NCBI RefSeq assembly: GCF_023156505.1
Contig: NZ_JALNMJ010000001.1
Location: 310,001-374,000, forward strand
DNA length: 64,000 bases
Reading direction: 5' to 3'
From: Roseibium sediminicola
GTDB lineage: Bacteria; Pseudomonadota; Alphaproteobacteria; Rhizobiales; Stappiaceae
Below, piece by piece: positions 1 through 64,000 of the stretch (within the stretch, counting starts at the first letter, position 1; the number at the start of each line of letters is the position of its first letter). The notes under the pieces were generated by a model. The model was not told where the DNA came from. It did no database searches and saw only the letters and a list, made by a program, of their open reading frames with translations. Made by a program: the position numbers and the translations under genes.

Positions 1-92
1 CGGCGTCCGGAAGCTGTTGCATCGCCGCCAAAACCGCTTTTCCGCGCCCGGCAGGCCGCTGGTTGCTCTAGCCCTAACGCCTATCTGCCCCA

Positions 93-107
93 TTTTGCAG
101 CGCAAAA
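93..107. promoter_or_regulatory. Operator-like inverted repeat TTTTGC-AGC-GCAAAA
   Basis: A perfect 6-3-6 inverted repeat lies in non-coding DNA about 70 bases from a possible divergent minus-strand start at position 22. Its symmetry and placement suggest a dimeric repressor site. The cognate protein is unknown, and chance cannot be excluded for a single copy. Confidence 0.35.
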
Positions 108-203
108 CACGACATTTTTCATCGCCGATTGCGAAATCGGACGGCCTTCGTCCAAGTTTGGCCCAGATAGATCAAAGCAGGCGGGAAGCGTCAAGAGGAA
201 AGA

Positions 204-223
204 TTACGTTTACGTAAGCGTAA
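204..223. promoter_or_regulatory. Palindrome TTACGT-TT-ACGTAA, LiuR-like
   Basis: A perfect 6-2-6 inverted repeat (204-217) is followed by a further GCGTAA half-site (218-223). ACGT-centred palindromes of this kind resemble the sites described for LiuR, the MerR-family regulator of branched-chain amino acid and acyl-CoA catabolism in proteobacteria. I infer that it controls a divergent gene off the left edge, the rightward glycosylase, or both. The family assignment rests on motif resemblance only. Confidence 0.35.
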
Positions 224-344
224 GTATGGGGTTGAATTTCGCTTGTGAACAGACGCTGGAAAACCCGAACCAATCCGGTTTCCCGGAGCTGGCATGCTTG
301 TACTCTGCCGCTGTCCGGGTAAACTCCGCGCCGGAGGCCCATCC

Positions 345-1253
345 TTGCAACAAGTTCCCAACGACCCGCGCCAGATCGAAGCCCTGCTGGATTTCTACAC
401 CAGCGCGGGGGTGGATTGTTTTTTGGGCGAAGACGCGGTCGACTGGTTCGAGCTGACCAGGAGGCAGGCTGAGCAGCGGGCGCAATCCCGGCCGCAGGCA
501 CCTGCAGCCGGCCCGACGCATACGCACGCGAGCGGCCCCGGCCGGGGGAGTGGACCGAACCACCCGATGCCGGCCGCGGCTGCGCCGCAAGCCCGCGTCC
601 CCGACGCCGGGCAGACCGCTGTCCTGCCCGACGCGCAGGTCATTGCCGCGGCGCGCGACCAGGCCGCCTCAGCGGCATCGCTTGAAGATCTTCAGGCGTG
701 CCTTGCGGCCTTCGACGGCTGCAATCTCAAGCTGACCGCCAAGAAACTGGTGTTTGCCGACGGCAACCCGCAAGCCCGGCTGATGTTTGTCGGCGAAGCC
801 CCTGGCCGTGACGAGGATCTGCATGGCAAGCCCTTTGTCGGCCGGTCGGGACAACTTCTGGACCGTATGCTGGAGGCGATCGGCCTGGATCGCTCGTCCG
901 CTTATATCGCCAATGTGGTGCCCTGGCGTCCGCCGGGCAACCGGACACCGACGCCGCAGGAAACTGAAATCTGCAAGCCCTTCATCGTCAGGCAGATCGA
1001 ACTGGTCAATCCGGACGTCCTTGTGTTTCTGGGTGCGGCCTCCGCCAAAACCCTGCTGGGCGTTCAGGACGGCATCCGCAAGATGCGCGGCCGCTGGATG
1101 AGCTATCCGGGCAAGGGCAAGGAGATAGCGGCCATTGCCACCTATCACCCGGCCTACCTGTTGCGCAGTCCGCTGGAGAAACGCCTGTCCTGGCGGGATT
1201 TCCTGAGTATTCAGGACAAGCTTACAGGCGGGAGCGCGACCCGCGAGCGGTGA
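345..1253 (+). CDS. Uracil-DNA glycosylase, family 4-like
   Basis: Predicted base-excision repair enzyme that removes uracil from DNA. The N-terminal ~110 residues are Pro/Ala-rich and probably disordered. The catalytic domain shows GEAPGRDED at 150-158 (motif 1) and HPAYLLR at 268-274 (leucine-loop motif), both typical of family 4. TTG at 345 is preferred because GGAGG lies about 8 bases upstream; an in-frame ATG at 294 lacks such a site. Canonical family 4 enzymes hold a 4Fe-4S cluster with four cysteines. Here I see only C119, C126 and C210 nearby, and the position normally reading Cys-Arg-Pro-Pro is Trp194-Arg-Pro-Pro, so the cluster is probably absent or altered. Monocistronic, transcribed rightward. 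Confidence 0.88.
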   Translation: MQQVPNDPRQIEALLDFYTSAGVDCFLGEDAVDWFELTRRQAEQRAQSRPQAPAAGPTHTHASGPGRGSGPNHPMPAAAAPQARVPDAGQTAVLPDAQVIAAARDQAASAASLEDLQACLAAFDGCNLKLTAKKLVFADGNPQARLMFVGEAPGRDEDLHGKPFVGRSGQLLDRMLEAIGLDRSSAYIANVVPWRPPGNRTPTPQETEICKPFIVRQIELVNPDVLVFLGAASAKTLLGVQDGIRKMRGRWMSYPGKGKEIAAIATYHPAYLLRSPLEKRLSWRDFLSIQDKLTGGSATRER

Positions 1254-1368
1254 TCCTGCGTGCGTTTCGGCGCGGATTCTCCACAGCTCCGCAGCCTTCT
1301 GTGACCTTGAGTTAACCCGGATTTCAGAGTTCGGGTTGCATGCTTGCGTGTAGGGCGAAAAGCGTGAC

Positions 1369-1989
1369 GTGAGCAATTCTTCTATGGCAATGGACGCGGA
1401 TAACAGCATTACGGCGCTGGTCGTCGATCTTGCGGACATGTCGTGTTTCGAGGCAACGGCCTATGACCTGACAGAGAAGGGCTGCTGGATTGCATCCGAC
1501 AAGATCGACCTTTTGAAAGAAGAGGTCGGCCTTCGAATTGCCGGTTTCGACAAGCTGATCCGGGGCACGGTGATCGCCTATGGCGATGAGGAAGCCCAGA
1601 TTTCCTTCCAGATCAAGCGGGAAGAACCGGGTGAAAAGCGCCGTGAAATCCGGCGCCCTGTCTGGATCACCGCGATTGTCTGCGGCCAGACCCATCCGAT
1701 CACTATGAAATGCCGTATCGTCGATGCCAGCAAATCCGGTTGCCGGCTCGAAGGCGATACGGTCGACCGTCTGCCGGAGGTGATCGAGATTTCCATTCCC
1801 AGCCTGGACCTGCCGATCACCGGAACAATCGTCTGGCGCAAAAACGGTCAGGCCGGCGTTCAGCTGAAATGGCCGTTCGAGCCTGATCCGGAACCGAAGA
1901 CGGAACAGTTGCTGAAAGCCCTGGAAGAGGAAAAGAAGGCAAAAGCCAAGCCCAAGCCGAAAAAGAGGATCAGTGCCTTCGGGAGCTGA
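1369..1989 (+). CDS. PilZ-domain protein, probably tandem
   Basis: Likely cytoplasmic cyclic-di-GMP-binding protein. The C-terminal half carries both PilZ signatures: RREIRR at residues 91-96 and DASKSG at 119-124, the RxxxR and DxSxxG elements that contact the ligand. The N-terminal half has a related DLTEKG (33-38) but no arginine motif, so it looks like a degenerate second PilZ barrel. The C-terminus is a Lys/Pro-rich tail. GTG at 1369 is used as the start; ATG at 1384 is an equally good alternative, since neither has a strong ribosome site. The partner it regulates is not evident from neighbours. A weak CtrA-like half-site (TTAA at 1312-1315) lies upstream. Confidence 0.8.
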   Translation: MSNSSMAMDADNSITALVVDLADMSCFEATAYDLTEKGCWIASDKIDLLKEEVGLRIAGFDKLIRGTVIAYGDEEAQISFQIKREEPGEKRREIRRPVWITAIVCGQTHPITMKCRIVDASKSGCRLEGDTVDRLPEVIEISIPSLDLPITGTIVWRKNGQAGVQLKWPFEPDPEPKTEQLLKALEEEKKAKAKPKPKKRISAFGS

Positions 1990-2030
1990 GCGGTCTTTCG
2001 GCGCCTTTCTACCCTGACCGCACTTTCAGC

Positions 2031-2136
2031 GTCATCCAGAGGAGGACCGCCAGGTCCGTCTCGAAGGATCCTCAGAAAGTTTCTGATGCCATGGCCGATC
2101 TTTCGAGACAGCGCTAACGCGCTTCCTCAGGATGAC
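2031..2136. repeat. Intergenic palindromic repeat family A, copy 1
   Basis: A 106-base element bounded by terminal inverted repeats GTCATCC...GGATGAC. It is the reverse complement of copy 2 at 21112-21217. The outer ~40 bases on each side match copy 2 with only 1-2 mismatches, whereas the central ~26 bases are unrelated. It lies between the PilZ gene and the protease gene, with no coding content. It resembles the dispersed intergenic palindromes common in rhizobial chromosomes. Confidence 0.85.
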
Positions 2137-2217
2137 GCGGAAGGTAACTGCGCGCCTTACCTCATTCGCTTCCCCTCTTTCAATCCCGGCTCGCGATACA
2201 TATATCGAGCTGAGATT

Positions 2218-3099
2218 ATGAACTCTTTCAGGGCTTTTCGCGTGTTTTCAACCCTTCGCAGCTATCTTCCCAAACCCTTCAAGAACGACAAGACCATCAT
2301 TCCGGTCGTGCGGCTGCAAGGTGCCATTGGCGGAGGCGGACCAATTAAGTCGGGTCTGTCGCTGGCCACGGCCGCCATTCCGCTCGAAAAGGCCTTTGCG
2401 ATTAAAAAGGCCCCGGCCGTCGCACTGATCATCAATTCACCCGGGGGCTCGCCCGTCCAGTCACGGCTGATCTTCAAGCGGATCCGGGATCTCGCCAAGG
2501 AGAAGGAAAAGGACGTTCTTGTCTTTGTCGAGGATGTCGCCGCCAGCGGCGGTTACATGATCGCGGTGGCAGGCGATGAGATCTTCGTCGACCCGTCCTC
2601 GATCGTCGGCTCCATCGGCGTGGTCGCGGCCGGCTTCGGCTTCACCGAAATGATCAAGAAGATCGGTGTCGACCGCCGGGTCTATACGGCGGGCGAGAAG
2701 AAGGTGATCCTGGATCCGTTCCAGCCGGAAGTGGAGGAGGACATCGAATATCTGAAGTCGCTTCAACTAGACATTCACGAGACTTTCATCGATCTGGTCA
2801 AGTCCCGGCGCGGCGACGTGCTGGCTGACGATCCGGATCTCTTCAGCGGCAAGTTCTGGACCGGGCGGACCGCCATCCAGTTGGGCCTCGTCGATGCCAT
2901 CGGCGATCTGCGCGGTGTCCTCAAGGAGCGCTATGGCGACAAGGCCGAGCCGAAGCTGATCTCCGCGCCGCGCGGCCTGTTCGGCCGCAAGGCCAGTGTC
3001 GGCGTTGGTCTGGGCGCCGGACGGCTGGTCGAGGGCCTTGGCGGCGAGTTGATCTCCTCGGTAGAGGAGCGGGCGCTTTGGGCGCGCTACGGCCTTTAA
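2218..3099 (+). CDS. sppA: S49-family serine protease (SppA/SohB type)
   Basis: Membrane-associated protease expected to degrade signal peptides or membrane protein fragments through a Ser-Lys dyad. At 293 residues it matches the short (36 kDa) SppA class, not the ~600-residue tandem form. Visible elements are INSPGGS (72-78), the nucleophile region VAASGGY with Ser110, and the general-base region GEKKVILDPF with Lys162. ATG at 2218 is chosen because the protease fold begins soon after it; upstream in-frame starts run into the family A repeat. The N-terminus is only moderately hydrophobic, so membrane attachment is uncertain. The next gene follows after 46 bases and may be co-transcribed. Confidence 0.88.
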   Translation: MNSFRAFRVFSTLRSYLPKPFKNDKTIIPVVRLQGAIGGGGPIKSGLSLATAAIPLEKAFAIKKAPAVALIINSPGGSPVQSRLIFKRIRDLAKEKEKDVLVFVEDVAASGGYMIAVAGDEIFVDPSSIVGSIGVVAAGFGFTEMIKKIGVDRRVYTAGEKKVILDPFQPEVEEDIEYLKSLQLDIHETFIDLVKSRRGDVLADDPDLFSGKFWTGRTAIQLGLVDAIGDLRGVLKERYGDKAEPKLISAPRGLFGRKASVGVGLGAGRLVEGLGGELISSVEERALWARYGL

Positions 3100-3145
3100 T
3101 AAGGCATATTGCCCGGGTGATAATCGGGCAGAGAAGGGGAACGAG

Positions 3146-3331
3146 ATGACTGAATTGATAGGCGTGGCCGCGCTGGCCGTCGGTGGCTACTGGATCGTGC
3201 GCCGCGTCAAGCGCAAGATGGCCGAAGTCGAGGCCCAGATCTCCCGGGCCGCGGCGAAGGCCGACCCGAACGGACGCGGACCCAAGCTGGTGCTGGACCC
3301 GGACACCGGCAAATACCGTCCGCAGGCCTGA
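3146..3331 (+). CDS. Small membrane-anchored hypothetical protein
   Basis: A 61-residue protein with a short hydrophobic N-terminus (about residues 3-19) followed by a basic stretch RRVKRKM and a charged helix, ending in a polar tail containing DPDTGKYRP. This layout suggests a single-pass membrane protein with a cytoplasmic tail. The start has a clear purine-rich ribosome site (AAGGGGAACGAG). It follows the SppA-type protease on the same strand and ends at a terminator-like hairpin, so the two are probably one transcript. I do not recognise a family with a known function. Confidence 0.7.
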   Translation: MTELIGVAALAVGGYWIVRRVKRKMAEVEAQISRAAAKADPNGRGPKLVLDPDTGKYRPQA

Positions 3332-3347
3332 TCCGAACTGAAGGGGT

Positions 3348-3371
3348 GGCGGGCAACCCTCATCGCCCGCC
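3348..3371. terminator. Hairpin between convergent genes
   Basis: GGCGGGC (3348-3354) pairs with GCCCGCC (3365-3371), a perfect 7-bp stem with a 10-base loop, followed by GTTTATTAT. It lies between two convergent genes and could terminate rightward transcription, and leftward transcription less efficiently. Confidence 0.6.
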
Positions 3372-3379
3372 GTTTATTA

Positions 3380-4771
3380 TCAAGCAACAGCTTCCGCCCG
3401 GAACAGCCCCCAACGGGCCGAGCCGCCACGTGCCGTGGCTGAGAGCACGGCCGCCGTCAGCACGACAAGCAGGGCTTCGGCCACCGGGCCGGACATCCAG
3501 ATACCGCCTTCACCAAAGCCAAGCGGCAGCACGAACAGCAGCGGCAGGAAGAACGCGTAGGGTTTCACCAGGCTGAGAACGGCCGCGCGCGGGGCATCGC
3601 CCAGGGCCTGGAAATAGGTCGCGACGACCATCAAGGGCCCGGCAGCGAAATACATCGCCACCATCACGGGCAGGATGCGCCCGATCTCGCCGACAACAGC
3701 ATTGTCGTCGACAAATGCGTAGCCGATCCAGGGAGCACCGAACACCAACACGGATTCCACCACCGCACAGTAGAACAAGGCAAGGCCGAGTCCGAGCCGG
3801 AGCGTGGCGTCGGAACGCTGCCACAACAGCGCGCCCGCGTTGTTGCCCACCATCGTCTGAAAGGCCATGGAAAGGCCGAGCAGCGGCAGATAGGCAAAGG
3901 TCATGATCCGCGTCGTGACACCGAAGGCCGCCACGGTGGATTCATACCCCTCGGCCCCGAACCGCTGCAGCACGATGATGGTCGCCGCCGCCCCGAGCGC
4001 GATGCCGATGAAACTCAGGCTTTGCGGTGCGCCAAGCGCCAGGATGTCGCGCCAGTCCGATGTCAGCGGCTTTGCGAAGACATCCTTCGGGCCAAGCGTG
4101 GTGTGCCCGCGCAGCCGGTAGCCGATTACGAAGACCAGTGCGAGTGCCTGGGCCAACACGGTTCCGAGCGCGCTGCCGGCCACGCCGAGGTCGAGCAGGA
4201 CGATCAGCACGTAATTCAGCGCCAGATTGGCGAGGGACACGGACAGGCTGAGGCCGGCCATCATCATGACGTGGCCTTCGTTGCGAAGGGCGTCGGAATT
4301 GACCGCCAGCACGAACATCAGCGGCGAAAAGCCGATGGTGATCGCCAGATAGACGTAGCTCATCGAGGCGATCACATATGATCCATCGGCCGCGGCCAAT
4401 GTTGCGGTCCCACCGAAGGCGAGCAGAAGCCCGATCAGAACGACACCCGCGGTCAACGCCAAACCATGCGCACCGGCGAAGACGGCTTTGGCGTCGTCAA
4501 ACCGGCCACCGCCCAGATGGCGGGCAAGCAGGCTCGACATGCCGCTGGACACCAGCGTCGCCAGGGCGGCCATGAGCATATAGGCGGGGAACATCAGCGT
4601 GACCGCGCTGAGCGCGTCCGGGCCGACATAGATCCCGAGAAAGATCGCATCGGCGACGGTGAGAAGGCCGTTCATGCTCATGACGAGAATGATCGGCAGG
4701 GCGGTTTTCAAAAGAGTCGAGACGATCGGTCCATGCGTGAACGAATTCGCCCGGGAGCTGTCTTGCGACAT
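3380..4771 (-). CDS. MATE-family multidrug efflux transporter
   Basis: Integral inner-membrane antiporter of about 463 residues with the usual 12 hydrophobic segments, expected to export cationic drugs or metabolites using Na+ or H+. The N-terminal region reads LPIILVMSMNGLLTVADAIF, and further segments recur in two similar halves as in MatE domains. The start at 4771 (MSQDSSRANS) is preferred because GGAG lies about 8 bases before it; longer upstream frames add a basic, non-homologous extension. It stands alone, divergent from glyQ. The substrate cannot be deduced from the context. Confidence 0.87.
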   Translation of the reverse strand: MSQDSSRANSFTHGPIVSTLLKTALPIILVMSMNGLLTVADAIFLGIYVGPDALSAVTLMFPAYMLMAALATLVSSGMSSLLARHLGGGRFDDAKAVFAGAHGLALTAGVVLIGLLLAFGGTATLAAADGSYVIASMSYVYLAITIGFSPLMFVLAVNSDALRNEGHVMMMAGLSLSVSLANLALNYVLIVLLDLGVAGSALGTVLAQALALVFVIGYRLRGHTTLGPKDVFAKPLTSDWRDILALGAPQSLSFIGIALGAAATIIVLQRFGAEGYESTVAAFGVTTRIMTFAYLPLLGLSMAFQTMVGNNAGALLWQRSDATLRLGLGLALFYCAVVESVLVFGAPWIGYAFVDDNAVVGEIGRILPVMVAMYFAAGPLMVVATYFQALGDAPRAAVLSLVKPYAFFLPLLFVLPLGFGEGGIWMSGPVAEALLVVLTAAVLSATARGGSARWGLFRAEAVA

Positions 4772-5070
4772 TCTGGTCTCCAAATATGGGCATTTCGATT
4801 TTGAAGGAGGGGCTCGCATTGCCACCAGCGCGAAATGCGTCGTGGAAACAGAAAGTCTTTTCAGCCGGACTTTCACCAGGACGATAACGTCTGCGAGCGG
4901 CGGGCAGTCCGGAGCCGAAGAGATTGCTATCCGGAACGGAGGTGATCGTCAATCCGGAAACGGCAAGTGCCGCCGGTACGGTTGATCGATTTCCCACCCG
5001 CCACCTTGACCTTCACCCCGCATCGTGGCACCTGTCGCCGCCGGAACCAGCCATTTTTGCGGAACACCCC

Positions 5071-6039
5071 ATGTCGACTGAAACCCTGCCGGCGCATATG
5101 CGTCCGGAAAACTCCTTTCAAGGCCTGATCCTGACCCTGCAGCGCTATTGGGCCGACCAGGGCTGCGTGGTTCTGCAGCCTTACGACATGGAAGTCGGCG
5201 CGGGCACGTTTCACCCGGCAACAACCCTGCGCTCGCTCGGGCCGCGCCCGTGGAAGGCTGCCTATGTGCAGCCGTCCCGCCGCCCGACCGACGGCCGCTA
5301 CGGCGAGAATCCGAACCGGCTGCAGCACTATTACCAGTTCCAGGTGATCCTGAAGCCGTCGCCGGCGAACCTGCAGGAGCTGTATCTGAACTCGCTCTAT
5401 GCCATCGGTCTCGATCCGAAGGTGCACGACATCCGCTTTGTCGAGGACGACTGGGAAAGCCCGACCTTGGGCGCCTGGGGCCTCGGCTGGGAATGCTGGT
5501 GCGACGGTATGGAAGTGTCGCAGTTTACCTATTTTCAGCAGGTGGCGGGCTTCGAGTGTTCGCCGGTTTCCGGCGAGCTGACCTACGGCCTGGAACGCCT
5601 GGCCATGTATATCCAGGGTGTCGATAACGTCTATGAGCTGAATTACAACGGCATGGATGGTGCCGACAGGATCACCTACGGCGACGTGTTCCTGCAGGCC
5701 GAGCAGGAATATTCCCGGCACAATTTCGAGCATTCCGACACCGAAATGCTGTTCCGCCACTTCAAGGACGCGGAGGCCGAATGCCGTGCGCTTCTGGAAG
5801 CCGGCGCGAAGGCCCGCGACGACAAGGGGGCCAATGTGCACCAGGTGGTGCTGCCGGCCTATGACCAGTGTATCAAGGCCAGCCACGCCTTCAACCTGCT
5901 GGATGCCCGCGGCGTGATTTCGGTCACCGAACGCCAGAGCTACATTCTGCGGGTGCGCGAACTCGCCAAGGCCTGCGGCGCGGCCTTCCTGGAGACCGAA
6001 GCGGGCGGCGTCGGTTATCACAATCAGGCTGCTGAATAA
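5071..6039 (+). CDS. glyQ: Glycyl-tRNA synthetase alpha subunit
   Basis: Catalytic subunit of the alpha2-beta2 bacterial glycyl-tRNA synthetase, which activates glycine and charges tRNA-Gly. The ~322-residue length is normal. Class II signatures are clear, including [13 protein letters not shown] near the N-terminus, [17 protein letters not shown], and the motif-3 region [17 protein letters not shown] at 5071 is chosen by homology to typical N-termini; ATG at 5098 would also be viable. The partner gene glyS lies 5.8 kb downstream, not adjacent. About 300 bases upstream separate it from the divergent MATE gene, enough for its own promoter. Confidence 0.97.
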
Positions 6040-6196
6040 CTCTCCACGGGTTCTTCTCCCGTCGGCGCCAAATTGTGTTTCAGGGCACAGAATGGCGTTT
6101 GATACCGCACTGAAACAATTGAGACGGTCCAGGCGGGATGACAATCCCGCTTCCGGCGGCTAGCTTCCGAAACCTGTTTTTTCGGAGGTTCCCCTG

Positions 6197-6751
6197 ATGG
6201 CCTGGTTTATTCTCGCGCTTCTGATCGCGATCAGCGTCTTTGCGATCGTGCTTTACAACGGTCTGGTCAAGAAACGGCAGATGACGGAGGAGGGCTGGAG
6301 TGGTATTGATGTCCAGCTGAAGCGGCGGGCCAACCTGATCCCCAACCTGGTCGAGACGGTCAAGGGCTACACCTCCCACGAAAACGAGACGCTGAAATCC
6401 GTAACGGAGCTGAGAGCCCAGGTCAGCGCCATGCCCAAGGAAGACGTGGCGGGCAGGGCCCAGGCCGAAGGCGCGTTGTCGCAGGCGCTGGGCCGGCTGT
6501 TCGCGGTCGCCGAAGCCTATCCGGACCTGAAAGCCAGCCAGAATTTCTCCGACCTGCACGAGTCTCTCGACGAGATCGAAAACGCCATCCAGATGGCCCG
6601 TCGCTATTACAACGGCGCAGTGCGGAACCTGAATGTGGCGGTCGAGAGCTTCCCCTCCAATCTGATCGCCAGCCAGTTCAAATTTGAAAAGGCTGAGTAT
6701 TTCGAGATCGAGGACGACGCCGACCGGGCCGTGCCGGACGTGAAGTTCTGA
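6197..6751 (+). CDS. lemA: LemA family protein
   Basis: A 184-residue membrane-anchored protein with one N-terminal transmembrane helix (about residues 2-20) and a soluble helical bundle. The sequence KRRANLIPNLVETVKGYTSHE is close to the LemA consensus (only part is quoted in family descriptions). GGAGGT lies just before the ATG. LemA proteins are widespread and of uncertain function, often encoded beside DUF2207 or TPM-domain proteins, exactly as here. The gap to the next gene is 11 bases, so the pair is an operon and the two products probably act together at the membrane. Confidence 0.93.
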   Translation: MAWFILALLIAISVFAIVLYNGLVKKRQMTEEGWSGIDVQLKRRANLIPNLVETVKGYTSHENETLKSVTELRAQVSAMPKEDVAGRAQAEGALSQALGRLFAVAEAYPDLKASQNFSDLHESLDEIENAIQMARRYYNGAVRNLNVAVESFPSNLIASQFKFEKAEYFEIEDDADRAVPDVKF

Positions 6752-6762
6752 GAGGCGCGGAT

Positions 6763-8706
6763 ATGACTTTTCATCGCATGTGCCTGGCCATTGTCTCGGT
6801 CTGTTTCCTGCTGCTTGCCAATCTGACCGCCCAGGCGGACGAACGGGTTCTCAATTACCTGTCCGACATCGAACTCGGTGCCGATGGCGGTTTGACCGTG
6901 ACCGAAACCATCACCGTCCGTGTCGAATGGAACCAGATCGAACGGGGCATCTACCGGGACTTTCCGCTGACCGCGAAGGCCGCGAACGGACGGCTCTACC
7001 GCGTCGGCTTCGATCTTCTGTCTGTGGAGATGGACGGGGAGCCGGCGCCCCATTTCATCCGCGACAACAACAAGGGCATCCGCATCTATGTCGGCGAGGA
7101 GAGCCGCTTCGTTCCGAAGGGCATTCACACCTACACGCTGAAATACCGGACCGATCGCCAGGTCCGCTTTTTCGACACGCATGACGAGCTCTACTGGAAC
7201 GTAACCGGCAATGACTGGTCGTTTGCCATCGATGAAGTGACCGCCCGGGTGACGTTGCCGGACAGCGTCAGGGCCATCGAATGGACCGCCTATACCGGCG
7301 CTTTTGGCGAGACCTACCAGAATTACACCGCAGAAGCGTCCGACGATCGCTCGGAGGTGACGTTTAAAACCACTCAGACGCTCTGGTACAATGAGGGTCT
7401 GACAATTGTCGTCACCATGCCGGTTGGCTCGATTGCCCGGCCCGACAGCTCCCAGGCCTTTCAGAACTTTCTTCAGGACTACCGGGCCGACCTGATCGGC
7501 GGCGCCGGTGCGTTGATTGTCTTTGTCTTTTACCTGATCGCCTGGCTGAGGGTTGGCCGGGATCCGGCGAAGGGGGGCATCTTTCCGCGCTTCACACCGC
7601 CAGCGGACATTTCGCCGGCGCTGGCCAGATACATCGACAAGCGCGGTTTTGGCGATGGCGGCTGGATCGCCCTGTCGGCGGCCTGTCTCAACCTCGCGGT
7701 CAAGAACCGGTTGAGCCTCCGCGAGGAGGACGATGACATGACACTGTCCCTGAACATCCGGGGGCGTGATGGCAAGGCGCCGGGCGAGGACCTGCCCAAG
7801 GGCGAGGCCGCGCTGGAAAAGTGGCTCGACAAGCGGGGGCATCCGTTGAAATTGAACAAGGCGAACGGCACATCGATCCAGAAACTGGGCAATATTTTCA
7901 CCGGGGCGATCACCAGCGAGAACCACAATGTCTTCTTTCGGAGCAACTGGCTCATTCTGGTCACGGGTGTCCTGTTGAGCCTGGCAACTCTGGTGGCCTT
8001 GTTCCTTCTCGCGCCGCAAGCTCCGAACGAGCAGGAATTCATGATCCTGTTCCTGTTCCTGTCAGTGTTCGCAACGGTGTTCCCCTCTGCCTTCGGGCTG
8101 ATTTTTCTGCCCGTCAGCAACTACCCCCTCCGCATTGTGATCGTGTTGGCCATCGTCGGGATTGCCCTTTTCGGGGCCGCCCTCCTGGCGGGCCTCGCAA
8201 CGGGCGGCCTGGACACGCTGCCGGCCGTTCCGGTCGTGGTGATGGTGCTGGTTGGAACCAACCTGCTCGCCATGTCCTTCATGGGCGCACCAACGCTGCT
8301 CGGGCGCGAGAAGCTCGATATCATCGAGGGTCTGAAGCTCTATCTGTCGGTTGCCGAAAAGGACCGCTTGAACATGAGCGAGGCGCCGGACATGAGCACC
8401 GGCCATTTCGAGGAACTGCTGCCCTATGCGGTGGCGCTGGGCGTTGAAAAGCCCTGGGCCAAGGCGTTTGAAGGCTGGCTGGCGACGGCGGCGGGGGCCG
8501 CTGCGGCGGCCAGCTACAATCCGCACTGGTATGCCGGTCGCGATTTCGATGTCCGCCGCATTTCTGACAGCGTCGGTCATACCGCAAGTGCCATGGCCGG
8601 TTCCTTCCAGTCTTCTGTGCCCGCGCCATCCTCTTCCAGCTCCGGGTCTTCGGGCGGCGGCTCGTCCGGTGGCGGTGGTGGCGGCGGTGGCGGCGGCGGC
8701 TGGTAG
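6763..8706 (+). CDS. DUF2207 membrane protein with poly-glycine tail
   Basis: A 647-residue protein with an N-terminal signal peptide (hydrophobic residues ~5-25, ending TAQADE), a long extracytoplasmic DUF2207 domain, a transmembrane segment near residue 245, and a cluster of helices around residues 390-500. The C-terminus is low-complexity Ser/Gly ending in an uninterrupted glycine run and a final Trp, a tail often seen in LemA-linked proteins. It is co-transcribed with lemA. The family function is not established; a role in envelope integrity or in a LemA complex is plausible inference. Confidence 0.88.
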   Translation: MTFHRMCLAIVSVCFLLLANLTAQADERVLNYLSDIELGADGGLTVTETITVRVEWNQIERGIYRDFPLTAKAANGRLYRVGFDLLSVEMDGEPAPHFIRDNNKGIRIYVGEESRFVPKGIHTYTLKYRTDRQVRFFDTHDELYWNVTGNDWSFAIDEVTARVTLPDSVRAIEWTAYTGAFGETYQNYTAEASDDRSEVTFKTTQTLWYNEGLTIVVTMPVGSIARPDSSQAFQNFLQDYRADLIGGAGALIVFVFYLIAWLRVGRDPAKGGIFPRFTPPADISPALARYIDKRGFGDGGWIALSAACLNLAVKNRLSLREEDDDMTLSLNIRGRDGKAPGEDLPKGEAALEKWLDKRGHPLKLNKANGTSIQKLGNIFTGAITSENHNVFFRSNWLILVTGVLLSLATLVALFLLAPQAPNEQEFMILFLFLSVFATVFPSAFGLIFLPVSNYPLRIVIVLAIVGIALFGAALLAGLATGGLDTLPAVPVVVMVLVGTNLLAMSFMGAPTLLGREKLDIIEGLKLYLSVAEKDRLNMSEAPDMSTGHFEELLPYAVALGVEKPWAKAFEGWLATAAGAAAAASYNPHWYAGRDFDVRRISDSVGHTASAMAGSFQSSVPAPSSSSSGSSGGGSSGGGGGGGGGGGW

Positions 8707-8787
8707 TTTCGCTTGCGCTGAAACCGGTCCGGAGCTTCTATAGCACATGGTTTTTGTTCTTTGCTTCGGACGGTTTCAGGGGATTTC

Positions 8788-10008
8788 ATGACCGGTGACG
8801 CAGTTTCCTTCAGTGAATTCGTGAGTTTCAACCTGGCGATCCTGGTCTATTTCCTGGGCGTCAGGCTGAACAAGAAGATCCCGTTTCTAAGACACTACAA
8901 CATTCCCGAACCGGTCTCGGGCGGCTTGTTGGTCGCGCTACTGGCCCTGATCGTCTATCTCGGCTTCGGCAAGGAAATCGGCTTCTCGCTGCAATCGCGG
9001 GACTACCTGCTTTACTGCTTTTTCACGGCGATCGGCCTCAACGCCCGCTTCTCCGATCTGGCGAAGGGCGGCAAGCCGCTCTTGATCCTACTGATCCTCA
9101 CCGTTGGATACATGCTGCTGCAGAATGCGGTCGGTACCGGTGTCGCCGCCGCGCTCGGACTACCGGCCGGGTTCGGCCTGCTCGGCGGCACCATCTCGCT
9201 TGTCGGCGGTCATGGCACGGCGATCGCCTGGGGCCCGAAACTGGTCAGCGACTACGGTGTCGTCGGCGCCGTTGAAATCGGTGCGGCGACAGCAACGCTC
9301 GGCCTGATCGCCGCCAGCTTGTTGGGCGGGCCCGTCGGCAATTATCTGATCGAACGGCGTGGCGCCAAACCGGATCCGGACGCCCCGGAAGAAGCGCCCA
9401 TGATCGGCATTGAAAGCGACCGGGAAGCCGACACCAGCGTTACCCATACGGGCCTGATGCGCGCGCTTCTGGTGCTCAACATCGCCATCGCGCTGGGTGT
9501 CGGCCTGCAGGAGGCTCTGGTGGCCGGGATCGGTCTTGATCTGCCGGTCTTCGTCTGCTGCCTGTTCTGCGGGATCGTTCTGTCCAACACCGTGCCGGTG
9601 ATCTTCAAGAAAATGACCTGGCCGGCACGCTCGCAATCCCTGGCGGTTCTGTCGGACCTGGCGCTCGGCATCTTCCTGACCATGTCGCTGATGAGCCTGC
9701 AGCTCTGGACGCTTGCGGGCCTGGCCGGTCCAATGCTGCTGATCCTGTTTCTGCAGATTGTCGTGGCCGCGCTGTTCATCATCCTGGCGGTCTTTCCGCT
9801 GATGGGGCGCGACTACAATGCCGCCGTACTAGGGGCGGGCTTCGCCGGATTTGCCCTTGGAGCCACACCGACAGCGATTGCCAACATGACGGCGGTCACA
9901 AAGCGTTATGGCCCAGCCACCCAGGCATTTCTGATCCTGCCGCTGGTGTCGGCCTTCTTCGTCGACCTGGCCAACGCGGCCATCATCCTGTTGTTCCTGG
10001 GAGGCTGA
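8788..10008 (+). CDS. gltS: Sodium/glutamate symporter
   Basis: Inner-membrane carrier that imports L-glutamate with Na+. The 406-residue length and two-fold repeat of hydrophobic segments fit the GltS family. Diagnostic stretches include NIPEPVSGGLL near residue 40 and LVGGHGTAIAWG around residue 140, a glycine-rich re-entrant loop. ATG at 8788 follows AGGGGA; an upstream TTG in frame at 8761 has no ribosome site. It lies downstream of the lemA operon on the same strand after an 81-base gap and may have its own promoter. Confidence 0.93.
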   Translation: MTGDAVSFSEFVSFNLAILVYFLGVRLNKKIPFLRHYNIPEPVSGGLLVALLALIVYLGFGKEIGFSLQSRDYLLYCFFTAIGLNARFSDLAKGGKPLLILLILTVGYMLLQNAVGTGVAAALGLPAGFGLLGGTISLVGGHGTAIAWGPKLVSDYGVVGAVEIGAATATLGLIAASLLGGPVGNYLIERRGAKPDPDAPEEAPMIGIESDREADTSVTHTGLMRALLVLNIAIALGVGLQEALVAGIGLDLPVFVCCLFCGIVLSNTVPVIFKKMTWPARSQSLAVLSDLALGIFLTMSLMSLQLWTLAGLAGPMLLILFLQIVVAALFIILAVFPLMGRDYNAAVLGAGFAGFALGATPTAIANMTAVTKRYGPATQAFLILPLVSAFFVDLANAAIILLFLGG

Positions 10009-10026
10009 ACCGGGCAGAGGGATCTG

Positions 10027-11616
10027 TCAGGCGGCGTCGGTCTTTTCGGAAAACAGCAGACGCCCATCCACCTGCGACTCGAGCAGCATGGACGCGTCAT
10101 CGGCGGAAACCGCGGCGGCATAGAGAAAGCCCTGGCCAAAGTGGCAGCCATTGGCATTGAGCGCCTCGTGGACGTCATTCTCTTCGACACCCTCGGCAAC
10201 GGCGTCGATGTCGAGACCCTTGGACAGAACCAGGATGGCTTCGACAATGGCCGCACATTGTTTGTCGGTGAGCATGCGTTCGGTGAAGGAGCGGTCGATC
10301 TTGACCTTGTGGATCGGGAAGTCGCGCAGGTAACTCAGGCTGGAATGGCCGGCACCGAAATCGTCGAGCGCGATCGAGATGCCGAGGTCCGTGAGTTCGG
10401 TGAGAATGCGCTTGGCCGCTTCCGGGTTTTTCACCAGCGACGTTTCAGTGATTTCAAGCACCAGGCGGCGCGGTGCGAGGCCGTACTGCTTCAGGATGGC
10501 GTCGACCTGTGCCGGCAGCGACGGATCCTGCAGCTGCACCGGCGACAGGTTGAAGGACAGATAGAGATCGTCCGGCCAGGTCATGGCCACCTTGCAGGCA
10601 TCGGCGAGCAGATGCTGCGTCAGTTCGGAGATGATGCCGCAGTCCTCGGCTATCGGGATGAACTGAAGCGGCGGAACGCTGCCGAAATCGCTGTCGGTCC
10701 ATCTGGCCAGGGCCTCGAAACCGGCGATCCGGCCGCTGTTCATGTCCAGGATCGGTTGATAATAGGCCTTGACCTCGTGTTCGGAGATCGCGCGGCGCAG
10801 ACGTTGCTCCAGAAGCGTTCGGTGCAGGATCGAGGCATCCATGTCGACTTCGAAAAAGCGGTAGGTCGACCGACCCGAGGATTTCGCCCGGTAAAGCGCG
10901 ATGTCCGCCCGGCGCAGGAGTTCGGTAATGGCGTGGCCATCGTGCGGATACATGGCGATGCCAATGCCGGAGCCGATCGAGATTTGCCGGTCGCCGAACT
11001 CAAACCGGTCGTTGATCCTCGTGAGCAGGCGCCGCGCAAAGCCGGCGGCTTCCGACTTTTCCTTGAAAATCGGGGAAACCAAAGCGAATTCGTCGCCGCC
11101 GAGACGGGCGACGATGCCTTCCTTGCCAAGCGTTTCCGCCAGCCTGTCTGCGAAGCTTCTCAGGAGGTTGTCGCCAAAGGCATGGCCGTAAACATCGTTG
11201 ATCGGCTTGAAGCCGTCCAGGTCGAGCATCATCACAGCGCGGAAACAGTCCGGTTTCACATCGCGGCTGAGATCGGAAAAAGCCTCCAGTAGGCGCCGGC
11301 GATTGGGAAGACCGGTCAGCGGATCGTGCTGCGCCAGGGCCAATGCCTCGTTGTGCGCAGAGGACCGGGCCTTCAATTCCTTGCGCAGGCGCCGGGTTGC
11401 CCAGATGCCGTAGGTCAGACCCAGGGCGGCAATGCCCAGCAGTACGCTGGTGAGCAGCTCAAACGGGAGATGGTCATGATCGGCTCCAAAAGTCGGAAAC
11501 AATTGAAGGGCGGCAAAACTGACAAGTACTATAGCAAGAAGTACAACTATAGATCGTGTCAAATATCGGTTGTTCGCAACTTCCCGCTTTACCACGCGAT
11601 CAATCCCAATACGCAT
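10027..11616 (-). CDS. GGDEF-EAL cyclic-di-GMP enzyme, membrane-bound
   Basis: About 529 residues. Two transmembrane helices (about 22-40 and 53-72) flank a short periplasmic loop, followed by a GGDEF domain with intact GGDEF at 173-177 and an EAL domain with EAL at 301-303 plus conserved DDFGAGHSSLSYL. Both catalytic motifs are intact, so it may make and/or degrade cyclic-di-GMP; no RxxD inhibitory site is visible before GGDEF. ATG at 11616 is chosen; GTG at 11643 is possible. It interrupts the otherwise rightward glyQ-glyS region and is divergent from glyS. Confidence 0.93.
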   Translation of the reverse strand: MRIGIDRVVKREVANNRYLTRSIVVLLAIVLVSFAALQLFPTFGADHDHLPFELLTSVLLGIAALGLTYGIWATRRLRKELKARSSAHNEALALAQHDPLTGLPNRRRLLEAFSDLSRDVKPDCFRAVMMLDLDGFKPINDVYGHAFGDNLLRSFADRLAETLGKEGIVARLGGDEFALVSPIFKEKSEAAGFARRLLTRINDRFEFGDRQISIGSGIGIAMYPHDGHAITELLRRADIALYRAKSSGRSTYRFFEVDMDASILHRTLLEQRLRRAISEHEVKAYYQPILDMNSGRIAGFEALARWTDSDFGSVPPLQFIPIAEDCGIISELTQHLLADACKVAMTWPDDLYLSFNLSPVQLQDPSLPAQVDAILKQYGLAPRRLVLEITETSLVKNPEAAKRILTELTDLGISIALDDFGAGHSSLSYLRDFPIHKVKIDRSFTERMLTDKQCAAIVEAILVLSKGLDIDAVAEGVEENDVHEALNANGCHFGQGFLYAAAVSADDASMLLESQVDGRLLFSEKTDAA

Positions 11617-11815
11617 TACTCTTTTCTGTGGCGGGAGTTTCACATGTATTTCTTGAAGAAGAGTGAAACCGGCCCCAATCCGGTGTCTGAAAACCGGCCG
11701 GATCACCTCAAGCCGTGGCGCGATAGGGGGGTGACAAGAGGCCGCCGACTTGGTAACGGACGCGCATTCCATTTGGGTGACGCCCGTCCCACCAAGGCCA
11801 AAGGTCAAAAAATCC

Positions 11816-13903
11816 ATGCCCGATCTTCTGCTTGAGCTTTTCAGCGAAGAGATTCCGGCCCGCATGCAGCGCAAGGCGGCCGAAGATCTGAAATCTCTCG
11901 TCACCAACGCGTTGGTCGAGGCGGGCTTGCCGTATGAAGGCGCGAAAGCCTTCGCGACACCCCGGCGTCTGGCGCTGCATGTCGCCGGCGTTCCGGCGGG
12001 TTCCGCCGCGACGCGTGAAGAGCGTAAGGGACCGCGTGTGGGCGCGCCGGAAAAGGCTGTCGAGGGCTTCCTGCGGGGCGCGGGCCTGGCCTCGATCGAC
12101 GAGGCCGAGATCCAGTCCGATCCCAAGAAGGGCGAGTTCTATGTCGCCGTGATCGAGAAGCCGGGCCGAACCGCCATCGACATCATTGCCGACTTCATGC
12201 CGGGCATCCTGCGCGGCTTTCCCTGGCCGAAATCCATGCGCTGGGGCACCACCAGCACCCGCTGGATACGCCCGCTGCATTCGATTGTCGCCAGCTTCGG
12301 TCCCGAAACCGAGGAGCCCGAGGTGGTGCCGTTCGAGTTTGACGGCATCCGTTCCGGCAAGGCGACGCGCGGGCACCGTTTCCTGGCGGACGAGGCCTTC
12401 AAAGTGCGCCGCTTCGACGACTACGCCTTGGGCCTTGAAAAGCACAAGGTCGTGCTCGACGCTGACAGGCGCAAGGACATCATCCTGAACGACGCCAAGG
12501 ATCAGGCGCTGGCACTTGGCCTGGAGCTGGTCGAGGATCCAGGCCTTCTGGAAGAGGTTGCCGGCCTGGTCGAATGGCCGGTGGTGCTGACCGGCAGCTT
12601 CGACGAGGATTTCCTCACCATTCCGGACGAGTGCATCCAGTTGACCATCAGGGTCAACCAGAAATGCTTCGTTCTGAAGGACCCGGCCTCCGGGCGCCTT
12701 GCCAACCGCTTCGTGCTGATCTCAAACATCATCGCCGAGGACGGCGGCAAGCTGATCGTCGCAGGCAACGAGAAGGTCATCCGCGCGCGTCTGTCCGACG
12801 CCCGTTTCTTCTGGGACACGGACCTCAAGACAAAGCTCTCGGACAACCTGCCGAAACTGGACGAGGTCAAGTTCCACGAAAAGCTCGGCAGCGTCGGCGA
12901 ACGGGTTCAGCGTCTGATCGCCCTTGCCGCCGAACTGGCGCCGATCGTCGGTGCCGACGAGACCAAGGCCAAGCGCGCCGCGGAACTCGCCAAGGCCGAT
13001 CTTGTTTCGCAGATGGTGTTCGAATTCCCCGAGCTGCAGGGCCTGATGGGCCGCTACTATGCGCAAGCCCAGGGCGAAGATGCATCCGTCGCGACCGCCA
13101 TCGAGGAGCACTACAAACCCCAGGGCCCGAGCGACAGCGTGCCGACCGATCCGGTCGCCGTTGCCGTTGCGCTCGCCGAAAAGCTCGATCTGCTGGCCGG
13201 CTTTTGGGCCATCGACGAAAAGCCGACCGGTTCGAAGGACCCTTATGCGCTGCGCAGGGCCGCGCTTGGCGTGATCCGGATCGTGCTCGAAAACAAACTG
13301 CGGATTCGTCTGGGCGATGCACTGCGGTCGGCTCTGGACCTTCAGAAGGCCGAAGCCGTCGATGCCACCGGCATCGTGGCAGACCTGCTGGCGTTCCTTG
13401 GCGACCGCCTGAAGGTGCACCTGAAGGACGAGGGCGCGCGTCACGACCTGATCGATGCCGTCTTTGCCCTCGAAGGCCAGGACGATCTGCTCATGGTCGT
13501 CAAGCGGGTCGAGGCGCTCGGCGCGTTCATATCTTCCGAAGACGGCGCCAATCTGCTGGCGGGCTACAAGCGCGCGGTCAACATCCTGAAGGCGGAAGAA
13601 AAGAAGGACGGCGCGCCGGTCACCGGCAAGCCGCATGCCGATCACCTGCAGGAACAGGCCGAAATCGACCTGGCGGCCGCCATCGACACGGCCCGGGCAG
13701 AAGCCGCTGACGCGGTCGGTGCGGAGAATTTCGAAGGCGCTATGGAAGCCTTGTCGAAACTGCGCGCACCGGTCGACCGGTTCTTCGACGACATCCTGGT
13801 CAATGCCGAGGACCCGGCCCTTCGTAAGAACCGCCTGCAGCTTCTTGCCGAAATCCGTGACGCGACCCATGTGGTGGCGGATTTCACCAAGGTTGCGGGA
13901 TAA
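11816..13903 (+). CDS. glyS: Glycyl-tRNA synthetase beta subunit
   Basis: Beta subunit of the tetrameric glycyl-tRNA synthetase, required for tRNA recognition and charging. Length (695 residues) is normal. The N-terminus [18 protein letters not shown] is highly typical, as are the stretch [14 protein letters not shown] and the later [23 protein letters not shown] at 11816 is preceded by AAAGGT. It is separated from glyQ by four genes, one on the opposite strand, so subunit balance cannot depend on a shared transcript. The next gene begins 78 bases downstream. Confidence 0.97.
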
Positions 13904-13981
13904 GCGTATCTAACGCGGATTTTGGTGCCGCAATAACTTGCGGTATCCTGTCAGCAGCAACTGCGCAATCGGACAGGAAGC

Positions 13982-14161
13982 ATGGATTCGAAGTTGGACG
14001 ATCGACAGCCTCAGCAAAAGCGGCCGGAGGAAACAACGGCCGATACGGCGATCAAGTGCGCACCGGAGGATGATTCCCGCGGGGCGCAACGCAGCATTCG
14101 CGAAATGGTGATCGACAACAACACACGCTTCGCCGCGACGATGAAATCGCTCGGAGAATGA
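13982..14161 (+). CDS. Probable antitoxin of a Doc-type toxin-antitoxin pair
   Basis: A 59-residue, charged, largely unstructured-looking protein encoded directly upstream of doc. Its stop codon overlaps the toxin start in ATGA, the translational coupling typical of type II toxin-antitoxin operons. AGGA-type sequence precedes the ATG. The N-terminal half is Gln/Glu/Asp-rich; the C-terminal half reads NNTRFAATMKSLGE, loosely like the FASLFDTL segment with which Phd binds Doc. I do not recognise an N-terminal DNA-binding fold, so autoregulation is unproven. The antitoxin role is inferred from position, size and overlap. Confidence 0.72.
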   Translation: MDSKLDDRQPQQKRPEETTADTAIKCAPEDDSRGAQRSIREMVIDNNTRFAATMKSLGE

Positions 14162-14565
14162 CGTCTGTCTCTGAGCCCGTGTGGCTGACTTTCGACCAGG
14201 TGACTGAAATGATTGAGGTTGTCGCGGAGCTTTATCCGCGGCACCGCGTGGCGCTTGTGCGCCCGAACGACATGGCGGCAGCGCTCGAGCGTCCCATCAA
14301 CCGCTATCACTATGGCGGTGAAGCAGACGTCTTTTTGCTGGCAAGTGAATTGATTTACGGTGTCGGCAAAGCTCATGCCATGGTGGATGGCAACAAGCGT
14401 ATTGCCTTCATGTCCGCTTTGATCTTTCTGGAGCTGAACGGCATTCGTCTTAACGAGCCTGCTGCCGAATTCTTTGCCGTCTACATCAAGGCATTGATGG
14501 CAGACCGCATCAACTTGCACATGCTCGCCTGTGTGTTCGCTGCATTTGCGGAAACGAACATCTGA
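14158..14565 (+). CDS. doc: Doc/Fic-family toxin (death-on-curing type)
   Basis: A 135-residue Fic-fold protein, close in size to phage P1 Doc (126). The signature HAMVDGNKR at 73-81 matches HxFxDGNKR, with the catalytic histidine H73, D77 and the phosphate-binding N79-K80-R81. P1 Doc phosphorylates elongation factor Tu and stops translation; this protein probably does the same or nucleotidylates a target. The start ATG overlaps the stop of the 59-residue upstream gene. A strong hairpin follows 16 bases after the stop. Phenylalanine in the motif is replaced by methionine, which is tolerated in some relatives. Confidence 0.87.
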   Translation: MTSVSEPVWLTFDQVTEMIEVVAELYPRHRVALVRPNDMAAALERPINRYHYGGEADVFLLASELIYGVGKAHAMVDGNKRIAFMSALIFLELNGIRLNEPAAEFFAVYIKALMADRINLHMLACVFAAFAETNI

Positions 14566-14580
14566 GTTTCGACAAACTCC

Positions 14581-14624
14581 ACCCCTGGTCTGGACCTCCA
14601 TTGGAGGGAGACCAGGCCAGGGGT
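14581..14624. terminator. Strong hairpin between doc and MFS gene
   Basis: ACCCCTGGTCTGG (14581-14593) pairs with CCAGGCCAGGGGT (14612-14624), 13 pairs with one G-T wobble and an 18-base loop. It lies between convergent genes and probably terminates both directions, although the flanking T-run is poor. Confidence 0.65.
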
Positions 14625-14662
14625 GTTCTATCAAGGCCGCAGACGTTCTTCAGTCGTAAGCT

Positions 14663-15898
14663 TTACTCCGCCGCTTCCTGCGCCAGGCGCGGCACCGGTT
14701 TTTCCTGGATCGGCCAATGGATGACCGCCGCGGCGATGCCCAGAACAATGCCGAGCCACCAGATGGCGTCATAGGAGCCGGTCTGGTCATAGAGCCGTCC
14801 GCCGAGCCAGACGCCGAGAAAGGCGCCGATCTGGTGCGACAGGAAGACGAAGCCGAACAGGGTGGCCATATAGCGCGGGCCGAACATCACGGCGACAAGG
14901 CCCGAGGTCGGCGGCACGGTCGACAGCCACAGAAGGCCCATCACGCCGGAGAAGATCAGGACGGAGGCGGGCGTGATCGGCAGCATGATGAAAACGAAGA
15001 TTGCGGCTGCCCGGCCGATATAGATCAGCGAAAGGAAGATCGGTTTCGAATAGCGCCCGCCGATATAGCCGGAGGCAAGAGAACCGACCACGTTGCACAG
15101 GCCGATCAGGGCGATCGCCCAGCCGCCCCAGCGCGGATCGAGGCCGACATCGGCAATGAAGGGCGGCAGGTGCACGGTGATGAAGGCAACGTGAAAGCCG
15201 CAGACGAAGAAGCCGATGGTCAGCAGGATGAAGCCCCTGGTGCCGAAGGCTTCAGACATGGCGGCCATCAGGTTCTGGTCGTTGGCCGGGTTGCTGTCCT
15301 TCGGAGCTTCCGACTTGCCCCTGAGCGCGATGGCCAGAAGCGGGACCAGCGCGACCAGGCCGGTGAAGACGATCAGCGTGTCCTGCCAGCCGATATGTTC
15401 GATCAAGGTGGCGCCGAGCGGGGCAAACAGGAACTGGCCGAGCGAGCCCGAGGCGGTGCCGATGCCGAAGGCGAGCGAACGCTGTGCCGGGGTGACGGTC
15501 CGCCCGAAAGCGGCCAAGACCAGCGAGAACGACGAAAACGCGATGCCGATGCCGATCAGCACACCGGCGGAAACATGCAGTGCGACGGCGCTATCTGCGC
15601 CGATCATCAGGATCAGACCGATGCCGTAGAGCAGGGCGCCGAAGGTCATCGCCTTCCAGGTGCCGAAACGGTCGGCGACCATGCCGGCAACCGGCTGGGC
15701 GATGCCCCACATCAGGTTCTGGATGGCCAGCGCCAACGCGAAAATTTCCCGGCTCCAGTCCCGCGCTTCGGTCATGGGCTGGAAGAACAGACCCATGGCG
15801 GAACGCGGCCCGAAGGAGATCAGGGCGACAAGACAGCCGCAGGCGATCACCAGCGGAATATTCGGGCCGGAACGGCCGGCGGCAGAGGCAGTGGTCAT
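14663..15898 (-). CDS. MFS transporter, monocarboxylate/oxalate-formate type
   Basis: About 411 residues with 12 hydrophobic segments and the MFS loop motif between helices 2 and 3 (GMVADRFGTWKA). The N-terminal region FGPRSAMGLFFQPMTEARDWSRE is characteristic of the oxalate/formate-antiporter-like subgroup (quoted in shortened form: SAMGLFFQPM). It probably imports or exports a carboxylate, but no neighbouring enzyme reveals the substrate. ATG at 15898 follows GAAAG; an in-frame TTG at 15904 is the alternative. It is divergent from the AT-rich orphan gene. Confidence 0.87.
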   Translation of the reverse strand: MTTASAAGRSGPNIPLVIACGCLVALISFGPRSAMGLFFQPMTEARDWSREIFALALAIQNLMWGIAQPVAGMVADRFGTWKAMTFGALLYGIGLILMIGADSAVALHVSAGVLIGIGIAFSSFSLVLAAFGRTVTPAQRSLAFGIGTASGSLGQFLFAPLGATLIEHIGWQDTLIVFTGLVALVPLLAIALRGKSEAPKDSNPANDQNLMAAMSEAFGTRGFILLTIGFFVCGFHVAFITVHLPPFIADVGLDPRWGGWAIALIGLCNVVGSLASGYIGGRYSKPIFLSLIYIGRAAAIFVFIMLPITPASVLIFSGVMGLLWLSTVPPTSGLVAVMFGPRYMATLFGFVFLSHQIGAFLGVWLGGRLYDQTGSYDAIWWLGIVLGIAAAVIHWPIQEKPVPRLAQEAAE

Positions 15899-16083
15899 CA
15901 GCAAACTTTCATCGTGAAATTACGATCAGAATAGGCTGAAAGCGGGTTTCGGCAAAATGCGTAATTTTGATGAGTGGATCAATAACTGGAATGGGATTGC
16001 AGCTGGTGTAGTCTTCAACCGGCAGAGGCGAGACCTGAACGGCACCACTGTGCATGGCAAAATGCTTTTCGAAGGGGGAGATC

Positions 16084-17121
16084 ATGAAACGCGAGGACGA
16101 ACAGGTAGAAGTCGGTGACACCACGGACCTATTTATCGCGGTGAAAGACGCCTGGGCCAGGCGCAAGCGGCTGGCCGAAGCGCGGCTTTCCTTCGCGGCC
16201 GCGATGGAAAGCTATGCTGTGGGGGATCCGGTTGTTGGATTGGGTCTGTTACTTGAAGCGCTGGAGACGTGCGAGACCGCGGCGCGGCCCGTCGATCTGT
16301 CCGACCCGGGTGCGCGAGACCTCGTGAGAGGGGAGCAGCTGGAGGCTCAGAGCCTTTGCAACACTCTTGTGAGTGTGTTGCCGCTGTTCCAACCCAAACT
16401 GCTTCTTCAGGTTGCCAAGAACGAGTTTGCCAAGGACTTTAAATTTAAGAAGGGTGGTTCGTTCAAGGGCAAGAGGGCCCAGAAACCGACAAGCATTGAC
16501 GATGGCAACGAGATGGAATGGCGGTTTTATGTCGACAAGGCTGTCGCCTGTAAAAAGCTTTGCCTGATCTCGGTGTTTCACTTCAAGGGCAAGGACAAGA
16601 AGATCGTCATACCGGCCAAGAACGGTTTCTCAAAAAGCTATCTGGACGCCAATACCATGCCCAAACATGAAAACACGCTTCCCCATGGCGGCGAGGATGT
16701 GAATGGCTACGGTGTCGACACGCCGTTCTATGATCCATTCTTCGAGCAGCCAGTGAAGTGCCCCTGCTACTTGGGCAGCTACCGGATCAACGAGAAGGGC
16801 AAAAGGGACGACAAGGCCAAAAAGCATATTGGCGGCAGCGATCCCGCAAACGCCCAAAGAACCGGTTTTGTCGAATATTTTGAAACGGCGATCATCTGCC
16901 TGGATAAAAAGCCCTATGTCGTTCTCAACTCCATGAAATGGCGAACGGACGGCAAGAAGGCCGAATTTCTGGACAAGTTTGGGAACCCGACGAAAACGGG
17001 CAAGGTTCAGGACCTCGGAGACGTGAGTGATGCCTTCAAGCGTGCACTGCTGGGCTGGATCAAGCGGGCGAAAAAAGAGCACGGCATCAAGGATATTGAC
17101 TGCGGCAAACTGTTCAAATGA
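16084..17121 (+). CDS. AT-rich orphan gene, unknown function
   Basis: A 345-residue protein I cannot assign. The N-terminal ~100 residues are helical and include AWARRKRLAEARLSF. The rest is rich in Lys with scattered Cys (ACKKLC, CPCYLGSY) and ends in a basic helix. No signal peptide or membrane segment is visible. The start at 16084 has an excellent ribosome site (GGGGGAG, 3 bases away), so translation is likely. Base composition is clearly lower in GC than the surroundings (26 of 60 bases in 16621-16680 are G or C). With the adjacent Doc pair, this suggests horizontal acquisition. Confidence 0.75.
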   Translation: MKREDEQVEVGDTTDLFIAVKDAWARRKRLAEARLSFAAAMESYAVGDPVVGLGLLLEALETCETAARPVDLSDPGARDLVRGEQLEAQSLCNTLVSVLPLFQPKLLLQVAKNEFAKDFKFKKGGSFKGKRAQKPTSIDDGNEMEWRFYVDKAVACKKLCLISVFHFKGKDKKIVIPAKNGFSKSYLDANTMPKHENTLPHGGEDVNGYGVDTPFYDPFFEQPVKCPCYLGSYRINEKGKRDDKAKKHIGGSDPANAQRTGFVEYFETAIICLDKKPYVVLNSMKWRTDGKKAEFLDKFGNPTKTGKVQDLGDVSDAFKRALLGWIKRAKKEHGIKDIDCGKLFK

Positions 17122-17330
17122 TGCGGATGTCGTTTCCGCAGGCGTTTACGGACAAAGTTAGACGGCTATGATCCGGGGAGGCGAGTGTCGTGTAAGCGTT
17201 TGAAAAAAATTGGATTTTCGAAAAGTGGCTGTTGGCGGCGGAAAAGAGTGGATTTCCCATCCGGCAGCGCCTATATAAACTCCGAAAGAGCAAAAGCAGG
17301 GCCTGAGCGCCCGTTTTCTTTTGTTACTAA

Positions 17331-17351
17331 TATGCTCAAGTTGAGTATAAT
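17331..17351 (+). promoter_or_regulatory. nadA promoter with NadQ-type operator
   Basis: A 19-base palindrome TATGCTCAA-G-TTGAGTATA (17331-17349, one mismatch between arms) overlaps a perfect -10 hexamer TATAAT at 17346-17351. A -35-like TTGTTA lies at 17321-17326 (19-base spacer). It is 56 bases before the nadA start. A repressor bound here would block RNA polymerase. Alphaproteobacterial nadABC operons are known to be controlled by NadQ, and a NadQ homologue is encoded at 35732-36715, so this is the likely target site. Confidence 0.7.
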
Positions 17352-17404
17352 GGGTAAGCAGGCAGCAGCGGCCAAGCCGGGCTGTCCAAAAAATGGAGGT
17401 CGCC

Positions 17405-18487
17405 ATGACCATTGCCCAGACGAAGACACCGGTTGGCGAACCGATCGCAACCGGCCCGACGGCCTTGGACCGCTACGGCAAGCTTCAGCCTCCGGACCTG
17501 CGCTATACGCCGCAGGTTGCCGAGGCGACCGCGCCGATCTTCGAAAAGGTCAAGCACATCATCCCGGCCATCGAATGGCCGGCGCTGGCGCCGACCATCC
17601 ACGCCATCAACCAGCTGAAGAAACAGCGCAACGCCGTCATTCTGGCCCATAACTACATGACGCCGGACATCTATCACGGTGTGGCCGATATTGTTGGCGA
17701 CAGCCTGCAGCTGGCCATCGAGGCGACCCGCACCGATGCCGAGGTGATCGTGCAGTGCGGCGTGCATTTCATGGCAGAAACCTCGAAGATCCTGAGCCCG
17801 GAAAAGACGGTGCTGATCCCGGACATGCGGGCAGGCTGCTCGCTGGCCGAATCCATCACCGGCGCCGACGTGCGCGCCCTGCGCGAACGCAATCCGGGCA
17901 TCCCGATCATCACCTATGTCAACACCTCCGCTGATGTGAAGGCGGAATGCGACATCTGCTGCACGTCCTCCAACGCGCTGCAGGTGGTCGAAAGCTTCGG
18001 CGTCGACAAGGTGTTCCTGATCCCGGACAAGTATCTGGCCGCCAATGTCGGCAACAAGACCGATGTCGAAGTGCTGATCTGGGACGGCGCCTGCGAGGTG
18101 CATGAACGTTTCACGGCGGAAGAACTGCGCGACTACCGCAAGATCGAACCGGATGTGAAGATCATCGCCCATCCGGAATGCCCGCCGGAAGTGGTCGCCG
18201 AAGCCGATTTCGCCGGGTCCACCGCGCACATGATCGACTGGGTGAAGACCAGAAAGCCGGAAAAGGTGATGATGGTCACCGAGTGCTCCATGGCCGACAA
18301 CGTCGCCAGCGAGACGCCGGGCGTCAACTACATCCGTCCATGCAACCTGTGCCCGCACATGAAGCGGATCACGCTGACCAAGATCCTCGACAGTCTTCTG
18401 GAGATGAAAGAGGAAGTGGTTGTTGATCCGGCGGTCGCCGACAAGGCCCGCACCGCGGTCGAGCGGATGATCAACTTGAAAATCTGA
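17405..18487 (+). CDS. nadA: Quinolinate synthase A
   Basis: Cytosolic 4Fe-4S enzyme that condenses iminoaspartate with dihydroxyacetone phosphate to give quinolinate, the second step of de novo NAD synthesis. The 360-residue length suits the longer NadA class. Conserved stretches include [22 protein letters not shown] and CNLCPHMK, with the cluster cysteines among these. ATG at 17405 follows GGAGG by 5 bases; an upstream ATG at 17393 overlaps that ribosome site and is less likely. It is the first gene of nadA-nadB-nadC and is preceded by a palindromic operator. Confidence 0.97.
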
Positions 18488-18592
18488 CCGGCTTCGGTCT
18501 AAACCGCATCATGCATTGTCTTCCGCGCCAGAACATCATGTCCGGTGCGGAAGCCCTTTGGGCAAAGCCCGTTCAGTTCCAGGATGTTCCCC

Positions 18593-20194
18593 ATGGCCGT
18601 GTCGGTTGAGGATTTTGCGCCTGCCTATCTTGGCAAGGATGTCGATGACGTCGTCATTCTGGGAGGGGGCCTTGCCGGCCTGTTCTGCGCGCTGAAGCTC
18701 AGTCCCCGGCCGGTGACCGTGATCACCAATGCGCCGATCGGGCAGGGGGCGTCTTCCGCCTGGGCCCAGGGCGGCATTGCCGCGGCGATTTCCGAAAACG
18801 ATTCCGTTGAAAAGCATCGCGACGACACGCTGGCCGCCGGTTGCGGCATCTGCGAGGAAAAGATCGTCGAACAGATGACCCGCGAGGGCAGCGACCGGGT
18901 GCACGATCTCCTGTCCTACGGCGTTCCCTTCGACCAGGACCTGGAAGGCCGGCTGAAATTCTCCCGCGAGGCGGCTCATTCCCAGAGCCGGGTGGTGCGC
19001 GTGCGCGGTGACATGGCGGGCCGGGCCATCATGGACGCGCTGATCGCGGCCGTGCGCAGGACCCCTTCGATTCGCATTCTGGAAGGCTATCTCGGCGAAA
19101 GCTTCCTCGGCGAAGGCCGTTATGTCACCGGGGTACTGGCACGCAAACGCGGTGGCCTCGAACGTCTGGCCTTCCCGGCCAAGGCGGTGGTGCTTGCGTC
19201 CGGCGGTGTCGGCCATCTCTTCAACCTGACCACCAATCCGCACGAGGCCAACGGCCATGGCCTCGCCATGGCAGCCCGCGCGGGTGCGGTCATAGCCGAT
19301 GCCGAATTCGTGCAGTTCCACCCGACCGCCCTTGACCTTGGCCGGGACCCGGCGCCCCTGGCGACCGAGGCCCTGCGCGGTGAAGGCGCGACGCTCGTCA
19401 ACAGCGCAGGCGAACGTTTCATGGAAAAGGTGCATCCGGATCTGGAACTGGCGCCGCGCGATATCGTCGCCCGGGCGATCCACAACGAGATCTCGGCAGG
19501 CCGTGGCGCGTTCCTGGATTGCCGCACTGCGATCGGCGCGCGCTTCAAAGATGATTTTCCAACGGTGTTTGCGGCGGCCGAAGCCGCGGGACTGGACCCG
19601 GCCAAGGACCTCCTTCCGGTCGCGCCGGCCGAGCATTACCACATGGGCGGCGTCCTGACCGATGCCAATGGCCGCACGTCGCTGGACGGTCTTTGGGCGG
19701 CGGGCGAGGTCGCCTCCACAGGCGCGCATGGCGCCAACCGGCTGGCATCGAACTCGCTGCTGGAGGCGGTTGTTTTTGCCGCCCGCATCGCCGAGGACAT
19801 CCAGGGCCTGATGCCGACGCCCCGCAGCGCCTATTGGAACGAGATGGACGACGAGCCGGGCCTGCCGAGCCAGCGCAATGTGGAAGAACGCGACGGCATC
19901 ACCGTTTTGCGCGAGACATTGGCGAAGAATGTCGGCGTGCTCCGCGATGAGGCGGGCCTGAAGACCGCGCTTGCCGACATTGCCCGGGTCGAGAAGGTCT
20001 GCGTGCGCCAGTCAATCAAGAACATGATGGTGACCGGCAAAATCATCGCGGCGGCGGCGCTCAAGCGCCAGGAAAGCCGGGGCGGTCATTTCCGCAATGA
20101 TTTCCCGGACGAAAATCCCGCGATGGCGACCCGCTCCTACACCACCTTGAAAGAGGTTCAGGCGATCACCGCCGAGGCTCTCGAAACCGCTTGA
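18593..20194 (+). CDS. nadB: L-aspartate oxidase
   Basis: FAD enzyme that oxidises L-aspartate to iminoaspartate for NadA. About 533 residues. The FAD-binding motif [13 protein letters not shown] is near residue 23, and succinate-dehydrogenase-like signatures include [22 protein letters not shown] and HYHMGG. ATG at 18593 follows AGGA; ATG at 18584 and GTG/ATG codons further upstream are alternatives. It lies 105 bases after nadA and 10 bases before nadC on the same strand, completing the aspartate route to quinolinate. Confidence 0.96.
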
Positions 20195-20204
20195 GGATGA
20201 ACGC

Positions 20205-21068
20205 ATGACCCGCATGCATCTGCCGGAACTGCCGCGCCTGATGGTCGACGAGGCTGTCAAGGCCGCGCTTCTGGAGGATTGGGGCCGGGCGGGCGACGTC
20301 ACCAGCCAGGCGACCCTTCCGGCGTCCGCGCAGGCGAGCGCGGTCATCGCGGCACGCAAGCCGGGCGTGCTGGCTGGCCTGGCCTTGGCCGAAAGCGCTT
20401 TTCGCCAGACCGATACAGGCCTCTCCTTCGAAGCGGTTCTTCAGGACGGCACACGCCTTGCGCCCAAGGATGTGGTTGCCCGGATCAAGGGTCCGGCGCG
20501 GGCTCTTTTGGCTGCCGAGCGCGTGGCACTCAACTATCTGGGGCATCTCTCCGGCATTGCCACGGCGACGGCTTCATTTGCCGACCGGATCGCCCACACC
20601 AAGGCGGACATTGTCTGCACACGCAAGACGACGCCGGGCCTGCGTGCCTTTGAGAAATACGCAGTCAAATGCGGCGGCGGTTCAAACCATCGCTTCGGTC
20701 TCGACGATGCCATCCTGATCAAGGACAACCACATCGCGGTCGCCGGCGGCGTGACCCAGGCAATCGATGCGGCCAAGGCCTTCGCCGGCCATCTGGTCAA
20801 GATCGAGGTAGAAGTCGACACGCTGGAACAGCTGGAAGAGGCGCTTGCGGCCGGGCCGGACGTGGTCATGCTCGACAACATGCCGCCGGAAACCTTGAAA
20901 AAGGCCGTTGCCATCGCGGGCGGCAAGGTTCTGCTGGAAGCGTCCGGCGGCATCGAGCTCGACACGGTCAGGGCGGTCGCCGAAGCCGGGGTCGATCTTA
21001 TTTCGTCCGGCTGGATCACCCACTCGGCGCCTGTACTGGATCTCGGCCTCGATATCGAGATCGGCTGA
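20205..21068 (+). CDS. nadC: Nicotinate-nucleotide pyrophosphorylase
   Basis: Quinolinate phosphoribosyltransferase, converting quinolinate and PRPP to nicotinate mononucleotide. The 287-residue length is standard. Visible signatures are [12 protein letters not shown] near the N-terminus, [15 protein letters not shown] with the quinolinate-binding arginine and lysine, and [11 protein letters not shown]. The start has a purine-rich GAGGA about 9 bases upstream. It is the last gene of the nad operon, with a family A repeat following its stop. Confidence 0.97.
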
Positions 21069-21111
21069 ACCGTCTCTTCATTTCCACAACGACGACCGCC
21101 ACATAAAAAAC

Positions 21112-21217
21112 GTCATCCTGAGGAAGCGCTTTAGCGCTGTCTCGAAGGATGGGCTACTTGCTCTGGAGCTTGCAGCGGATCCTTCGAGACGGACCTGGCG
21201 GTCCTCCTCAGGATGAC
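21112..21217. repeat. Intergenic palindromic repeat family A, copy 2
   Basis: A 106-base element with perfect 13-base terminal inverted repeats GTCATCCTGAGGA and TCCTCAGGATGAC. It is in inverted orientation relative to copy 1 (2031-2136), and of the same length. Internal inverted segments around TCTCGAAGGAT and ATCCTTCGAGA would fold into a long hairpin in RNA. It lies between convergent nadC and hupE and may act as a bidirectional terminator. Confidence 0.87.
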
Positions 21218-21251
21218 GGAAATGTTTGTGGAGAGGTTGCTTGGCTGTTAT

Positions 21252-21845
21252 TCAGCCCGCAGCCAGATACACACCGCCAAGCGCTGTCACGACGCCGAGG
21301 GCGCGGATGATGCGGCGAGCCCATTCCGGATCGTTGCGCGTGGCGATGTTGGCACCATGGCCGATCAGGAGACCGGCGGCATGCAGCAGCGCGGTCGCAA
21401 GCACGAAACCGCCCGCATAGGCGAATTCGCCAGCCGCGCCGATCTCGCCGCCATGGGCGTGGCCATGGCAGAGGCCGAAGGCGGCGACCAGGGCCGCGGA
21501 CAGGCCGAGCGGCAGGCGCAGGGCCAGGGCCACGACCGTGCCAAGCACGACCACCGACGCCAGAATGAGCGGCTCGACATAAGGCAGGGGCATGCCGGCA
21601 AGCGACAGGGCAAACCCGGCGATCATCGCGCCGACAAAGGCGGTCGGCAGCGCCCAGATCGCCCGCCCGCCGAGAAGGGCAGCCCAGAGGCCAACAGCGA
21701 TCATCGCCAGCACATGGTCGGTGCCAAACAGCGGATGGCTAAAGCCGGCGGCAAATGAACCGTGCTCGGCCGGGTCAAGATGGGCGAATGCAGGAGAGGC
21801 GGTCAGGGCAAAGACGGCGGCCGCGAGGGCGAAACGGAAAATCAT
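21252..21845 (-). CDS. hupE: HupE/UreJ-family metal transporter
   Basis: A 197-residue inner-membrane protein with an N-terminal signal peptide ending ASPAFAH and about six further hydrophobic segments. HPLFGTDHVLAMIAVG near residue 37 is the conserved His/Asp motif of HupE, and a His-rich CHGHAHGG follows near residue 125. HupE/UreJ proteins mediate nickel (or cobalt) uptake for hydrogenase or urease. No hydrogenase or urease genes are in view, so a general Ni/Co supply role is inferred. The start has AAGGA 9 bases upstream. Confidence 0.9.
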   Translation of the reverse strand: MIFRFALAAAVFALTASPAFAHLDPAEHGSFAAGFSHPLFGTDHVLAMIAVGLWAALLGGRAIWALPTAFVGAMIAGFALSLAGMPLPYVEPLILASVVVLGTVVALALRLPLGLSAALVAAFGLCHGHAHGGEIGAAGEFAYAGGFVLATALLHAAGLLIGHGANIATRNDPEWARRIIRALGVVTALGGVYLAAG

Positions 21846-22115
21846 GAAACGATCCTTTGGTTGGTCACTCCGGTGCCCCGGGTTGGGTCACACCGATCAT
21901 GAGAGTCTTTTAGGACACCGCAGACCTATCACCGATTCTGGATCCCTGTAAATTCTGGCTATGAAAGACCCATGCGACGGTCTTCGATGTCGCAGACAGG
22001 CCACTCGGTGTGACATTGCGTTCCATCGACCCGCTTCAAACGGCGTAGACTTCCTGAAGGACCTGCAAATAGGGAATTTGACGACACAAGCAGGGCATGG
22101 ACGAAAGAGGCGTTT

Positions 22116-23147
22116 TTGGGAACGGGGACGGAGCGCGCGACACAGGATGCTGCCTGGCAAAAAGGAAAGTCGGGTCAGGAAACGGTCGAGATCTGTTTTC
22201 TGCTCCTGAACAACTTTTCGCTTCTCTCCTTCGCTTCCGCGATCGAGCCGCTGCGCATTGCCAACAAGGTGCTCAAACGCAAGGCCTATATCTACAGCTG
22301 CCAGACACTGGATGGCCGGGACGCCATTGCCAGCAATGGCGGCATGGTGCGCGCCGACGGGGCGTTTGACGGCGCGCGCCGGCCCGATCTGCTGGCGGTC
22401 TGCAGCAGCGACGATGTCGAGCAGATCACCCTGACCGGAGCCGAGAAGGCGTTGATCCGCCAGGTTGCCAAACGGGCCGGCAGTGTCGCCGGCATCTGTA
22501 CAGGGGCTTATGTCCTGGCCGGTCTCGGCATGCTCGACAATCGCAATTGCACCATCCACTGGGAATACGCCGATCTCTTCAGGGAGCTCTATCCGAATGC
22601 CAATCTGGTCGACAGTCTCATCCAGACCGACGGCAAGCTGTTGACCTGCGCCGGCGGCACGGCAGCGCTTGATCTGATGATCGGCTTCATTGCCCAGGTT
22701 CATGGCGGCGCGGTCGCCTGCGATGTCGCCGAAATCGCCCTGCATCACGACCGGCGCACCGGCAGCGAACGGCAGCACACGCTCATGCGCGACGATCTCG
22801 ACATGGTTCCGCACCGGGTGCGGACGTCGATCGCGCTGATGACCGAGCATGTTAGCGATCCGCTGTCTTTGCAGCAGATTGCCGACCTTCTGGACGTCAG
22901 TCCGCGGCAGTTGCAGCGTGATTTCCAGAAATACCTAAACTGCTCGCCGCAGGAATATTACAGCAAGATCCGCATCGACATTGCCCGCCAGCTTGTCTGC
23001 CGCACCTCCATGCGCATGATCGACATCGCGGTCGCCTGTGGTTTTGCCAGCGCGTCGCATTTTTCCAACCGGTATCGCGCGGCCCATGGCAACAGCCCGG
23101 CCTTCGACCGGCAGACCACGGGACGGTCCAGGGGAAACAGATCGTAG
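22116..23147 (+). CDS. GlxA-family AraC-type transcriptional regulator
   Basis: About 343 residues with an N-terminal DJ-1/PfpI-like domain (VEICFLLLNNFSLLSFASAI to about residue 190; shortened as FSLLSFASAIEPL) and a C-terminal pair of helix-turn-helix motifs (SLQQIADLLDVSPRQLQRDF and IDIAVACGFASASHFSNRYR regions). Relatives such as GbdR, CdhR and ArgR sense amines or amino acids. The start is TTG at 22116, preceded by AAAGAGG; there is no in-frame ATG before the conserved domain. It lies 122 bases before the ABC importer on the same strand and may regulate it. Confidence 0.85.
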   Translation: MGTGTERATQDAAWQKGKSGQETVEICFLLLNNFSLLSFASAIEPLRIANKVLKRKAYIYSCQTLDGRDAIASNGGMVRADGAFDGARRPDLLAVCSSDDVEQITLTGAEKALIRQVAKRAGSVAGICTGAYVLAGLGMLDNRNCTIHWEYADLFRELYPNANLVDSLIQTDGKLLTCAGGTAALDLMIGFIAQVHGGAVACDVAEIALHHDRRTGSERQHTLMRDDLDMVPHRVRTSIALMTEHVSDPLSLQQIADLLDVSPRQLQRDFQKYLNCSPQEYYSKIRIDIARQLVCRTSMRMIDIAVACGFASASHFSNRYRAAHGNSPAFDRQTTGRSRGNRS

Positions 23148-23197
23148 GCGAAGGCACCAGCCGCGCGGCTGTGCAAAGACGGTGCTTATATCTTGAC

Positions 23198-23203
23198 TAT
23201 AAT
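23198..23203 (+). promoter_or_regulatory. Candidate -10 box before the metallophore ABC operon
   Basis: A perfect TATAAT lies 67 bases before the binding-protein start, flanked by imperfect inverted TTGAC (23194-23198) and GTTAA (23210-23214). This may be a promoter with an overlapping operator, but no convincing -35 hexamer is seen at the ideal distance and I could not match a known iron-regulator box. Confidence 0.35.
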
Positions 23204-23269
23204 ACTCATGTTAAATAGGGTTCGGTCACCCAGAAGCACCCAGCTTCTGTGCCAGATCAGGAGAACCCT

Positions 23270-24421
23270 ATGTCCGTCATGACCATGACCAGGGGTTTCT
23301 GCCTTGCCATCGCAGCCAGCGCTTGTCTCGCGTCAGCCCCGTCCGCACTTGCAGAAACGATTACCGTAACCGACCTTGCCGGCCGGACCGTCGAGGTTGA
23401 GAAAGACCCGTCCGCCATCGTGCTCGGCGAAGGCCGGATGATATATTCCCTTGCGCTTCTGGACCGAGACAACCCGTTCGAGCGGGTCGTCGGCTGGAAG
23501 GACGACATGATCCTTTACGATCCGGATGCCTGGCGCAAATACGAGGAAAAATTCCCCGAGGCCAAGGACATCCAGCGCCTCGGCAGCCCCTATTCCGACG
23601 AGTGGAACCTCGAGGCCGTCATTTCCTCAGGCACCGAAGTCGTCTTCATGAACCTGGGCAATCTCCTGAAGGCACAGGAAAGCGGCATCATCGACAAGCT
23701 GGAGGCGGCGGGCGTCGCGACGGTCTTCGTCGATTTCCGCCAGGACCCGACCCAGAACACGGTGCCGTCCATCCAGCTGCTCGGCCGCATCCTGGACGAG
23801 CGCGACAAAGCGGACGCCTTCACCGATTACTACACCGCGCAGATGAAGCGGATCTATGCGGCGGTCGACAAGATCCCGGTGGAAGATCGCCCGGTGGTCT
23901 TTATCGAGCGGGCGGCCGGCTACAATCCGAACAAGTGCTGCGGCACCTTCGGGTCTGCCAATCTGGGCCGGCTTGTCGAGCTGGCCGGCGGCCGCAACTG
24001 GGGTTCGCAGAAATTCCCGGGTTTTGGCGGCAATGTCAGTCTGGAAGCGGTCTTCGCCGACGATCCTGCGGTGATCATCGGCACCGGCGCCAACTGGGCC
24101 GAAGCCAACCCGGAAACGACGGCGGTTCTGTTTGGCTATGAAGCCGCGGAAGACGCGGTCCAGGAGCGTCTGGCGGCCCTTGCCGAACGCGAAGGCTGGC
24201 CCGAGCTGCAGGCGGTGAAATCCGGCCGCTTCCACAGCATCTACCATCAGTTCTACAACAGCCCGTACCATTTCGTTGCCATGCAGGCCTTTGCCAAATG
24301 GCTGCACCCGGAGCTGTTTGAGGATCTCGAGCCGGAGGCGACCATGGTGGAGCTGCATGAGCGCTTCCTGCCGATCGACTATTCCGGTGTCTTCTGGGCG
24401 AGCCTGAACAAGGGTAGCTGA
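23270..24421 (+). CDS. Siderophore/cobalamin-type ABC substrate-binding protein
   Basis: Periplasmic protein of 383 residues with a signal peptide (about residues 1-28, ending SALAET). The family features, TVTDLAGRTVEVEKDP at the mature N-terminus and a two-lobed helical-backbone fold, match FecB/FepB/BtuF proteins that bind chelated iron, haem or B12. AGGAGA lies 6 bases before ATG 23270. It begins a four-gene operon with a FecCD permease, an ATPase and a methyltransferase. A GC-rich hairpin right after the stop probably favours higher expression of this subunit. Ligand identity is unknown. Confidence 0.88.
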   Translation: MSVMTMTRGFCLAIAASACLASAPSALAETITVTDLAGRTVEVEKDPSAIVLGEGRMIYSLALLDRDNPFERVVGWKDDMILYDPDAWRKYEEKFPEAKDIQRLGSPYSDEWNLEAVISSGTEVVFMNLGNLLKAQESGIIDKLEAAGVATVFVDFRQDPTQNTVPSIQLLGRILDERDKADAFTDYYTAQMKRIYAAVDKIPVEDRPVVFIERAAGYNPNKCCGTFGSANLGRLVELAGGRNWGSQKFPGFGGNVSLEAVFADDPAVIIGTGANWAEANPETTAVLFGYEAAEDAVQERLAALAEREGWPELQAVKSGRFHSIYHQFYNSPYHFVAMQAFAKWLHPELFEDLEPEATMVELHERFLPIDYSGVFWASLNKGS

Positions 24422-24434
24422 CCCGCTGGAAAAA

Positions 24435-24459
24435 GCGCGGTCCGGCATCCGGGCCGCGC
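24435..24459 (+). terminator. Attenuator hairpin after binding-protein gene
   Basis: GCGCGGTCCGG (24435-24445) pairs with CCGGGCCGCGC (24449-24459), 11 pairs with one wobble and a 3-base loop, followed by GGTCTTTCC. It lies between the binding-protein and permease genes, so it may reduce read-through or protect the upstream message. Confidence 0.6.
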
Positions 24460-24488
24460 GGTCTTTCCTGTTTCCGATTGGTTTATCT

Positions 24489-25547
24489 ATGAGTGAGTTG
24501 ACCGCGGGCACGCTCCAGTCCGGTTACGCCAGCCGAACCCTGCGCCGCCTGACCCTGCTTGTTTGCGCAAGTTGTCTGCTGCTGCTGAGCTTTGTCGTCG
24601 ATTGCGCGACGGGACCGGGCGGCTATTCGCTGCAGACCGTGGCGCAAGTCCTGGCCGACCCGTTTGTCCATGGCGCCCGGTTGAAAGTCATTGTCTGGGA
24701 CTACCGCATCCCGGTCGCGCTGACGGCCGTTCTCGTCGGTGCCATGCTGGCCACCGCCGGGGCGCAAATGCAGACCATTCTCAACAACCCGCTGGCCGAA
24801 CCGTTTACGCTTGGCGTCTCGGCGGCCGCCAGTTTCGGCGCCGCGCTGGCGATCGTTCTCGGCATTTCGATCATCCCGGCCGTAGGCGGTCTGCTGGTAA
24901 CCCTGAATTCCTTTCTGTTCGCGCTCGGCACCTGCGCAATCATTCTGCTTGCGACGCGGCTGAAGGGTGTCGGCTCGGAAACGATGATCCTGTTCGGCAT
25001 CGCGATCTTCTTCACCTTCTCCGCGCTTCTGTCGCTGATGCAATATATGGCGAGCGAGGACCAGCTCGCCCGGATCGTCTTCTGGATGATGGGCTCGCTC
25101 AGCCGCGCCAGCTGGGAGAAGATCGGTCTGGGCGCGGCGCTCCTCTGCCTTGCCATCCCCTTCGGCCTGATGCGCACCTGGTCGATGACGGCCCTGCGCA
25201 TGGGTGAGGCAACAGCTGAAAGCATGGGTGTCGACGTCGCCCGGCTGCGCATCGAGATGCTGATTTCCATTTCCCTGCTTGCCGCGACGGCCGTTTCCTT
25301 CGTCGGCGCTGTCGGGTTTGTCGGACTGGTCGGCCCGCATATCGCCCGGCTTCTGGTCGGCGAGGACCAGCGCTTCTTCCTGCCGCTGTCGGCGCTCGTG
25401 GGCGCCCTTGTTCTGTCGCTGACCTCGATCATCTCCAAATCGATCACACCGGGCGTCATCTACCCGATCGGCATCATCACTGCCCTGATCGGCGTGCCGG
25501 TGTTCATTTCGATCATCCTGACGACACGGCGGGAGAAGCTGTCATGA
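24489..25547 (+). CDS. FecCD-family ABC permease
   Basis: Inner-membrane permease of 352 residues with about nine or ten hydrophobic helices. Family motifs are visible: NNPLAEPFTLGVSAAASFGA (20-residue region near 100) and the cytoplasmic coupling loop near LVGPHIARLLVG around residue 280. It forms the channel of the chelated-metal importer. Its stop overlaps the ATG of the ATPase gene in ATGA, so the two are translationally coupled. Confidence 0.93.
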   Translation: MSELTAGTLQSGYASRTLRRLTLLVCASCLLLLSFVVDCATGPGGYSLQTVAQVLADPFVHGARLKVIVWDYRIPVALTAVLVGAMLATAGAQMQTILNNPLAEPFTLGVSAAASFGAALAIVLGISIIPAVGGLLVTLNSFLFALGTCAIILLATRLKGVGSETMILFGIAIFFTFSALLSLMQYMASEDQLARIVFWMMGSLSRASWEKIGLGAALLCLAIPFGLMRTWSMTALRMGEATAESMGVDVARLRIEMLISISLLAATAVSFVGAVGFVGLVGPHIARLLVGEDQRFFLPLSALVGALVLSLTSIISKSITPGVIYPIGIITALIGVPVFISIILTTRREKLS

Positions 25548-26323
25548 CGCTCGATATCCAGGACCTCACCGCCGGCTATGGCCGCAAGGCGATCTTGCGG
25601 AATATTTCCGTTCCGGCGATTGAGCCAGGCTCCTTTGTCGGCGTGATCGGCCCGAACGCCGCCGGCAAGTCGACCCTGTTCAAGACCATCGCCGGTTTGA
25701 TCAGACCGCTCGCTGGCGAGGTGAGGTTGGGCGACCGTTCACTCGCTCATCTCTCTCGGCGGGACCGGGCGCGGGCAATTGCCTACATGCCCCAGGCCTA
25801 TGGTTGCAACGCGCTCCTGACCGTTTTCGAAAGCGTTCTGCTGGCGCTGAAACAGACATCGGGCTGGCGGGTCCGGGAAGACAATCTCACCCAGGTGTCG
25901 GCGACGCTCGCGTCTCTGCGTCTGTCCCATCTCGCTGACCGGGGCATTTCGGACCTTTCCGGCGGTCAGGCCCAGATGGTGGCGGTCGCCCAGACCCTGG
26001 TGCGCGCACCGCGCATGGTGCTGCTCGACGAGCCGACCAGCGCGCTTGATCTGCATCATCAGCTGTCCATTCTTGGTTCGATCCGAAGCCAGATGAAGGC
26101 GCGCGGCACCATCGTCATGGCCGCGCTGCACGATCTCAACCTTGCCGCCAAATTCTGCGACCGGTTGGTCCTGATCAACCAGGGCCGGATCCTGGCCGAC
26201 GGCAGGCCCGAAGAGGTGCTCGGACTTGACGCCATCGGTGAAACCTACCGCGTGACGACAACCCTGGAAACGACCCGGCGCGGGTCCTTTTTTGTCGACG
26301 CCACACTGGACCACCACCCATGA
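25544..26323 (+). CDS. ABC transporter ATPase, FepC/FecE type
   Basis: A 259-residue nucleotide-binding subunit energising the FecCD importer. Walker A is GPNAAGKST (about 37-45), the signature is LSGGQAQMVAVAQ, and Walker B is MVLLDEPTSALD, followed by the switch histidine in AALHDLNLA. It is coupled by ATGA overlaps on both sides, with the permease upstream and the methyltransferase downstream, so all three are probably made in fixed proportion. Confidence 0.95.
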   Translation: MTLDIQDLTAGYGRKAILRNISVPAIEPGSFVGVIGPNAAGKSTLFKTIAGLIRPLAGEVRLGDRSLAHLSRRDRARAIAYMPQAYGCNALLTVFESVLLALKQTSGWRVREDNLTQVSATLASLRLSHLADRGISDLSGGQAQMVAVAQTLVRAPRMVLLDEPTSALDLHHQLSILGSIRSQMKARGTIVMAALHDLNLAAKFCDRLVLINQGRILADGRPEEVLGLDAIGETYRVTTTLETTRRGSFFVDATLDHHP

Positions 26324-27132
26324 CACTCAATATTGCCGGAGCGGCTCAGCCCGCGTCCAACTTTTCACTCAAGGACGAGATTTGCGACTACTGGTCCGGA
26401 CGGGCCGCCACTTTTGATCAATCCGCCTCTCACAGGATCGAGGACCGCCACGGCCTGCCCGAATGGCAACGCCTGGTCCGGTCCGCCTGCGCGCTGCGGC
26501 CGGGAGGGGACCTGACAGGCTGGCAGGTGCTCGATATCGCCTGCGGCACAGGTGAAATCAGCCGCGTTCTGACCAGCTTGGGGGCCAGTGTCACGGGGCT
26601 GGATTTCTCGGAGACCATGCTTGGGCTCGCCCGGGAAAAACTGGCGGGCCGGGACTGGCGGCCGGTCCTGAGCGATGCGGAGGCCATGATCCAGATCGAC
26701 GACAGCCGCTTTGATTTTGCGATCACGCGTCATCTCGCCTGGACCCTGACCAATCCGCAGTCCGCCTACAGCGAATGGTTTCGCGTGCTCAAGCCCGGTG
26801 GCCGCCTTCTTGTTGTTGACGGCAATTTCCGGGCTCCCAGGTCCCTGTACCAGCGTTTCAGAAACTGGCTCGCGGACCGGCTGGCCGGCGCGCAAGCAAA
26901 GCAGGGAGACAGGGTGCGCCATGAGGCCATCTTGAACGCGCTGCCCTATGGCGAGGGTCTCGATGCAGGGCGGCTCGCGCTCGATCTGCAGGCCGCCGGC
27001 TTTGACATTGACGGCCAGCTGCCGGTGCGCCCGCTCTATGGCAGGGGCATGCGTGGCCATGGTCTCGCGGACCGCCTGCGCCAGAGCGCAGAGGGCCGGT
27101 TCGCGCTGGTGGCGGTCAAACCCGAGGCGTGA
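26320..27132 (+). CDS. SAM-dependent methyltransferase linked to ABC importer
   Basis: A 270-residue class I (Rossmann-fold) methyltransferase. Motif I is LDIACGTGE around residue 69 and the acidic end of strand 2 is in VTGLDFSE; FRVLKPGGRLLVVDG marks the later conserved strand. The start ATG overlaps the ATPase stop (ATGA), so it is a true operon member. Its substrate might be the imported chelator, a corrinoid or a metal-chelate product, but nothing in the sequence decides this. It ends 27 bases before the convergent malonate regulator. Confidence 0.87.
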   Translation: MTLNIAGAAQPASNFSLKDEICDYWSGRAATFDQSASHRIEDRHGLPEWQRLVRSACALRPGGDLTGWQVLDIACGTGEISRVLTSLGASVTGLDFSETMLGLAREKLAGRDWRPVLSDAEAMIQIDDSRFDFAITRHLAWTLTNPQSAYSEWFRVLKPGGRLLVVDGNFRAPRSLYQRFRNWLADRLAGAQAKQGDRVRHEAILNALPYGEGLDAGRLALDLQAAGFDIDGQLPVRPLYGRGMRGHGLADRLRQSAEGRFALVAVKPEA

Positions 27133-27159
27133 AGCCAGGCAGCTTTCTGCCGGCGCCAA

Positions 27160-27816
27160 TTATTCCGCGGCGGGCTTGAGGCTGGCCATCAGATGATGGA
27201 ATTTTTCGCCTTGAACGGACACATGCTGGCGAATGGCTTCCGCGGCTTTGTCACCGTCGCCCGCCTGGACGGCCGCGACAATGGCCTCGTGCTCGGACAT
27301 TGACTGCTTCATCCGCCCGCGCACGCGCAGCTGCACCCGCCGGAACGGCTGCAAACGGCGCTGCAGCCTGAGGCATTCCTGTTCCAGAAAACCGTTGCCC
27401 GACTGACGGTAAAGGATCGCGTGGAACTGTTCGTTCTCGCGATAGTAGCCATCCGTGTCCTGCGCCTCGACCGCAAGCTTGCAGCGCTCGTTGGCGGCAT
27501 GGAGATTGGCCAGCGCCTTGTCGGAAATGCGGGAGGCGGCCAGCCGCGCGCTGACAGCCTCCAGCTCGGCCATCACTTCGAACATCTCGATCAGCTCCAC
27601 TGGTCCGGGCTGGCGCACGAACACGCCTCTGCGCGGGATCTGCTCGACCAGGCCGGATTGGGCAAGCCGTTGAAGCGCTTCGCGAACCGGCGTTCGCGAC
27701 ACGGAAAACCGGCTCGCCAGCTGGACCTCGTCCAGCCTGTCGCCGTCGGCGAACGTGCCGTCGAAAATCAGTCCCTCAAGGTCATCCGCAATGCGGTCGG
27801 AGCGTTTTCTTTCCAT
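27160..27816 (-). CDS. matR: GntR/FCD-family malonate regulator
   Basis: A 218-residue regulator with an N-terminal winged helix (FSVSRTPVREALQRLAQSGL, the classic GntR recognition helix region) and a C-terminal FCD ligand domain containing ENEQFHAILY and SEHEAIVAAV, which supply metal-ligand histidines. It is divergent from a malonate transport and utilisation operon. MatR of rhizobia is the family precedent and recognises TTGTATACAA, which is present in the intervening DNA. It therefore most likely represses matPQMAB unless malonate is available. Confidence 0.87.
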   Translation of the reverse strand: MERKRSDRIADDLEGLIFDGTFADGDRLDEVQLASRFSVSRTPVREALQRLAQSGLVEQIPRRGVFVRQPGPVELIEMFEVMAELEAVSARLAASRISDKALANLHAANERCKLAVEAQDTDGYYRENEQFHAILYRQSGNGFLEQECLRLQRRLQPFRRVQLRVRGRMKQSMSEHEAIVAAVQAGDGDKAAEAIRQHVSVQGEKFHHLMASLKPAAE

Positions 27817-27862
27817 GTTTCGGCTTTAGCACACGGGTATTTTGCGCGCAATATTTTCATTC

Positions 27863-27884
27863 TTGTATACAAAAATGCTTGACA
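27863..27884 (+). promoter_or_regulatory. MatR operator and -35 box of the malonate operon
   Basis: The perfect palindrome TTGTATACAA (27863-27872) is identical to the operator described for rhizobial MatR. A consensus -35 TTGACA follows at 27879-27884; a TAAGAT about 19 bases later is the best -10 candidate. The site lies in the 133 bases between divergent matR and matP and could control both. Confidence 0.78.
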
Positions 27885-27949
27885 GAAAAACATAACCTGA
27901 GGGTAAGATCAGGCTCCGGCCCCTTGCCGGGCTTTCCAGGGAGGAAATA

Positions 27950-28936
27950 ATGAACATCAAACAATCCGTTTCCGCTGCCGCGGCGCTGCTGCTGGCCGGC
28001 ACGATGACCGCGGGCGCCACCGAACTGCGCCTGTCGCACCAATGGTCCACCGGCGATGTCCGCCACAAGGTTGCTCAGATCGTCGCAGACGAAGTTGCTG
28101 CCGCCGATGTCGATCTCGACATCAAGATCTTTCCCTCAAAATCCTTGTTGAAGCCGCGAGAGCAATACAAGCCGCTGACCCGTGGTCTGCTGGACATGAC
28201 CGTGTTGCCGCTCAGCTATGCCGGCGGTCAGCAGCCGGCCTACAATCTGACGCTGATGCCGGGCCTGGTGAAGAACCACGACCACGCCGCCCGCATGAAC
28301 GAGAGCCCGTTCATGGAAGCCATTGAGGAAATCATGGCTGGCGACGACGTCATGGTGCTGGTGCACGGTTATCTGGCCGGCGGTTTTGCCGGCAAGAACA
28401 AGTGCATCACCTCGCCGGACGACATGGAAGGTCTACAGACCCGTGCTGCTGGCAAGGCATTCGAGCAGATGCTGGCCGGAGCAGGGGCCTCCATCGCCTC
28501 GATGGCGTCGTCCGAAATCTACAACGCAATGCAGTCCGGCGTGCTGGATGCCGCCAACACGTCGTCTTCGTCCTTCGTCAGCTACCGTATCTACGAGCAG
28601 GTCTCGTGCTATACGCCCGCCGGCGAATACGCGCTCTGGTTCATGTACCAGCCGCTCCTGATGAACAAGACCGCCTTCGAAGGCCTGAACGAGGCGCAGC
28701 AGAAGGCCCTGCTGGCTGGAGCCGCCAAGGCCGAGGCCTACTATCTGGAAGAAGCCAAGAAGGAAGATGCGGCCTCCGCCGAAGTCTTCCGTGAGAACGG
28801 TGTCGAGATCGCCGAAATGAGCGCCGCGGACTTTGACGCCTGGCGGGCATTGGCCAAGGAAACCTCCTACAAGGCGTTTGTCGAGGAAACGCCGGACGGT
28901 CAGAAACTGCTCGATCTGGCACTGTCGGTCGAGTGA
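27950..28936 (+). CDS. matP: TRAP transporter substrate-binding protein for malonate
   Basis: Periplasmic DctP-family receptor of 328 residues with a signal peptide (about 1-22, ending AGATE). The conserved arginine region TRAAGKAFEQ near residue 164 binds the carboxylate in DctP proteins. GGAGG precedes ATG by 6 bases. It heads the matPQM-matA-matB cluster, and the presence of malonyl-CoA synthetase and decarboxylase downstream makes malonate the expected ligand. A hairpin after its stop likely boosts its expression over the membrane subunits. Confidence 0.9.
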   Translation: MNIKQSVSAAAALLLAGTMTAGATELRLSHQWSTGDVRHKVAQIVADEVAAADVDLDIKIFPSKSLLKPREQYKPLTRGLLDMTVLPLSYAGGQQPAYNLTLMPGLVKNHDHAARMNESPFMEAIEEIMAGDDVMVLVHGYLAGGFAGKNKCITSPDDMEGLQTRAAGKAFEQMLAGAGASIASMASSEIYNAMQSGVLDAANTSSSSFVSYRIYEQVSCYTPAGEYALWFMYQPLLMNKTAFEGLNEAQQKALLAGAAKAEAYYLEEAKKEDAASAEVFRENGVEIAEMSAADFDAWRALAKETSYKAFVEETPDGQKLLDLALSVE

Positions 28937-28947
28937 CAATCTGAGAC

Positions 28948-28970
28948 CGGGGTGGCGCAGCGCCACCCCG
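28948..28970 (+). terminator. Attenuator hairpin after matP
   Basis: CGGGGTGGCG and CGCCACCCCG form a near-perfect 10-bp stem with a 3-base loop, followed by ATTTTCTTT. It probably permits partial termination, giving more binding protein than permease. Confidence 0.65.
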
Positions 28971-29003
28971 ATTTTCTTTCCCAGGTTTTCCAAGGAGTGA
29001 CCC

Positions 29004-29552
29004 ATGGCGGGCCACAGTTCGGCTGCCGTTGCGCATGCCGGTAACAATCCCTTTTTGCGCATCGTCGCAGCGATCTCCACGGTGGCGGGCTGGTGCGCCG
29101 CAGCCATGATCGTCATCGCGGTTGCGATCACCTGCCAGATGATTTTCGTCCGGTTTGTCTTGAATGAATCCACCATCTGGCAGACCGAGGCAGTGATCTA
29201 TCTGGTCATCGCGGCAACGCTGGTCGGCTTGCCTTACGTGCAACGCCTGCGCGGCCATGTGAATGTCGACCTCTTTCCCCTGTCGCTGCCGCCGCGCGCC
29301 CGCTGGCTCCTGGCCGTCGTCACCCTGTCGGCCTCAATCGCGATCATCGCGGTGATGCTCTATTACGGCTACGAATACTGGCATTTCGCCTTTTCGCGCG
29401 GCTGGACCTCCGACACGGTCTGGGGCGTTCGGCTCTGGATCCCCTATCTGTCGATCCCTGTCGGCTTCGGCCTGCTCCTGCTGCAGCTAGTCGCCGATCT
29501 GATTGCTGTCCTGATCGGTGTCGACAAACCCTTCGGCCTGGAGGACGCGTAA
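29004..29552 (+). CDS. matQ: TRAP transporter small permease (DctQ type)
   Basis: A 182-residue membrane protein with four hydrophobic helices (about 25-47, 60-76, 94-115 and 140-165), as in DctQ proteins that support the large permease. AAGGAG lies 6 bases before the ATG. Its TAA overlaps the next start in TAATG. It is part of the sodium-driven malonate TRAP transporter. Confidence 0.93.
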   Translation: MAGHSSAAVAHAGNNPFLRIVAAISTVAGWCAAAMIVIAVAITCQMIFVRFVLNESTIWQTEAVIYLVIAATLVGLPYVQRLRGHVNVDLFPLSLPPRARWLLAVVTLSASIAIIAVMLYYGYEYWHFAFSRGWTSDTVWGVRLWIPYLSIPVGFGLLLLQLVADLIAVLIGVDKPFGLEDA

Positions 29553-30868
29553 TGGATCCGCTTCTTCTCGGTCTTCTGGTGGCCGTTGCCACCATCCTGG
29601 TGCTGTTCTCCGGCGTCTCGGTCGCCATCGGGCTGCTGATTGTCTCAGCCGGCTTCCTGATCATGTTCGATGGCGCCCGCTCCCTGGAGCTGATGCCGGA
29701 AATCCTGTTCGGCAAGCTCGACAATTTCGCGCTTCTGTCGATCCCGATGTTTATCATCATGGGCGCCTCGATCGCCTCGACACGCGCGGGCGCGGATCTT
29801 TATGAGGCGCTCGAACGCTGGCTGACTCGCGTGCCCGGCGGGCTGGTCGTCTCCAATCTCGGCGCCTGTGCATTGTTCGCGGCCATGTCCGGATCCTCGC
29901 CGGCGACCTGCGCCGCCATCGGCAAGATGGGCATTCCCGAAATGCGCAAGCGCGGTTATCCGGACGGGGTCGCCGCCGGCTCGATCGCCGCCGGCGGCAC
30001 GCTCGGCATCCTGATCCCGCCCTCGGTCACCATGATCGTCTACGGCATCTCGACCGAGACCTCGATCGGGCGGCTGTTCCTGGCGGGCGTCGTTCCGGGC
30101 TTCATGCTGATGGGCCTGTTCATGGCCTGGTCGCTTTATTCGACCTGGAAGAGCGGCAATGCCAGCGTGCTCAGCGCGGGCAGCTATACCTGGGCGGAAA
30201 AATTCGAGATCCTGCCCCGGGTGCTGCCGTTCCTGGCAATCATCCTGGGCGTGCTTTACGCCATGTATGGCGGCATCGCGACGCCGTCCGAGACGGCGGC
30301 GGTCGGTGCTCTCCTCTGCCTCTTGATCGCCATCGTCATCTACAAGCTCTGGAACCCCGCCTCGCTCTGGGTGGTCCTGCGGGACAGCACCAAGGAAAGC
30401 GTGATGATCCTGTTCATCATCGCGGCTGCCGGAGTGTTTTCCTACATGCTGTCGTCGCTGTTCATCACCCAGGCAATCGCCGAATGGATCGGCACGCTCG
30501 ATGTGAACCGATGGGTGCTGATGGCGGCGGTGAATGTATTCCTGCTGATTGCGGGGTTTTTCCTGCCGCCGGTTGCCGTCATCCTGATGGCCGCGCCGAT
30601 CCTGCTGCCGATCATCACCACGGCCGGTTTCGATCCGATCTGGTTCGCGGTGGTGCTGACCATCAACATGGAAATCGGGCTGATCTCGCCGCCGGTCGGG
30701 CTGAACCTCTATGTGATCAACGGCATAGCGCCGGACATTTCCCTGCAGACAATCCTGAAAGGCTCGCTGCCCTTCGTTGCCTGCATGTTCGTGGCAATCC
30801 TGCTTCTTTGTCTCTTCCCGGAACTGGCCACCTGGCTGCCGGACTTCGTCATGGGAGAAAGACTGTGA
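29552..30868 (+). CDS. matM: TRAP transporter large permease (DctM type)
   Basis: A 438-residue transmembrane subunit that forms the translocation path of the TRAP transporter. Family motifs include SGSSPATCAAIGKMGIPEM near residue 112 and GTLGILIPPSVTMIVYG near residue 150. It is coupled to the small permease at TAATG and to matA at TGATG. The tight linkage to malonate enzymes supports malonate as substrate. Confidence 0.95.
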   Translation: MDPLLLGLLVAVATILVLFSGVSVAIGLLIVSAGFLIMFDGARSLELMPEILFGKLDNFALLSIPMFIIMGASIASTRAGADLYEALERWLTRVPGGLVVSNLGACALFAAMSGSSPATCAAIGKMGIPEMRKRGYPDGVAAGSIAAGGTLGILIPPSVTMIVYGISTETSIGRLFLAGVVPGFMLMGLFMAWSLYSTWKSGNASVLSAGSYTWAEKFEILPRVLPFLAIILGVLYAMYGGIATPSETAAVGALLCLLIAIVIYKLWNPASLWVVLRDSTKESVMILFIIAAAGVFSYMLSSLFITQAIAEWIGTLDVNRWVLMAAVNVFLLIAGFFLPPVAVILMAAPILLPIITTAGFDPIWFAVVLTINMEIGLISPPVGLNLYVINGIAPDISLQTILKGSLPFVACMFVAILLLCLFPELATWLPDFVMGERL

Positions 30869-32124
30869 TGTTTCTGGCGGACATTCTCAGCACCGTCTTT
30901 GAGCGCAGGTACCGCCCCTGGGGCACGGAGAAGCCGGATGACCGGCCCATGGAAACACTGGTCTCCGACCTGATCGGGGCGACCGGCGAGGTGTCCGGGG
31001 TCACCATGGCCCGTCAGATCCTGAGCCGCTACGAGGTCATGGTGGACGCGGAGAAACGGGACTTCTTCCGGTTCCTGGCCACCGGTCTGGCCGTGTCGGC
31101 ATCGGACGTGCGCGCCGCGCTCGAGCTCTATGACAAGGGCCAGTCCAAGGCCAGCTACCGGGCCTTTATGGAAGCGGTGGAACCGCCGCGGCAGGAGCTG
31201 ATCCGACGCCTCAACCAGGTCCCCGACGCGACACGGCTTCTGGTGCGCATGCGCGAGGATCTGCTGCGCCTCTCCCGGGGGGACGATGCGCTTCAGGCAC
31301 TCGATCTCGATTTCCGGCACCTGTTTGCCAGCTGGTTTAATCGCGGCTTTCTGGTGCTGCGGCCGATCAACTGGGAAAGCCCGGCGCAGCTTCTTGAAAA
31401 GATCATCGCCTATGAGGCCGTGCACGCGATCGACAGCTGGGACGACCTGAGGCGGCGTCTGGAACCGAAAGACCGTCGCTGCTTTGCCTTCCTGCATCCG
31501 GTGATGCCGGACGAGCCACTGATCTTTGTCGAGGTCGCCTTGACGAAGGGGATCCCCGGTTCCGTCCAGCACCTTCTGGCGGAAGACCGGTCCGTGATCG
31601 AAGGGGAGGCTGCCGATACGGCTGTCTTCTATTCGATCTCCAACTGCCAGGCGGGACTTGCAGGCATTTCCTTCGGCAATTCCCTGATCAAGCAGGTGGC
31701 GGCCGATCTCGCGCTCGAATTGCCGGGCCTGAAGACCTTTGTCACCCTGTCGCCGATCCCGGGCCTGACGAAATGGCTCGAGGCCGAAGGCATTGGTTAT
31801 GACCCGGAAGATGATGAGCGGATGCGCCGGCTCGCCGCCCGTTACCTTATGACCGCCAAACGCAAGGACGGCCTGCCGCTCGACCCGGTTGCCCGGTTCC
31901 ATCTCGGCAACGGAGCGCTGGTGCACCAGGTCCATGCCGGCGCGGATCTGTCCGCGAAGGGGCAGAAGCAATCGGCCGGCGTGATGGTCAACTATCTCTA
32001 TGACCTGAAAAAAGTGACGCAGAACCACGAGCGTTTCGCGTCCAGCCGGGACATTGCTGCTTCCCCCGAAATCCGGTCGCTTGCCGCGGCCGTCCCTGAA
32101 GACGCTCTTGCCGTGGGAGCCTGA
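30868..32124 (+). CDS. matA: Malonyl-CoA decarboxylase
   Basis: Converts malonyl-CoA to acetyl-CoA and CO2, the final step of malonate use. The 418-residue protein has the helical N-terminal MCD domain (about residues 10-90) followed by the acetyltransferase-like catalytic domain with FAFLHPVMPDEPL and SISNCQAGLAGISFGNSLIK (shown partly as AGLAGISFGN). A His in RFHLGNGA is the expected catalytic base region. ATG at 30868 overlaps the matM stop. It is followed 3 bases later by matB. Confidence 0.94.
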   Translation: MFLADILSTVFERRYRPWGTEKPDDRPMETLVSDLIGATGEVSGVTMARQILSRYEVMVDAEKRDFFRFLATGLAVSASDVRAALELYDKGQSKASYRAFMEAVEPPRQELIRRLNQVPDATRLLVRMREDLLRLSRGDDALQALDLDFRHLFASWFNRGFLVLRPINWESPAQLLEKIIAYEAVHAIDSWDDLRRRLEPKDRRCFAFLHPVMPDEPLIFVEVALTKGIPGSVQHLLAEDRSVIEGEAADTAVFYSISNCQAGLAGISFGNSLIKQVAADLALELPGLKTFVTLSPIPGLTKWLEAEGIGYDPEDDERMRRLAARYLMTAKRKDGLPLDPVARFHLGNGALVHQVHAGADLSAKGQKQSAGVMVNYLYDLKKVTQNHERFASSRDIAASPEIRSLAAAVPEDALAVGA

Positions 32125-32127
32125 CCG

Positions 32128-33645
32128 ATGAGCAACCCCCTTTACGACCAACTTTTCGGCAAACATGCCGGCAAGGACACACCGTTCCTGATTTTCCGGG
32201 ACGGGACAAGCCTCAGCCACGCCGCCTTCTTGGAGACGTCGGCGCAGATTGCCCATGTGCTGACAGAAGCAGACCTGAAACCGGGTGACCGCCTGGCGGC
32301 GCAGGTGCAGAAATCCGCAAGTGCCCTGGCGCTTTATTGCGCCTGTGCCCAGGCTGGCATTGTCTTTCTGCCGCTCAACACAGCCTATACGGTCGACGAA
32401 CTGAGCTATTTCATCGAGAACAGCGGTGCCAGGATCGTGGTCTGCGACGCCGCCAGCGAATCCTCCCTGGCGCCTGTCGCTGCACGGTTGGGTGCGCGGA
32501 TCGAGACGTTGAACGCTGATGAAACCGGATCGCTTACCGATCGCGCCAAACAGATGCCGCCGCAGTTCCCGACAGTGGATCGCTCGGAAGACGATCTCGC
32601 TGCCTTCCTCTACACATCGGGAACAACGGGCCGTTCCAAGGGCGCGATGCTGACCCAGGCGAACCTGCTTTCCAACTCTGCAACACTGGCGGAGCTGTGG
32701 CGGTTTACCGACAGGGATGTGCTGCTGCACGCCCTGCCGATCTTCCACACGCACGGGCTGTTTGTGGCCACCAACGTGTCGCTGATGGCCGGCGGCGCGA
32801 TGCTGTTCCTGCCGAAATTCGAACAGGATGCCATGATCGAGTTGATGCCGAAGGCAACCGCCATGATGGGCGTGCCGACATTCTACACAAGGCTTCTCTC
32901 TGACAACAGGTTCACCGCCGAGCTGACCCGGGGCATGCGCCTCTTCATCTCCGGCAGCGCGCCGCTGCTTGCCGACACGCACAAGGAGTTCGAGGCCCGC
33001 ACCGGCCACCGGATTCTTGAGCGCTACGGCATGACCGAAACCAACATGAACACCTCCAACCCTTACGACGGCGAGCGCCGGGCCGGGACGGTCGGCTTTC
33101 CGCTGCCGGGCGTGGACCTGAAGATCACCGATCCGGAAACGGGGGCAACGCTGCCGGCGGAAACCGTCGGTCAGATCGAGGTGCGTGGACCGAATGTCTT
33201 CAAGGGCTATTGGCAGATGCCGGACAAGACCGCGGCGGAACTGCGCGCGGACGGCTTTTTCATCACCGGCGATCTCGGCAAGATCGACGCGGACGGTTAT
33301 GTCCACATCGTCGGCCGCAACAAGGACCTGATCATCTCCGGCGGCTACAACATCTATCCCAAGGAGATTGAACTGGTTCTGGACGCCCTGCCGGGTGTCC
33401 GGGAAAGTGCCGTGATCGGCGTGCCGCATGCGGATTTCGGCGAGACCGTGCTGGGGCTCGTTGTGCCGGACGCGCCGACAGCACCGGATCTGGACAGGAT
33501 TCTGGAAGTCGCCGGGTCCTCACTGGCCCGGTTCAAGCATCCCAGAAAACTCATCCTGATCGACAGCCTGCCGCGCAACACCATGGGTAAGGTCCAGAAG
33601 AACATTCTGCGCGAGCAATACAAGGATGTGTTTGAAACGGCGTGA
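32128..33645 (+). CDS. matB: Malonyl-CoA synthetase
   Basis: AMP-forming acyl-CoA synthetase that activates malonate with ATP and CoA. The 505-residue protein shows the AMP-binding signature LYTSGTTGRSKGAML near residue 166, ERYGMTETNMNT and the hinge/C-domain lysine region PRNTMGKVQKN. A neighbouring decarboxylase and TRAP transporter make malonate, not methylmalonate, the main substrate. It closes the operon; a modest hairpin lies after the stop. Confidence 0.95.
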   Translation: MSNPLYDQLFGKHAGKDTPFLIFRDGTSLSHAAFLETSAQIAHVLTEADLKPGDRLAAQVQKSASALALYCACAQAGIVFLPLNTAYTVDELSYFIENSGARIVVCDAASESSLAPVAARLGARIETLNADETGSLTDRAKQMPPQFPTVDRSEDDLAAFLYTSGTTGRSKGAMLTQANLLSNSATLAELWRFTDRDVLLHALPIFHTHGLFVATNVSLMAGGAMLFLPKFEQDAMIELMPKATAMMGVPTFYTRLLSDNRFTAELTRGMRLFISGSAPLLADTHKEFEARTGHRILERYGMTETNMNTSNPYDGERRAGTVGFPLPGVDLKITDPETGATLPAETVGQIEVRGPNVFKGYWQMPDKTAAELRADGFFITGDLGKIDADGYVHIVGRNKDLIISGGYNIYPKEIELVLDALPGVRESAVIGVPHADFGETVLGLVVPDAPTAPDLDRILEVAGSSLARFKHPRKLILIDSLPRNTMGKVQKNILREQYKDVFETA

Positions 33646-33681
33646 GCCGCAGACTTCCGTGTTGCTGGACGTTCCTGCGGC
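33646..33681 (+). terminator. Possible terminator after matB
   Basis: GCCGCAG (33646-33652) and CTGCGGC (33675-33681) form a 7-bp stem with a 22-base loop, followed by TGGTTTCGG. The long loop makes it a weak candidate. Confidence 0.35.
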
Positions 33682-33747
33682 TGGTTTCGGTTGGCTTGAT
33701 TTCGGCTCGCGTGTTAGCTCTGGAAAAAGCAATTTCGGAGCAGTGAC

Positions 33748-34251
33748 ATGAACGAGCCGCAAGCCGACCAGGGCAAGCCGCAGACATCGGACATCGTCAT
33801 TCGGTTGACGCGCTATGCGCAGATCCCGATGCTGATCGGTCTTGCCGTCGCGATGGTGCTGTTTCTCATCACATTTTTCATCGACATTTACGACGCGATC
33901 CAGACGTTCGAGTTTCTGGACCGCAAGAAGACCATTCTGCTGATCCTCAACCTGCTCGACATGGTGTTCATCGCCAACCTCTTGATCATGGTCGCGACCA
34001 ACACCTACAACACCTTCCTGCTCAAGAAATCAGTGCACGGGGACGACTATATTCAGCAGGGTGAAAAGGCCTACCGGCGCATGAAACACAGGATCGTGTC
34101 GACGATCATCATCATCTCGTCGATCCATGTGCTGAGTGAACTCTTGGAATTTTCGCAGACCTCACCGCTGCAGGTGGCCGCCCTGTTCGGCTTTCACCTG
34201 ATCCTGCTGGCGACCTACGTGGTCACCAATGTCTTCCGGACAAACGATTGA
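33748..34251 (+). CDS. YqhA/UPF0114-family membrane protein
   Basis: A 167-residue protein with four hydrophobic helices (about 25-46, 68-88, 110-130 and 138-158), matching the UPF0114 (YqhA) family. The stretch LNLLDMVFIANLLIMV is typical. Its biochemical role is not known. It is transcribed alone, convergent with the SleB-type hydrolase gene. Confidence 0.87.
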   Translation: MNEPQADQGKPQTSDIVIRLTRYAQIPMLIGLAVAMVLFLITFFIDIYDAIQTFEFLDRKKTILLILNLLDMVFIANLLIMVATNTYNTFLLKKSVHGDDYIQQGEKAYRRMKHRIVSTIIIISSIHVLSELLEFSQTSPLQVAALFGFHLILLATYVVTNVFRTND

Positions 34252-34272
34252 ACCGGGCGGAAGGCAGATGGA

Positions 34273-35520
34273 TCAGTTCCAGCCGCCGGCATAGGTCTTG
34301 TAGAAAATGTGCAGCCCGACCTGGCCACGCTTGGCCATCGCCTTCGCCCACCGCGGATTGACATAGGTCGCGTGGTAATGGGTCGAAGCGTCAACCATCT
34401 TGGAATAGCGCTTGCCGTCAAGCACTTCCCTGGCCAGCCGCTGCGCTGTTTTCCAGGCCGCCGGGCTTGAGATCCGGTCCTTGATGCCGTCACAGGCAAA
34501 GGAGAACTGGCAGCGGTTGCGCTTGTGCTTGTTCTGGTAGACGACGCCGCAGATCGAGCCCGGATAGGCCGGGTTCTTGACGCGGTTCAGAACCACCTGG
34601 GCAACAGCCACCTGGCCCTCTTCGCTTTCGCCGCGCGCCTCAAAATAGATCGCCTCGGCCAGGCAACGCTGCTCCTTCTGGGAGCCGACGGAGAGCGGCA
34701 ACGGCACCTGGGCCCACCAATGCGGGTTTTCCGGGTCTTCGGGCGGCGGCATGTCCTGCTCGTATTTGGCCGCGCCGAACAGGGCATCGAACGGTTCCTT
34801 GGTCTCCTTGACGCTGTTGGGCGCATAAGCGGAAACCAGAGAAAAACTGGCGGCGGCCGCGTTGCGGGCCATCATCACCTTCTGCAGGTCGAGAGGCCCG
34901 TCTTCCAGCAAGCCGTCCTGGCCGGCCTTGGCCAGGCGGGAAGTTTCCTTGGCATCGAGCGGCTGAGCCTTGACGAAGGCAACGCGAGGCAGGTCCTCGT
35001 GTTTTTTCTCCGTCGAGATCAGGCTGGACATGGCGTAGAGATTGCCGGCGGCACGGTCGACCATCTGACGGTCAGGGGCCATGGTGATCAGCCGGTCGGC
35101 TTTTGCTGAGACGTTGGTCTCGATCTTGTCGGGCAGCTCGGTCGGCCGGGAGTTGCGGGCGACGTCCTCCAGGCCGGTCACAGGCCGGGCTTCGAAATTC
35201 TTGTCCGCGGAGGTCAGTGTCAGGACCGGGGCCACGGTGGGATCGGGCACGGGCGTCGAGCCGAGCGCCAGTTTGGGTGTCAATTTCGTGGTGTAATTGG
35301 CGGGCTCAAGCGACATCATCCAGCGCGGCGTCTCGTGCGAGCGCGCATTGATGAGGGCGACAATATCCTGATTGCCAATTGTGCCGCCGAGGCCGAGCCA
35401 GGCGAGGGGACAGGCAACAAGAACGTATTTGAGCCGGCGCATGCGCGCGCGGACCGGGCCGTATTCCTGAGTCACTTTTGAAGAAAACCGCTTCCTGTTG
35501 CGGGACTTAGGGCCAGACAT
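34273..35520 (-). CDS. SleB-type cell wall hydrolase
   Basis: A 415-residue protein with an N-terminal basic stretch and one hydrophobic segment (about residues 30-46) that may be an uncleaved anchor. A ~250-residue linker without motifs precedes the C-terminal hydrolase_2 (SleB) domain. There, CLAEAIYFEARGESEEGQVA and VLNRVKNPAYP are diagnostic, with Glu as the probable catalytic residue. It should cleave peptidoglycan as a lytic transglycosylase or amidase. ATG at 35520 is preferred; ATG at 35442 is an alternative nearer the hydrophobic segment. Confidence 0.87.
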   Translation of the reverse strand: MSGPKSRNRKRFSSKVTQEYGPVRARMRRLKYVLVACPLAWLGLGGTIGNQDIVALINARSHETPRWMMSLEPANYTTKLTPKLALGSTPVPDPTVAPVLTLTSADKNFEARPVTGLEDVARNSRPTELPDKIETNVSAKADRLITMAPDRQMVDRAAGNLYAMSSLISTEKKHEDLPRVAFVKAQPLDAKETSRLAKAGQDGLLEDGPLDLQKVMMARNAAAASFSLVSAYAPNSVKETKEPFDALFGAAKYEQDMPPPEDPENPHWWAQVPLPLSVGSQKEQRCLAEAIYFEARGESEEGQVAVAQVVLNRVKNPAYPGSICGVVYQNKHKRNRCQFSFACDGIKDRISSPAAWKTAQRLAREVLDGKRYSKMVDASTHYHATYVNPRWAKAMAKRGQVGLHIFYKTYAGGWN

Positions 35521-35731
35521 ACGCAGCCAACTCCAACTCGGTACACATCTTCCCAGGAACGCGGGAAGATCAGAGTGAACGCCGTGTAAACGGCAACACC
35601 GGAATTGAAGATGTGCGCTTAACCTTGAAAGAGCGTTAATAAGAAAGGAAATCGCGGAAAAACCTGCCGCAACCGGCTTCAATTACGGCACTTATGGTTA
35701 ATTATACGAAGAAGTTACAAGGGGAATGGTG

Positions 35732-36715
35732 TCAGCGGCCGCCGACCCTGAGGCCCGGCGCCGGCCGTTCGCTCATCAGCTGGTGACGGAATCGGAACAG
35801 GGCCGCCGGGCGTCCGCCGGTGGCGGTGGAGGTCGCGCCGGTCGGTTCGACCAGATCGGCATTTTCAACCAGTCGGCGGAAATTCTGCTTGTGCAGATGA
35901 CGACCGGAAATGGCTTCGACGGAGGTCTGCAGCTCCGTCAGCGTGAAGGTCTCCGGCATCAGCTCGAAGATCACCGGCCGGTATTTCAGTTTGCCGCGCA
36001 GGCGCGAGATTGCCGTCGCCAGCACCCGGCGATGGTCGAACCGCATCGGAACGCCGAGGGCAGGCAGGCTGTCGCGATTCAGAGCCGCCCGGCGCCCATC
36101 CGTCCGGGCCTCGGCGACGAGACCGGCTTCATAAAGAAGTTCATAGCGCTCCAGCGCCCGTTCTTCGTCCCAGGAGGTGGCCTCCGTTCCGAAGGCCAGC
36201 CGGATACGCTCCTGGCGGCCGAGGGGACGGGGCGGTTCGCCGGCCTGGGGCGGTTCCTTGGCCCAGCCGTCCAGCGCAGGCAGAAGATCCCTGTCGAGAA
36301 GCTCCGGACGGCCGGTGCGCCAATCCTCCCAGGGGAAATAGTCGTACCAGGACCGCCAGGCGGATTTGTGCCGCGCCAGCATGTCCTCCGAATCCGCCGT
36401 CTGCCGGGTCAGCGCCAGATAGCCGACGGAGACGACGTGAGGACCTTCGTCTCCCGACACGCGGTGCCGACCCCGGTCTCCAAACGTATAGAGCTGTTCC
36501 ACGTAACCGAGCCTGAGTGCGGTCTGGTCTTCCACCCAGTCTCTGAGGCCGATTTCAAAGGTGCGGTGCCGGATCGGGTCGAACGGGCCGAAGGGCAGAC
36601 TGTCAAGTGCGTCGCCGCCGCTGTCATTCACATGCACAATCTGGGGCAAGCCGTCGGCAACGGACACGATGACCGCATTCAACCCGATTTCGATACTGGC
36701 TTGCCGGTGCGGCAT
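35732..36715 (-). CDS. nadQ: NadQ-type Nudix/winged-helix repressor of NAD synthesis
   Basis: A 327-residue protein with an N-terminal Nudix-like domain whose catalytic box is degenerate, retaining GYVEQLYTFGDRGR, and a C-terminal winged helix containing FELMPETFTLTELQ and GRHLHKQNFRRLVE. This is the architecture of NrtR and of NadQ (COG4111), the repressor of nadABC in alphaproteobacteria. The degenerate Nudix domain should sense an NAD-related ligand. A fitting operator precedes nadA at 17331-17349. It is last in a minus-strand cluster, 14 bases after the tyrosine phosphatase gene. Confidence 0.85.
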   Translation of the reverse strand: MPHRQASIEIGLNAVIVSVADGLPQIVHVNDSGGDALDSLPFGPFDPIRHRTFEIGLRDWVEDQTALRLGYVEQLYTFGDRGRHRVSGDEGPHVVSVGYLALTRQTADSEDMLARHKSAWRSWYDYFPWEDWRTGRPELLDRDLLPALDGWAKEPPQAGEPPRPLGRQERIRLAFGTEATSWDEERALERYELLYEAGLVAEARTDGRRAALNRDSLPALGVPMRFDHRRVLATAISRLRGKLKYRPVIFELMPETFTLTELQTSVEAISGRHLHKQNFRRLVENADLVEPTGATSTATGGRPAALFRFRHQLMSERPAPGLRVGGR

Positions 36716-36729
36716 GAAGGCTCCGTCGG

Positions 36730-37239
36730 TTAGGCGTCGATCGGCATGATGAAGGGGGTGCCTTCAAAGGCATTGGCACCGCGGCCGATGCCGCGAATGG
36801 CGTCGATCATGCGGCCGTCCCGGCCGAGCATCTTGTCAGCCATGGCGACGATCCGGGCATTGGGCGTTGCCGAAGGCGAGCGCTCGCGCAAGAGGGCGGC
36901 CAACTTGTATTCATCGGATTGCGGATTGAGGGCGCAAGCGGCGACATAGGCCCCGGCTGTCGAGCGGCTGATGCCGGCCCAGCAGTGGATCACCAGCGGC
37001 TCCTGCCGGTCCCAGTCCCGGATGAACGCCAGGAACGCCTCGACATGCTGTTCGCTGGCGGGGGTCATTCCTTCCACCGGAACGACGATGTCGTTGAAGG
37101 ACAGATTGAGATGCCGTTCGGGTGCGATACCGGCCGGTGTCGGCACGGGCATTTCCGCGTTGATCAAGGTGACCACGGATTTCGCGCCGGTCGCGGCGAC
37201 CGTTTCGGGCAGTTTGGCGAGGGAACAGACGTGCAGCAT
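36730..37239 (-). CDS. Tyrosine phosphatase-like protein
   Basis: A 169-residue dual-specificity-type phosphatase. The P-loop HCWAGISRSTAG fits HCx5RS, with the catalytic cysteine and arginine intact. An upstream DIVVP segment may supply the general acid aspartate. The start at 37239 (MLHVCSLAKL) is chosen from the domain boundary; the ribosome site is weak. It lies between an HD-domain gene and nadQ on the same strand. The physiological substrate is unknown. Confidence 0.83.
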   Translation of the reverse strand: MLHVCSLAKLPETVAATGAKSVVTLINAEMPVPTPAGIAPERHLNLSFNDIVVPVEGMTPASEQHVEAFLAFIRDWDRQEPLVIHCWAGISRSTAGAYVAACALNPQSDEYKLAALLRERSPSATPNARIVAMADKMLGRDGRMIDAIRGIGRGANAFEGTPFIMPIDA

Positions 37240-37292
37240 GACAGAACCGGTTATTGTATCTGCCAGTAAACTAGGGTTATTCGCCCGAAACG

Positions 37293-37955
37293 TCACCCGT
37301 TTGCGGGGCGGCTTTTCGGTTTGTTCCCAGCTTCGCGCAGCGCCTCGATCACCTCGAAGCGCTCCATGAACTTCTCCTGGGCAATCTTCACCGGCAGCGG
37401 CTCCAGGCCGTAACGCAGTTTGCCCTCTTCATCGAGCGGAAAGCCACGCGGTTTTCCGAAGATCTTGCCGGCTTCGTCATCGTCGAAACCGGCGAGTTCG
37501 ACAGCCTCGAAATAGGCGCAGATGATGTCGGCGCGCTTCGCCAGTTTCTTGACGGTCTGTGGGATTTGCGCCGGCAGGCCGAAGCGGAGATGAATGGCGC
37601 CTTGAAGGCGCGCTTCCACACCCTTGTAGGCCTCGCCGATCACCGCCTTGAACGGCGAGATCATGTCGCCGATGACATATTCCGGGGCATCATGCAGCAA
37701 TACCGCCAGCCGCCAGTGCGGCGGCAGGTCCGGTTTCAGCATCAGCGCGATGTCTTCCACCACAAGAGAGTGTTCGGCGACCGAAAAGGCGTGATTGCCG
37801 AAGGTCTGGCCGTTCCAGCGGGCCACACGGGCAAGCCCGTGAGCGATGTCCGAGATCTCGACGTCAAGCGGCGAGGGATCGAGAAGGTTCAGGCGTCTTC
37901 CGGACAACATGCGCTGCCAGGCGCGGGGCGGCTGATCGGGACGGGCGGCGGACAT
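37293..37955 (-). CDS. HD-domain phosphohydrolase (YfbR-like)
   Basis: A 220-residue protein with the metal-binding HD signature: FSVAEHSLVV supplies the first His, LLHDAPEYVIGD the His-Asp pair, and RADIICAY a later Asp. Size and motif layout resemble YfbR 5'-nucleotidases acting on deoxynucleoside monophosphates. ATG at 37955 follows GAGG by 4 bases. It sits between ygfZ and the phosphatase gene in a probable minus-strand operon. Confidence 0.87.
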   Translation of the reverse strand: MSAARPDQPPRAWQRMLSGRRLNLLDPSPLDVEISDIAHGLARVARWNGQTFGNHAFSVAEHSLVVEDIALMLKPDLPPHWRLAVLLHDAPEYVIGDMISPFKAVIGEAYKGVEARLQGAIHLRFGLPAQIPQTVKKLAKRADIICAYFEAVELAGFDDDEAGKIFGKPRGFPLDEEGKLRYGLEPLPVKIAQEKFMERFEVIEALREAGNKPKSRPANG

Positions 37956-37979
37956 CGGGCCTCGGCTCAATTCGCGTTT

Positions 37980-38870
37980 TCACTCCGCGGTGTCCGGCTC
38001 CGGCCAGGAAAAACCCGCCCAATCGGGCAGTTTGACCAGAATCTCCGCGTCACCGCATTCAAGAAGGCTGCCGTTGTCCTTGGCTTGGGCGACCTTGTCA
38101 AGGCGAACCAGCGCAAGTCCAAAGGAGCGCTCGGCGATGGTCGCGGAAGACCCAAGCACGCCGACGGATTTGCCGCCGGAGATGATCTCGCTGCCCCTGC
38201 CGGGCAGGGCCGATGCGCTCTCAACTTGCAGGAAACGCTTGCGCGCCGTGCCGCGATGCTGAACCCGCGAGACCACTTCCTGGCCGACATAACAGCCCTT
38301 GGTGAAGGAGACCCCGCCAAGCTGATCCAGATCGGCATCGTGTGGAAAGATGTCGGAATAGTCGAAGTCCCTCAGGCCTTCCGGCACACCGAGCCGGATC
38401 CGGTGGGCATGGTAGGCATCAAGGCCGGCATCCGCGCCGCCGAGGGCCTGCGACAGTGCTGCGACAGACCCGGCCAGGCGCCGGCCGAGCGCGGCCAGAC
38501 GCGGGTCCTCAACGCTCACCAGCGTATCCGGAACATCGGCACCGCCAGCCCAAACGGCAATCACGCCTGTGTCGTCGCCGAGAAGCTCCAGCTCCACCTT
38601 TGCCCGCAGCCGGTAGAAGGTCAGCCGCTTCAGGAACTCCGGCGCGGTTTCGGCGGGCGTGTCCAGAAGATAGCCGTCGCCCATCCGGTAGACGAGGAAG
38701 TCGAACAGGATCTTGCCCTGAGGTGTCAGCAGCGCCCCGGCGCGGGCGCCAGCCGGTTCCAGGCCGTCGATATCCGCCGTCACCAGGTTCTGCAGAAAGT
38801 GCTGGGCCTCCGGGCCGCCGACACGGATCAGCGCGCGGTCGCTCAAATGGGCAAAGGTCGGTAACGGCAC
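37980..38870 (-). CDS. ygfZ: Folate-binding protein YgfZ
   Basis: A 296-residue tetrahydrofolate-binding protein that aids maturation or repair of certain Fe-S enzymes. The hallmark motif KGCYVGQEVVSR is present near residue 195. GTG at 38870 is chosen because AAGGAG lies 8 bases before it and the domain begins just after; the ATG at 38921 has no such site. It heads the minus-strand cluster and is divergent from the dihydroorotase-like gene. Confidence 0.92.
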   Translation of the reverse strand: MPLPTFAHLSDRALIRVGGPEAQHFLQNLVTADIDGLEPAGARAGALLTPQGKILFDFLVYRMGDGYLLDTPAETAPEFLKRLTFYRLRAKVELELLGDDTGVIAVWAGGADVPDTLVSVEDPRLAALGRRLAGSVAALSQALGGADAGLDAYHAHRIRLGVPEGLRDFDYSDIFPHDADLDQLGGVSFTKGCYVGQEVVSRVQHRGTARKRFLQVESASALPGRGSEIISGGKSVGVLGSSATIAERSFGLALVRLDKVAQAKDNGSLLECGDAEILVKLPDWAGFSWPEPDTAE

Positions 38871-39062
38871 GGGGCGCTCCTTGAAAGCTGAGTGGATCGG
38901 CCAGATTTTCTTAACCGCCACATAGGCTCTTTGGGGAACAGGGGCAAGGACCGGAATCTGTTCCGCACCATCTGGCCCTTTGCCGCCGGGCCGCGTATAA
39001 GCGCGGGCGAATTGATCTGTCCCTTATCTCGAGCCCTGTCTCAACCCGAGTGGAGAAGCCCC

Positions 39063-40394
39063 ATGAGCGCGACCTATGACCTGATCCTGAAAGGCGGAAC
39101 CGTGGTCAATCAGGACGGGGAGGGGCAACGCGATGTCGCAATCCGGTATGGCCGCATAGCCGGGATCGGCTCCTTCGATGCCTCCCAGGCCGGTGAAATG
39201 ATCGACTGCACGGGGCTGCATGTCCTGCCGGGCGTCATGGACACACAGGTGCATTTCCGCGAACCGGGGCTTGATCACAAGGAAGACCTGGAATCGGGTT
39301 CTCGCGCCGCGGTGATGGGCGGTGTGACAGCCGTTTTTGAAATGCCGAACACCAATCCTCTGACCACGTCCGAAGCGGCGCTCGCCGACAAGGTCAAGCG
39401 CGGTCATCACCGCATGCACTGCGATTTTGCCTTCTGGGTCGGTGGCACCCGCGACAACGTCAAGGACATCCCCGAGCTGGAGCGCCTGCCGGCCGCCGCC
39501 GGCATCAAGGTGTTCATGGGCTCGTCCACCGGCGACCTCCTGGTCGAGGACGACCAGGGTGTCCGGGACATTCTGTCCGTCACCCGCCGCCGGGCCGCGT
39601 TCCATTCCGAGGACGAGTTCCGCCTGCGCGAGCGCCAGGGCGAGCGCGTCGAAGGCGATCCGAGTTCCCACCCGGTCTGGCGCGACGAGATCGCGGCGCT
39701 CACCTGCACCCGGCGGCTGGTGTCGATCGCCCGCGAGACCGGTGCCAAGATCCATATCCTGCACCTGTCGACGGCCGAAGAGGTCGACTTCCTGATCGAC
39801 CACAAGGATGTTGCCTCCATCGAGGTGACCCCGCATCACCTGACGCTGACGGACGAGGCCTACCATCGCCTCGGCACTTTGGTGCAGATGAATCCGCCGG
39901 TGCGCGCACCACGCCATTCCGAGCGTCTGTGGTGGGGCCTGAGCCAGGGTATTCTGGACATTTTCGGCTCCGACCACGCGCCGCATCTCCTGGAAGAAAA
40001 GCAGAAGCCCTATCCGGCCTCGCCTTCCGGCATGACCGGTGTTCAGACGCTGGTGCCGATCATGCTGGACCACGTCAATGCAGGCCGGCTCAGCCTGGCG
40101 CGCTTCGTCGACATGACCAGCGCCGGACCGGCGCGCCTGTTCCAGACCGCGCGCAAGGGCCGGATCGCCGTTGGCTATGATGCCGACTTCACCGTTGTCG
40201 ATCTCAAGCGCAAGGAGACCATCCGCAACGAGTGGATCGCCTCCAAATGCGGCTGGACGCCCTATGACGGCAAGGAAGTCACCGGCTGGCCGGTCGGCAC
40301 CATGGTGCGCGGTCAGCGCGTGATGTGGGAAGGCGAACTGGCAACGCCCTCACGCGGCGAAGCGGTCCTGTTCCAGGACGGCTTGAAGCGCTGA
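39063..40394 (+). CDS. Dihydroorotase-family amidohydrolase
   Basis: A 443-residue class I dihydroorotase homologue, expected to cyclise carbamoyl-aspartate in pyrimidine synthesis. It keeps the carboxylated-lysine region GIKVFMGSS, the ligand histidines in FHSEDE and IHILHLST, and the catalytic aspartate in GSDHAPH. However the first metal motif reads DTQVHFREPG, so the first histidine of the usual HxH is glutamine. This form seems conserved in related bacteria but may have shifted metal use or function. The start has TGGAGAAG upstream. No other pyrimidine gene is nearby. Confidence 0.85.
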   Translation: MSATYDLILKGGTVVNQDGEGQRDVAIRYGRIAGIGSFDASQAGEMIDCTGLHVLPGVMDTQVHFREPGLDHKEDLESGSRAAVMGGVTAVFEMPNTNPLTTSEAALADKVKRGHHRMHCDFAFWVGGTRDNVKDIPELERLPAAAGIKVFMGSSTGDLLVEDDQGVRDILSVTRRRAAFHSEDEFRLRERQGERVEGDPSSHPVWRDEIAALTCTRRLVSIARETGAKIHILHLSTAEEVDFLIDHKDVASIEVTPHHLTLTDEAYHRLGTLVQMNPPVRAPRHSERLWWGLSQGILDIFGSDHAPHLLEEKQKPYPASPSGMTGVQTLVPIMLDHVNAGRLSLARFVDMTSAGPARLFQTARKGRIAVGYDADFTVVDLKRKETIRNEWIASKCGWTPYDGKEVTGWPVGTMVRGQRVMWEGELATPSRGEAVLFQDGLKR

Positions 40395-40585
40395 AACGCT
40401 CACGAAACCCGGTTGGACCGTACAATTTGTGATGTGAATAACAGCCGAAAGCTGGCTAATGTGCGATGACGCAGGGGAAAGGGTGAAGGAAACCAATGAG
40501 TAACCGTGTTTCCTAACCCGATCTACACAGGTCTCGCTTAGAGTTTGAGTAGAGCTTTATGGGTTATGCGTTGGGGAGCTCAGGG

Positions 40586-41815
40586 ATGTTGTCAGGAATG
40601 AATAATGGCCGCAACAGGCGCGCCCGGGCTGTCACAGGCCTGGCTGCCGCCGCCATGCTTTCGGTCTCAATGGTGTCGGGTGCCACTGCGCGCGACAATG
40701 CGCCGGACACTTCGGAAAGTCCGGCCCAGGAAGCACCGCTTCATATGTTGGTGTCGCTTGGGGAACAGCAAATTCAGGTTTATCGCGGCACCGAGCTGAT
40801 CGAGACCTCGCCGATTTCCTCCGGCAAGCGCGGTCACAGCACACCGACCGGCGTGTTTTCCATTCTGGAAAAAAAGCGCAAGCACTTCTCCAATCTCTAT
40901 GACGATGCGCCGATGCCGTTCATGCAGCGGCTGACCTGGTCCGGCGTCGCGCTGCATGTCGGCAAGCTGCCGGGCTACCCGGCCTCGCATGGCTGCATCC
41001 GCCTGCCGCGGCCGTTCGCCAAGTCGCTTTACAGCATGACCGAACGGGGCATGCATGTTGTGGTGACGAACGACGTCGCCAAGCCGGTCGCCGTCCGCCA
41101 CACCGTGTTGCCGCAGCCCTATCTGCCGGAAACAACGGTCGCGAGCCTTTCCAGCGAGACCATCGCAGCGGACCCGGCTCTGCGCGGGGCGATCCAGGAA
41201 ACACCGCTCCAGGCCAGTGTGTCGGCGGTCCTGCCGGAGAACCCGCATTTCGACCGGCCGCTGCGCATGATCATCACGCCGCAGGCCGCGCCGAACAAGA
41301 TCATGGTGCTGCAGCGCCTGCTCAACCAGCTGGGTTATGATGCCGGCCCGGTCGACGGTGTCGCCGGGCGCAAGACCCGTGCGGCAATCAGCCTCTATCA
41401 GGAAGGCGCCGAACTGCCGATCACCGGCATGATCACCAACACGGTTGAAGCTCGCCTCTATGCCGAAGCCGGTTATGAAAAGCCGCAAAACGCCACGCTG
41501 CGTGTCCGCCGCAAGTTCCGTGACATCTATTCCGCTCCGGTCACCATCAAAGACCTGGACCGTGAAATCGGCACGCATGTCTTCACGGCGCAGGATTTCA
41601 AGCAGGGCGACAAGGCCGTCGACTGGATCGCCGTTTCGGCCGAAGGCGAGCGCGGCGGGGCTCCGATGGACGTGCTCGATCGGGTCGAGATGCCGGAAAA
41701 GGTGGCTCTGGAGCTCTCCAAAATGCTGACACCGGGCACCTCGCTGACGATCACCGACCGCAGCTTCAAGCGCAACACCGGCCTCGGCACGGACTTCGTT
41801 GTGATCACCCGCTGA
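40586..41815 (+). CDS. L,D-transpeptidase with peptidoglycan-binding domain
   Basis: Periplasmic enzyme of about 409 residues. An N-terminal signal peptide (hydrophobic AVTGLAAAAMLSVSMVSG) leads into a YkuD domain with HVGKLPGYPASHGCIRLPR containing catalytic His and Cys (core SHGCIRL). A PG_binding_1 repeat (NKIMVLQRLLNQLGYDAGPV region) follows near residue 240, and then a ~90-residue C-terminal region. It should form 3-3 crosslinks or attach proteins to peptidoglycan. ATG at 40586 follows GGGAG; ATG at 40559 and 40598 are also possible. A strong terminator follows. Confidence 0.92.
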   Translation: MLSGMNNGRNRRARAVTGLAAAAMLSVSMVSGATARDNAPDTSESPAQEAPLHMLVSLGEQQIQVYRGTELIETSPISSGKRGHSTPTGVFSILEKKRKHFSNLYDDAPMPFMQRLTWSGVALHVGKLPGYPASHGCIRLPRPFAKSLYSMTERGMHVVVTNDVAKPVAVRHTVLPQPYLPETTVASLSSETIAADPALRGAIQETPLQASVSAVLPENPHFDRPLRMIITPQAAPNKIMVLQRLLNQLGYDAGPVDGVAGRKTRAAISLYQEGAELPITGMITNTVEARLYAEAGYEKPQNATLRVRRKFRDIYSAPVTIKDLDREIGTHVFTAQDFKQGDKAVDWIAVSAEGERGGAPMDVLDRVEMPEKVALELSKMLTPGTSLTITDRSFKRNTGLGTDFVVITR

Positions 41816-41840
41816 TTTTTCCGGTCCATCAATCAAGATC

Positions 41841-41869
41841 AAAAACCCCCGCTCCAGCGGGGGTTTTTT
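41841..41869 (+). terminator. Rho-independent terminator of the L,D-transpeptidase gene
   Basis: CCCCCGCT and AGCGGGGG form an 8-bp stem around a 2-4 base loop, preceded by five As and followed by six Ts. The flanking A/T runs make it work on either strand. Confidence 0.92.
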
Positions 41870-41895
41870 GTTTTCATCAGGACCACCTCTCCACA

Positions 41896-42022
41896 GTCAT
41901 CCCGGCCAAGCGGAGCGCGAGCCGGGACCGGGGAGCCGCGAGCGCCGTTAAATTGCTCCTTGTCTTTCGACAGACCTCGGCTCCCCGATCCCGGGTCTCC
42001 GCTTCGCTGCGCCCGGGATGAC
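41896..42022. repeat. Intergenic palindromic repeat family B, copy 1
   Basis: A 127-base element starting GTCATCCCGG and ending CCGGGATGAC. It matches, in inverted orientation, the element at 54544-54668, chiefly over the outer ~45 bases of each end. It fills most of the gene-free interval 41816-42195, which also holds a terminator (41841-41869) and the btaA regulatory region; I see no coding sequence there. Confidence 0.83.
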
Positions 42023-42123
42023 GACGTCAGTGTAAGTTCTTGAGCGGGCCCGCTCCGGCGGGGCTTTCGTTTTCCGGCTCACGGATCGCCTTCTTACCCG
42101 GACAAGCGCGCAAAACGCCGAAA

Positions 42124-42152
42124 GCGTCACCAAACTGTCGTGTCTCTCACGT
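42124..42152 (+). promoter_or_regulatory. Pho-box-like direct repeats before btaA
   Basis: Three 7-base units spaced exactly 11 bases apart: GCGTCAC (42124), CTGTCGT (42135) and CTCACGT (42146). The centre matches the PhoB consensus CTGTCAT at 6 of 7 positions; the outer units match at 4 of 7. The array ends 43 bases before btaA, whose products make phosphorus-free lipids under phosphate starvation, so PhoB activation is likely. Confidence 0.5.
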
Positions 42153-42195
42153 ATCGGAAGGCAGTTTATTCGCGCAGGTGACTCGGGAGAAAGAC

Positions 42196-43458
42196 ATGGC
42201 GCAGAGCACGCTCACGGCTTCAAAGAAACGGCTCAAGAACGCGGTCCACCGGTCCGAAGCCGCGTCCCGCGAGGGCATTCTGGAGCGCCTGTTCACCTTC
42301 GCCTTCAAGGGCCTTGTCTATCCGCAGATCTGGGAAGATCCGGATGTCGACATGAGGGCCCTGCGCCTGACGCCGCAAAGCCGGATGATCACCATTGCCT
42401 CCGGTGGCTGCAACGTCATGTCCTATCTGACGGCCAATCCGGCCGAAATCACTGCCGTTGACCTGAACCGGGCCCATGTCGCCCTGGGCCGGCTGAAGCT
42501 TGCGGCAGCCAAGCACTTTCCGAATTACGAGACCTTCTACCGCTTCTTCGGCGAGGCGGATGAGAAGGCCAATGTCGCCGCCTATGAGCGTTTCCTGAAA
42601 GACAATCTCGACCCGGAAACGCACGCCTACTGGGAAGGCCGTGATCTGGCCAACTGGGGCCGAAAGCGCATAACCCTGTTCTCCCGCGATCTCTATCATC
42701 ACGGTCTTCTGGGCTATTGCATCGGTGTCGGCCACCTGGTGGCAAAGCTCTACGGCATCGATCCGAAACACATGGTCAAGACCAAGTCTCTGGAAGAGCA
42801 GCGCAGCTTCTTCGACACGGCGCTGGCGCCGCTGTTCGACAAGCGCCTGGTCCGGTGGGCAACCTCGAAGAAAATGTCGCTCTACGGCCTCGGCATCCCG
42901 CCGGCACAATATGACGCGCTGGTCTCGGCCAGCGCGGAAGGCGACATGTCGGCCGTCCTGCGTCAGCGGCTGAAAAAACTCGCCTGCGATTTCTCCATGC
43001 AGGACAATTATTTTGCCTGGCAGGCCTTCGGCCGCGGCTACGCGCCGGGCTCGGCCGGTTCCACCGGTGAATCCGGACCGCTGCCACCCTATCTGAAGCG
43101 CGACCATTTTGAAGACATCCGCGAGCGCGCCGGCCGCGTCCGCGTGCTCAACCGGAACTTCACCGAGCATCTGCAGTCGGTCGCCGACGACACGCTCGAT
43201 GCCTATGTGCTGCTCGATGCCCAGGACTGGATGACCGACCACCAGCTGAACGCGCTGTGGAGCGAGATCACCCGGACAGCGCGTCCGGGCGCAAGGGTCA
43301 TCTTCCGCACGGCCGCCGAGCCGACCCTGCTGCCTGGCCGCGTCGCCGACGAGATCCTGGACCGCTGGACCTACGAGGAAGAAGAAAGCCTGGAGCTCGG
43401 CCGGCAGGACCGCTCATCCATCTATGGCGGCTTCCACCTCTATGTCTTCAAAGGCTGA
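42196..43458 (+). CDS. btaA: BtaA, aminocarboxypropyl transferase for betaine lipid
   Basis: DUF3419-family enzyme of 420 residues that transfers the 3-amino-3-carboxypropyl group of S-adenosylmethionine to diacylglycerol, giving diacylglycerylhomoserine. Characteristic stretches are YPQIWEDPDVDMRAL near residue 42, TIASGGCNVMSYL and AVDLNRAHVALGRLKL. GGGAGAAAG precedes the ATG. It is followed 31 bases later by btaB, and both are needed to produce DGTS, a phospholipid substitute. A Pho-box-like repeat lies upstream. Confidence 0.94.
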   Translation: MAQSTLTASKKRLKNAVHRSEAASREGILERLFTFAFKGLVYPQIWEDPDVDMRALRLTPQSRMITIASGGCNVMSYLTANPAEITAVDLNRAHVALGRLKLAAAKHFPNYETFYRFFGEADEKANVAAYERFLKDNLDPETHAYWEGRDLANWGRKRITLFSRDLYHHGLLGYCIGVGHLVAKLYGIDPKHMVKTKSLEEQRSFFDTALAPLFDKRLVRWATSKKMSLYGLGIPPAQYDALVSASAEGDMSAVLRQRLKKLACDFSMQDNYFAWQAFGRGYAPGSAGSTGESGPLPPYLKRDHFEDIRERAGRVRVLNRNFTEHLQSVADDTLDAYVLLDAQDWMTDHQLNALWSEITRTARPGARVIFRTAAEPTLLPGRVADEILDRWTYEEEESLELGRQDRSSIYGGFHLYVFKG

Positions 43459-43489
43459 TCAAGCGAACACGGCACGGACGGACCCAACG

Positions 43490-44143
43490 ATGAGCGAAGC
43501 TGTCGAAACAGCCCGGCTGATGGACGCCGTCTATCGCCACCAGCGCCACTTCTACGACCTGACCCGCAAATACTACCTGCTCGGCCGGGATCTGTTGATC
43601 GAGGAGCTGCGGCCACCGTCAGGGGGCGTGGTGCTGGAGCTAGGCTGCGGCACCGGCCGCAATCTGATTGCCGCCGCCAAACGCTATCCGGAGGTTCGCT
43701 TTTACGGCCTCGACATATCACGGCACATGCTGGAAACGGCGCAGAAGAACATCGACAAGGCGGGGCTTTCCGAGCGGATCACCCTGATCGAAGGCGATGC
43801 CGCCAACCCGGCGGCAACCGAAGGCCTCGGCGTTCCCGCCTTCGACCGGGTTTTCTATTCCTATACGCTGTCGATGATCCCGATCTGGCGCGAGGCGCTC
43901 GCCGCCGGCGCGGCTCGTCTCAAGGACGGCGGCCGCATCCACGTGGTCGATTTCGGCCAGCAGAAAGGCCTGCCCGGCTGGTTCCGCAAGCTGTTGTTCA
44001 CGTGGCTGGCGTCATTCCATGTGTCGCCGCGCGCGGAGCTGCAGATGGAATTGCAAGGTCTTGCGGAGCGGACCGGCATGAAGCTCGCCTTCCGGCCGCT
44101 TTATCGCGATTATGCCGAGTATGCGGAGCTCAGCAAGGGCTGA
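43490..44143 (+). CDS. btaB: BtaB, DGTS N-methyltransferase
   Basis: A 217-residue SAM-dependent methyltransferase that adds three methyls to diacylglycerylhomoserine, forming the betaine lipid DGTS. Motif I LELGCGTGRNL and the acidic strand-2 end in GLDISRHML are visible; RKYYLLGRDLLI near the N-terminus is typical of BtaB. The start at 43490 is chosen from length and alignment; the ribosome site is weak, perhaps reflecting coupling to btaA. It converges with the LysR gene 18 bases later. Confidence 0.93.
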   Translation: MSEAVETARLMDAVYRHQRHFYDLTRKYYLLGRDLLIEELRPPSGGVVLELGCGTGRNLIAAAKRYPEVRFYGLDISRHMLETAQKNIDKAGLSERITLIEGDAANPAATEGLGVPAFDRVFYSYTLSMIPIWREALAAGAARLKDGGRIHVVDFGQQKGLPGWFRKLLFTWLASFHVSPRAELQMELQGLAERTGMKLAFRPLYRDYAEYAELSKG

Positions 44144-44161
44144 CATCGCGCTGTCGCGGGC

Positions 44162-45130
44162 TCACCGATACGTCCTTTCCTCGATCGGCGTTTGCCGGAT
44201 CTTTTCCAGCAGCATCTCCAGGAGCGCCTTTTCGGCCCGGTTGAGCTTGGCCTTGGGGTTCCAGACCACATGCACGTCGATCTGGGGCAGGGCGTCATAA
44301 GGCGGCAGCTGCCAGAGCAGGCCTTCGGCTATATCCCGCTTGACCACGTGGACGGGCAGGGGACCGACACCGAGGCCGGCGATGATCATGCGCCGGACTT
44401 CCTCCAGGTTGGCAGACGTTCCGACGACCCGGTCCTCCAGATCCGCTTCGGCGCGCATCAGCGTCACGGGCCTGAGAGCGTCTTCCAGGCGGTCGGTGAC
44501 GAAACTGACGGCGGACTGGCCGGCGAGATCCGTCTTGGTCAGATCGCTCTTGCCGAAAAGCGCGTGAGGCGGGCCGCAGAACAGGCCGAAGAACTCGCGG
44601 AAGAGACGCAGATATTCCAGCTTCGGATTGCGGTCGCGGACCAGGCAGACGGCAAGCGAGGCCCGGCGCGAGGTTACGGCCTCCAGGGCGTTCTTGCTGG
44701 CCGAGACATTGATCGAGAGCGTCGCCGCCGGATGGCACTCGTGGAACTCCCGCAACGTGTCGTCGAACAGCGGACTGACCACGTGACTGGCCATGGCAAT
44801 CTCGACATGGCCGCGGACCTCGTCGGTGACATCGCGCATCAGGGTGCCGAGCCTGAGGATGGACCCCTGGATCTCGACCGCCTCCTTGAGGAGAAGCGTG
44901 CCGGCCTCGGTCAGCTCGAACTGACCCGGCTTGCGGTGGATCAGCTTGCGGCCGAGCCGGTCTTCCAGCCGTTTCAAGGCACTGGAGACCGTCGGCTGTT
45001 TCAGCCGCAGCCGGTCGGCCGCCCGTGTCACGCTGCCCGACTGGGCCAGCACGATGAAGGTCCTCAAGAGGTTCCAGTCCAGCTCCCGGGCGAGACGTTC
45101 GGCCTGGATGGGGCGCAATTCCTCGGTCAT
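44162..45130 (-). CDS. LysR-type regulator of the polyamine-type operon
   Basis: A 322-residue regulator with an N-terminal helix-turn-helix (SVTRAADRLRLKQPTVSSAL, residues ~33-52) and a two-lobed effector domain ending in a small C-terminal helix. It is divergent from, and 106 bases away from, the potBCDA-like operon at 45237, the usual layout for a LysR activator and its target. The effector is probably an imported amine or its product. Confidence 0.88.
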   Translation of the reverse strand: MTEELRPIQAERLARELDWNLLRTFIVLAQSGSVTRAADRLRLKQPTVSSALKRLEDRLGRKLIHRKPGQFELTEAGTLLLKEAVEIQGSILRLGTLMRDVTDEVRGHVEIAMASHVVSPLFDDTLREFHECHPAATLSINVSASKNALEAVTSRRASLAVCLVRDRNPKLEYLRLFREFFGLFCGPPHALFGKSDLTKTDLAGQSAVSFVTDRLEDALRPVTLMRAEADLEDRVVGTSANLEEVRRMIIAGLGVGPLPVHVVKRDIAEGLLWQLPPYDALPQIDVHVVWNPKAKLNRAEKALLEMLLEKIRQTPIEERTYR

Positions 45131-45145
45131 AGTTTCAATCTATAG

Positions 45146-45157
45146 TCAGAATTTTGA
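45146..45157. promoter_or_regulatory. Candidate LysR operator TCAGAATTTTGA
   Basis: A 12-base near-palindrome (one mismatch) lies in an AT-rich patch within the 106 bases between the LysR gene and the ABC operon. The patch also contains TCTATAG and ATCTATTT flanks. Its location fits autoregulation plus activation of the operon. The recognition sequence of this regulator is unknown. Confidence 0.4.
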
Positions 45158-45236
45158 ATATCTATTTGATCAATGAAGTGCCGCCTGCAACGCTGAAGTC
45201 AAGCAATTTTGACAGGGGATCAGGTGGGATGAACGG

Positions 45237-46103
45237 ATGAGCGTCGAGGCACGGGAGCGACGACAACCCTGGATTCTGCTGTCGCCTGCGTTGACGGCGG
45301 TGGGGTTGCTGCTGTTCGTGCCGCTCATGTTCATCGTAGTCTATTCCTTCTGGCTGCGCACCGCGACGGGCGCCGACCAGGCGGGTTTCTATTTCGACAA
45401 CTGGAACGAGGCGCTCACCGATCCCTTCTATCGGGACATCCTCCTGAGCACGCTCCGGATCGCCGCGATCACGACGATTGCCTGCGCGGTCATGGGTTAC
45501 CCGGCGGCCTATTTCATTGCCCGCGCCCGCAGCAACAAGGCGCTTCTGCTTCTGCTTTTGATGCTGCCCTTCTGGATCAGCTACATCATCCGCACCATGT
45601 CCTGGATCAACATCCTGGGCGTTTCCGGCGCGGTCAACTGGCTGCTCCTGAACCTTGGCATCGTCGATGAGCCGGTCCAGATGCTCTATAACGAACCGAC
45701 CGTGATCCTCGGCCTGGTGCATTTCCTGCTGCCCTTCATGGTGCTGAATGTCTATGTCGCGCTCGAAGGCATCGACATCTCGCTGGAAGACGCCGCCTGT
45801 TCGCTCGGTTCGACCCGCTGGCAGGCCTTCCGGGAGGTGACCCTGCCGCTGTCCCTGCCGGGCCTTGCCGCCGGCGGTCTGCTCTGCTTTGTCCTGAGCG
45901 CGGGCACCTATATCACCCCGCTCGTCCTCGGCGGTCCGACGGACGCCATGTTCGCAAATCTCGTCTTCGAGGCGATCATCACCCAGCTCAACTGGCCGCT
46001 CGGTTCCGCCCTGTCGCTGATGCTGCTCGCCGTGCTCGGCGCGCTGGTGCTGATCTACAACCATTATCTCGGCATGGCGCAACTGATGAAGGGGCTGGGC
46101 TGA
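45237..46103 (+). CDS. Polyamine-type ABC permease (PotB-like)
   Basis: A 288-residue permease with six hydrophobic helices. The coupling loop EDAACSLGSTRWQAFREVTLP carries the EAA-type motif (core SLGSTRWQAF). The family transports spermidine, putrescine or related amines. It opens the operon and its stop overlaps the next start in TGATG. The LysR gene is divergent upstream. Confidence 0.92.
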   Translation: MSVEARERRQPWILLSPALTAVGLLLFVPLMFIVVYSFWLRTATGADQAGFYFDNWNEALTDPFYRDILLSTLRIAAITTIACAVMGYPAAYFIARARSNKALLLLLLMLPFWISYIIRTMSWINILGVSGAVNWLLLNLGIVDEPVQMLYNEPTVILGLVHFLLPFMVLNVYVALEGIDISLEDAACSLGSTRWQAFREVTLPLSLPGLAAGGLLCFVLSAGTYITPLVLGGPTDAMFANLVFEAIITQLNWPLGSALSLMLLAVLGALVLIYNHYLGMAQLMKGLG

Positions 46104-46888
46104 TGGGCTGGAACCTGATCCGCATCTACACGCTGCTCGTCTACCTGTTCATGTTCCTGCCGGTGGCCGTGGTCGTGCTCCTGAGCTTCAACGCCAGCCA
46201 GTTCGGCAGCTTCCCGATGACCGGCTTCTCCTTCCGCTGGTTCGTCGAACTCGCCCAAAACGAGGCGATCCTGCGCGCTTTCCAGACCTCGATCGTGCTC
46301 GGTGCGCTGACGGCGGTGATCTCCACGACCCTCGGCGTTCTCGCCAGCCTCGCGCTGGTGCGCTACGAGGTGCCCGGCCGCAACCTCATCTCCACGCTCC
46401 TGATCGCGCCGATCCTGGTGCCCGAGGTGGTGCTCGCGGTCGCGCTGCTGCTGTTCCTGAATTTCCTCGCCATCAACAAGAGCTTCTTCCTGCTGCTGAT
46501 GGGCCACGTCATCTTCACGTTGCCCTTTGTCATCCTGGTTGTGCAGGCGCGGCTGGTCGGCATTCGCAGGGACTACGAGGAAGCCGCCCTCAGCCTCGGC
46601 GCCAGCCCGGTTCAGGCCTTTTTCCAGATCACCCTGCCGTTGCTGGCCCCGGCCGTCTTCGCCGGCATGCTCTTCGCCTTCACCATCAGCTTCGACGACA
46701 TCACCGGCACGCTCTTCTGGAAGCCGGGCGGGGTGGAAACCGTGCCGACCCAGATCTTCGCCATGCTGCGCAATTCGATCTCACCGGAGATCAATGCGCT
46801 CGGCACCGTGATGATCTTCCTCACCGTCGGATTGCCGCTCCTTGGGCTGGCAATCGCCCGGCGGATGGCCATGCAGCGCGGCGGTTAG
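46103..46888 (+). CDS. Polyamine-type ABC permease (PotC-like)
   Basis: A 261-residue permease with about six helices and EAA-loop EEAALSLGASPVQAFFQITLP (core SLGASPVQAF). It pairs with the PotB-like subunit to form the channel. It overlaps the previous gene by one base and is followed 51 bases later by the binding protein. Confidence 0.92.
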   Translation: MGWNLIRIYTLLVYLFMFLPVAVVVLLSFNASQFGSFPMTGFSFRWFVELAQNEAILRAFQTSIVLGALTAVISTTLGVLASLALVRYEVPGRNLISTLLIAPILVPEVVLAVALLLFLNFLAINKSFFLLLMGHVIFTLPFVILVVQARLVGIRRDYEEAALSLGASPVQAFFQITLPLLAPAVFAGMLFAFTISFDDITGTLFWKPGGVETVPTQIFAMLRNSISPEINALGTVMIFLTVGLPLLGLAIARRMAMQRGG

Positions 46889-46939
46889 AACCGCGCGAAC
46901 GAATAAAACCTGAACGATAAAACCAGAGTGGACAGAAAA

Positions 46940-48079
46940 ATGGACAGCACCAAACGTTACGAACGCTTGCGCGAACGCTATCTGAACGGCGATCTCGACC
47001 GCCGCAAATTCCTCGGGTTGATCGGCGCCGCCGGTCTTGCCTATGGCGTGCAGACGCCTTTCTCCCGCCAGGCCCTGGCGGCGGCCGAAGAGGTCCGCTT
47101 CGACGGCTGGGGTGGCGTCGTCTCCGAGGCCTTCCGCAAATACGCCTTCGATCCCTACACGGAAAAGACCGGGGTCAAGGTGGTCGACGGCACTTTCGGT
47201 GGCGGCGATGAATATCTCTCCCGCGTCAAGGCCAGCCAGGAAGGCGAATACAACATCGCGCATCTTTCCGGCGTCTTCGACTATGCGCGCTACGTCAATC
47301 TCGGGCTGAACTCGACGCTGAACGAGGACAACATCCCGAACCTGAAATATGTCATTCCGAAGCTGACCGACGTCTTCCGGGGTGTGACCGACGGCAAGCT
47401 CTCCTGCGTGCCCTATGACTACGGCACCACGGGCATTGCCTATAACCGGAAATACATCTCCGATGAGGAAGCCAAGGAGAAGGGCGCCAAGCTGCTGATC
47501 GACGCGGCCTACAAGGGCAAGATCGGCGGCTGGTCCGACTGGCGCACCCGCGTCTGGTACGCCTCGCTCCAGACCGGCCAGGATCCGAACAACGCCACCG
47601 ACATGGACGCGGTCTGGGAAGCCGTGCGCACCAACCGCGACCTGCTGCTGAAATACTGGCAGTCCGGCGCCGAGCTGATGAGCTTGCTCGCCGAGGAGGA
47701 AATCTATGTCACCGAGGGTTGGTCCGGCCGCATCTACGCGCTGCAGGAGCAGGGTCATGACATCGGTTACATCGATCCGCCCAACGGTTTTGGCTGGCAG
47801 GAATGCCTGTTCGTGATCAAGGGCTCGCCGATGGCCGAGGTCGAGGAGCTGCTCAACTTCATGCTGGCTCCGGAAACCTCCATCGCTGTCGCCGAAGGCC
47901 AGAACTACCCGCCGGCGCTCGACCCGAACAAGGTCGATCTCGGCAAGAAGATCCCGACCCTGCCGGCCTTCGATCCGACCGGCACCCTGGACGGCCTGAC
48001 CTTCGCCAATCCGGATTACTGGAACGGCCACGAGGCGGACTGGTCCAAGACCTTCGGCCGGATCCAGAAGGGCTACTGA
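46940..48079 (+). CDS. Polyamine-type ABC substrate-binding protein, Tat-exported
   Basis: A 379-residue PotD-like receptor. The N-terminus has LDRRKFLGLIGAAGLAY, a twin-arginine signal, and cleavage is expected after QALAAA near residue 44. Tat export implies folding before secretion. The mature domain begins EEVRFDGWGG and has the two-lobe layout of PotD proteins, with acidic and aromatic pocket residues such as TEGWSGRIY. A strong hairpin after the stop probably raises its expression relative to the other subunits. The ligand may be an acetylated polyamine, judging by the deacetylase downstream. Confidence 0.88.
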   Translation: MDSTKRYERLRERYLNGDLDRRKFLGLIGAAGLAYGVQTPFSRQALAAAEEVRFDGWGGVVSEAFRKYAFDPYTEKTGVKVVDGTFGGGDEYLSRVKASQEGEYNIAHLSGVFDYARYVNLGLNSTLNEDNIPNLKYVIPKLTDVFRGVTDGKLSCVPYDYGTTGIAYNRKYISDEEAKEKGAKLLIDAAYKGKIGGWSDWRTRVWYASLQTGQDPNNATDMDAVWEAVRTNRDLLLKYWQSGAELMSLLAEEEIYVTEGWSGRIYALQEQGHDIGYIDPPNGFGWQECLFVIKGSPMAEVEELLNFMLAPETSIAVAEGQNYPPALDPNKVDLGKKIPTLPAFDPTGTLDGLTFANPDYWNGHEADWSKTFGRIQKGY

Positions 48080-48098
48080 GCCTGAAACACAAGATCAG

Positions 48099-48122
48099 CC
48101 CGCCGCCGGTCACGGCGGCGGG
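48099..48122 (+). terminator. Attenuator hairpin after the PotD-like gene
   Basis: CCCGCCGCCG (48099-48108) and CGGCGGCGGG (48113-48122) form a perfect 10-bp stem with a 4-base loop, followed by CCTCCCC with no T-run. It may stabilise the upstream message more than terminate it. Confidence 0.55.
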
Positions 48123-48154
48123 CCTCCCCGCATCCCGACAGCCGGAGTAATGGC

Positions 48155-49240
48155 GTGAGCGCAGTCACCCTCACCAATATCGTCAAGAAGTTCGGCGGCT
48201 TCACCGCCGTTCACCGGATGAGCATGGACATTCCCGACGGCAGCTTCGTCACGCTGCTTGGGCCCTCCGGATGCGGCAAGACAACAACCCTCAGGATGAT
48301 CGCCGGCCTCATCGACCCCTCAGAAGGCGACATCACGATCAAGGGACAACGCATCAACGACGTGCCCATCCACAAGCGCAATCTCGGACTGGTGTTCCAG
48401 AACTACGCGCTCTTCCCGCACAAGACGATTGCCGAAAACGTCGCTTTCGGGCTCAAATACCGGGACATCTCGAAGGCCGACGCGGAGAAGAAGGTGAAAG
48501 ACGCCCTGGAGCTCGTGCAGCTCCCACATGTCAGCGATCGTTATCCGAAACAATTGTCCGGCGGACAGCAGCAGCGCATCGCGCTGGCCCGGGCGATTGT
48601 CATCGAGCCGGACGTGCTCTTGCTCGACGAACCGCTGTCGGCGCTGGATGCCAACCTGCGCGAGGACATGCGTGTGGAACTGAAACGCATCCAGCACCGG
48701 ATCGGCATCACAACCGTCTTCGTTACCCACGACCAGTCCGAGGCGCTCGCCATGTCGGACCGGATCGTTGTCATGTCGAACGGCCGTGTGGAACAGATCG
48801 GCTCGCCGGAAGAGGTCTACAACACCCCGGCCAGCGAATTCGTGTCGCGGTTCCTGGGTATTTCCAACATCCTGCCGGCAACCTGCAAGGAGGTGAATGG
48901 CAGTGGCCTGGCGCTGGAACTGGCCGATTTTGGCCGGGTCACCGTGCCCAAGGAACGCGCGCCCAATGTCGGCGAAGCCGGTCCGGCCCAGCTGGTCATC
49001 CGCGCCGAAAAACTGCTTCTGGCCGACAAGACCGCGCCGCTGGACGACCGCATCGCGCTGGATGGCGTTGTTGAGGCCGTCGACTATCAGGGTCAGGCAG
49101 CCCGCTATTTTGTCCGCGTCGGCGGCCACCAGCTCCAGGCGGTGAACATGATTGACCAGCGACCCTTCCAGGAAGGCACCGCCGTCTCGGTGCGCTTCCG
49201 CCCGCGTGACTGCGCCGCGCTTCCGGGAGCTGCAGCATGA
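48155..49240 (+). CDS. Polyamine-type ABC ATPase (PotA-like)
   Basis: A 361-residue nucleotide-binding subunit with Walker A GPSGCGKTT, signature LSGGQQQRIALARA and Walker B LLLDEPLSALD, followed by a C-terminal TOBE regulatory domain (about 280-355). GTG at 48155 follows CGGAG. Its TGA overlaps the ATG of the aminotransferase gene (ATGA), showing that transport and metabolism genes are one transcriptional unit. Confidence 0.95.
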   Translation: MSAVTLTNIVKKFGGFTAVHRMSMDIPDGSFVTLLGPSGCGKTTTLRMIAGLIDPSEGDITIKGQRINDVPIHKRNLGLVFQNYALFPHKTIAENVAFGLKYRDISKADAEKKVKDALELVQLPHVSDRYPKQLSGGQQQRIALARAIVIEPDVLLLDEPLSALDANLREDMRVELKRIQHRIGITTVFVTHDQSEALAMSDRIVVMSNGRVEQIGSPEEVYNTPASEFVSRFLGISNILPATCKEVNGSGLALELADFGRVTVPKERAPNVGEAGPAQLVIRAEKLLLADKTAPLDDRIALDGVVEAVDYQGQAARYFVRVGGHQLQAVNMIDQRPFQEGTAVSVRFRPRDCAALPGAAA

Positions 49241-50592
49241 GCCGTCCTGAAACCTCTCATCTTTTCTACCAGACCCGGCAGCGGCGGCCGGTGCTTGACC
49301 AGGCCCGCGGCGTCTACATGTGGGATGTCGACGGCAAGCGCTACCTGGACGGCTCTTCCGGCGCAATGGTCTGTAACATCGGCCATTCCAATCCGCGTGT
49401 GCTGGAGGCCATGCGCAAGCAGATGGACAAGTCGACCTTCGGCTACCGGCTGCATTTCGAGACCGAGCCGGCCGAGCATCTTGCCGCCAAGACCGCCAGC
49501 TTGGCCCCGGAGGGGCTGGACAAGGTGTTCTTCGTGTCCGGTGGCTCGGAAGCGGTCGAAAGCGCCATCAAGCTGGCCCGCCAGAACGCGGTCGCTATCG
49601 GTGAAGCGCAGCGGACCAAGGTTATTTCCCGCGAACCTTCCTATCACGGCTGCACGCTTGGGGCGCTGGCGCTGACCGGCTACGCGCCGCTGACCGCGCC
49701 GTTCGAGCCGATGATGCGGCCGATGCCGAAGATCCCGGCGCCGCGCGCCTATCTCGACGGGCTCGACCCGGAGGACGAGGCCACCGGGCATCACTATGCC
49801 GACATGCTGGAGGAGAGGATCCTGGCCGAAGGTCCGGAAACGATCCTTGCCTTCATTGTCGAACCGGTCGGCGGTGCGTCCACCGGCGCGCTGGTGCCGC
49901 CCAGGGGCTACATGAAACGCATTCGCGAGATCTGCAGCCGTTACGGTGTGCTCCTGATCCATGACGAGGTCATGTCCGGCGGCGGGCGTACCGGCAAGTT
50001 CTTTGCCGCCGAGCACTGGGACGTCGATCCCGACATCCTGGTGATCTCGAAGGGCTTCGCGGCGGGCTACGCGCCGCTCGGCGCCATGGTGGCGCACAGG
50101 GACATTGTCGCCAACGTGCTCGACGCGGGTGGCTTCCTGCATGGCTTCACCTATGCCGGCAACCCGCTAGCCTGCGCGGCCGGGCTCGCGGTGCTGGAAG
50201 AGATCGAACGGGAGAACCTCTGTGCGAACGCGGCGGCGACCGGCACCTTGCTGAAAGGCGAGCTCACCAAGCTGATGGAGCGCTACTCGATCATTGGCGA
50301 TGTCCGCGGCGAAGGGCTGTTGCTGGCCTTCGAACTGGTCGACGACCGCACCACCATGCGGCCTCTGCCGAGAGAATTGAATGCCTTCAATCACCTGGTC
50401 GACATTGCCTACGACAACGGCCTGATTATTTATTCCCGTCGTACGCGGGGCGGCTATTGCGGCGATCATTTCCTGATCGCACCACCAATGATATCGACGT
50501 CCGGTCATGTCGCCGAAATCATCGACGGGCTCGATATTTCCCTCCGGCAGCTGCTCGACAGGATCTCGCAGCAACGCGCCCAAGCCAGTTAA
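49237..50592 (+). CDS. Class III (omega-amino) aminotransferase
   Basis: A 451-residue PLP enzyme that moves an amino group, typically from an omega-amino acid or diamine, to pyruvate or 2-oxoglutarate. The PLP lysine is K272 in ISKGFAAGYAPLG, and LLIHDEVMSGGGRTG holds the cofactor aspartate. The product of an adjacent oxidase or deacetylase could be its substrate. It is translationally coupled to the ATPase gene, and 9 bases before the BKACE gene. The exact substrate cannot be read from the sequence. Confidence 0.92.
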   Translation: MSRPETSHLFYQTRQRRPVLDQARGVYMWDVDGKRYLDGSSGAMVCNIGHSNPRVLEAMRKQMDKSTFGYRLHFETEPAEHLAAKTASLAPEGLDKVFFVSGGSEAVESAIKLARQNAVAIGEAQRTKVISREPSYHGCTLGALALTGYAPLTAPFEPMMRPMPKIPAPRAYLDGLDPEDEATGHHYADMLEERILAEGPETILAFIVEPVGGASTGALVPPRGYMKRIREICSRYGVLLIHDEVMSGGGRTGKFFAAEHWDVDPDILVISKGFAAGYAPLGAMVAHRDIVANVLDAGGFLHGFTYAGNPLACAAGLAVLEEIERENLCANAAATGTLLKGELTKLMERYSIIGDVRGEGLLLAFELVDDRTTMRPLPRELNAFNHLVDIAYDNGLIIYSRRTRGGYCGDHFLIAPPMISTSGHVAEIIDGLDISLRQLLDRISQQRAQAS

Positions 50593-50601
50593 TTGACCGA
50601 A

Positions 50602-51531
50602 ATGACAGACAAGATCATCATCACCTGTGCCATCACGGGCTCCATTCACACACCCACCATGTCGCCGCACCTGCCGGTCACGGCCGCCGAAATCGCCGGC
50701 CAGTCCATCGGTGCGGCCGAGGCGGGTGCCGCCATCCTGCATCTTCATGCCCGCAACCCTGAGACCGGCCAGCCGTCTGCCAGTGCGAAGGACTTCATGG
50801 CGTTCCTGCCGGAGATCAAGGCCGGCTGCGACGCAGTGCTCAATCTCACCACCGGCGGCAGCGCGTTGATGAGCCTGGAGCAACGCCTGGAAGGACCGCT
50901 CGCCGCCGAACCTGAAATGTGCTCGCTCAACATGGGCACCATGAATTTCGCGCTCTATCCGCTGGCGAGCCGCTATGACAGCTGGCAGCACGATTGGGAA
51001 AAGCCGTTCCTGGAGAATTCGGACGATCTCGTCTTCAAGAACACGCCGCGCGACATTGCCCAGGTGCTTGTCAGCATGGGCCAGGAACGCGGCGCCCGCT
51101 TCGAATTCGAGTGTTATGACGTCAGCCATCTCTACATGCTGCGCCATTTCGCCGACCGCGGCCTGGTCAAGGCGCCCTTCTTCATCCAGTTCGTCTTTGG
51201 CGTTCTGGGCGGCATCGGCGCCGATCCTGAAAACCTTCAGCACATGAAGCGGATCGCGGACAAGCTGTTTGGAGACGACTACCTGTTCTCCGTGCTTGCC
51301 GCCGGACGCCAGCAGATCCCGTTCGCCACCATCGCCGCCTGCATGGGCGGACACGTGCGGGTGGGCCTGGAGGACAACCTCTTTATCGGCAAGGGCGAGC
51401 TTGCCCGATCCAATGCCGAGCAAGTGCAGAAGATCCGCCGGATCGCGGAGGAACTGGGCCGCAAAGTCGCAACGCCGGCCGAGGCGAGGGCGATGCTCGG
51501 CCTGAAGGGCGCCGACAGGACGGCCTTCTGA
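50602..51531 (+). CDS. BKACE family beta-keto acid cleavage enzyme (DUF849)
   Basis: A 309-residue TIM-barrel zinc enzyme. HLHARNPETGQ near residue 48 contains zinc-binding histidines, and VRVGLEDNLF near 253 has the catalytic glutamate region. Known members condense a 3-keto acid with acetyl-CoA to give acetoacetate and a new acyl-CoA; the first was 3-keto-5-aminohexanoate cleavage enzyme from lysine fermentation. Here the 3-keto acid is probably formed by the adjacent aminotransferase. ATG at 50602 is used; TTG at 50593 is possible. Confidence 0.9.
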   Translation: MTDKIIITCAITGSIHTPTMSPHLPVTAAEIAGQSIGAAEAGAAILHLHARNPETGQPSASAKDFMAFLPEIKAGCDAVLNLTTGGSALMSLEQRLEGPLAAEPEMCSLNMGTMNFALYPLASRYDSWQHDWEKPFLENSDDLVFKNTPRDIAQVLVSMGQERGARFEFECYDVSHLYMLRHFADRGLVKAPFFIQFVFGVLGGIGADPENLQHMKRIADKLFGDDYLFSVLAAGRQQIPFATIAACMGGHVRVGLEDNLFIGKGELARSNAEQVQKIRRIAEELGRKVATPAEARAMLGLKGADRTAF

Positions 51532-51533
51532 CC

Positions 51534-52016
51534 ATGACGGAGATCACCATCAAACAAGCGGAGCGTGACGATGCAGCGCGGCTTCATCACGCGTTGACGC
51601 GGCTTTCGGCGGATATGGGCGACACCCATGCCGCAAGTCTCGACACCTTGCTGCGGCACGGTTTTTCGCAGACGCCCGCCTTCTTCGCCCTGCTTGCAAC
51701 ACGCGGCGAGCAGACCGTCGGTGCGCTGGTGGCCTCGCCGGTCTTTTCGACGACGCGCGGTGGCGCGGGGCTTTACGTTTCGGATCTCTGGGTGGCGGCG
51801 GAAGCGCGCGGCGCCGGGCTTGGGCCACGGCTGCTGGCAGCCGCGCTCGACCATGCACCGGAGAGCTGGACCGTCACCTTTCTGAAACTCGCCGTCTATC
51901 ACGACAATCCGGACGCGCGCAGATTTTACGAACGTCTGGGCTTTGAACCAAGGCAGGACGAGACCGTGTTCGACCTACAAGGACCGGCGCTGGACAATTT
52001 GAGGAAACGCCCATGA
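51534..52016 (+). CDS. GNAT-family N-acetyltransferase
   Basis: A 160-residue acetyl-CoA-dependent acetyltransferase. Motif A is seen in VSDLWVAAEARGAGLGPRLL (R-x-x-G-x-G), and motif B in the NPDARRFYERLGF region. It begins 2 bases after the BKACE stop and its own stop overlaps the deacetylase start. An acetyltransferase beside a deacetylase is unusual; it may acetylate an amine intermediate, or a different target. Confidence 0.87.
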   Translation: MTEITIKQAERDDAARLHHALTRLSADMGDTHAASLDTLLRHGFSQTPAFFALLATRGEQTVGALVASPVFSTTRGGAGLYVSDLWVAAEARGAGLGPRLLAAALDHAPESWTVTFLKLAVYHDNPDARRFYERLGFEPRQDETVFDLQGPALDNLRKRP

Positions 52017-53035
52017 AAGCGATATTCGACGAGCGCCAGTGGGCGCATGATCCAAAGCATTTCATGGCCAATGGAACACGTCTGGCGAACCCGGAACAGC
52101 CGCGCCGCATCGAGGTGCTGAAAGCGGGCGCGGAAGCCGCAGGCTGCCGTTTCGAAGCGCCGAGGGATCATGGCCTCGGTCCGATCGCGGCTCTGCATTC
52201 GGCGGAATATCTGGTGTTCCTGCAGACGATCCATGAGCGCTGGTCTCGGATCGAGGGAGCGTCGGACGAGGTCATTCCCAATATCCATCCGGACCGGCGC
52301 ACGGCCAGCTATCCGCGCTCGGCGGTCGGTCAGGCCGGCTTTCACCAGGCCGATACCAGCTGCCCGATCGCGGCCGGTACCTGGGAGGCCGCCTACTGGT
52401 CCGCCCAGAGCGCGGTCCATGGCGCAGACCTGATGGCGGCTGGCGAACAGGCGGCCTATGTGCTGTCGCGCCCACCGGGGCATCATGCCTTCGGCGATCT
52501 CGCCGGCGGCTTCTGCTTCCTGAACAATTCCGGCATTGCGGCGGAACGCCTTCTGAAAGCCGGCAAACGGCCTGCGATCCTGGATATTGACGTTCATCAC
52601 GGCAATGGCACGCAAGGCATTTTCTATGAGCGCGGTGACATCCTGACGGTGTCGCTTCATGCTGATCCGGTCCGTTTCTATCCCTTTTTCTGGGGCCATA
52701 GCCACGAGCGCGGCGAGGGCGCCGGGCGCGGCTGCAATCTCAACCTGCCGCTGGTGCGCGGTACGGGCGACGACGATTACCTGAAAACCCTTCAGACGGC
52801 CTTTGAACACATTCGCGCCTTCGGCACGGATGTTCTGATTGTCGCACTCGGCCTGGACGCCTATGAAAAGGATCCGCTGAAAGGCCTTGCCATCACCACG
52901 CCTGGCTTCAACCGCATCGGCGCGGCGATTGCCGGGCTCGGCCTGCCAACGCTTTTTGTGCAGGAGGGCGGATACCTCTCCGAGGAACTTGGCCTGAATC
53001 TCACCAGCTTCCTGAAAGGATTCCAGGACGCATGA
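52013..53035 (+). CDS. Acetylpolyamine amidohydrolase (HDAC fold)
   Basis: A 340-residue zinc deacetylase that should remove acetyl groups from N-acetylated polyamines. Zinc ligands are D193, H195 and D282, catalytic histidines H157-H158 lie in PPGHHAFGD, and Y321 completes the active site. These positions are two residues below those of the characterised Mycoplana ramosa enzyme (341 residues; D195, H197, D284, Y323), so an orthologous role is likely. ATGA overlaps join it to genes on both sides. The linkage to a polyamine-type importer suggests that acetylated amines are imported and then deacetylated. Confidence 0.9.
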   Translation: MKAIFDERQWAHDPKHFMANGTRLANPEQPRRIEVLKAGAEAAGCRFEAPRDHGLGPIAALHSAEYLVFLQTIHERWSRIEGASDEVIPNIHPDRRTASYPRSAVGQAGFHQADTSCPIAAGTWEAAYWSAQSAVHGADLMAAGEQAAYVLSRPPGHHAFGDLAGGFCFLNNSGIAAERLLKAGKRPAILDIDVHHGNGTQGIFYERGDILTVSLHADPVRFYPFFWGHSHERGEGAGRGCNLNLPLVRGTGDDDYLKTLQTAFEHIRAFGTDVLIVALGLDAYEKDPLKGLAITTPGFNRIGAAIAGLGLPTLFVQEGGYLSEELGLNLTSFLKGFQDA

Positions 53036-54132
53036 TCGAAACATCGGATTTTCTGGTCATCGGCGGCGGCATTGCCGGCGCCGGCGCAGCGGCACGGCTG
53101 GCGCCGGACGCATCTGTCACCGTTCTGGAGATGGAAGACGCGCTCGGTCGCCACGCGACCGGACGCTCTGCCGCGATCTTCATCCGCAACTATGGCAACC
53201 GGACCTTGCGCGCCCTGAATGCAGTTTCCGAACCGGTTCTGGAGAATCCGGACGGCATTGCGGAGGACAGCCTGTTGTCGCCGCGCGGCGAGATGCTGAT
53301 CGCAACGGAAGACGAACTGGACGCCTTCGAGAGCTACCTGAACGGTGCCGAGGGCATGGAAACCCTGACCGCCGATGAGGCCGTCGACCTCTTTCCGCTG
53401 CTGCGCAAGGAAGGCATCGCGGCGGCCGCAATCGAGCGCGATGCTCGCGACATCGATGTCGACCGGCTGCTGCAGGGTTTCGCGCGCTTGGCCAAACGGC
53501 ATGGCACGCAATTCGTCATGGACGCACCGGCTGAGCGCATCAGCCGCTCTTCAGGCATCTGGAGGGTGGAAACGCCCAAGGGCGCGTTCGAGGCGCCGGT
53601 CCTGATCAATGCCGCCGGAGCCTGGGCGGACCAGGTTGCCGCTCTGGCACGGGTGAAGAAGGTCGGCCTTGTGCCGATGCGCCGATCGGCGGCGATCGTG
53701 CCGGCACCGGAGGGCGTCGACATCACCGGTTGGCCGCTGGTCGCCAGCGCCTCGGAGAGCTGGTACGCAAAACCCGATGCCGGCAAGTTCATGGTCTCGC
53801 CCGCTGATGAAGATCCGGTCGAACCGCATGACGCCTGGGCCGACGACATGGTTCTGGCGGAAGGACTTCACCGCTTCGAACAGGCCGTGACCATGCCGGT
53901 GACCCGGGTGGAGCGGAACTGGGCGGGTCTCAGGAGCTTTGTCTCCGACCGGACCCCCGTTGTCGGCTTTGCCCCTGACGCGGAGGGCTTTTTCTGGCTT
54001 GCCGGGCAGGGCGGCTACGGCGTACAAACGGCCCCCGCCCTCTCGCGGCTCGTCGCGGATCTTTGCCTCAAACGTCCGTCCGAGCTGACTGGCGAAGTGG
54101 TGGCGGCCCTCGATCCGGCCCGCTTGTTCTGA
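53032..54132 (+). CDS. FAD-dependent amine/amino acid oxidase (DAO family)
   Basis: A 366-residue flavoenzyme with N-terminal FAD-binding VIGGGIAGAGAAARL and the following RHATGRSAA loop, and a C-terminal FWLAGQGGYGVQTAPAL typical of DAO-family oxidases. It probably oxidises a C-N bond of an amine or amino acid, producing an imine that hydrolyses, with FADH2 reoxidised by oxygen or a quinone. It is coupled (ATGA) to the amidohydrolase and followed by a RidA protein that could clear reactive imines. Confidence 0.88.
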   Translation: MIETSDFLVIGGGIAGAGAAARLAPDASVTVLEMEDALGRHATGRSAAIFIRNYGNRTLRALNAVSEPVLENPDGIAEDSLLSPRGEMLIATEDELDAFESYLNGAEGMETLTADEAVDLFPLLRKEGIAAAAIERDARDIDVDRLLQGFARLAKRHGTQFVMDAPAERISRSSGIWRVETPKGAFEAPVLINAAGAWADQVAALARVKKVGLVPMRRSAAIVPAPEGVDITGWPLVASASESWYAKPDAGKFMVSPADEDPVEPHDAWADDMVLAEGLHRFEQAVTMPVTRVERNWAGLRSFVSDRTPVVGFAPDAEGFFWLAGQGGYGVQTAPALSRLVADLCLKRPSELTGEVVAALDPARLF

Positions 54133-54170
54133 GCGGGATCCGCTTTCAAAACCCTAGAAGGAACAATCGC

Positions 54171-54521
54171 ATGTCCGATATCAAACGGCTGGATTCCGGT
54201 CCGCGCATGAGCCAGGCCGTGATCCATGGCGGTCTCGTCTATCTCGCCGGCCAGGTCGGCAAACCGGGGGAAAGCGTCACCGACCAGACCAGGACCATCC
54301 TGGCCGGGATCGAAGACCTCTTGGCCCGCTCCGGCAGTGACAAGAGCCGCATCCTGCAGGCGACGATCTGGATGGCCGACATGGCTGATTTTGCCGAAAT
54401 GAACGCTGTCTGGGACGCCTGGGTCGATCCGGCCAATCCGCCGGCGCGTGCGACCGGTGAAGCCAAGCTGGCGACCCCGGAATACAAGGTCGAGATCATC
54501 ATCGTCGCGGCTGTCGCCTGA
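54171..54521 (+). CDS. RidA-family enamine/imine deaminase
   Basis: A 116-residue protein of the YjgF/RidA family, which hydrolyses reactive enamine/imine intermediates. Visible features are LVYLAGQVG and the C-terminal EAKLATPEYKVEIIIVAAVA region; conserved arginine 105 of classic RidA is not evident here (KLATPE replaces CxARxxLP), so it may belong to a non-canonical Rid subgroup. It follows the FAD oxidase after 38 bases and ends the operon. Confidence 0.88.
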   Translation: MSDIKRLDSGPRMSQAVIHGGLVYLAGQVGKPGESVTDQTRTILAGIEDLLARSGSDKSRILQATIWMADMADFAEMNAVWDAWVDPANPPARATGEAKLATPEYKVEIIIVAAVA

Positions 54522-54543
54522 TCCCAACCCCCCGCAAATTGGC

Positions 54544-54668
54544 GTCATCCCGGGCGCCGCGTAGCGAAGACCCGGGATCGGCGAGCCAAAGTCTGTCAGC
54601 GGAACCGAGACATCGGATCCGGGGCTTTTGGTTTCCCGGTCACCGCTTGCGCTGCGCTTGGCCGGGAC
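54544..54668. repeat. Intergenic palindromic repeat family B, copy 2
   Basis: A 125-base element beginning GTCATCCCGGGCGC and ending GGCCGGGAC. It is inverted relative to copy 1 (41896-42022) and shares its ends, while the centre differs. It separates the RidA gene from the convergent DUF2783 gene. Confidence 0.8.
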
Positions 54669-54678
54669 CATCTCTCGT

Positions 54679-54861
54679 TCACGCGTCCAGATTGCCGGCC
54701 GCCTCGGCTATGCACTGACGAACGCGCTCGGCATCGGCGAGGTCATTCGACAGCAGCAGGACAAGTTTTGCCAGGAACAGCTCTCGCTTGGTGGGTGCGA
54801 TGGCATCGAGCTGCTCCGCCATGGCCTCGTAGACCGTCTCGAGGTCGGCCGGTGTCATCAT
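54679..54861 (-). CDS. DUF2783-like small protein
   Basis: A 60-residue acidic helical protein. The stretch LFLAKLVLLLSNDLAD resembles DUF2783 proteins, which are commonly encoded next to aromatic-ring-type flavin monooxygenases, as here. Its start ATG overlaps the monooxygenase stop (ATGA). The family may be an accessory subunit, but its function is unknown. Confidence 0.78.
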   Translation of the reverse strand: MMTPADLETVYEAMAEQLDAIAPTKRELFLAKLVLLLSNDLADAERVRQCIAEAAGNLDA

Positions 54862-56465
54862 GCTGTTTCTCCTGCAAGCGATTGGATAAAGGCCTGCCGA
54901 ATGCTATCGGGATCGACCTCGTGCCATCTGGCTGCGATGTGCATATCCGGACGGACGAGATAGGCGCTGGTGGCTTCGGCAGCGAGCACCTCAGCAGCCT
55001 CCGAGGCCGGCTGAAGATTGACGAAGGTGATGTCGAGATCAGAAAGACTGTCCGCGAGGTCTGCTCCGAAGCTCATCAACGTGAAGCCGGGACCGAGCAG
55101 GTCGGACAGAAAACACTCCTCAACGCGCGCCTCCGGCAGTGTTGCGCCGGGACAAGGCCCGCCCTCGAAAGCCGGATCGTCTGGCTGGACGATGGGGCTG
55201 TCTTCGTAAGTGTAGGGTGTCATCTGCCGTGGGTTGGCAAGCGCACCGGCGAAGGGATGGCTGAGCGCCAGGTTCAGCGCGGCGTCGCGCATCAGCTGCC
55301 AGCCGGCCGTCGGCGGGGTCATGAACCGGGCCGACTTGGAGGCATTCACAAAGACGTCCAGCGTCGCCCCGCGCCGCTCTGGCGTGTAACTGTCGAGAAG
55401 CGCTTCGCCGGCCTTGCCTTGCAGCACCCGGGCCAGTTTCCAGGCGATGTTCTGCGCATCCGCGAGGCCGTTGTTCAGACCGCGCACGCCGAAGATCGGC
55501 ACGATGTGGGCGCTGTCGCCGATGAAGAACACCCGGCCGTCGCGATAATCGTCCAGCGCCAGCGTGTTTGCCGAGTAGATGCTCCACCATTCCAGGTCCC
55601 AGGCACCGGAATAACCGATCTCTTGCAGAACGGCGGCAACGGAGGCCCGGACTGTGTCCTCGCGAATGGCTTCTGCTTCGTCCTCGCCGTCGCGCAGCTG
55701 ATAGTCGATCCGCCAGATATTGTCCGGCTGGCGATGCACCAGGATCGTGCCGCCGCGCCGGCAATCCGGATCGAACAGCGCCCGGCGGATCGTCGGATAA
55801 TCATGATCCATCTGCACGTCGGCGATTACGTAGCGGCCTTCGAAATTTTCCCCCTTGAGGCGCAGGTCGCGCAGGCCGCGCACGGTGCTGCGGGCACCGT
55901 CCGCGGCCAGAAGCCAGTCCGCTTTGAGACGGTAGCCACCGAGCGGGTCCTCAACAGCAAGCAAGACACCGGCGTCTGCATCCTCAACACCCGTCACCCG
56001 GCTTTGCCATCTGGCATCGATCAGCGGTTCGCGGGCAACGGCGTCCCACAGGAACTGCTCGATATATTGCTGCTCGAGATTGTACATCGGCCGGTATTTC
56101 TCGCGCGGACTGTCCGGCATCTGGAATTCCAGGATCTGCCGGCCGCGATAGAAGCTTCGCCCGGTGGTCCAGCCGAGGGATTTTTCCAGAAAGGGGCCGA
56201 CGGCGCCGAGCCGGTCCAGGATGTGATAGCTCTGCCGCGCGATACAAATGGCGCGGCTGCCATCGTTGAAGGTCGCCTTGGCGTCCAGAAGAACCGACCG
56301 GATGCCTTCTTTTGCCAGAGCCAGCGCTGCGGTCAGACCGACCGGGCCTGCACCGACAATGGCAACCGCCGCCGGGTCCGAAAGTTGCGAACGCTCAGCT
56401 GGCGGATCGAAATGCGGGTAAGTGAAGTAGAGCGAGTCCGTCTCCGCGCGTCCGGCTGGCCTCAT
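54858..56465 (-). CDS. Group A flavin monooxygenase (MhpA-like)
   Basis: A 535-residue FAD- and NAD(P)H-dependent aromatic hydroxylase. It shows the GxGxxG motif VAIVGAGPVGLTAAL near residue 36, DWLLAADGARSTVRG near residue 185 and the second FAD motif RVFFIGDSAHIVPIFGVRG near residue 305. A C-terminal thioredoxin-like extension (about 430-535) fits the phenol/3-hydroxyphenylpropionate hydroxylase group. It probably hydroxylates an aromatic acid, with the DUF2783 partner downstream and a divergent LuxR-type regulator upstream. No ring-cleavage dioxygenase is nearby. Confidence 0.9.
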   Translation of the reverse strand: MRPAGRAETDSLYFTYPHFDPPAERSQLSDPAAVAIVGAGPVGLTAALALAKEGIRSVLLDAKATFNDGSRAICIARQSYHILDRLGAVGPFLEKSLGWTTGRSFYRGRQILEFQMPDSPREKYRPMYNLEQQYIEQFLWDAVAREPLIDARWQSRVTGVEDADAGVLLAVEDPLGGYRLKADWLLAADGARSTVRGLRDLRLKGENFEGRYVIADVQMDHDYPTIRRALFDPDCRRGGTILVHRQPDNIWRIDYQLRDGEDEAEAIREDTVRASVAAVLQEIGYSGAWDLEWWSIYSANTLALDDYRDGRVFFIGDSAHIVPIFGVRGLNNGLADAQNIAWKLARVLQGKAGEALLDSYTPERRGATLDVFVNASKSARFMTPPTAGWQLMRDAALNLALSHPFAGALANPRQMTPYTYEDSPIVQPDDPAFEGGPCPGATLPEARVEECFLSDLLGPGFTLMSFGADLADSLSDLDITFVNLQPASEAAEVLAAEATSAYLVRPDMHIAARWHEVDPDSIRQAFIQSLAGETA

Positions 56466-56539
56466 TTGCGTTTCCTCCGTCTTGTGACTGCAAGACTATG
56501 CAATGCCGCTCCGGCAGTCTGTCCCCTTTAAGGGAGGAC

Positions 56540-57250
56540 ATGCTATTGGAACCTATGGGAACGCTCGCTTTTCATATGGATGCCTGCCTGGAAACCCTTG
56601 GTTCGGACACGTTCGCACCGGCCTTTGCCGAACTTGTCGAAACGCTCGACATCGACCAGATCATGGTCTTTTCGATCGAGGGGACGCGGGCAAGGTGTCT
56701 TCTGTCCCGTCATTTCAGCAATGCGGCGCTGGCCGGAAAACTCGCCGGTGCCTATCTCGACGGCTGGTACCTGAAAGATCCGCTCCTGACGGAGCTTCTG
56801 GCCGCGACGTCGAATGCTGTCAGTGTGCGCCGGCTGGAGGAGATCGAGGCGGACATGCCGCCCGATTACCGCACGATCTTCTTCGAAGCGCCGGGCATGC
56901 TTGCCAAGACCACCGCGCTCGCCACCGGCGAGCGACTGCGCCTCTTTGTCAGTCTCTATCAGACACGGGAAGGGGCGGTGCCGGTGGATCCGGACCTCGC
57001 GCGGCTGGTGGGCCGGCTGGCGCTTCAGCATTTCGAGCGCGTTGAGGAAACAGACGTGCCGCCACCGCTGGCCGCGCTAAGCGAACGGGAACAGGCGGTT
57101 TGTCTCGGGATCCTGTCGGGCCGCAAGGCGGAAGCGATCGCAGCCGATCTCGGCGTTGCTGCTTCCACCGTGATCACCTATCGCAAGCGCGCCTATGCCA
57201 AGCTCGGCATCACCGCGCGGGCGGGACTGTTCGTCCTTTGCGGCAGGTAA
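56540..57250 (+). CDS. LuxR-family transcriptional regulator
   Basis: About 236 residues with an N-terminal sensing region (to ~150) and a C-terminal LuxR helix-turn-helix: ALSEREQAVCLGILSGRKAE and GVAASTVITYRKRAYAKLGI (motif core STVITYRKRA). The start is uncertain: ATG at 56540 lies only 2 bases after GGGAGG, while TTG at 56546 has ideal 8-base spacing. It is divergent from the monooxygenase gene with a 74-base gap, so it probably controls that gene. No adjacent autoinducer synthase is seen. Confidence 0.87.
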   Translation: MLLEPMGTLAFHMDACLETLGSDTFAPAFAELVETLDIDQIMVFSIEGTRARCLLSRHFSNAALAGKLAGAYLDGWYLKDPLLTELLAATSNAVSVRRLEEIEADMPPDYRTIFFEAPGMLAKTTALATGERLRLFVSLYQTREGAVPVDPDLARLVGRLALQHFERVEETDVPPPLAALSEREQAVCLGILSGRKAEAIAADLGVAASTVITYRKRAYAKLGITARAGLFVLCGR

Positions 57251-57262
57251 CAGTGGTCCGTA

Positions 57263-57472
57263 TCAGGGGCAACCGAGCGTGGTGGACGTGCCTTCCGAGG
57301 AGCTGTCGCACTCGTCGGGCGATCCGTCCGGGCTGCCTTCAACCAGATCTATTCCGGGCGCAGCACTACCGTCTTCCAGGCCGGAACCCGAGGAATTGCT
57401 CGATTGGCAGCCGGTGAGGGCGAGAAGCGCCAGAAACAGGGCTGAAGAAACTAGTTTTACGGTCGATTTCAT
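57263..57472 (-). CDS. Small lipoprotein
   Basis: A 69-residue protein with a lipoprotein signal peptide and lipobox LTGC (cysteine at about residue 22). The mature part is short, Ser/Gly/Asp-rich and probably disordered. GAGAGG lies 7 bases before the ATG at 57472. A run of nine T (57521-57529) lies about 50 bases upstream in the promoter region. No recognised family. Confidence 0.7.
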   Translation of the reverse strand: MKSTVKLVSSALFLALLALTGCQSSNSSGSGLEDGSAAPGIDLVEGSPDGSPDECDSSSEGTSTTLGCP

Positions 57473-57671
57473 TGCCAAACCTCTCTCATGCCGAGCGTCC
57501 GCTGGCATGGCTAAAACCAATTTTTTTTTGAAACAGGGGGCAAACGCCCTTCAATAATCACGCTTTTTTCCAGGTCCGCAAGCGCGAAGTGTGCGGTGGA
57601 TAAATATTCAACTCGAATGCGGGCCGGGGCGGCGCCAAGCGTGTTCCCACCTCCTGCAGCGTGAAACGGCT

Positions 57672-58325
57672 TTAGTCCCCGGCTACGAAATAATGCAGCG
57701 TTCCGTCCGGGCCGATGCCGAGGCGGTAGAAGTTCCAGGCGCCGAAGGTCTGCATTTCGGCAAAGTCGCCGGCCGTGACGATCCGGAAGAGCTCGACCTT
57801 CTGGTCAGGCGTCAGCCCGTCCAACGGATAGCGGGCAAAGTAAGGCCAGACATACATTTCCTGCGGTGTACCGGCATCCACATGCACGAAGCCAGCGTCC
57901 AGGATGTCGGCCAGGATCGCAAGGATCTCGAAACCCTCACCATCGCCCGAGTTCTGTTTAATGAACTCTATCGGATCGCCGGTCTCGCCAAAGGAAAGCG
58001 TCGGCGGCATCTCGTTGCTTTCCAGCACAATGCGCAGCCGCTTCAGGTCGCCGTTCAGGGCGGCTTCCTTGAGCTGGGCATGCATGCGCGCGACGGGTTT
58101 TGGCAGGACATCGGTGTTATAGAGCACCTGTGGCCGGTCCTGTGGGCTTTCATGAGCGGTGTTTTCAGTAGCGTCCGTTTCCGGAAGATCCGTTTCCTCC
58201 GCCGGAATTGCGGGCGTCTCCTGCACGGGGACGACGGGGATCGTCTCGACCTCCACGGTTTTCGCCACGCCTGCCGCCGGCAGGAGGCATGCTATCGCAA
58301 AAGCGGCTACCGCTGTCCGTCCCAT
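57672..58325 (-). CDS. Periplasmic hypothetical protein
   Basis: A 217-residue protein with a signal peptide (hydrophobic TAVAAFAIACLLPAAGVA) followed by an acidic Pro/Glu/Thr-rich linker (about 25-65). The C-terminal ~150 residues contain LKEAALNGDLKRLRIVLESN, which looks like one ankyrin-type helix pair, and YFARYPLDGLTPDQKVELF. ATG at 58325 follows GGGAGA. It is probably a conserved alphaproteobacterial protein, but I cannot assign a function. Confidence 0.75.
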   Translation of the reverse strand: MGRTAVAAFAIACLLPAAGVAKTVEVETIPVVPVQETPAIPAEETDLPETDATENTAHESPQDRPQVLYNTDVLPKPVARMHAQLKEAALNGDLKRLRIVLESNEMPPTLSFGETGDPIEFIKQNSGDGEGFEILAILADILDAGFVHVDAGTPQEMYVWPYFARYPLDGLTPDQKVELFRIVTAGDFAEMQTFGAWNFYRLGIGPDGTLHYFVAGD

Positions 58326-58533
58326 CAAGACTATCTCCCGGGTTGTGCCCACGCCCACTCTGGACATTCCTTAAACAATTCATGGGAAGGTGAAAACAGC
58401 TGTCGGGGAGAAATCACGTCCTTGTCAGACACCCGATGGCTCGCTATCGAGAGACACATTCGCGCTAGACACACAAAACGGCCCGGCGTCTGTTGAAGAT
58501 GCTGTTTCACGGACCCGGCACAAAGGACCGATT

Positions 58534-59172
58534 GTGACTTTTCTGGAATATGTGCTGATCGGATATCTCGTCGGCATTCTCACAACAGCCCCTGTCGGAC
58601 CGGTGAACATCATGGCCATTCAGCATGCTGTTCACGGCGGCTTTCGCCAGGGTGTTTATGTGGGGCTTGGCGCTGTCATCGCCGACACGATTTTTGCATC
58701 CCTGGCGATTTTCGGTGTGTCCGCCGTTACCACCTTCATTAAGGGCCAGTTCGATCTGATCGAAATCGTTGGCGGTGCGCTCCTGATCATCTTCGGCATC
58801 AAGATCTGGAACACGCATCCGCATCTGACGAATAACGGCAATGGCCGCGACCACGGATTCCTGGGCGATGCCACGGCCGCATTTTTCATTGCGATCACCA
58901 ATCCCGGCGCCATTTTCGCCTTCCTCGCCATCTTCGGCGCTCTGGGCGATTTGAGACCGCAGCACGGCGATCATGTTGGGGCTCTGGTCATGGTGGCCGG
59001 CGTTGCCGGCGGTGCCACCAGCTGGTGGGGCATCGTCTCCGCGACGGTGTCGCATTTCAAGGCCAAGATCGACGATCGCTGGCTCGACCGGGCGAACCAC
59101 ATTGCCGGCTTTCTGCTCATCGCATTCGGCGCGTTGATCTACCTGAAGCTGGCGCTTGATTTCATCACCTAA
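58534..59172 (+). CDS. LysE/RhtB-family exporter
   Basis: A 212-residue membrane protein with six hydrophobic helices. The motif GPVNIMAIQHAVHGGFRQG near the N-terminus and TNPGAIFAFLAIFG near residue 130 are typical of LysE-type amino acid exporters. GTG at 58534 follows AAAGGA by 6 bases; longer in-frame starts have no ribosome site and add non-homologous residues. The exported substrate is not known. A rho-independent terminator follows. Confidence 0.88.
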   Translation: MTFLEYVLIGYLVGILTTAPVGPVNIMAIQHAVHGGFRQGVYVGLGAVIADTIFASLAIFGVSAVTTFIKGQFDLIEIVGGALLIIFGIKIWNTHPHLTNNGNGRDHGFLGDATAAFFIAITNPGAIFAFLAIFGALGDLRPQHGDHVGALVMVAGVAGGATSWWGIVSATVSHFKAKIDDRWLDRANHIAGFLLIAFGALIYLKLALDFIT

Positions 59173-59194
59173 GGGGATGTCCGACGGCAGACTC

Positions 59195-59219
59195 AAAAAG
59201 GCCGGAAGCCCGGCCTTTT
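59195..59219 (+). terminator. Rho-independent terminator
   Basis: AAAAAGGCCGG and CCGGCCTTTT form a 10-bp stem around a 4-5 base loop, with T/A runs on both sides. It lies between convergent genes and should act in both directions. Confidence 0.9.
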
Positions 59220-59249
59220 CAGTACTGCGTCTGCGGGTCTTGCCGCCCG

Positions 59250-59522
59250 TTACTGCAGCACCCGGTTCACGGTGTAGTCGCCCTGCAGGATGCGGTCCGG
59301 CAGGCCTTCCGCAAGTTTGGCGACGGCATCTTCGCCATAGGCGGCGACAAGGTCGGCCAGAGCGGTGAACATTGCGGCATGGGCAACGGCATCCGCATCG
59401 ACGCCATTGGCAATTGCTTCGGCCCAGGCATCGGAAATAAACCCGAGCGCGGCACGCCTGATGTCTTCATCCTCGGCAAATTCCGCTTCCATTGCCGCAT
59501 CAGCATAATCGTCGTTGATCAT
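59250..59522 (-). CDS. Small acidic hypothetical protein
   Basis: A 90-residue acidic, alanine-rich helical protein. The N-terminus MINDDYADAAMEAEF is followed by a helical region with ADAVAHAAMFTALADLVAAYG. GTAAGGAAACG precedes the ATG at 59522, a good ribosome site. No domain or membrane segment is visible. A CtrA-like box (59676-59690) lies about 155 bases upstream, suggesting cell-cycle-linked expression. Confidence 0.72.
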   Translation of the reverse strand: MINDDYADAAMEAEFAEDEDIRRAALGFISDAWAEAIANGVDADAVAHAAMFTALADLVAAYGEDAVAKLAEGLPDRILQGDYTVNRVLQ

Positions 59523-59675
59523 TCGTTTCCTTACCGGTCCTTCCCGAACGCGACGGAGACAACTCCCGCGTGTTCCTGCCCCGAATCTTGTCATTTGATC
59601 CTAGCACGGCGAACCGCGCTGATAAGCAACCGTGAACGCAAACTTAACGGCCACCCACAAATTTGATGCAAAAGG

Positions 59676-59691
59676 TTAACCAACTCGTAAC
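59676..59691 (-). promoter_or_regulatory. CtrA-like box
   Basis: TTAA (59676-59679), seven bases, then GTAAC (59687-59691). The alphaproteobacterial CtrA site is TTAA-N7-TTAAC; here one base differs. It lies upstream of the minus-strand 90-residue gene. Confidence 0.35.
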
Positions 59692-59713
59692 GATTTGAAG
59701 ATTTCTGCAGATT

Positions 59714-60124
59714 TTACCGACCGTATCGGCTGGTCACATCGGTGATGATGGTCTCGCCTTCGCTCAAGTACTGTCCCATTGCGAGACGGGCCGCATCGGT
59801 GCAGTCCCTGTAAGCGACTGAGAAACCACGATAACCCTGATTGAACCGCTCAATGAAACGCCGCCGGCGATTCTCGTCGAGCGTTTCCGCGTCCAGAAAA
59901 TCCTCCATCTGGTCGCGCCAGCTCGGAACATCGTTTTCCTTGCACAGCGGCCGCAGAAAATGCAGTGCGCCGAAGATTTCCGACAGGCGCATCAACTGCT
60001 GTTCGTAAGGAGGCGCGTCCGGAGAAACCTCTTGCGCGATTACAACCTGTACCGGGCAAACCAGGACGGCTGCCAGGACCAGAAAGGTCCGGAACGCGGC
60101 AAGATGCAATCGGCGATGACTCAT
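59714..60124 (-). CDS. TIGR02301-family secreted protein
   Basis: A 136-residue protein with a signal peptide (ending QVVIAQE). YEQQLMRLSEIFGALHFLRPLC and FIERFNQGYRGFSVAYRDCT match the TIGR02301 family, restricted to alphaproteobacteria (shorter: FNQGYRGF). Two cysteines could form a disulphide in the periplasm. It is encoded beside a Nudix hydrolase, a common arrangement. Function unknown. Confidence 0.82.
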   Translation of the reverse strand: MSHRRLHLAAFRTFLVLAAVLVCPVQVVIAQEVSPDAPPYEQQLMRLSEIFGALHFLRPLCKENDVPSWRDQMEDFLDAETLDENRRRRFIERFNQGYRGFSVAYRDCTDAARLAMGQYLSEGETIITDVTSRYGR

Positions 60125-60217
60125 GGCGCGATCATGGGCAAGTGCAGAACGCTCTGCAAGCGCTATGGCAAGGTGATCCCAAGATTAGGTGAGACGTTCG
60201 CGGGATAGGGTCGGCTT

Positions 60218-60670
60218 TTACTGTCTTTGCGGGATGTTACGTGCCAGGACAGCATCCAATAAGCGCCGGATACGTTCCGGCGTACCGGGCGTTGTCGGCC
60301 GGCCGGCCAGTTCTTCCGGCAGCAGCCAGTCGAGTTCGGCCGCGTCGTCGCCCGCGCTGGGCGTTCCCGAGAGATAGGCGGCGCAAAAGACCGTCAGGAT
60401 GAAATGTGTGGCCACCTTGCCGTTATCGTCCCGCTGAATGGAATCGAAGGTCTCGACGGGAGCACCAAGCGCCGCGGTGACCCCTGTTTCCTCAAGGAGT
60501 TCCCGAGCCGCCGCCTCTTGCAGGGTCTCGCCGAGTTCGATCAGCCCGCCGGGCAGGCTCCAGTGATCCTTGTATGGCGCTTTGCCGCGCTTGATCAACA
60601 GCGCGCGGCCCTCCCGGTGACACAGCACGCTGACCCCGGCACGGGGGGCATCGGGATAGAAACGGGACAT
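60218..60670 (-). CDS. Nudix hydrolase
   Basis: A 150-residue pyrophosphohydrolase with a full Nudix box GLIELGETLQEAAARELLEE (GX5EX7REUXEEXGU), extending to TGV. It probably hydrolyses a nucleoside diphosphate derivative. It follows the minus-strand 170-residue gene after 72 bases, and precedes the TIGR02301 gene in the same direction. Confidence 0.92.
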   Translation of the reverse strand: MSRFYPDAPRAGVSVLCHREGRALLIKRGKAPYKDHWSLPGGLIELGETLQEAAARELLEETGVTAALGAPVETFDSIQRDDNGKVATHFILTVFCAAYLSGTPSAGDDAAELDWLLPEELAGRPTTPGTPERIRRLLDAVLARNIPQRQ

Positions 60671-60742
60671 GAAACCTCGGACATCGGACGAAGGGATTGG
60701 AACCGGCTGAAAATAGGGGCGTAGGTCCGGAGTGACCAGGCC

Positions 60743-61255
60743 CTAGGCAAACAGGGCGTCGATCTCGGCCTGGGCGCCTTCGCCTTCGTGCTGGGTGGCA
60801 TCAGGTTCGACATGGCCGTGGATCACCGCTCCGGCGATGGCGATCAGCGGCTTGATTTCATGGGTTGCCTTGTCGGCGATGGCCACCGCGACTTCCGCCG
60901 GATTGGCGGTCTGACGCAGCTGGTTCTGGATGTCACCGACGAGCGCATTGATGTCGGCAACCTGCGCCTCCAGGTGTTCCCGAAGGTGGTTCGGCGCCGC
61001 GTGATAGGCCTGGATGGCCAGCGCCTTGTCCTTGAAGGTCGAGTTTTCGAAATGACCTTCATAGTCCAGAGGTTCCCATTCGAGAACGTCCTCGGCGCAG
61101 TCTGGCATGTCGGGCAGCATTTCCAGAAGCATCATCACTTCGTTGAAATGATTGAGATAATCGGTGGCAAGTCCGGTCTGGGGGTTAATGTTTGCCTCCT
61201 CCAGCCGATCGGCTGCCAGCTCACCGGCGCCCAATACTGGATGCAAACACTCCAT
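60743..61255 (-). CDS. Conserved-looking hypothetical protein
   Basis: A 170-residue acidic, helical cytoplasmic protein. It contains NHFNEVMMLLEMLPDMPDC and YHAAPNHLREHLEAQVADIN. No signal peptide, membrane helix or catalytic motif is visible. It is divergent from the HMCES gene and may share an operon with the Nudix gene. I do not recognise the family. Confidence 0.72.
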   Translation of the reverse strand: MECLHPVLGAGELAADRLEEANINPQTGLATDYLNHFNEVMMLLEMLPDMPDCAEDVLEWEPLDYEGHFENSTFKDKALAIQAYHAAPNHLREHLEAQVADINALVGDIQNQLRQTANPAEVAVAIADKATHEIKPLIAIAGAVIHGHVEPDATQHEGEGAQAEIDALFA

Positions 61256-61375
61256 ACCTGTCCCCCTGTTATTGACTTCGTCCCTAAGCTACTTCTTTTT
61301 TGTTTCCAATTGCCTAACTTGAGGGCACCCGATGCGCTCCATCGGGATCCCGCAAATCAGACGGAGAATCGCGCG

Positions 61376-62137
61376 ATGTGCGGCCGCCTAGCTCTGACCA
61401 CACCGCCCGATGCCGTGCGCAGTTTTTTCGACTATGTCGACCGGCCGAACTTCCCGCCGCGTTACAACATCGCGCCGACCCAGCCGCTGGCAATCGTCCG
61501 CCAGACGCTTGACGGCACCCGCCGGTTTCACCTGGTCCGCTGGGGCCTGATCCCGCCCTGGGTGAAGGATCCGGCGAGTTTCACGCTGTTGATCAACGCG
61601 CGCGCGGAAACCGCCTCGCAGAAACCGTCCTTCCGCAACGCCATGCGCCACCACCGCTGTCTTGTGCCGGCCTCCGGCTTTTACGAATGGCGGCGCACAC
61701 CGGAGGGCAAGCAGCCGTTCTGGATCCGCCCACGGGAAGGCGACATCATGGGTTTTGCCGGATTGTGGGAGACGTGGTCGGACCCGGATGGCGGAGACAT
61801 GGACACCGGCGCGATCCTGACAATCGAATCGAACCGGATGATGTCCGCGATCCATCACCGCATGCCGGTGATCCTGAAACCGGACCAGTTCGGAACCTGG
61901 CTGGATGTCGCCAATGTCGACCGCCGCGAGGCGGAGAAGCTGCTGGTGCCCGCGGAAGACGATTTCCTCGTGGCAATGCCTGTCTCGACCCGCGTCAACA
62001 AGGTTGTCAATGACGATCCGGACGTGCAGCGGGAAATTTCCGAGGACGAGATGCAAGTGCCGCTGAAGAAAATCCGGAACGCCGGCAAGGCTGCGGAAAA
62101 AGAAGCGGTCGACGACAGTCAACTCGATCTGTTCTGA
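61376..62137 (+). CDS. HMCES/YedK-type abasic-site shield (SRAP)
   Basis: A 253-residue SOS-response-associated protein that crosslinks to abasic sites in single-stranded DNA. The catalytic Cys2 follows the initiator methionine (MCGRLAL), and other active-site elements are visible: RYNIAPTQ (Asn), SGFYEW (Glu) and IHHRMPVIL (His). ATG at 61376 is required because Cys2 must be exposed after Met removal. I saw no alphaproteobacterial LexA box (GAAC-N7-GAAC) in the 120 bases upstream, so SOS control is not supported. Confidence 0.95.
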   Translation: MCGRLALTTPPDAVRSFFDYVDRPNFPPRYNIAPTQPLAIVRQTLDGTRRFHLVRWGLIPPWVKDPASFTLLINARAETASQKPSFRNAMRHHRCLVPASGFYEWRRTPEGKQPFWIRPREGDIMGFAGLWETWSDPDGGDMDTGAILTIESNRMMSAIHHRMPVILKPDQFGTWLDVANVDRREAEKLLVPAEDDFLVAMPVSTRVNKVVNDDPDVQREISEDEMQVPLKKIRNAGKAAEKEAVDDSQLDLF

Positions 62138-62215
62138 GGGGCTCGCCGGCACAGATTTATCGTGCAATAGGGCCGACATCGCTGTAGGGCAGGGGAAAAG
62201 CGCCGGGATACCAAG

Positions 62216-63073
62216 ATGACCGATGACGAGCACCTGTCCGACCATGAGGACGACCCAGAAAACGAAGCCCTTGCGGAAGCCTATAACCGAGGGCTGGAGC
62301 TGCAGAAGGCGGGCGATTTCACGGGCGCGGAAAAAGCCTTCCGCGAGGCGCTCGCGCTCGACCCGGACGACAGCGGCGGTGTCAGCATCCGCCTGGCGGC
62401 GATCGGCGCCGACCAGGCACCTGAAAAGATGCCGGATGCCTATGTCGCGACCCTCTTCGATCAGCATGCGGATGTCTTCGACGAGATTCTGGTCGACGAG
62501 CTCGGCTATTGTGTGCCGCTGCTGCTCAGGGATCTGATCCAGCGCCTACAGATCGGTCCGTTCAGCCGGCTTCTGGATCTTGGCTGCGGCACGGGGCTCA
62601 CCGGCCTGTCGCTGGCCGATTGCAGCGTGCACCGGACCGGGGTCGATCTTTCCGAGTGCATTGTCGAGATCGCCTACGACCGGGAGGTCTATGACGATCT
62701 ATATGTCGGCGAAGCCGTTGAATTCCTGAAGGAGTTCGAGGAGGAGGACGGCACGCGCCCGCACTGGGACCTGATCGCAGCCACCGATGTCTTCCCATAT
62801 CTCGGTGCGGTTGAACCTTTCCTTGAAGGCGCGGCCGACCGGCTCAACACCAAGGGCTATCTGGCATTTTCAACCGAGACCCTGCCGGACGTGGTGCTGA
62901 ACGGCCGCTCTTATATGGTCGGTCCGAACAACCGCTTTGCCCAAGGTGAAGGCTATATCTGCGCGGCGCTGGACGCCGCCGGTTTCGATCTTCTGGCCAT
63001 GGACCCGATCACCGTGCGCCTGGAAGCGGGCGACCCGGTCCCGGGCCATCTGGTGATGGCGCAGCTGCGCTGA
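62216..63073 (+). CDS. TPR-containing class I methyltransferase
   Basis: A 285-residue protein: an N-terminal TPR (AYNRGLELQKAGDFTGAEKA and FREALALDPDDSGG) followed by a Rossmann-type methyltransferase with LLDLGCGTGLTGLSL near residue 117, GVDLSECIVEIA and ATDVFPYLG. The TPR probably binds the substrate or a partner. It lies 78 bases after the HMCES gene. Target unknown. Confidence 0.87.
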   Translation: MTDDEHLSDHEDDPENEALAEAYNRGLELQKAGDFTGAEKAFREALALDPDDSGGVSIRLAAIGADQAPEKMPDAYVATLFDQHADVFDEILVDELGYCVPLLLRDLIQRLQIGPFSRLLDLGCGTGLTGLSLADCSVHRTGVDLSECIVEIAYDREVYDDLYVGEAVEFLKEFEEEDGTRPHWDLIAATDVFPYLGAVEPFLEGAADRLNTKGYLAFSTETLPDVVLNGRSYMVGPNNRFAQGEGYICAALDAAGFDLLAMDPITVRLEAGDPVPGHLVMAQLR

Positions 63074-63086
63074 GCCGGTTGCCGGG

Positions 63087-64000
63087 TCAGTTGACGAAAT
63101 AGAACTCTTTTCTCAGCGCGGAATTGTGCCACGGCGACTGGGTGCCGCCGGTGGCGGCGTAAACGTCCGCCTTGACCCGTTTCATCATGATCTCGATTTC
63201 CAGGCCCGGGGTTTCGATGTGTTTCAGCAGTGCGGCGGTGAACGGGCTGTTGTCCTCGTCGCCATCCAGCGCGACCTCGCCGGGCGCCGTCGCGAACCCG
63301 ATCAGAACATTGCCGCCGCCCGCTTCGGGCGCCGCCAGGCCGCGCCCGACATAACCGCTCCTGCTGGTGCCCAATCCGCGGAACCTGCGCGCCAGCGGAT
63401 TGTCCCGGCAGGCATCCAGCAGCGCTATCGACAAGCGCCCCGGCGCGTTCATGTAGTTGAGGATGGTACCAAGTTCGATGGTTTCGAAATCGACCGCCGT
63501 GGCGTCTTCAAGCTTGGCGTCGACCGGGATCAGATAGTTCTTGCCGCCCATCTGCATGGCGTGGCCGGCATAGAAGAACAACGCCACATCGGCCCCCTGA
63601 ATGGCGCGCACATAGGAGCGAACCGTGCCTTCCATTGCCACCTTGTCCTGATCCAGTCCGACGATCACGGTGAAACCGAGGCGTTTCAGGGTCTGTGTCA
63701 GTCTTGTGGCATCGTTTTTGGGATTGGGCAGCAGCGGCGCGTGCCGGTAGTCTGAGTTGCCCATCACCAGCGCGACCCGCTTGCCGGGCGGCAGGGAGTT
63801 CAAATCCGGCAGGTTCGGGGTCTCGTCCGGGGGCTGGATGTCCACGACTTTCCCCGGATCTTCCGGACCGATCGTCGGAATGTCCGCCGGGTCGTTGGTG
63901 CGGGTGGCCGCAGCCTCCAGGTAGCGTCCATAGGCCCAGCCCCGCATCCCGTTGCCCAGTTCCACCTCGATCCAGGCGCCCCGCTGGGCCAACATGGAGA
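63087..64000 (-). CDS. Caspase-fold protein with SH3-like domain, partial
   Basis: A peptidase C14-like protein whose N-terminal part runs off the right edge. The visible 300+ residues begin within an SH3-like domain (GAWIEVELGNGMRGWAYG), then a Pro/Asp linker, then the caspase domain. Catalytic His is in FFYAGHAMQ and catalytic Cys in LLDACRDNP. It therefore looks catalytically competent. Role unknown; bacterial relatives include orthocaspases or signalling proteases. Confidence 0.88.
   Translation of the reverse strand, partial: SMLAQRGAWIEVELGNGMRGWAYGRYLEAAATRTNDPADIPTIGPEDPGKVVDIQPPDETPNLPDLNSLPPGKRVALVMGNSDYRHAPLLPNPKNDATRLTQTLKRLGFTVIVGLDQDKVAMEGTVRSYVRAIQGADVALFFYAGHAMQMGGKNYLIPVDAKLEDATAVDFETIELGTILNYMNAPGRLSIALLDACRDNPLARRFRGLGTSRSGYVGRGLAAPEAGGGNVLIGFATAPGEVALDGDEDNSPFTAALLKHIETPGLEIEIMMKRVKADVYAATGGTQSPWHNSALRKEFYFVN

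Follow-up and report, generated by a model that had tools for sequence, protein, structure and literature searches.

Autoregulation by the antitoxin is usually seen as one of the core features of type II toxin-antitoxin modules, and the conditional cooperativity of phd-doc is a textbook case. The target of the Doc toxin of phage P1 is Thr382 of EF-Tu (PMC4803016). According to excerpts of PMC9207808, a peptide covering residues 52-73 of Salmonella Phd is enough by itself to bind Doc (Kd 73 pM), to inhibit the kinase activity and, later than full-length Phd, to rescue growth. A Doc-binding tail can therefore do without a DNA-binding domain. In the Doc complex of E. faecalis (9VZC), residues 52-79 of the antitoxin lie as a bent helix in the toxin's concave face; this tail leaves the Fic motif exposed and stabilises a toxin dimer, and the motif of Doc is given as HXFX(D/N)(A/G)NKR, with F at position 3 (excerpts of PMC13034048). 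Class I Fic antitoxins are characterized by the inhibitory motif (S/T)xxxE(G/N) (PMC3667792). Doc homologues with partners unlike known antitoxins were reported by Fico and Mahillon, without discussion of domain loss in the part of the paper available (PMC1626090), and Makarova et al. include AbrB, xre and YhfG among Doc partners (PMC2701414). Among the titles and abstract openings listed by our literature search, with subscription journals and supplements outside its scope, none describes a Doc antitoxin reduced to its tail.

Here we describe a two-gene locus in a 64,000-nucleotide stretch of Roseibium sediminicola DNA (hereafter the window), in which a 59-residue protein, P0001, is encoded upstream of a Doc-family toxin, P0002 (Table 1). 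We consider it likely that P0001 is a neutralisation-only Doc antitoxin, which does not autoregulate its operon and has probably lost a DNA-binding domain; we infer Doc binding, neutralisation, the state of operon control and the history of loss from the comparisons given below.

Table 1. Features of the Doc locus, in window coordinates.
Feature	Position	Strand	Description
Candidate promoter	13922..13949	+	TTGGTG 13922-13927, 16 nt, TATCCT 13944-13949; by eye, weak evidence
Candidate ribosome-binding site	13975..13980	+	AGGAAG; sequence only
Antitoxin gene (P0001)	13982..14161	+	59 aa, ATG start, TGA stop
Variable N-terminal part, residues 1-36	13982..14089	+	disorder plot; coil in model
Conserved tail, residues 37-59	14090..14158	+	RSIREMVIDNNTRFAATMKSLGE; codon bias, modelled helix 39-58; proposed Doc-binding segment
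Doc-family toxin gene (P0002)	14158..14565	+	135 aa, shares ATGA with antitoxin stop
Fic motif, residues 73-81	14374..14400	+	HAMVDGNKR; invariant H73, G78, N79, K80, R81

The toxin is present in 7 of the 45 genomes of the genus that were searched, and a frame related to P0001 lies directly upstream of Doc in all seven. Residues 1-4 of the antitoxin fit [MV][DEN][STH][KR] in each of these members. Across 21 comparisons, the last 23 codons contain 329 pairwise differences, 250 of them at third, 41 at first and 38 at second codon positions, and for one pair of genomes (G000-G023) the tail has a dN of 0.000 and a dS of 0.325. Between the start signature and the tail, dN/dS values are 0.07/0.176 and 0.058/0.041 in two equal-length genus pairs, and by this measure the N-terminal part is without visible constraint in those pairs. 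On these sequence comparisons the 59-codon frame is real, conserved and under purifying selection. Given the codon-position bias, the start signature and the unconstrained middle, it is very probably translated, with selection falling mainly on the C-terminal segment. The original prediction of an unrecognised antitoxin-like gene next to a Doc toxin is thereby upheld.

The antitoxin gene comes first in all 12 uninterrupted pairs of the family. An ATGA overlap joins the two genes in eight of them (G000, G023, G002, G008, G018, G074, G080 and G084), while the remaining four are separated by gaps of 4 nt (G032), 4 nt (G022), 1 nt (G048) and 105 nt (G082); the strict coupling claimed in the original prediction thus does not hold. 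The frequency of this overlap could indicate that the small gene is a leader peptide that serves translational coupling to the toxin alone, with no role as an antitoxin, a reading that is highly improbable considering that its last 23 codons are constrained at the amino-acid level, that it outlasts the toxin in the five loci described below, and that the tail is still kept in G082, where the genes are 105 nt apart. An imperfect palindrome also spans the ATGA junction (14149-14176 of the window), with overlapping 17-nt arms that are 82% complementary.

The pair is located between glyS and an MFS gene in all seven carriers of the genus, six loci having been read directly and one (G018) deduced from coordinates and printed frames. 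Loci from 30 of the 45 genus genomes were covered in a comparison with the empty site. Among the 24 loci without the pair, the glyS-MFS motif distance is 35-290 bases in 12, as expected for an empty site, and the MFS motif was not found after glyS in 11; in the genome G007, it lies 816 bases after glyS. That locus (L211) contains a frame that is lumazine synthase-like by eye, with the toxin-antitoxin pair absent. A similar extra frame, again by eye, stands between glyS and the pair in L219 (G032) and L229 (G022). In the window itself, a 355-residue frame at 16054-17121 (+) has no Pfam match at E 0.01. This neighbourhood bears on whether a separate repressor, encoded elsewhere, controls the module as in three-component systems, whose antitoxins have no DNA-binding domain (PMC5086665, PMC4803016). 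We regard such a repressor as rather improbable: at the locus itself the neighbours are glyS and the MFS gene, with no regulator, and the genus pairs keep this position with the single extra frame alongside in G032 and G022.

The profile search with the 59-residue sequence suggested in the original prediction returned no credible family match, whether against Pfam, NCBIfam, PHROGs, PADLOC or, as a profile, the PDB. The Pfam scan detected no Phd/YefM DNA-binding domain in P0001 and no MazE/AbrB domain (PF04014) in P0001 or eight relatives. The same library is able to find such domains in small proteins: two Doc partners, 78 and 84 aa long, score above cut-off for PF02604, as do five of the six AbrB-labelled partners scanned for PF04014, and of ten Doc partners of similarly small size, eight have a MazE, Phd/YefM or ribbon-helix-helix domain above cut-off. 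Phd or MazE/AbrB membership of P0001 was ruled out on the absence of these domains. Membership of the class I Fic antitoxins (VbhA/FicA) was likewise rejected, the (S/T)xxxE(G/N) inhibitory motif being absent from P0001 and present in one of 12 family members, outside the conserved tail. Four matches were taken as chance: NCBIfam T3SS WxxxE for P0001 (E 0.11, 12.2 bits vs a cut-off of 38), Pfam MPP6 for one of nine relatives (E 0.0065), and PDB profile matches to unrelated proteins at E 9.7 and 0.088.

AlphaFold run without an alignment models P0001 as coil over residues 1-38 and a single helix over residues 39-58, with a mean pLDDT of 77.1 and block means of 94 for residues 41-50 and 86 for residues 51-59. 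Residues 1-37 have a GRAVY of -1.74 and a Uversky H of 0.31 vs a border of 0.43, which places them on the disordered side, as is the N-terminal part in all 12 family members; this part is also poor in large hydrophobics. Neither the Pfam and NCBIfam scans nor the PDB profile, the model and the disorder plot reveal a recognisable DNA-binding domain in P0001, in agreement with the earlier remark that no DNA-binding fold is evident.

The antitoxin could nevertheless remain in operon control, if its charged disordered N-terminal part, or the antitoxin-toxin complex, binds DNA. The PaaA-ParE complex does partially repress its own operon (PMC4803016). Antitoxins of genera g3 and g7 (G048, G073, G074, G081, G082 and G085) carry a second conserved stretch before the tail, basic and possibly helical (around F/I-S-A-x-E-A-A-x-R), which is not retained in the window's genus. 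Against such a role for P0001 are the unconstrained N-terminal part in the genus, its few large hydrophobics and the control region, where no inverted repeat of at least 8 bases occurs between glyS and the antitoxin start codon, and we judge it unlikely. The candidate promoter pair listed in Table 1 is conserved by eye in G000, G002, G008 and G023; the promoter and terminator consensus scan of the locus reported none, this pair included.

P0002 matches TIGR01550 DOC_P1 at 3.4e-14 (53 bits, cut-off 38.65), Pfam Fic at 2.9e-8, above cut-off, and phrog_577 at 1.2e-19. Its AlphaFold model (pLDDT 93.3) superposes on P1 Doc in complexes with Phd (3dd7, 3k33 and 3kh2) with a TMq of 0.80-0.83 and an rmsd of 1.7-1.8, at 19-20% identity in the structural alignment. 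H73, G78, N79, K80 and R81 of the Fic motif are invariant among 32 aligned Doc sequences. By its profile matches, its Fic-type HxxxxxNKR motif and its predicted Doc fold, P0002 belongs to the Doc toxin family, and by analogy with P1 Doc it is probably an EF-Tu kinase.

A Doc search over 87 genomes of the family gave matches at E 1e-7 or better in 14. The window's clade accounts for 13 of these, with 12 uninterrupted toxins and one that is frameshifted (G073), and the minimal antitoxin is upstream in all 13 loci. The fourteenth genome, G047, belongs to a second short-partner group described below. A class-level search with the antitoxin profile matched 1 of 385 genomes, the window's own, and P0001 had no match in plasmids. 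The antitoxin is kept while the toxin is absent, truncated or frameshifted in five loci (G019, G073, a second copy in G074, G081 and G085), and no uninterrupted toxin of the window's clade without its antitoxin was found among the 87 genomes. This 5:0 bias has a chance of 0.03 if both genes are equally likely to be lost and the loci are independent. Toxin-first decay is the pattern expected of an antitoxin, and is suggestive here, the loci being few and related. The second copy in G074 (L248:1453-1659) is an antitoxin-like frame, its tail longer by three residues, followed by an apparent truncated toxin start, and looks like a decayed copy. In L017 (G085), where part of the flank reads N, the toxin is missing 3' of the antitoxin and the stretch ends with CGATCCACGCCCCCG beside the run of N. 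We take this CGATCCACGCCCCCG stretch to be possibly a CRISPR-like repeat.

The decay at five related loci, together with a Fic motif whose position 3 is M in P0002 and M or L, not F, in all seven genus toxins, could also signify that the pair is a fossil with a degenerate or inactive toxin. This is very doubtful, since all 13 toxins of the clade retain H, D (D77), G, N, K and R in the motif, and 12 toxin frames are uninterrupted, each accompanied by an antitoxin.

We then consider how the conserved tail compares with known Doc-binding segments. Anchored on their last leucine, the tails of MazE/AbrB-type antitoxins have large hydrophobics at positions 0, -3, -7, -10 and -11, a spacing that equals the hot spots L70, L67, H63, M60 and I59 of Salmonella Phd (PMC9207808). 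In the window tail, hydrophobics are found at 0, -3, -7, -13, -14, -15 and -18. Six of these seven positions (0, -3, -7, -14, -15 and -18, with His counted) are common to the E. faecalis tail in 9VZC, for which register 0 was the best of nine in all four family members tested. For the Phd hot spots, register 0 ties with register -4 in three of the four tails tested (window, G048 and G082). At register 0, the counterparts of Phd L70, L67, H63 and F56 in the window would be L57, M54, F50 and V43, and Phd I59 and M60 face the polar N46/N47. The spacing is consistent with the same mode of Doc binding rather than proof of it, because any amphipathic helix shows similar spacing.

A local HMM of AbrB tails could not tell short tails from shuffles, and a C-anchored profile of the tails of MazE/AbrB-type Doc antitoxins was used in its place. 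Four relatives (G073, G074, G080 and G084) outscored every one of 2000 shuffles; among 694 control tails, just two reached their level, both from AbrB-type Doc antitoxins (L073 and L093). The window tail was not significant, being equalled by 141 of 2000 shuffles and 20 of 694 control tails, and for the seven genus tails 43-172 of 2000 shuffles scored as high. Support for Doc binding from the tail profile thus comes from the relatives and not from the window's genus. The loose likeness originally seen between the C-terminal FAATMKSL and the Doc-binding segment of Phd is upheld to the extent that the tail is compatible with Doc binding, and FAATMKSLGE lies within the conserved tail.

To place the pair among other Doc modules, partners were classified at 119 Doc loci, which are the best-scoring ones and no random sample (of 28 loci added by one search, L034 and L042 were left out for displaced frames, and no partner was found at L098). 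Of these partners, 95 are MazE/AbrB-type by motif, 2 Phd and 3 ribbon-helix-helix; the others are 13 minimal antitoxins, 5 other short proteins and 1 unresolved. These labels were given by motif or by eye, and in a Pfam check of ten, eight passed, L104 fell just under the cut-off and L118 was unconfirmed.

A second short-partner group comprises 22 toxins, of which 18 have HxFEQGNKR. Its hosts are Sinorhizobium, Agrobacterium vitis, Rhizobium, Microvirga, other genomes of the order and proviral contigs. In the wider Doc searches, the loci read were 5 of 26 viral ones, eleven from a further locus search and six plasmid regions. By the start codons that we chose, the partners are mostly about 46-105 residues long; some open frames are longer, and those at L163, L165, L167, L192 and L197 span 87-226 codons with an unsure start. 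Eight of them had no match above cut-off in Pfam or NCBIfam, and a PF15163 match to one (E 0.13, below cut-off) was taken as chance. The gene tables of the collection are known to be incomplete, and those of the A. vitis record and of one S. meliloti pSymB record lack the partner frame; in S. medicae and S. meliloti p_3 this frame is annotated as a hypothetical protein. The acidic position of HxFEQGNKR is unlike that of HXFX(D/N)(A/G)NKR (L153-L155, L159, L160, L192-L199 and L201). At many of these loci the toxin starts at a TTG and overlaps the end of the antitoxin gene by 11-14 nt. In L158 (G047), Arg replaces the catalytic His of the motif (RAFEQGNKR) in a frame that is open.

In a tree of 58 toxins, the minimal-antitoxin clade (support 100/99) and the second short group (97/97) each occupy one side of a branch. 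Their union has a support of 87/49, which leaves the sister position unsettled; this tree holds 58 of 137 rows after thinning, without L200, L202, L203 and L204, and its bootstrap was unconverged. An earlier FastTree of 118 toxins joined the two groups with a support of 0.993. A profile comparison of window-clade and second-group antitoxins was in register and not significant (probability 1%, E 0.051). The DNA-binding domain may have been lost once or twice.

We propose that the two genes form a Doc-type toxin-antitoxin module of type II, in which the antitoxin would be cut down to its neutralising segment: some 36 disordered residues followed by a single amphipathic helix at the C-terminus, which ends in L-G-E. 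Like the tails of Phd and the E. faecalis antidote, this helix would bind to Doc on its concave face and so hold the toxin inactive, L57, M54, F50 and V43 taking the positions of Phd L70, L67, H63 and F56. Occlusion of the active site is not to be assumed for the window Doc, because the E. faecalis tail leaves the Fic motif exposed. As it has no DNA-binding domain, the antitoxin would probably be unable to repress its operon or to support conditional cooperativity, which makes autoregulation of the Phd kind unlikely; the promoter, translational coupling and turnover of the antitoxin would then determine dosage. Most likely the lineage goes back to Doc modules whose MazE/AbrB-type antitoxin lost this domain, a direction suggested by MazE/AbrB being the common state among relatives.

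A wider proposition, which we find evenly balanced, is that two Doc lineages have dropped the DNA-binding half of the antitoxin and that the module persists without autoregulation or conditional cooperativity. The neutralising tail would then be the conserved unit, joined elsewhere to MazE/AbrB, Phd or ribbon-helix-helix domains and here standing alone. If true, a natural helix-only Doc lineage would allow a direct test of whether such a module needs autoregulation in order to persist, and antitoxins of the window type would be nature's equivalent of the synthetic Doc-inhibiting Phd peptides. Such short antitoxins would also explain Doc genes with small partners that are annotated as hypothetical or not listed.

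Compared with described systems, the pair resembles the PaaA-ParE and epsilon-zeta three-component systems in having an antitoxin without a DNA-binding domain (PMC5086665, PMC4803016); those systems differ in their toxins and in a third regulator gene, none being seen beside the window pair. As in VbhA-VbhT and FicA-FicT, where a helix inhibits the toxin (PMC3667792), a small antitoxin is encoded upstream of a Fic-fold toxin, although the window protein has no (S/T)xxxE(G/N). The second short-partner Docs also have a short upstream partner with no recognised domain (eight scanned), with tails mostly ending in LAK. They differ from the window's clade in forming a clade of their own (97/97), in the Pro of most tails (RFPKV) and in the shifted acidic residue of the Fic motif, and some of their partners are longer or have an unsure start. 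With Phd-Doc of phage P1 and Salmonella, the locus has in common a Doc-fold toxin and an upstream antitoxin gene, and hot spots L70, L67, H63 and F56 of the Phd tail, which is disordered alone and helical on Doc (PMC9207808), are matched in the window tail; it differs in the missing Phd/YefM domain, in a toxin 19-20% identical to P1 Doc and in the unmatched I59 and M60. The mazE-doc modules (TasAB; E. faecalis Doc and its antidote, 9VZC) have antitoxins that, unlike that of the window, bear an N-terminal MazE/AbrB or related domain and have tails ending in L-A-K vs L-G-E. Their toxins are related to P0002, with 24-35% identity in an alignment that also includes second-group toxins, and the tail spacing of 9VZC is common to the window at 6 of 7 positions.
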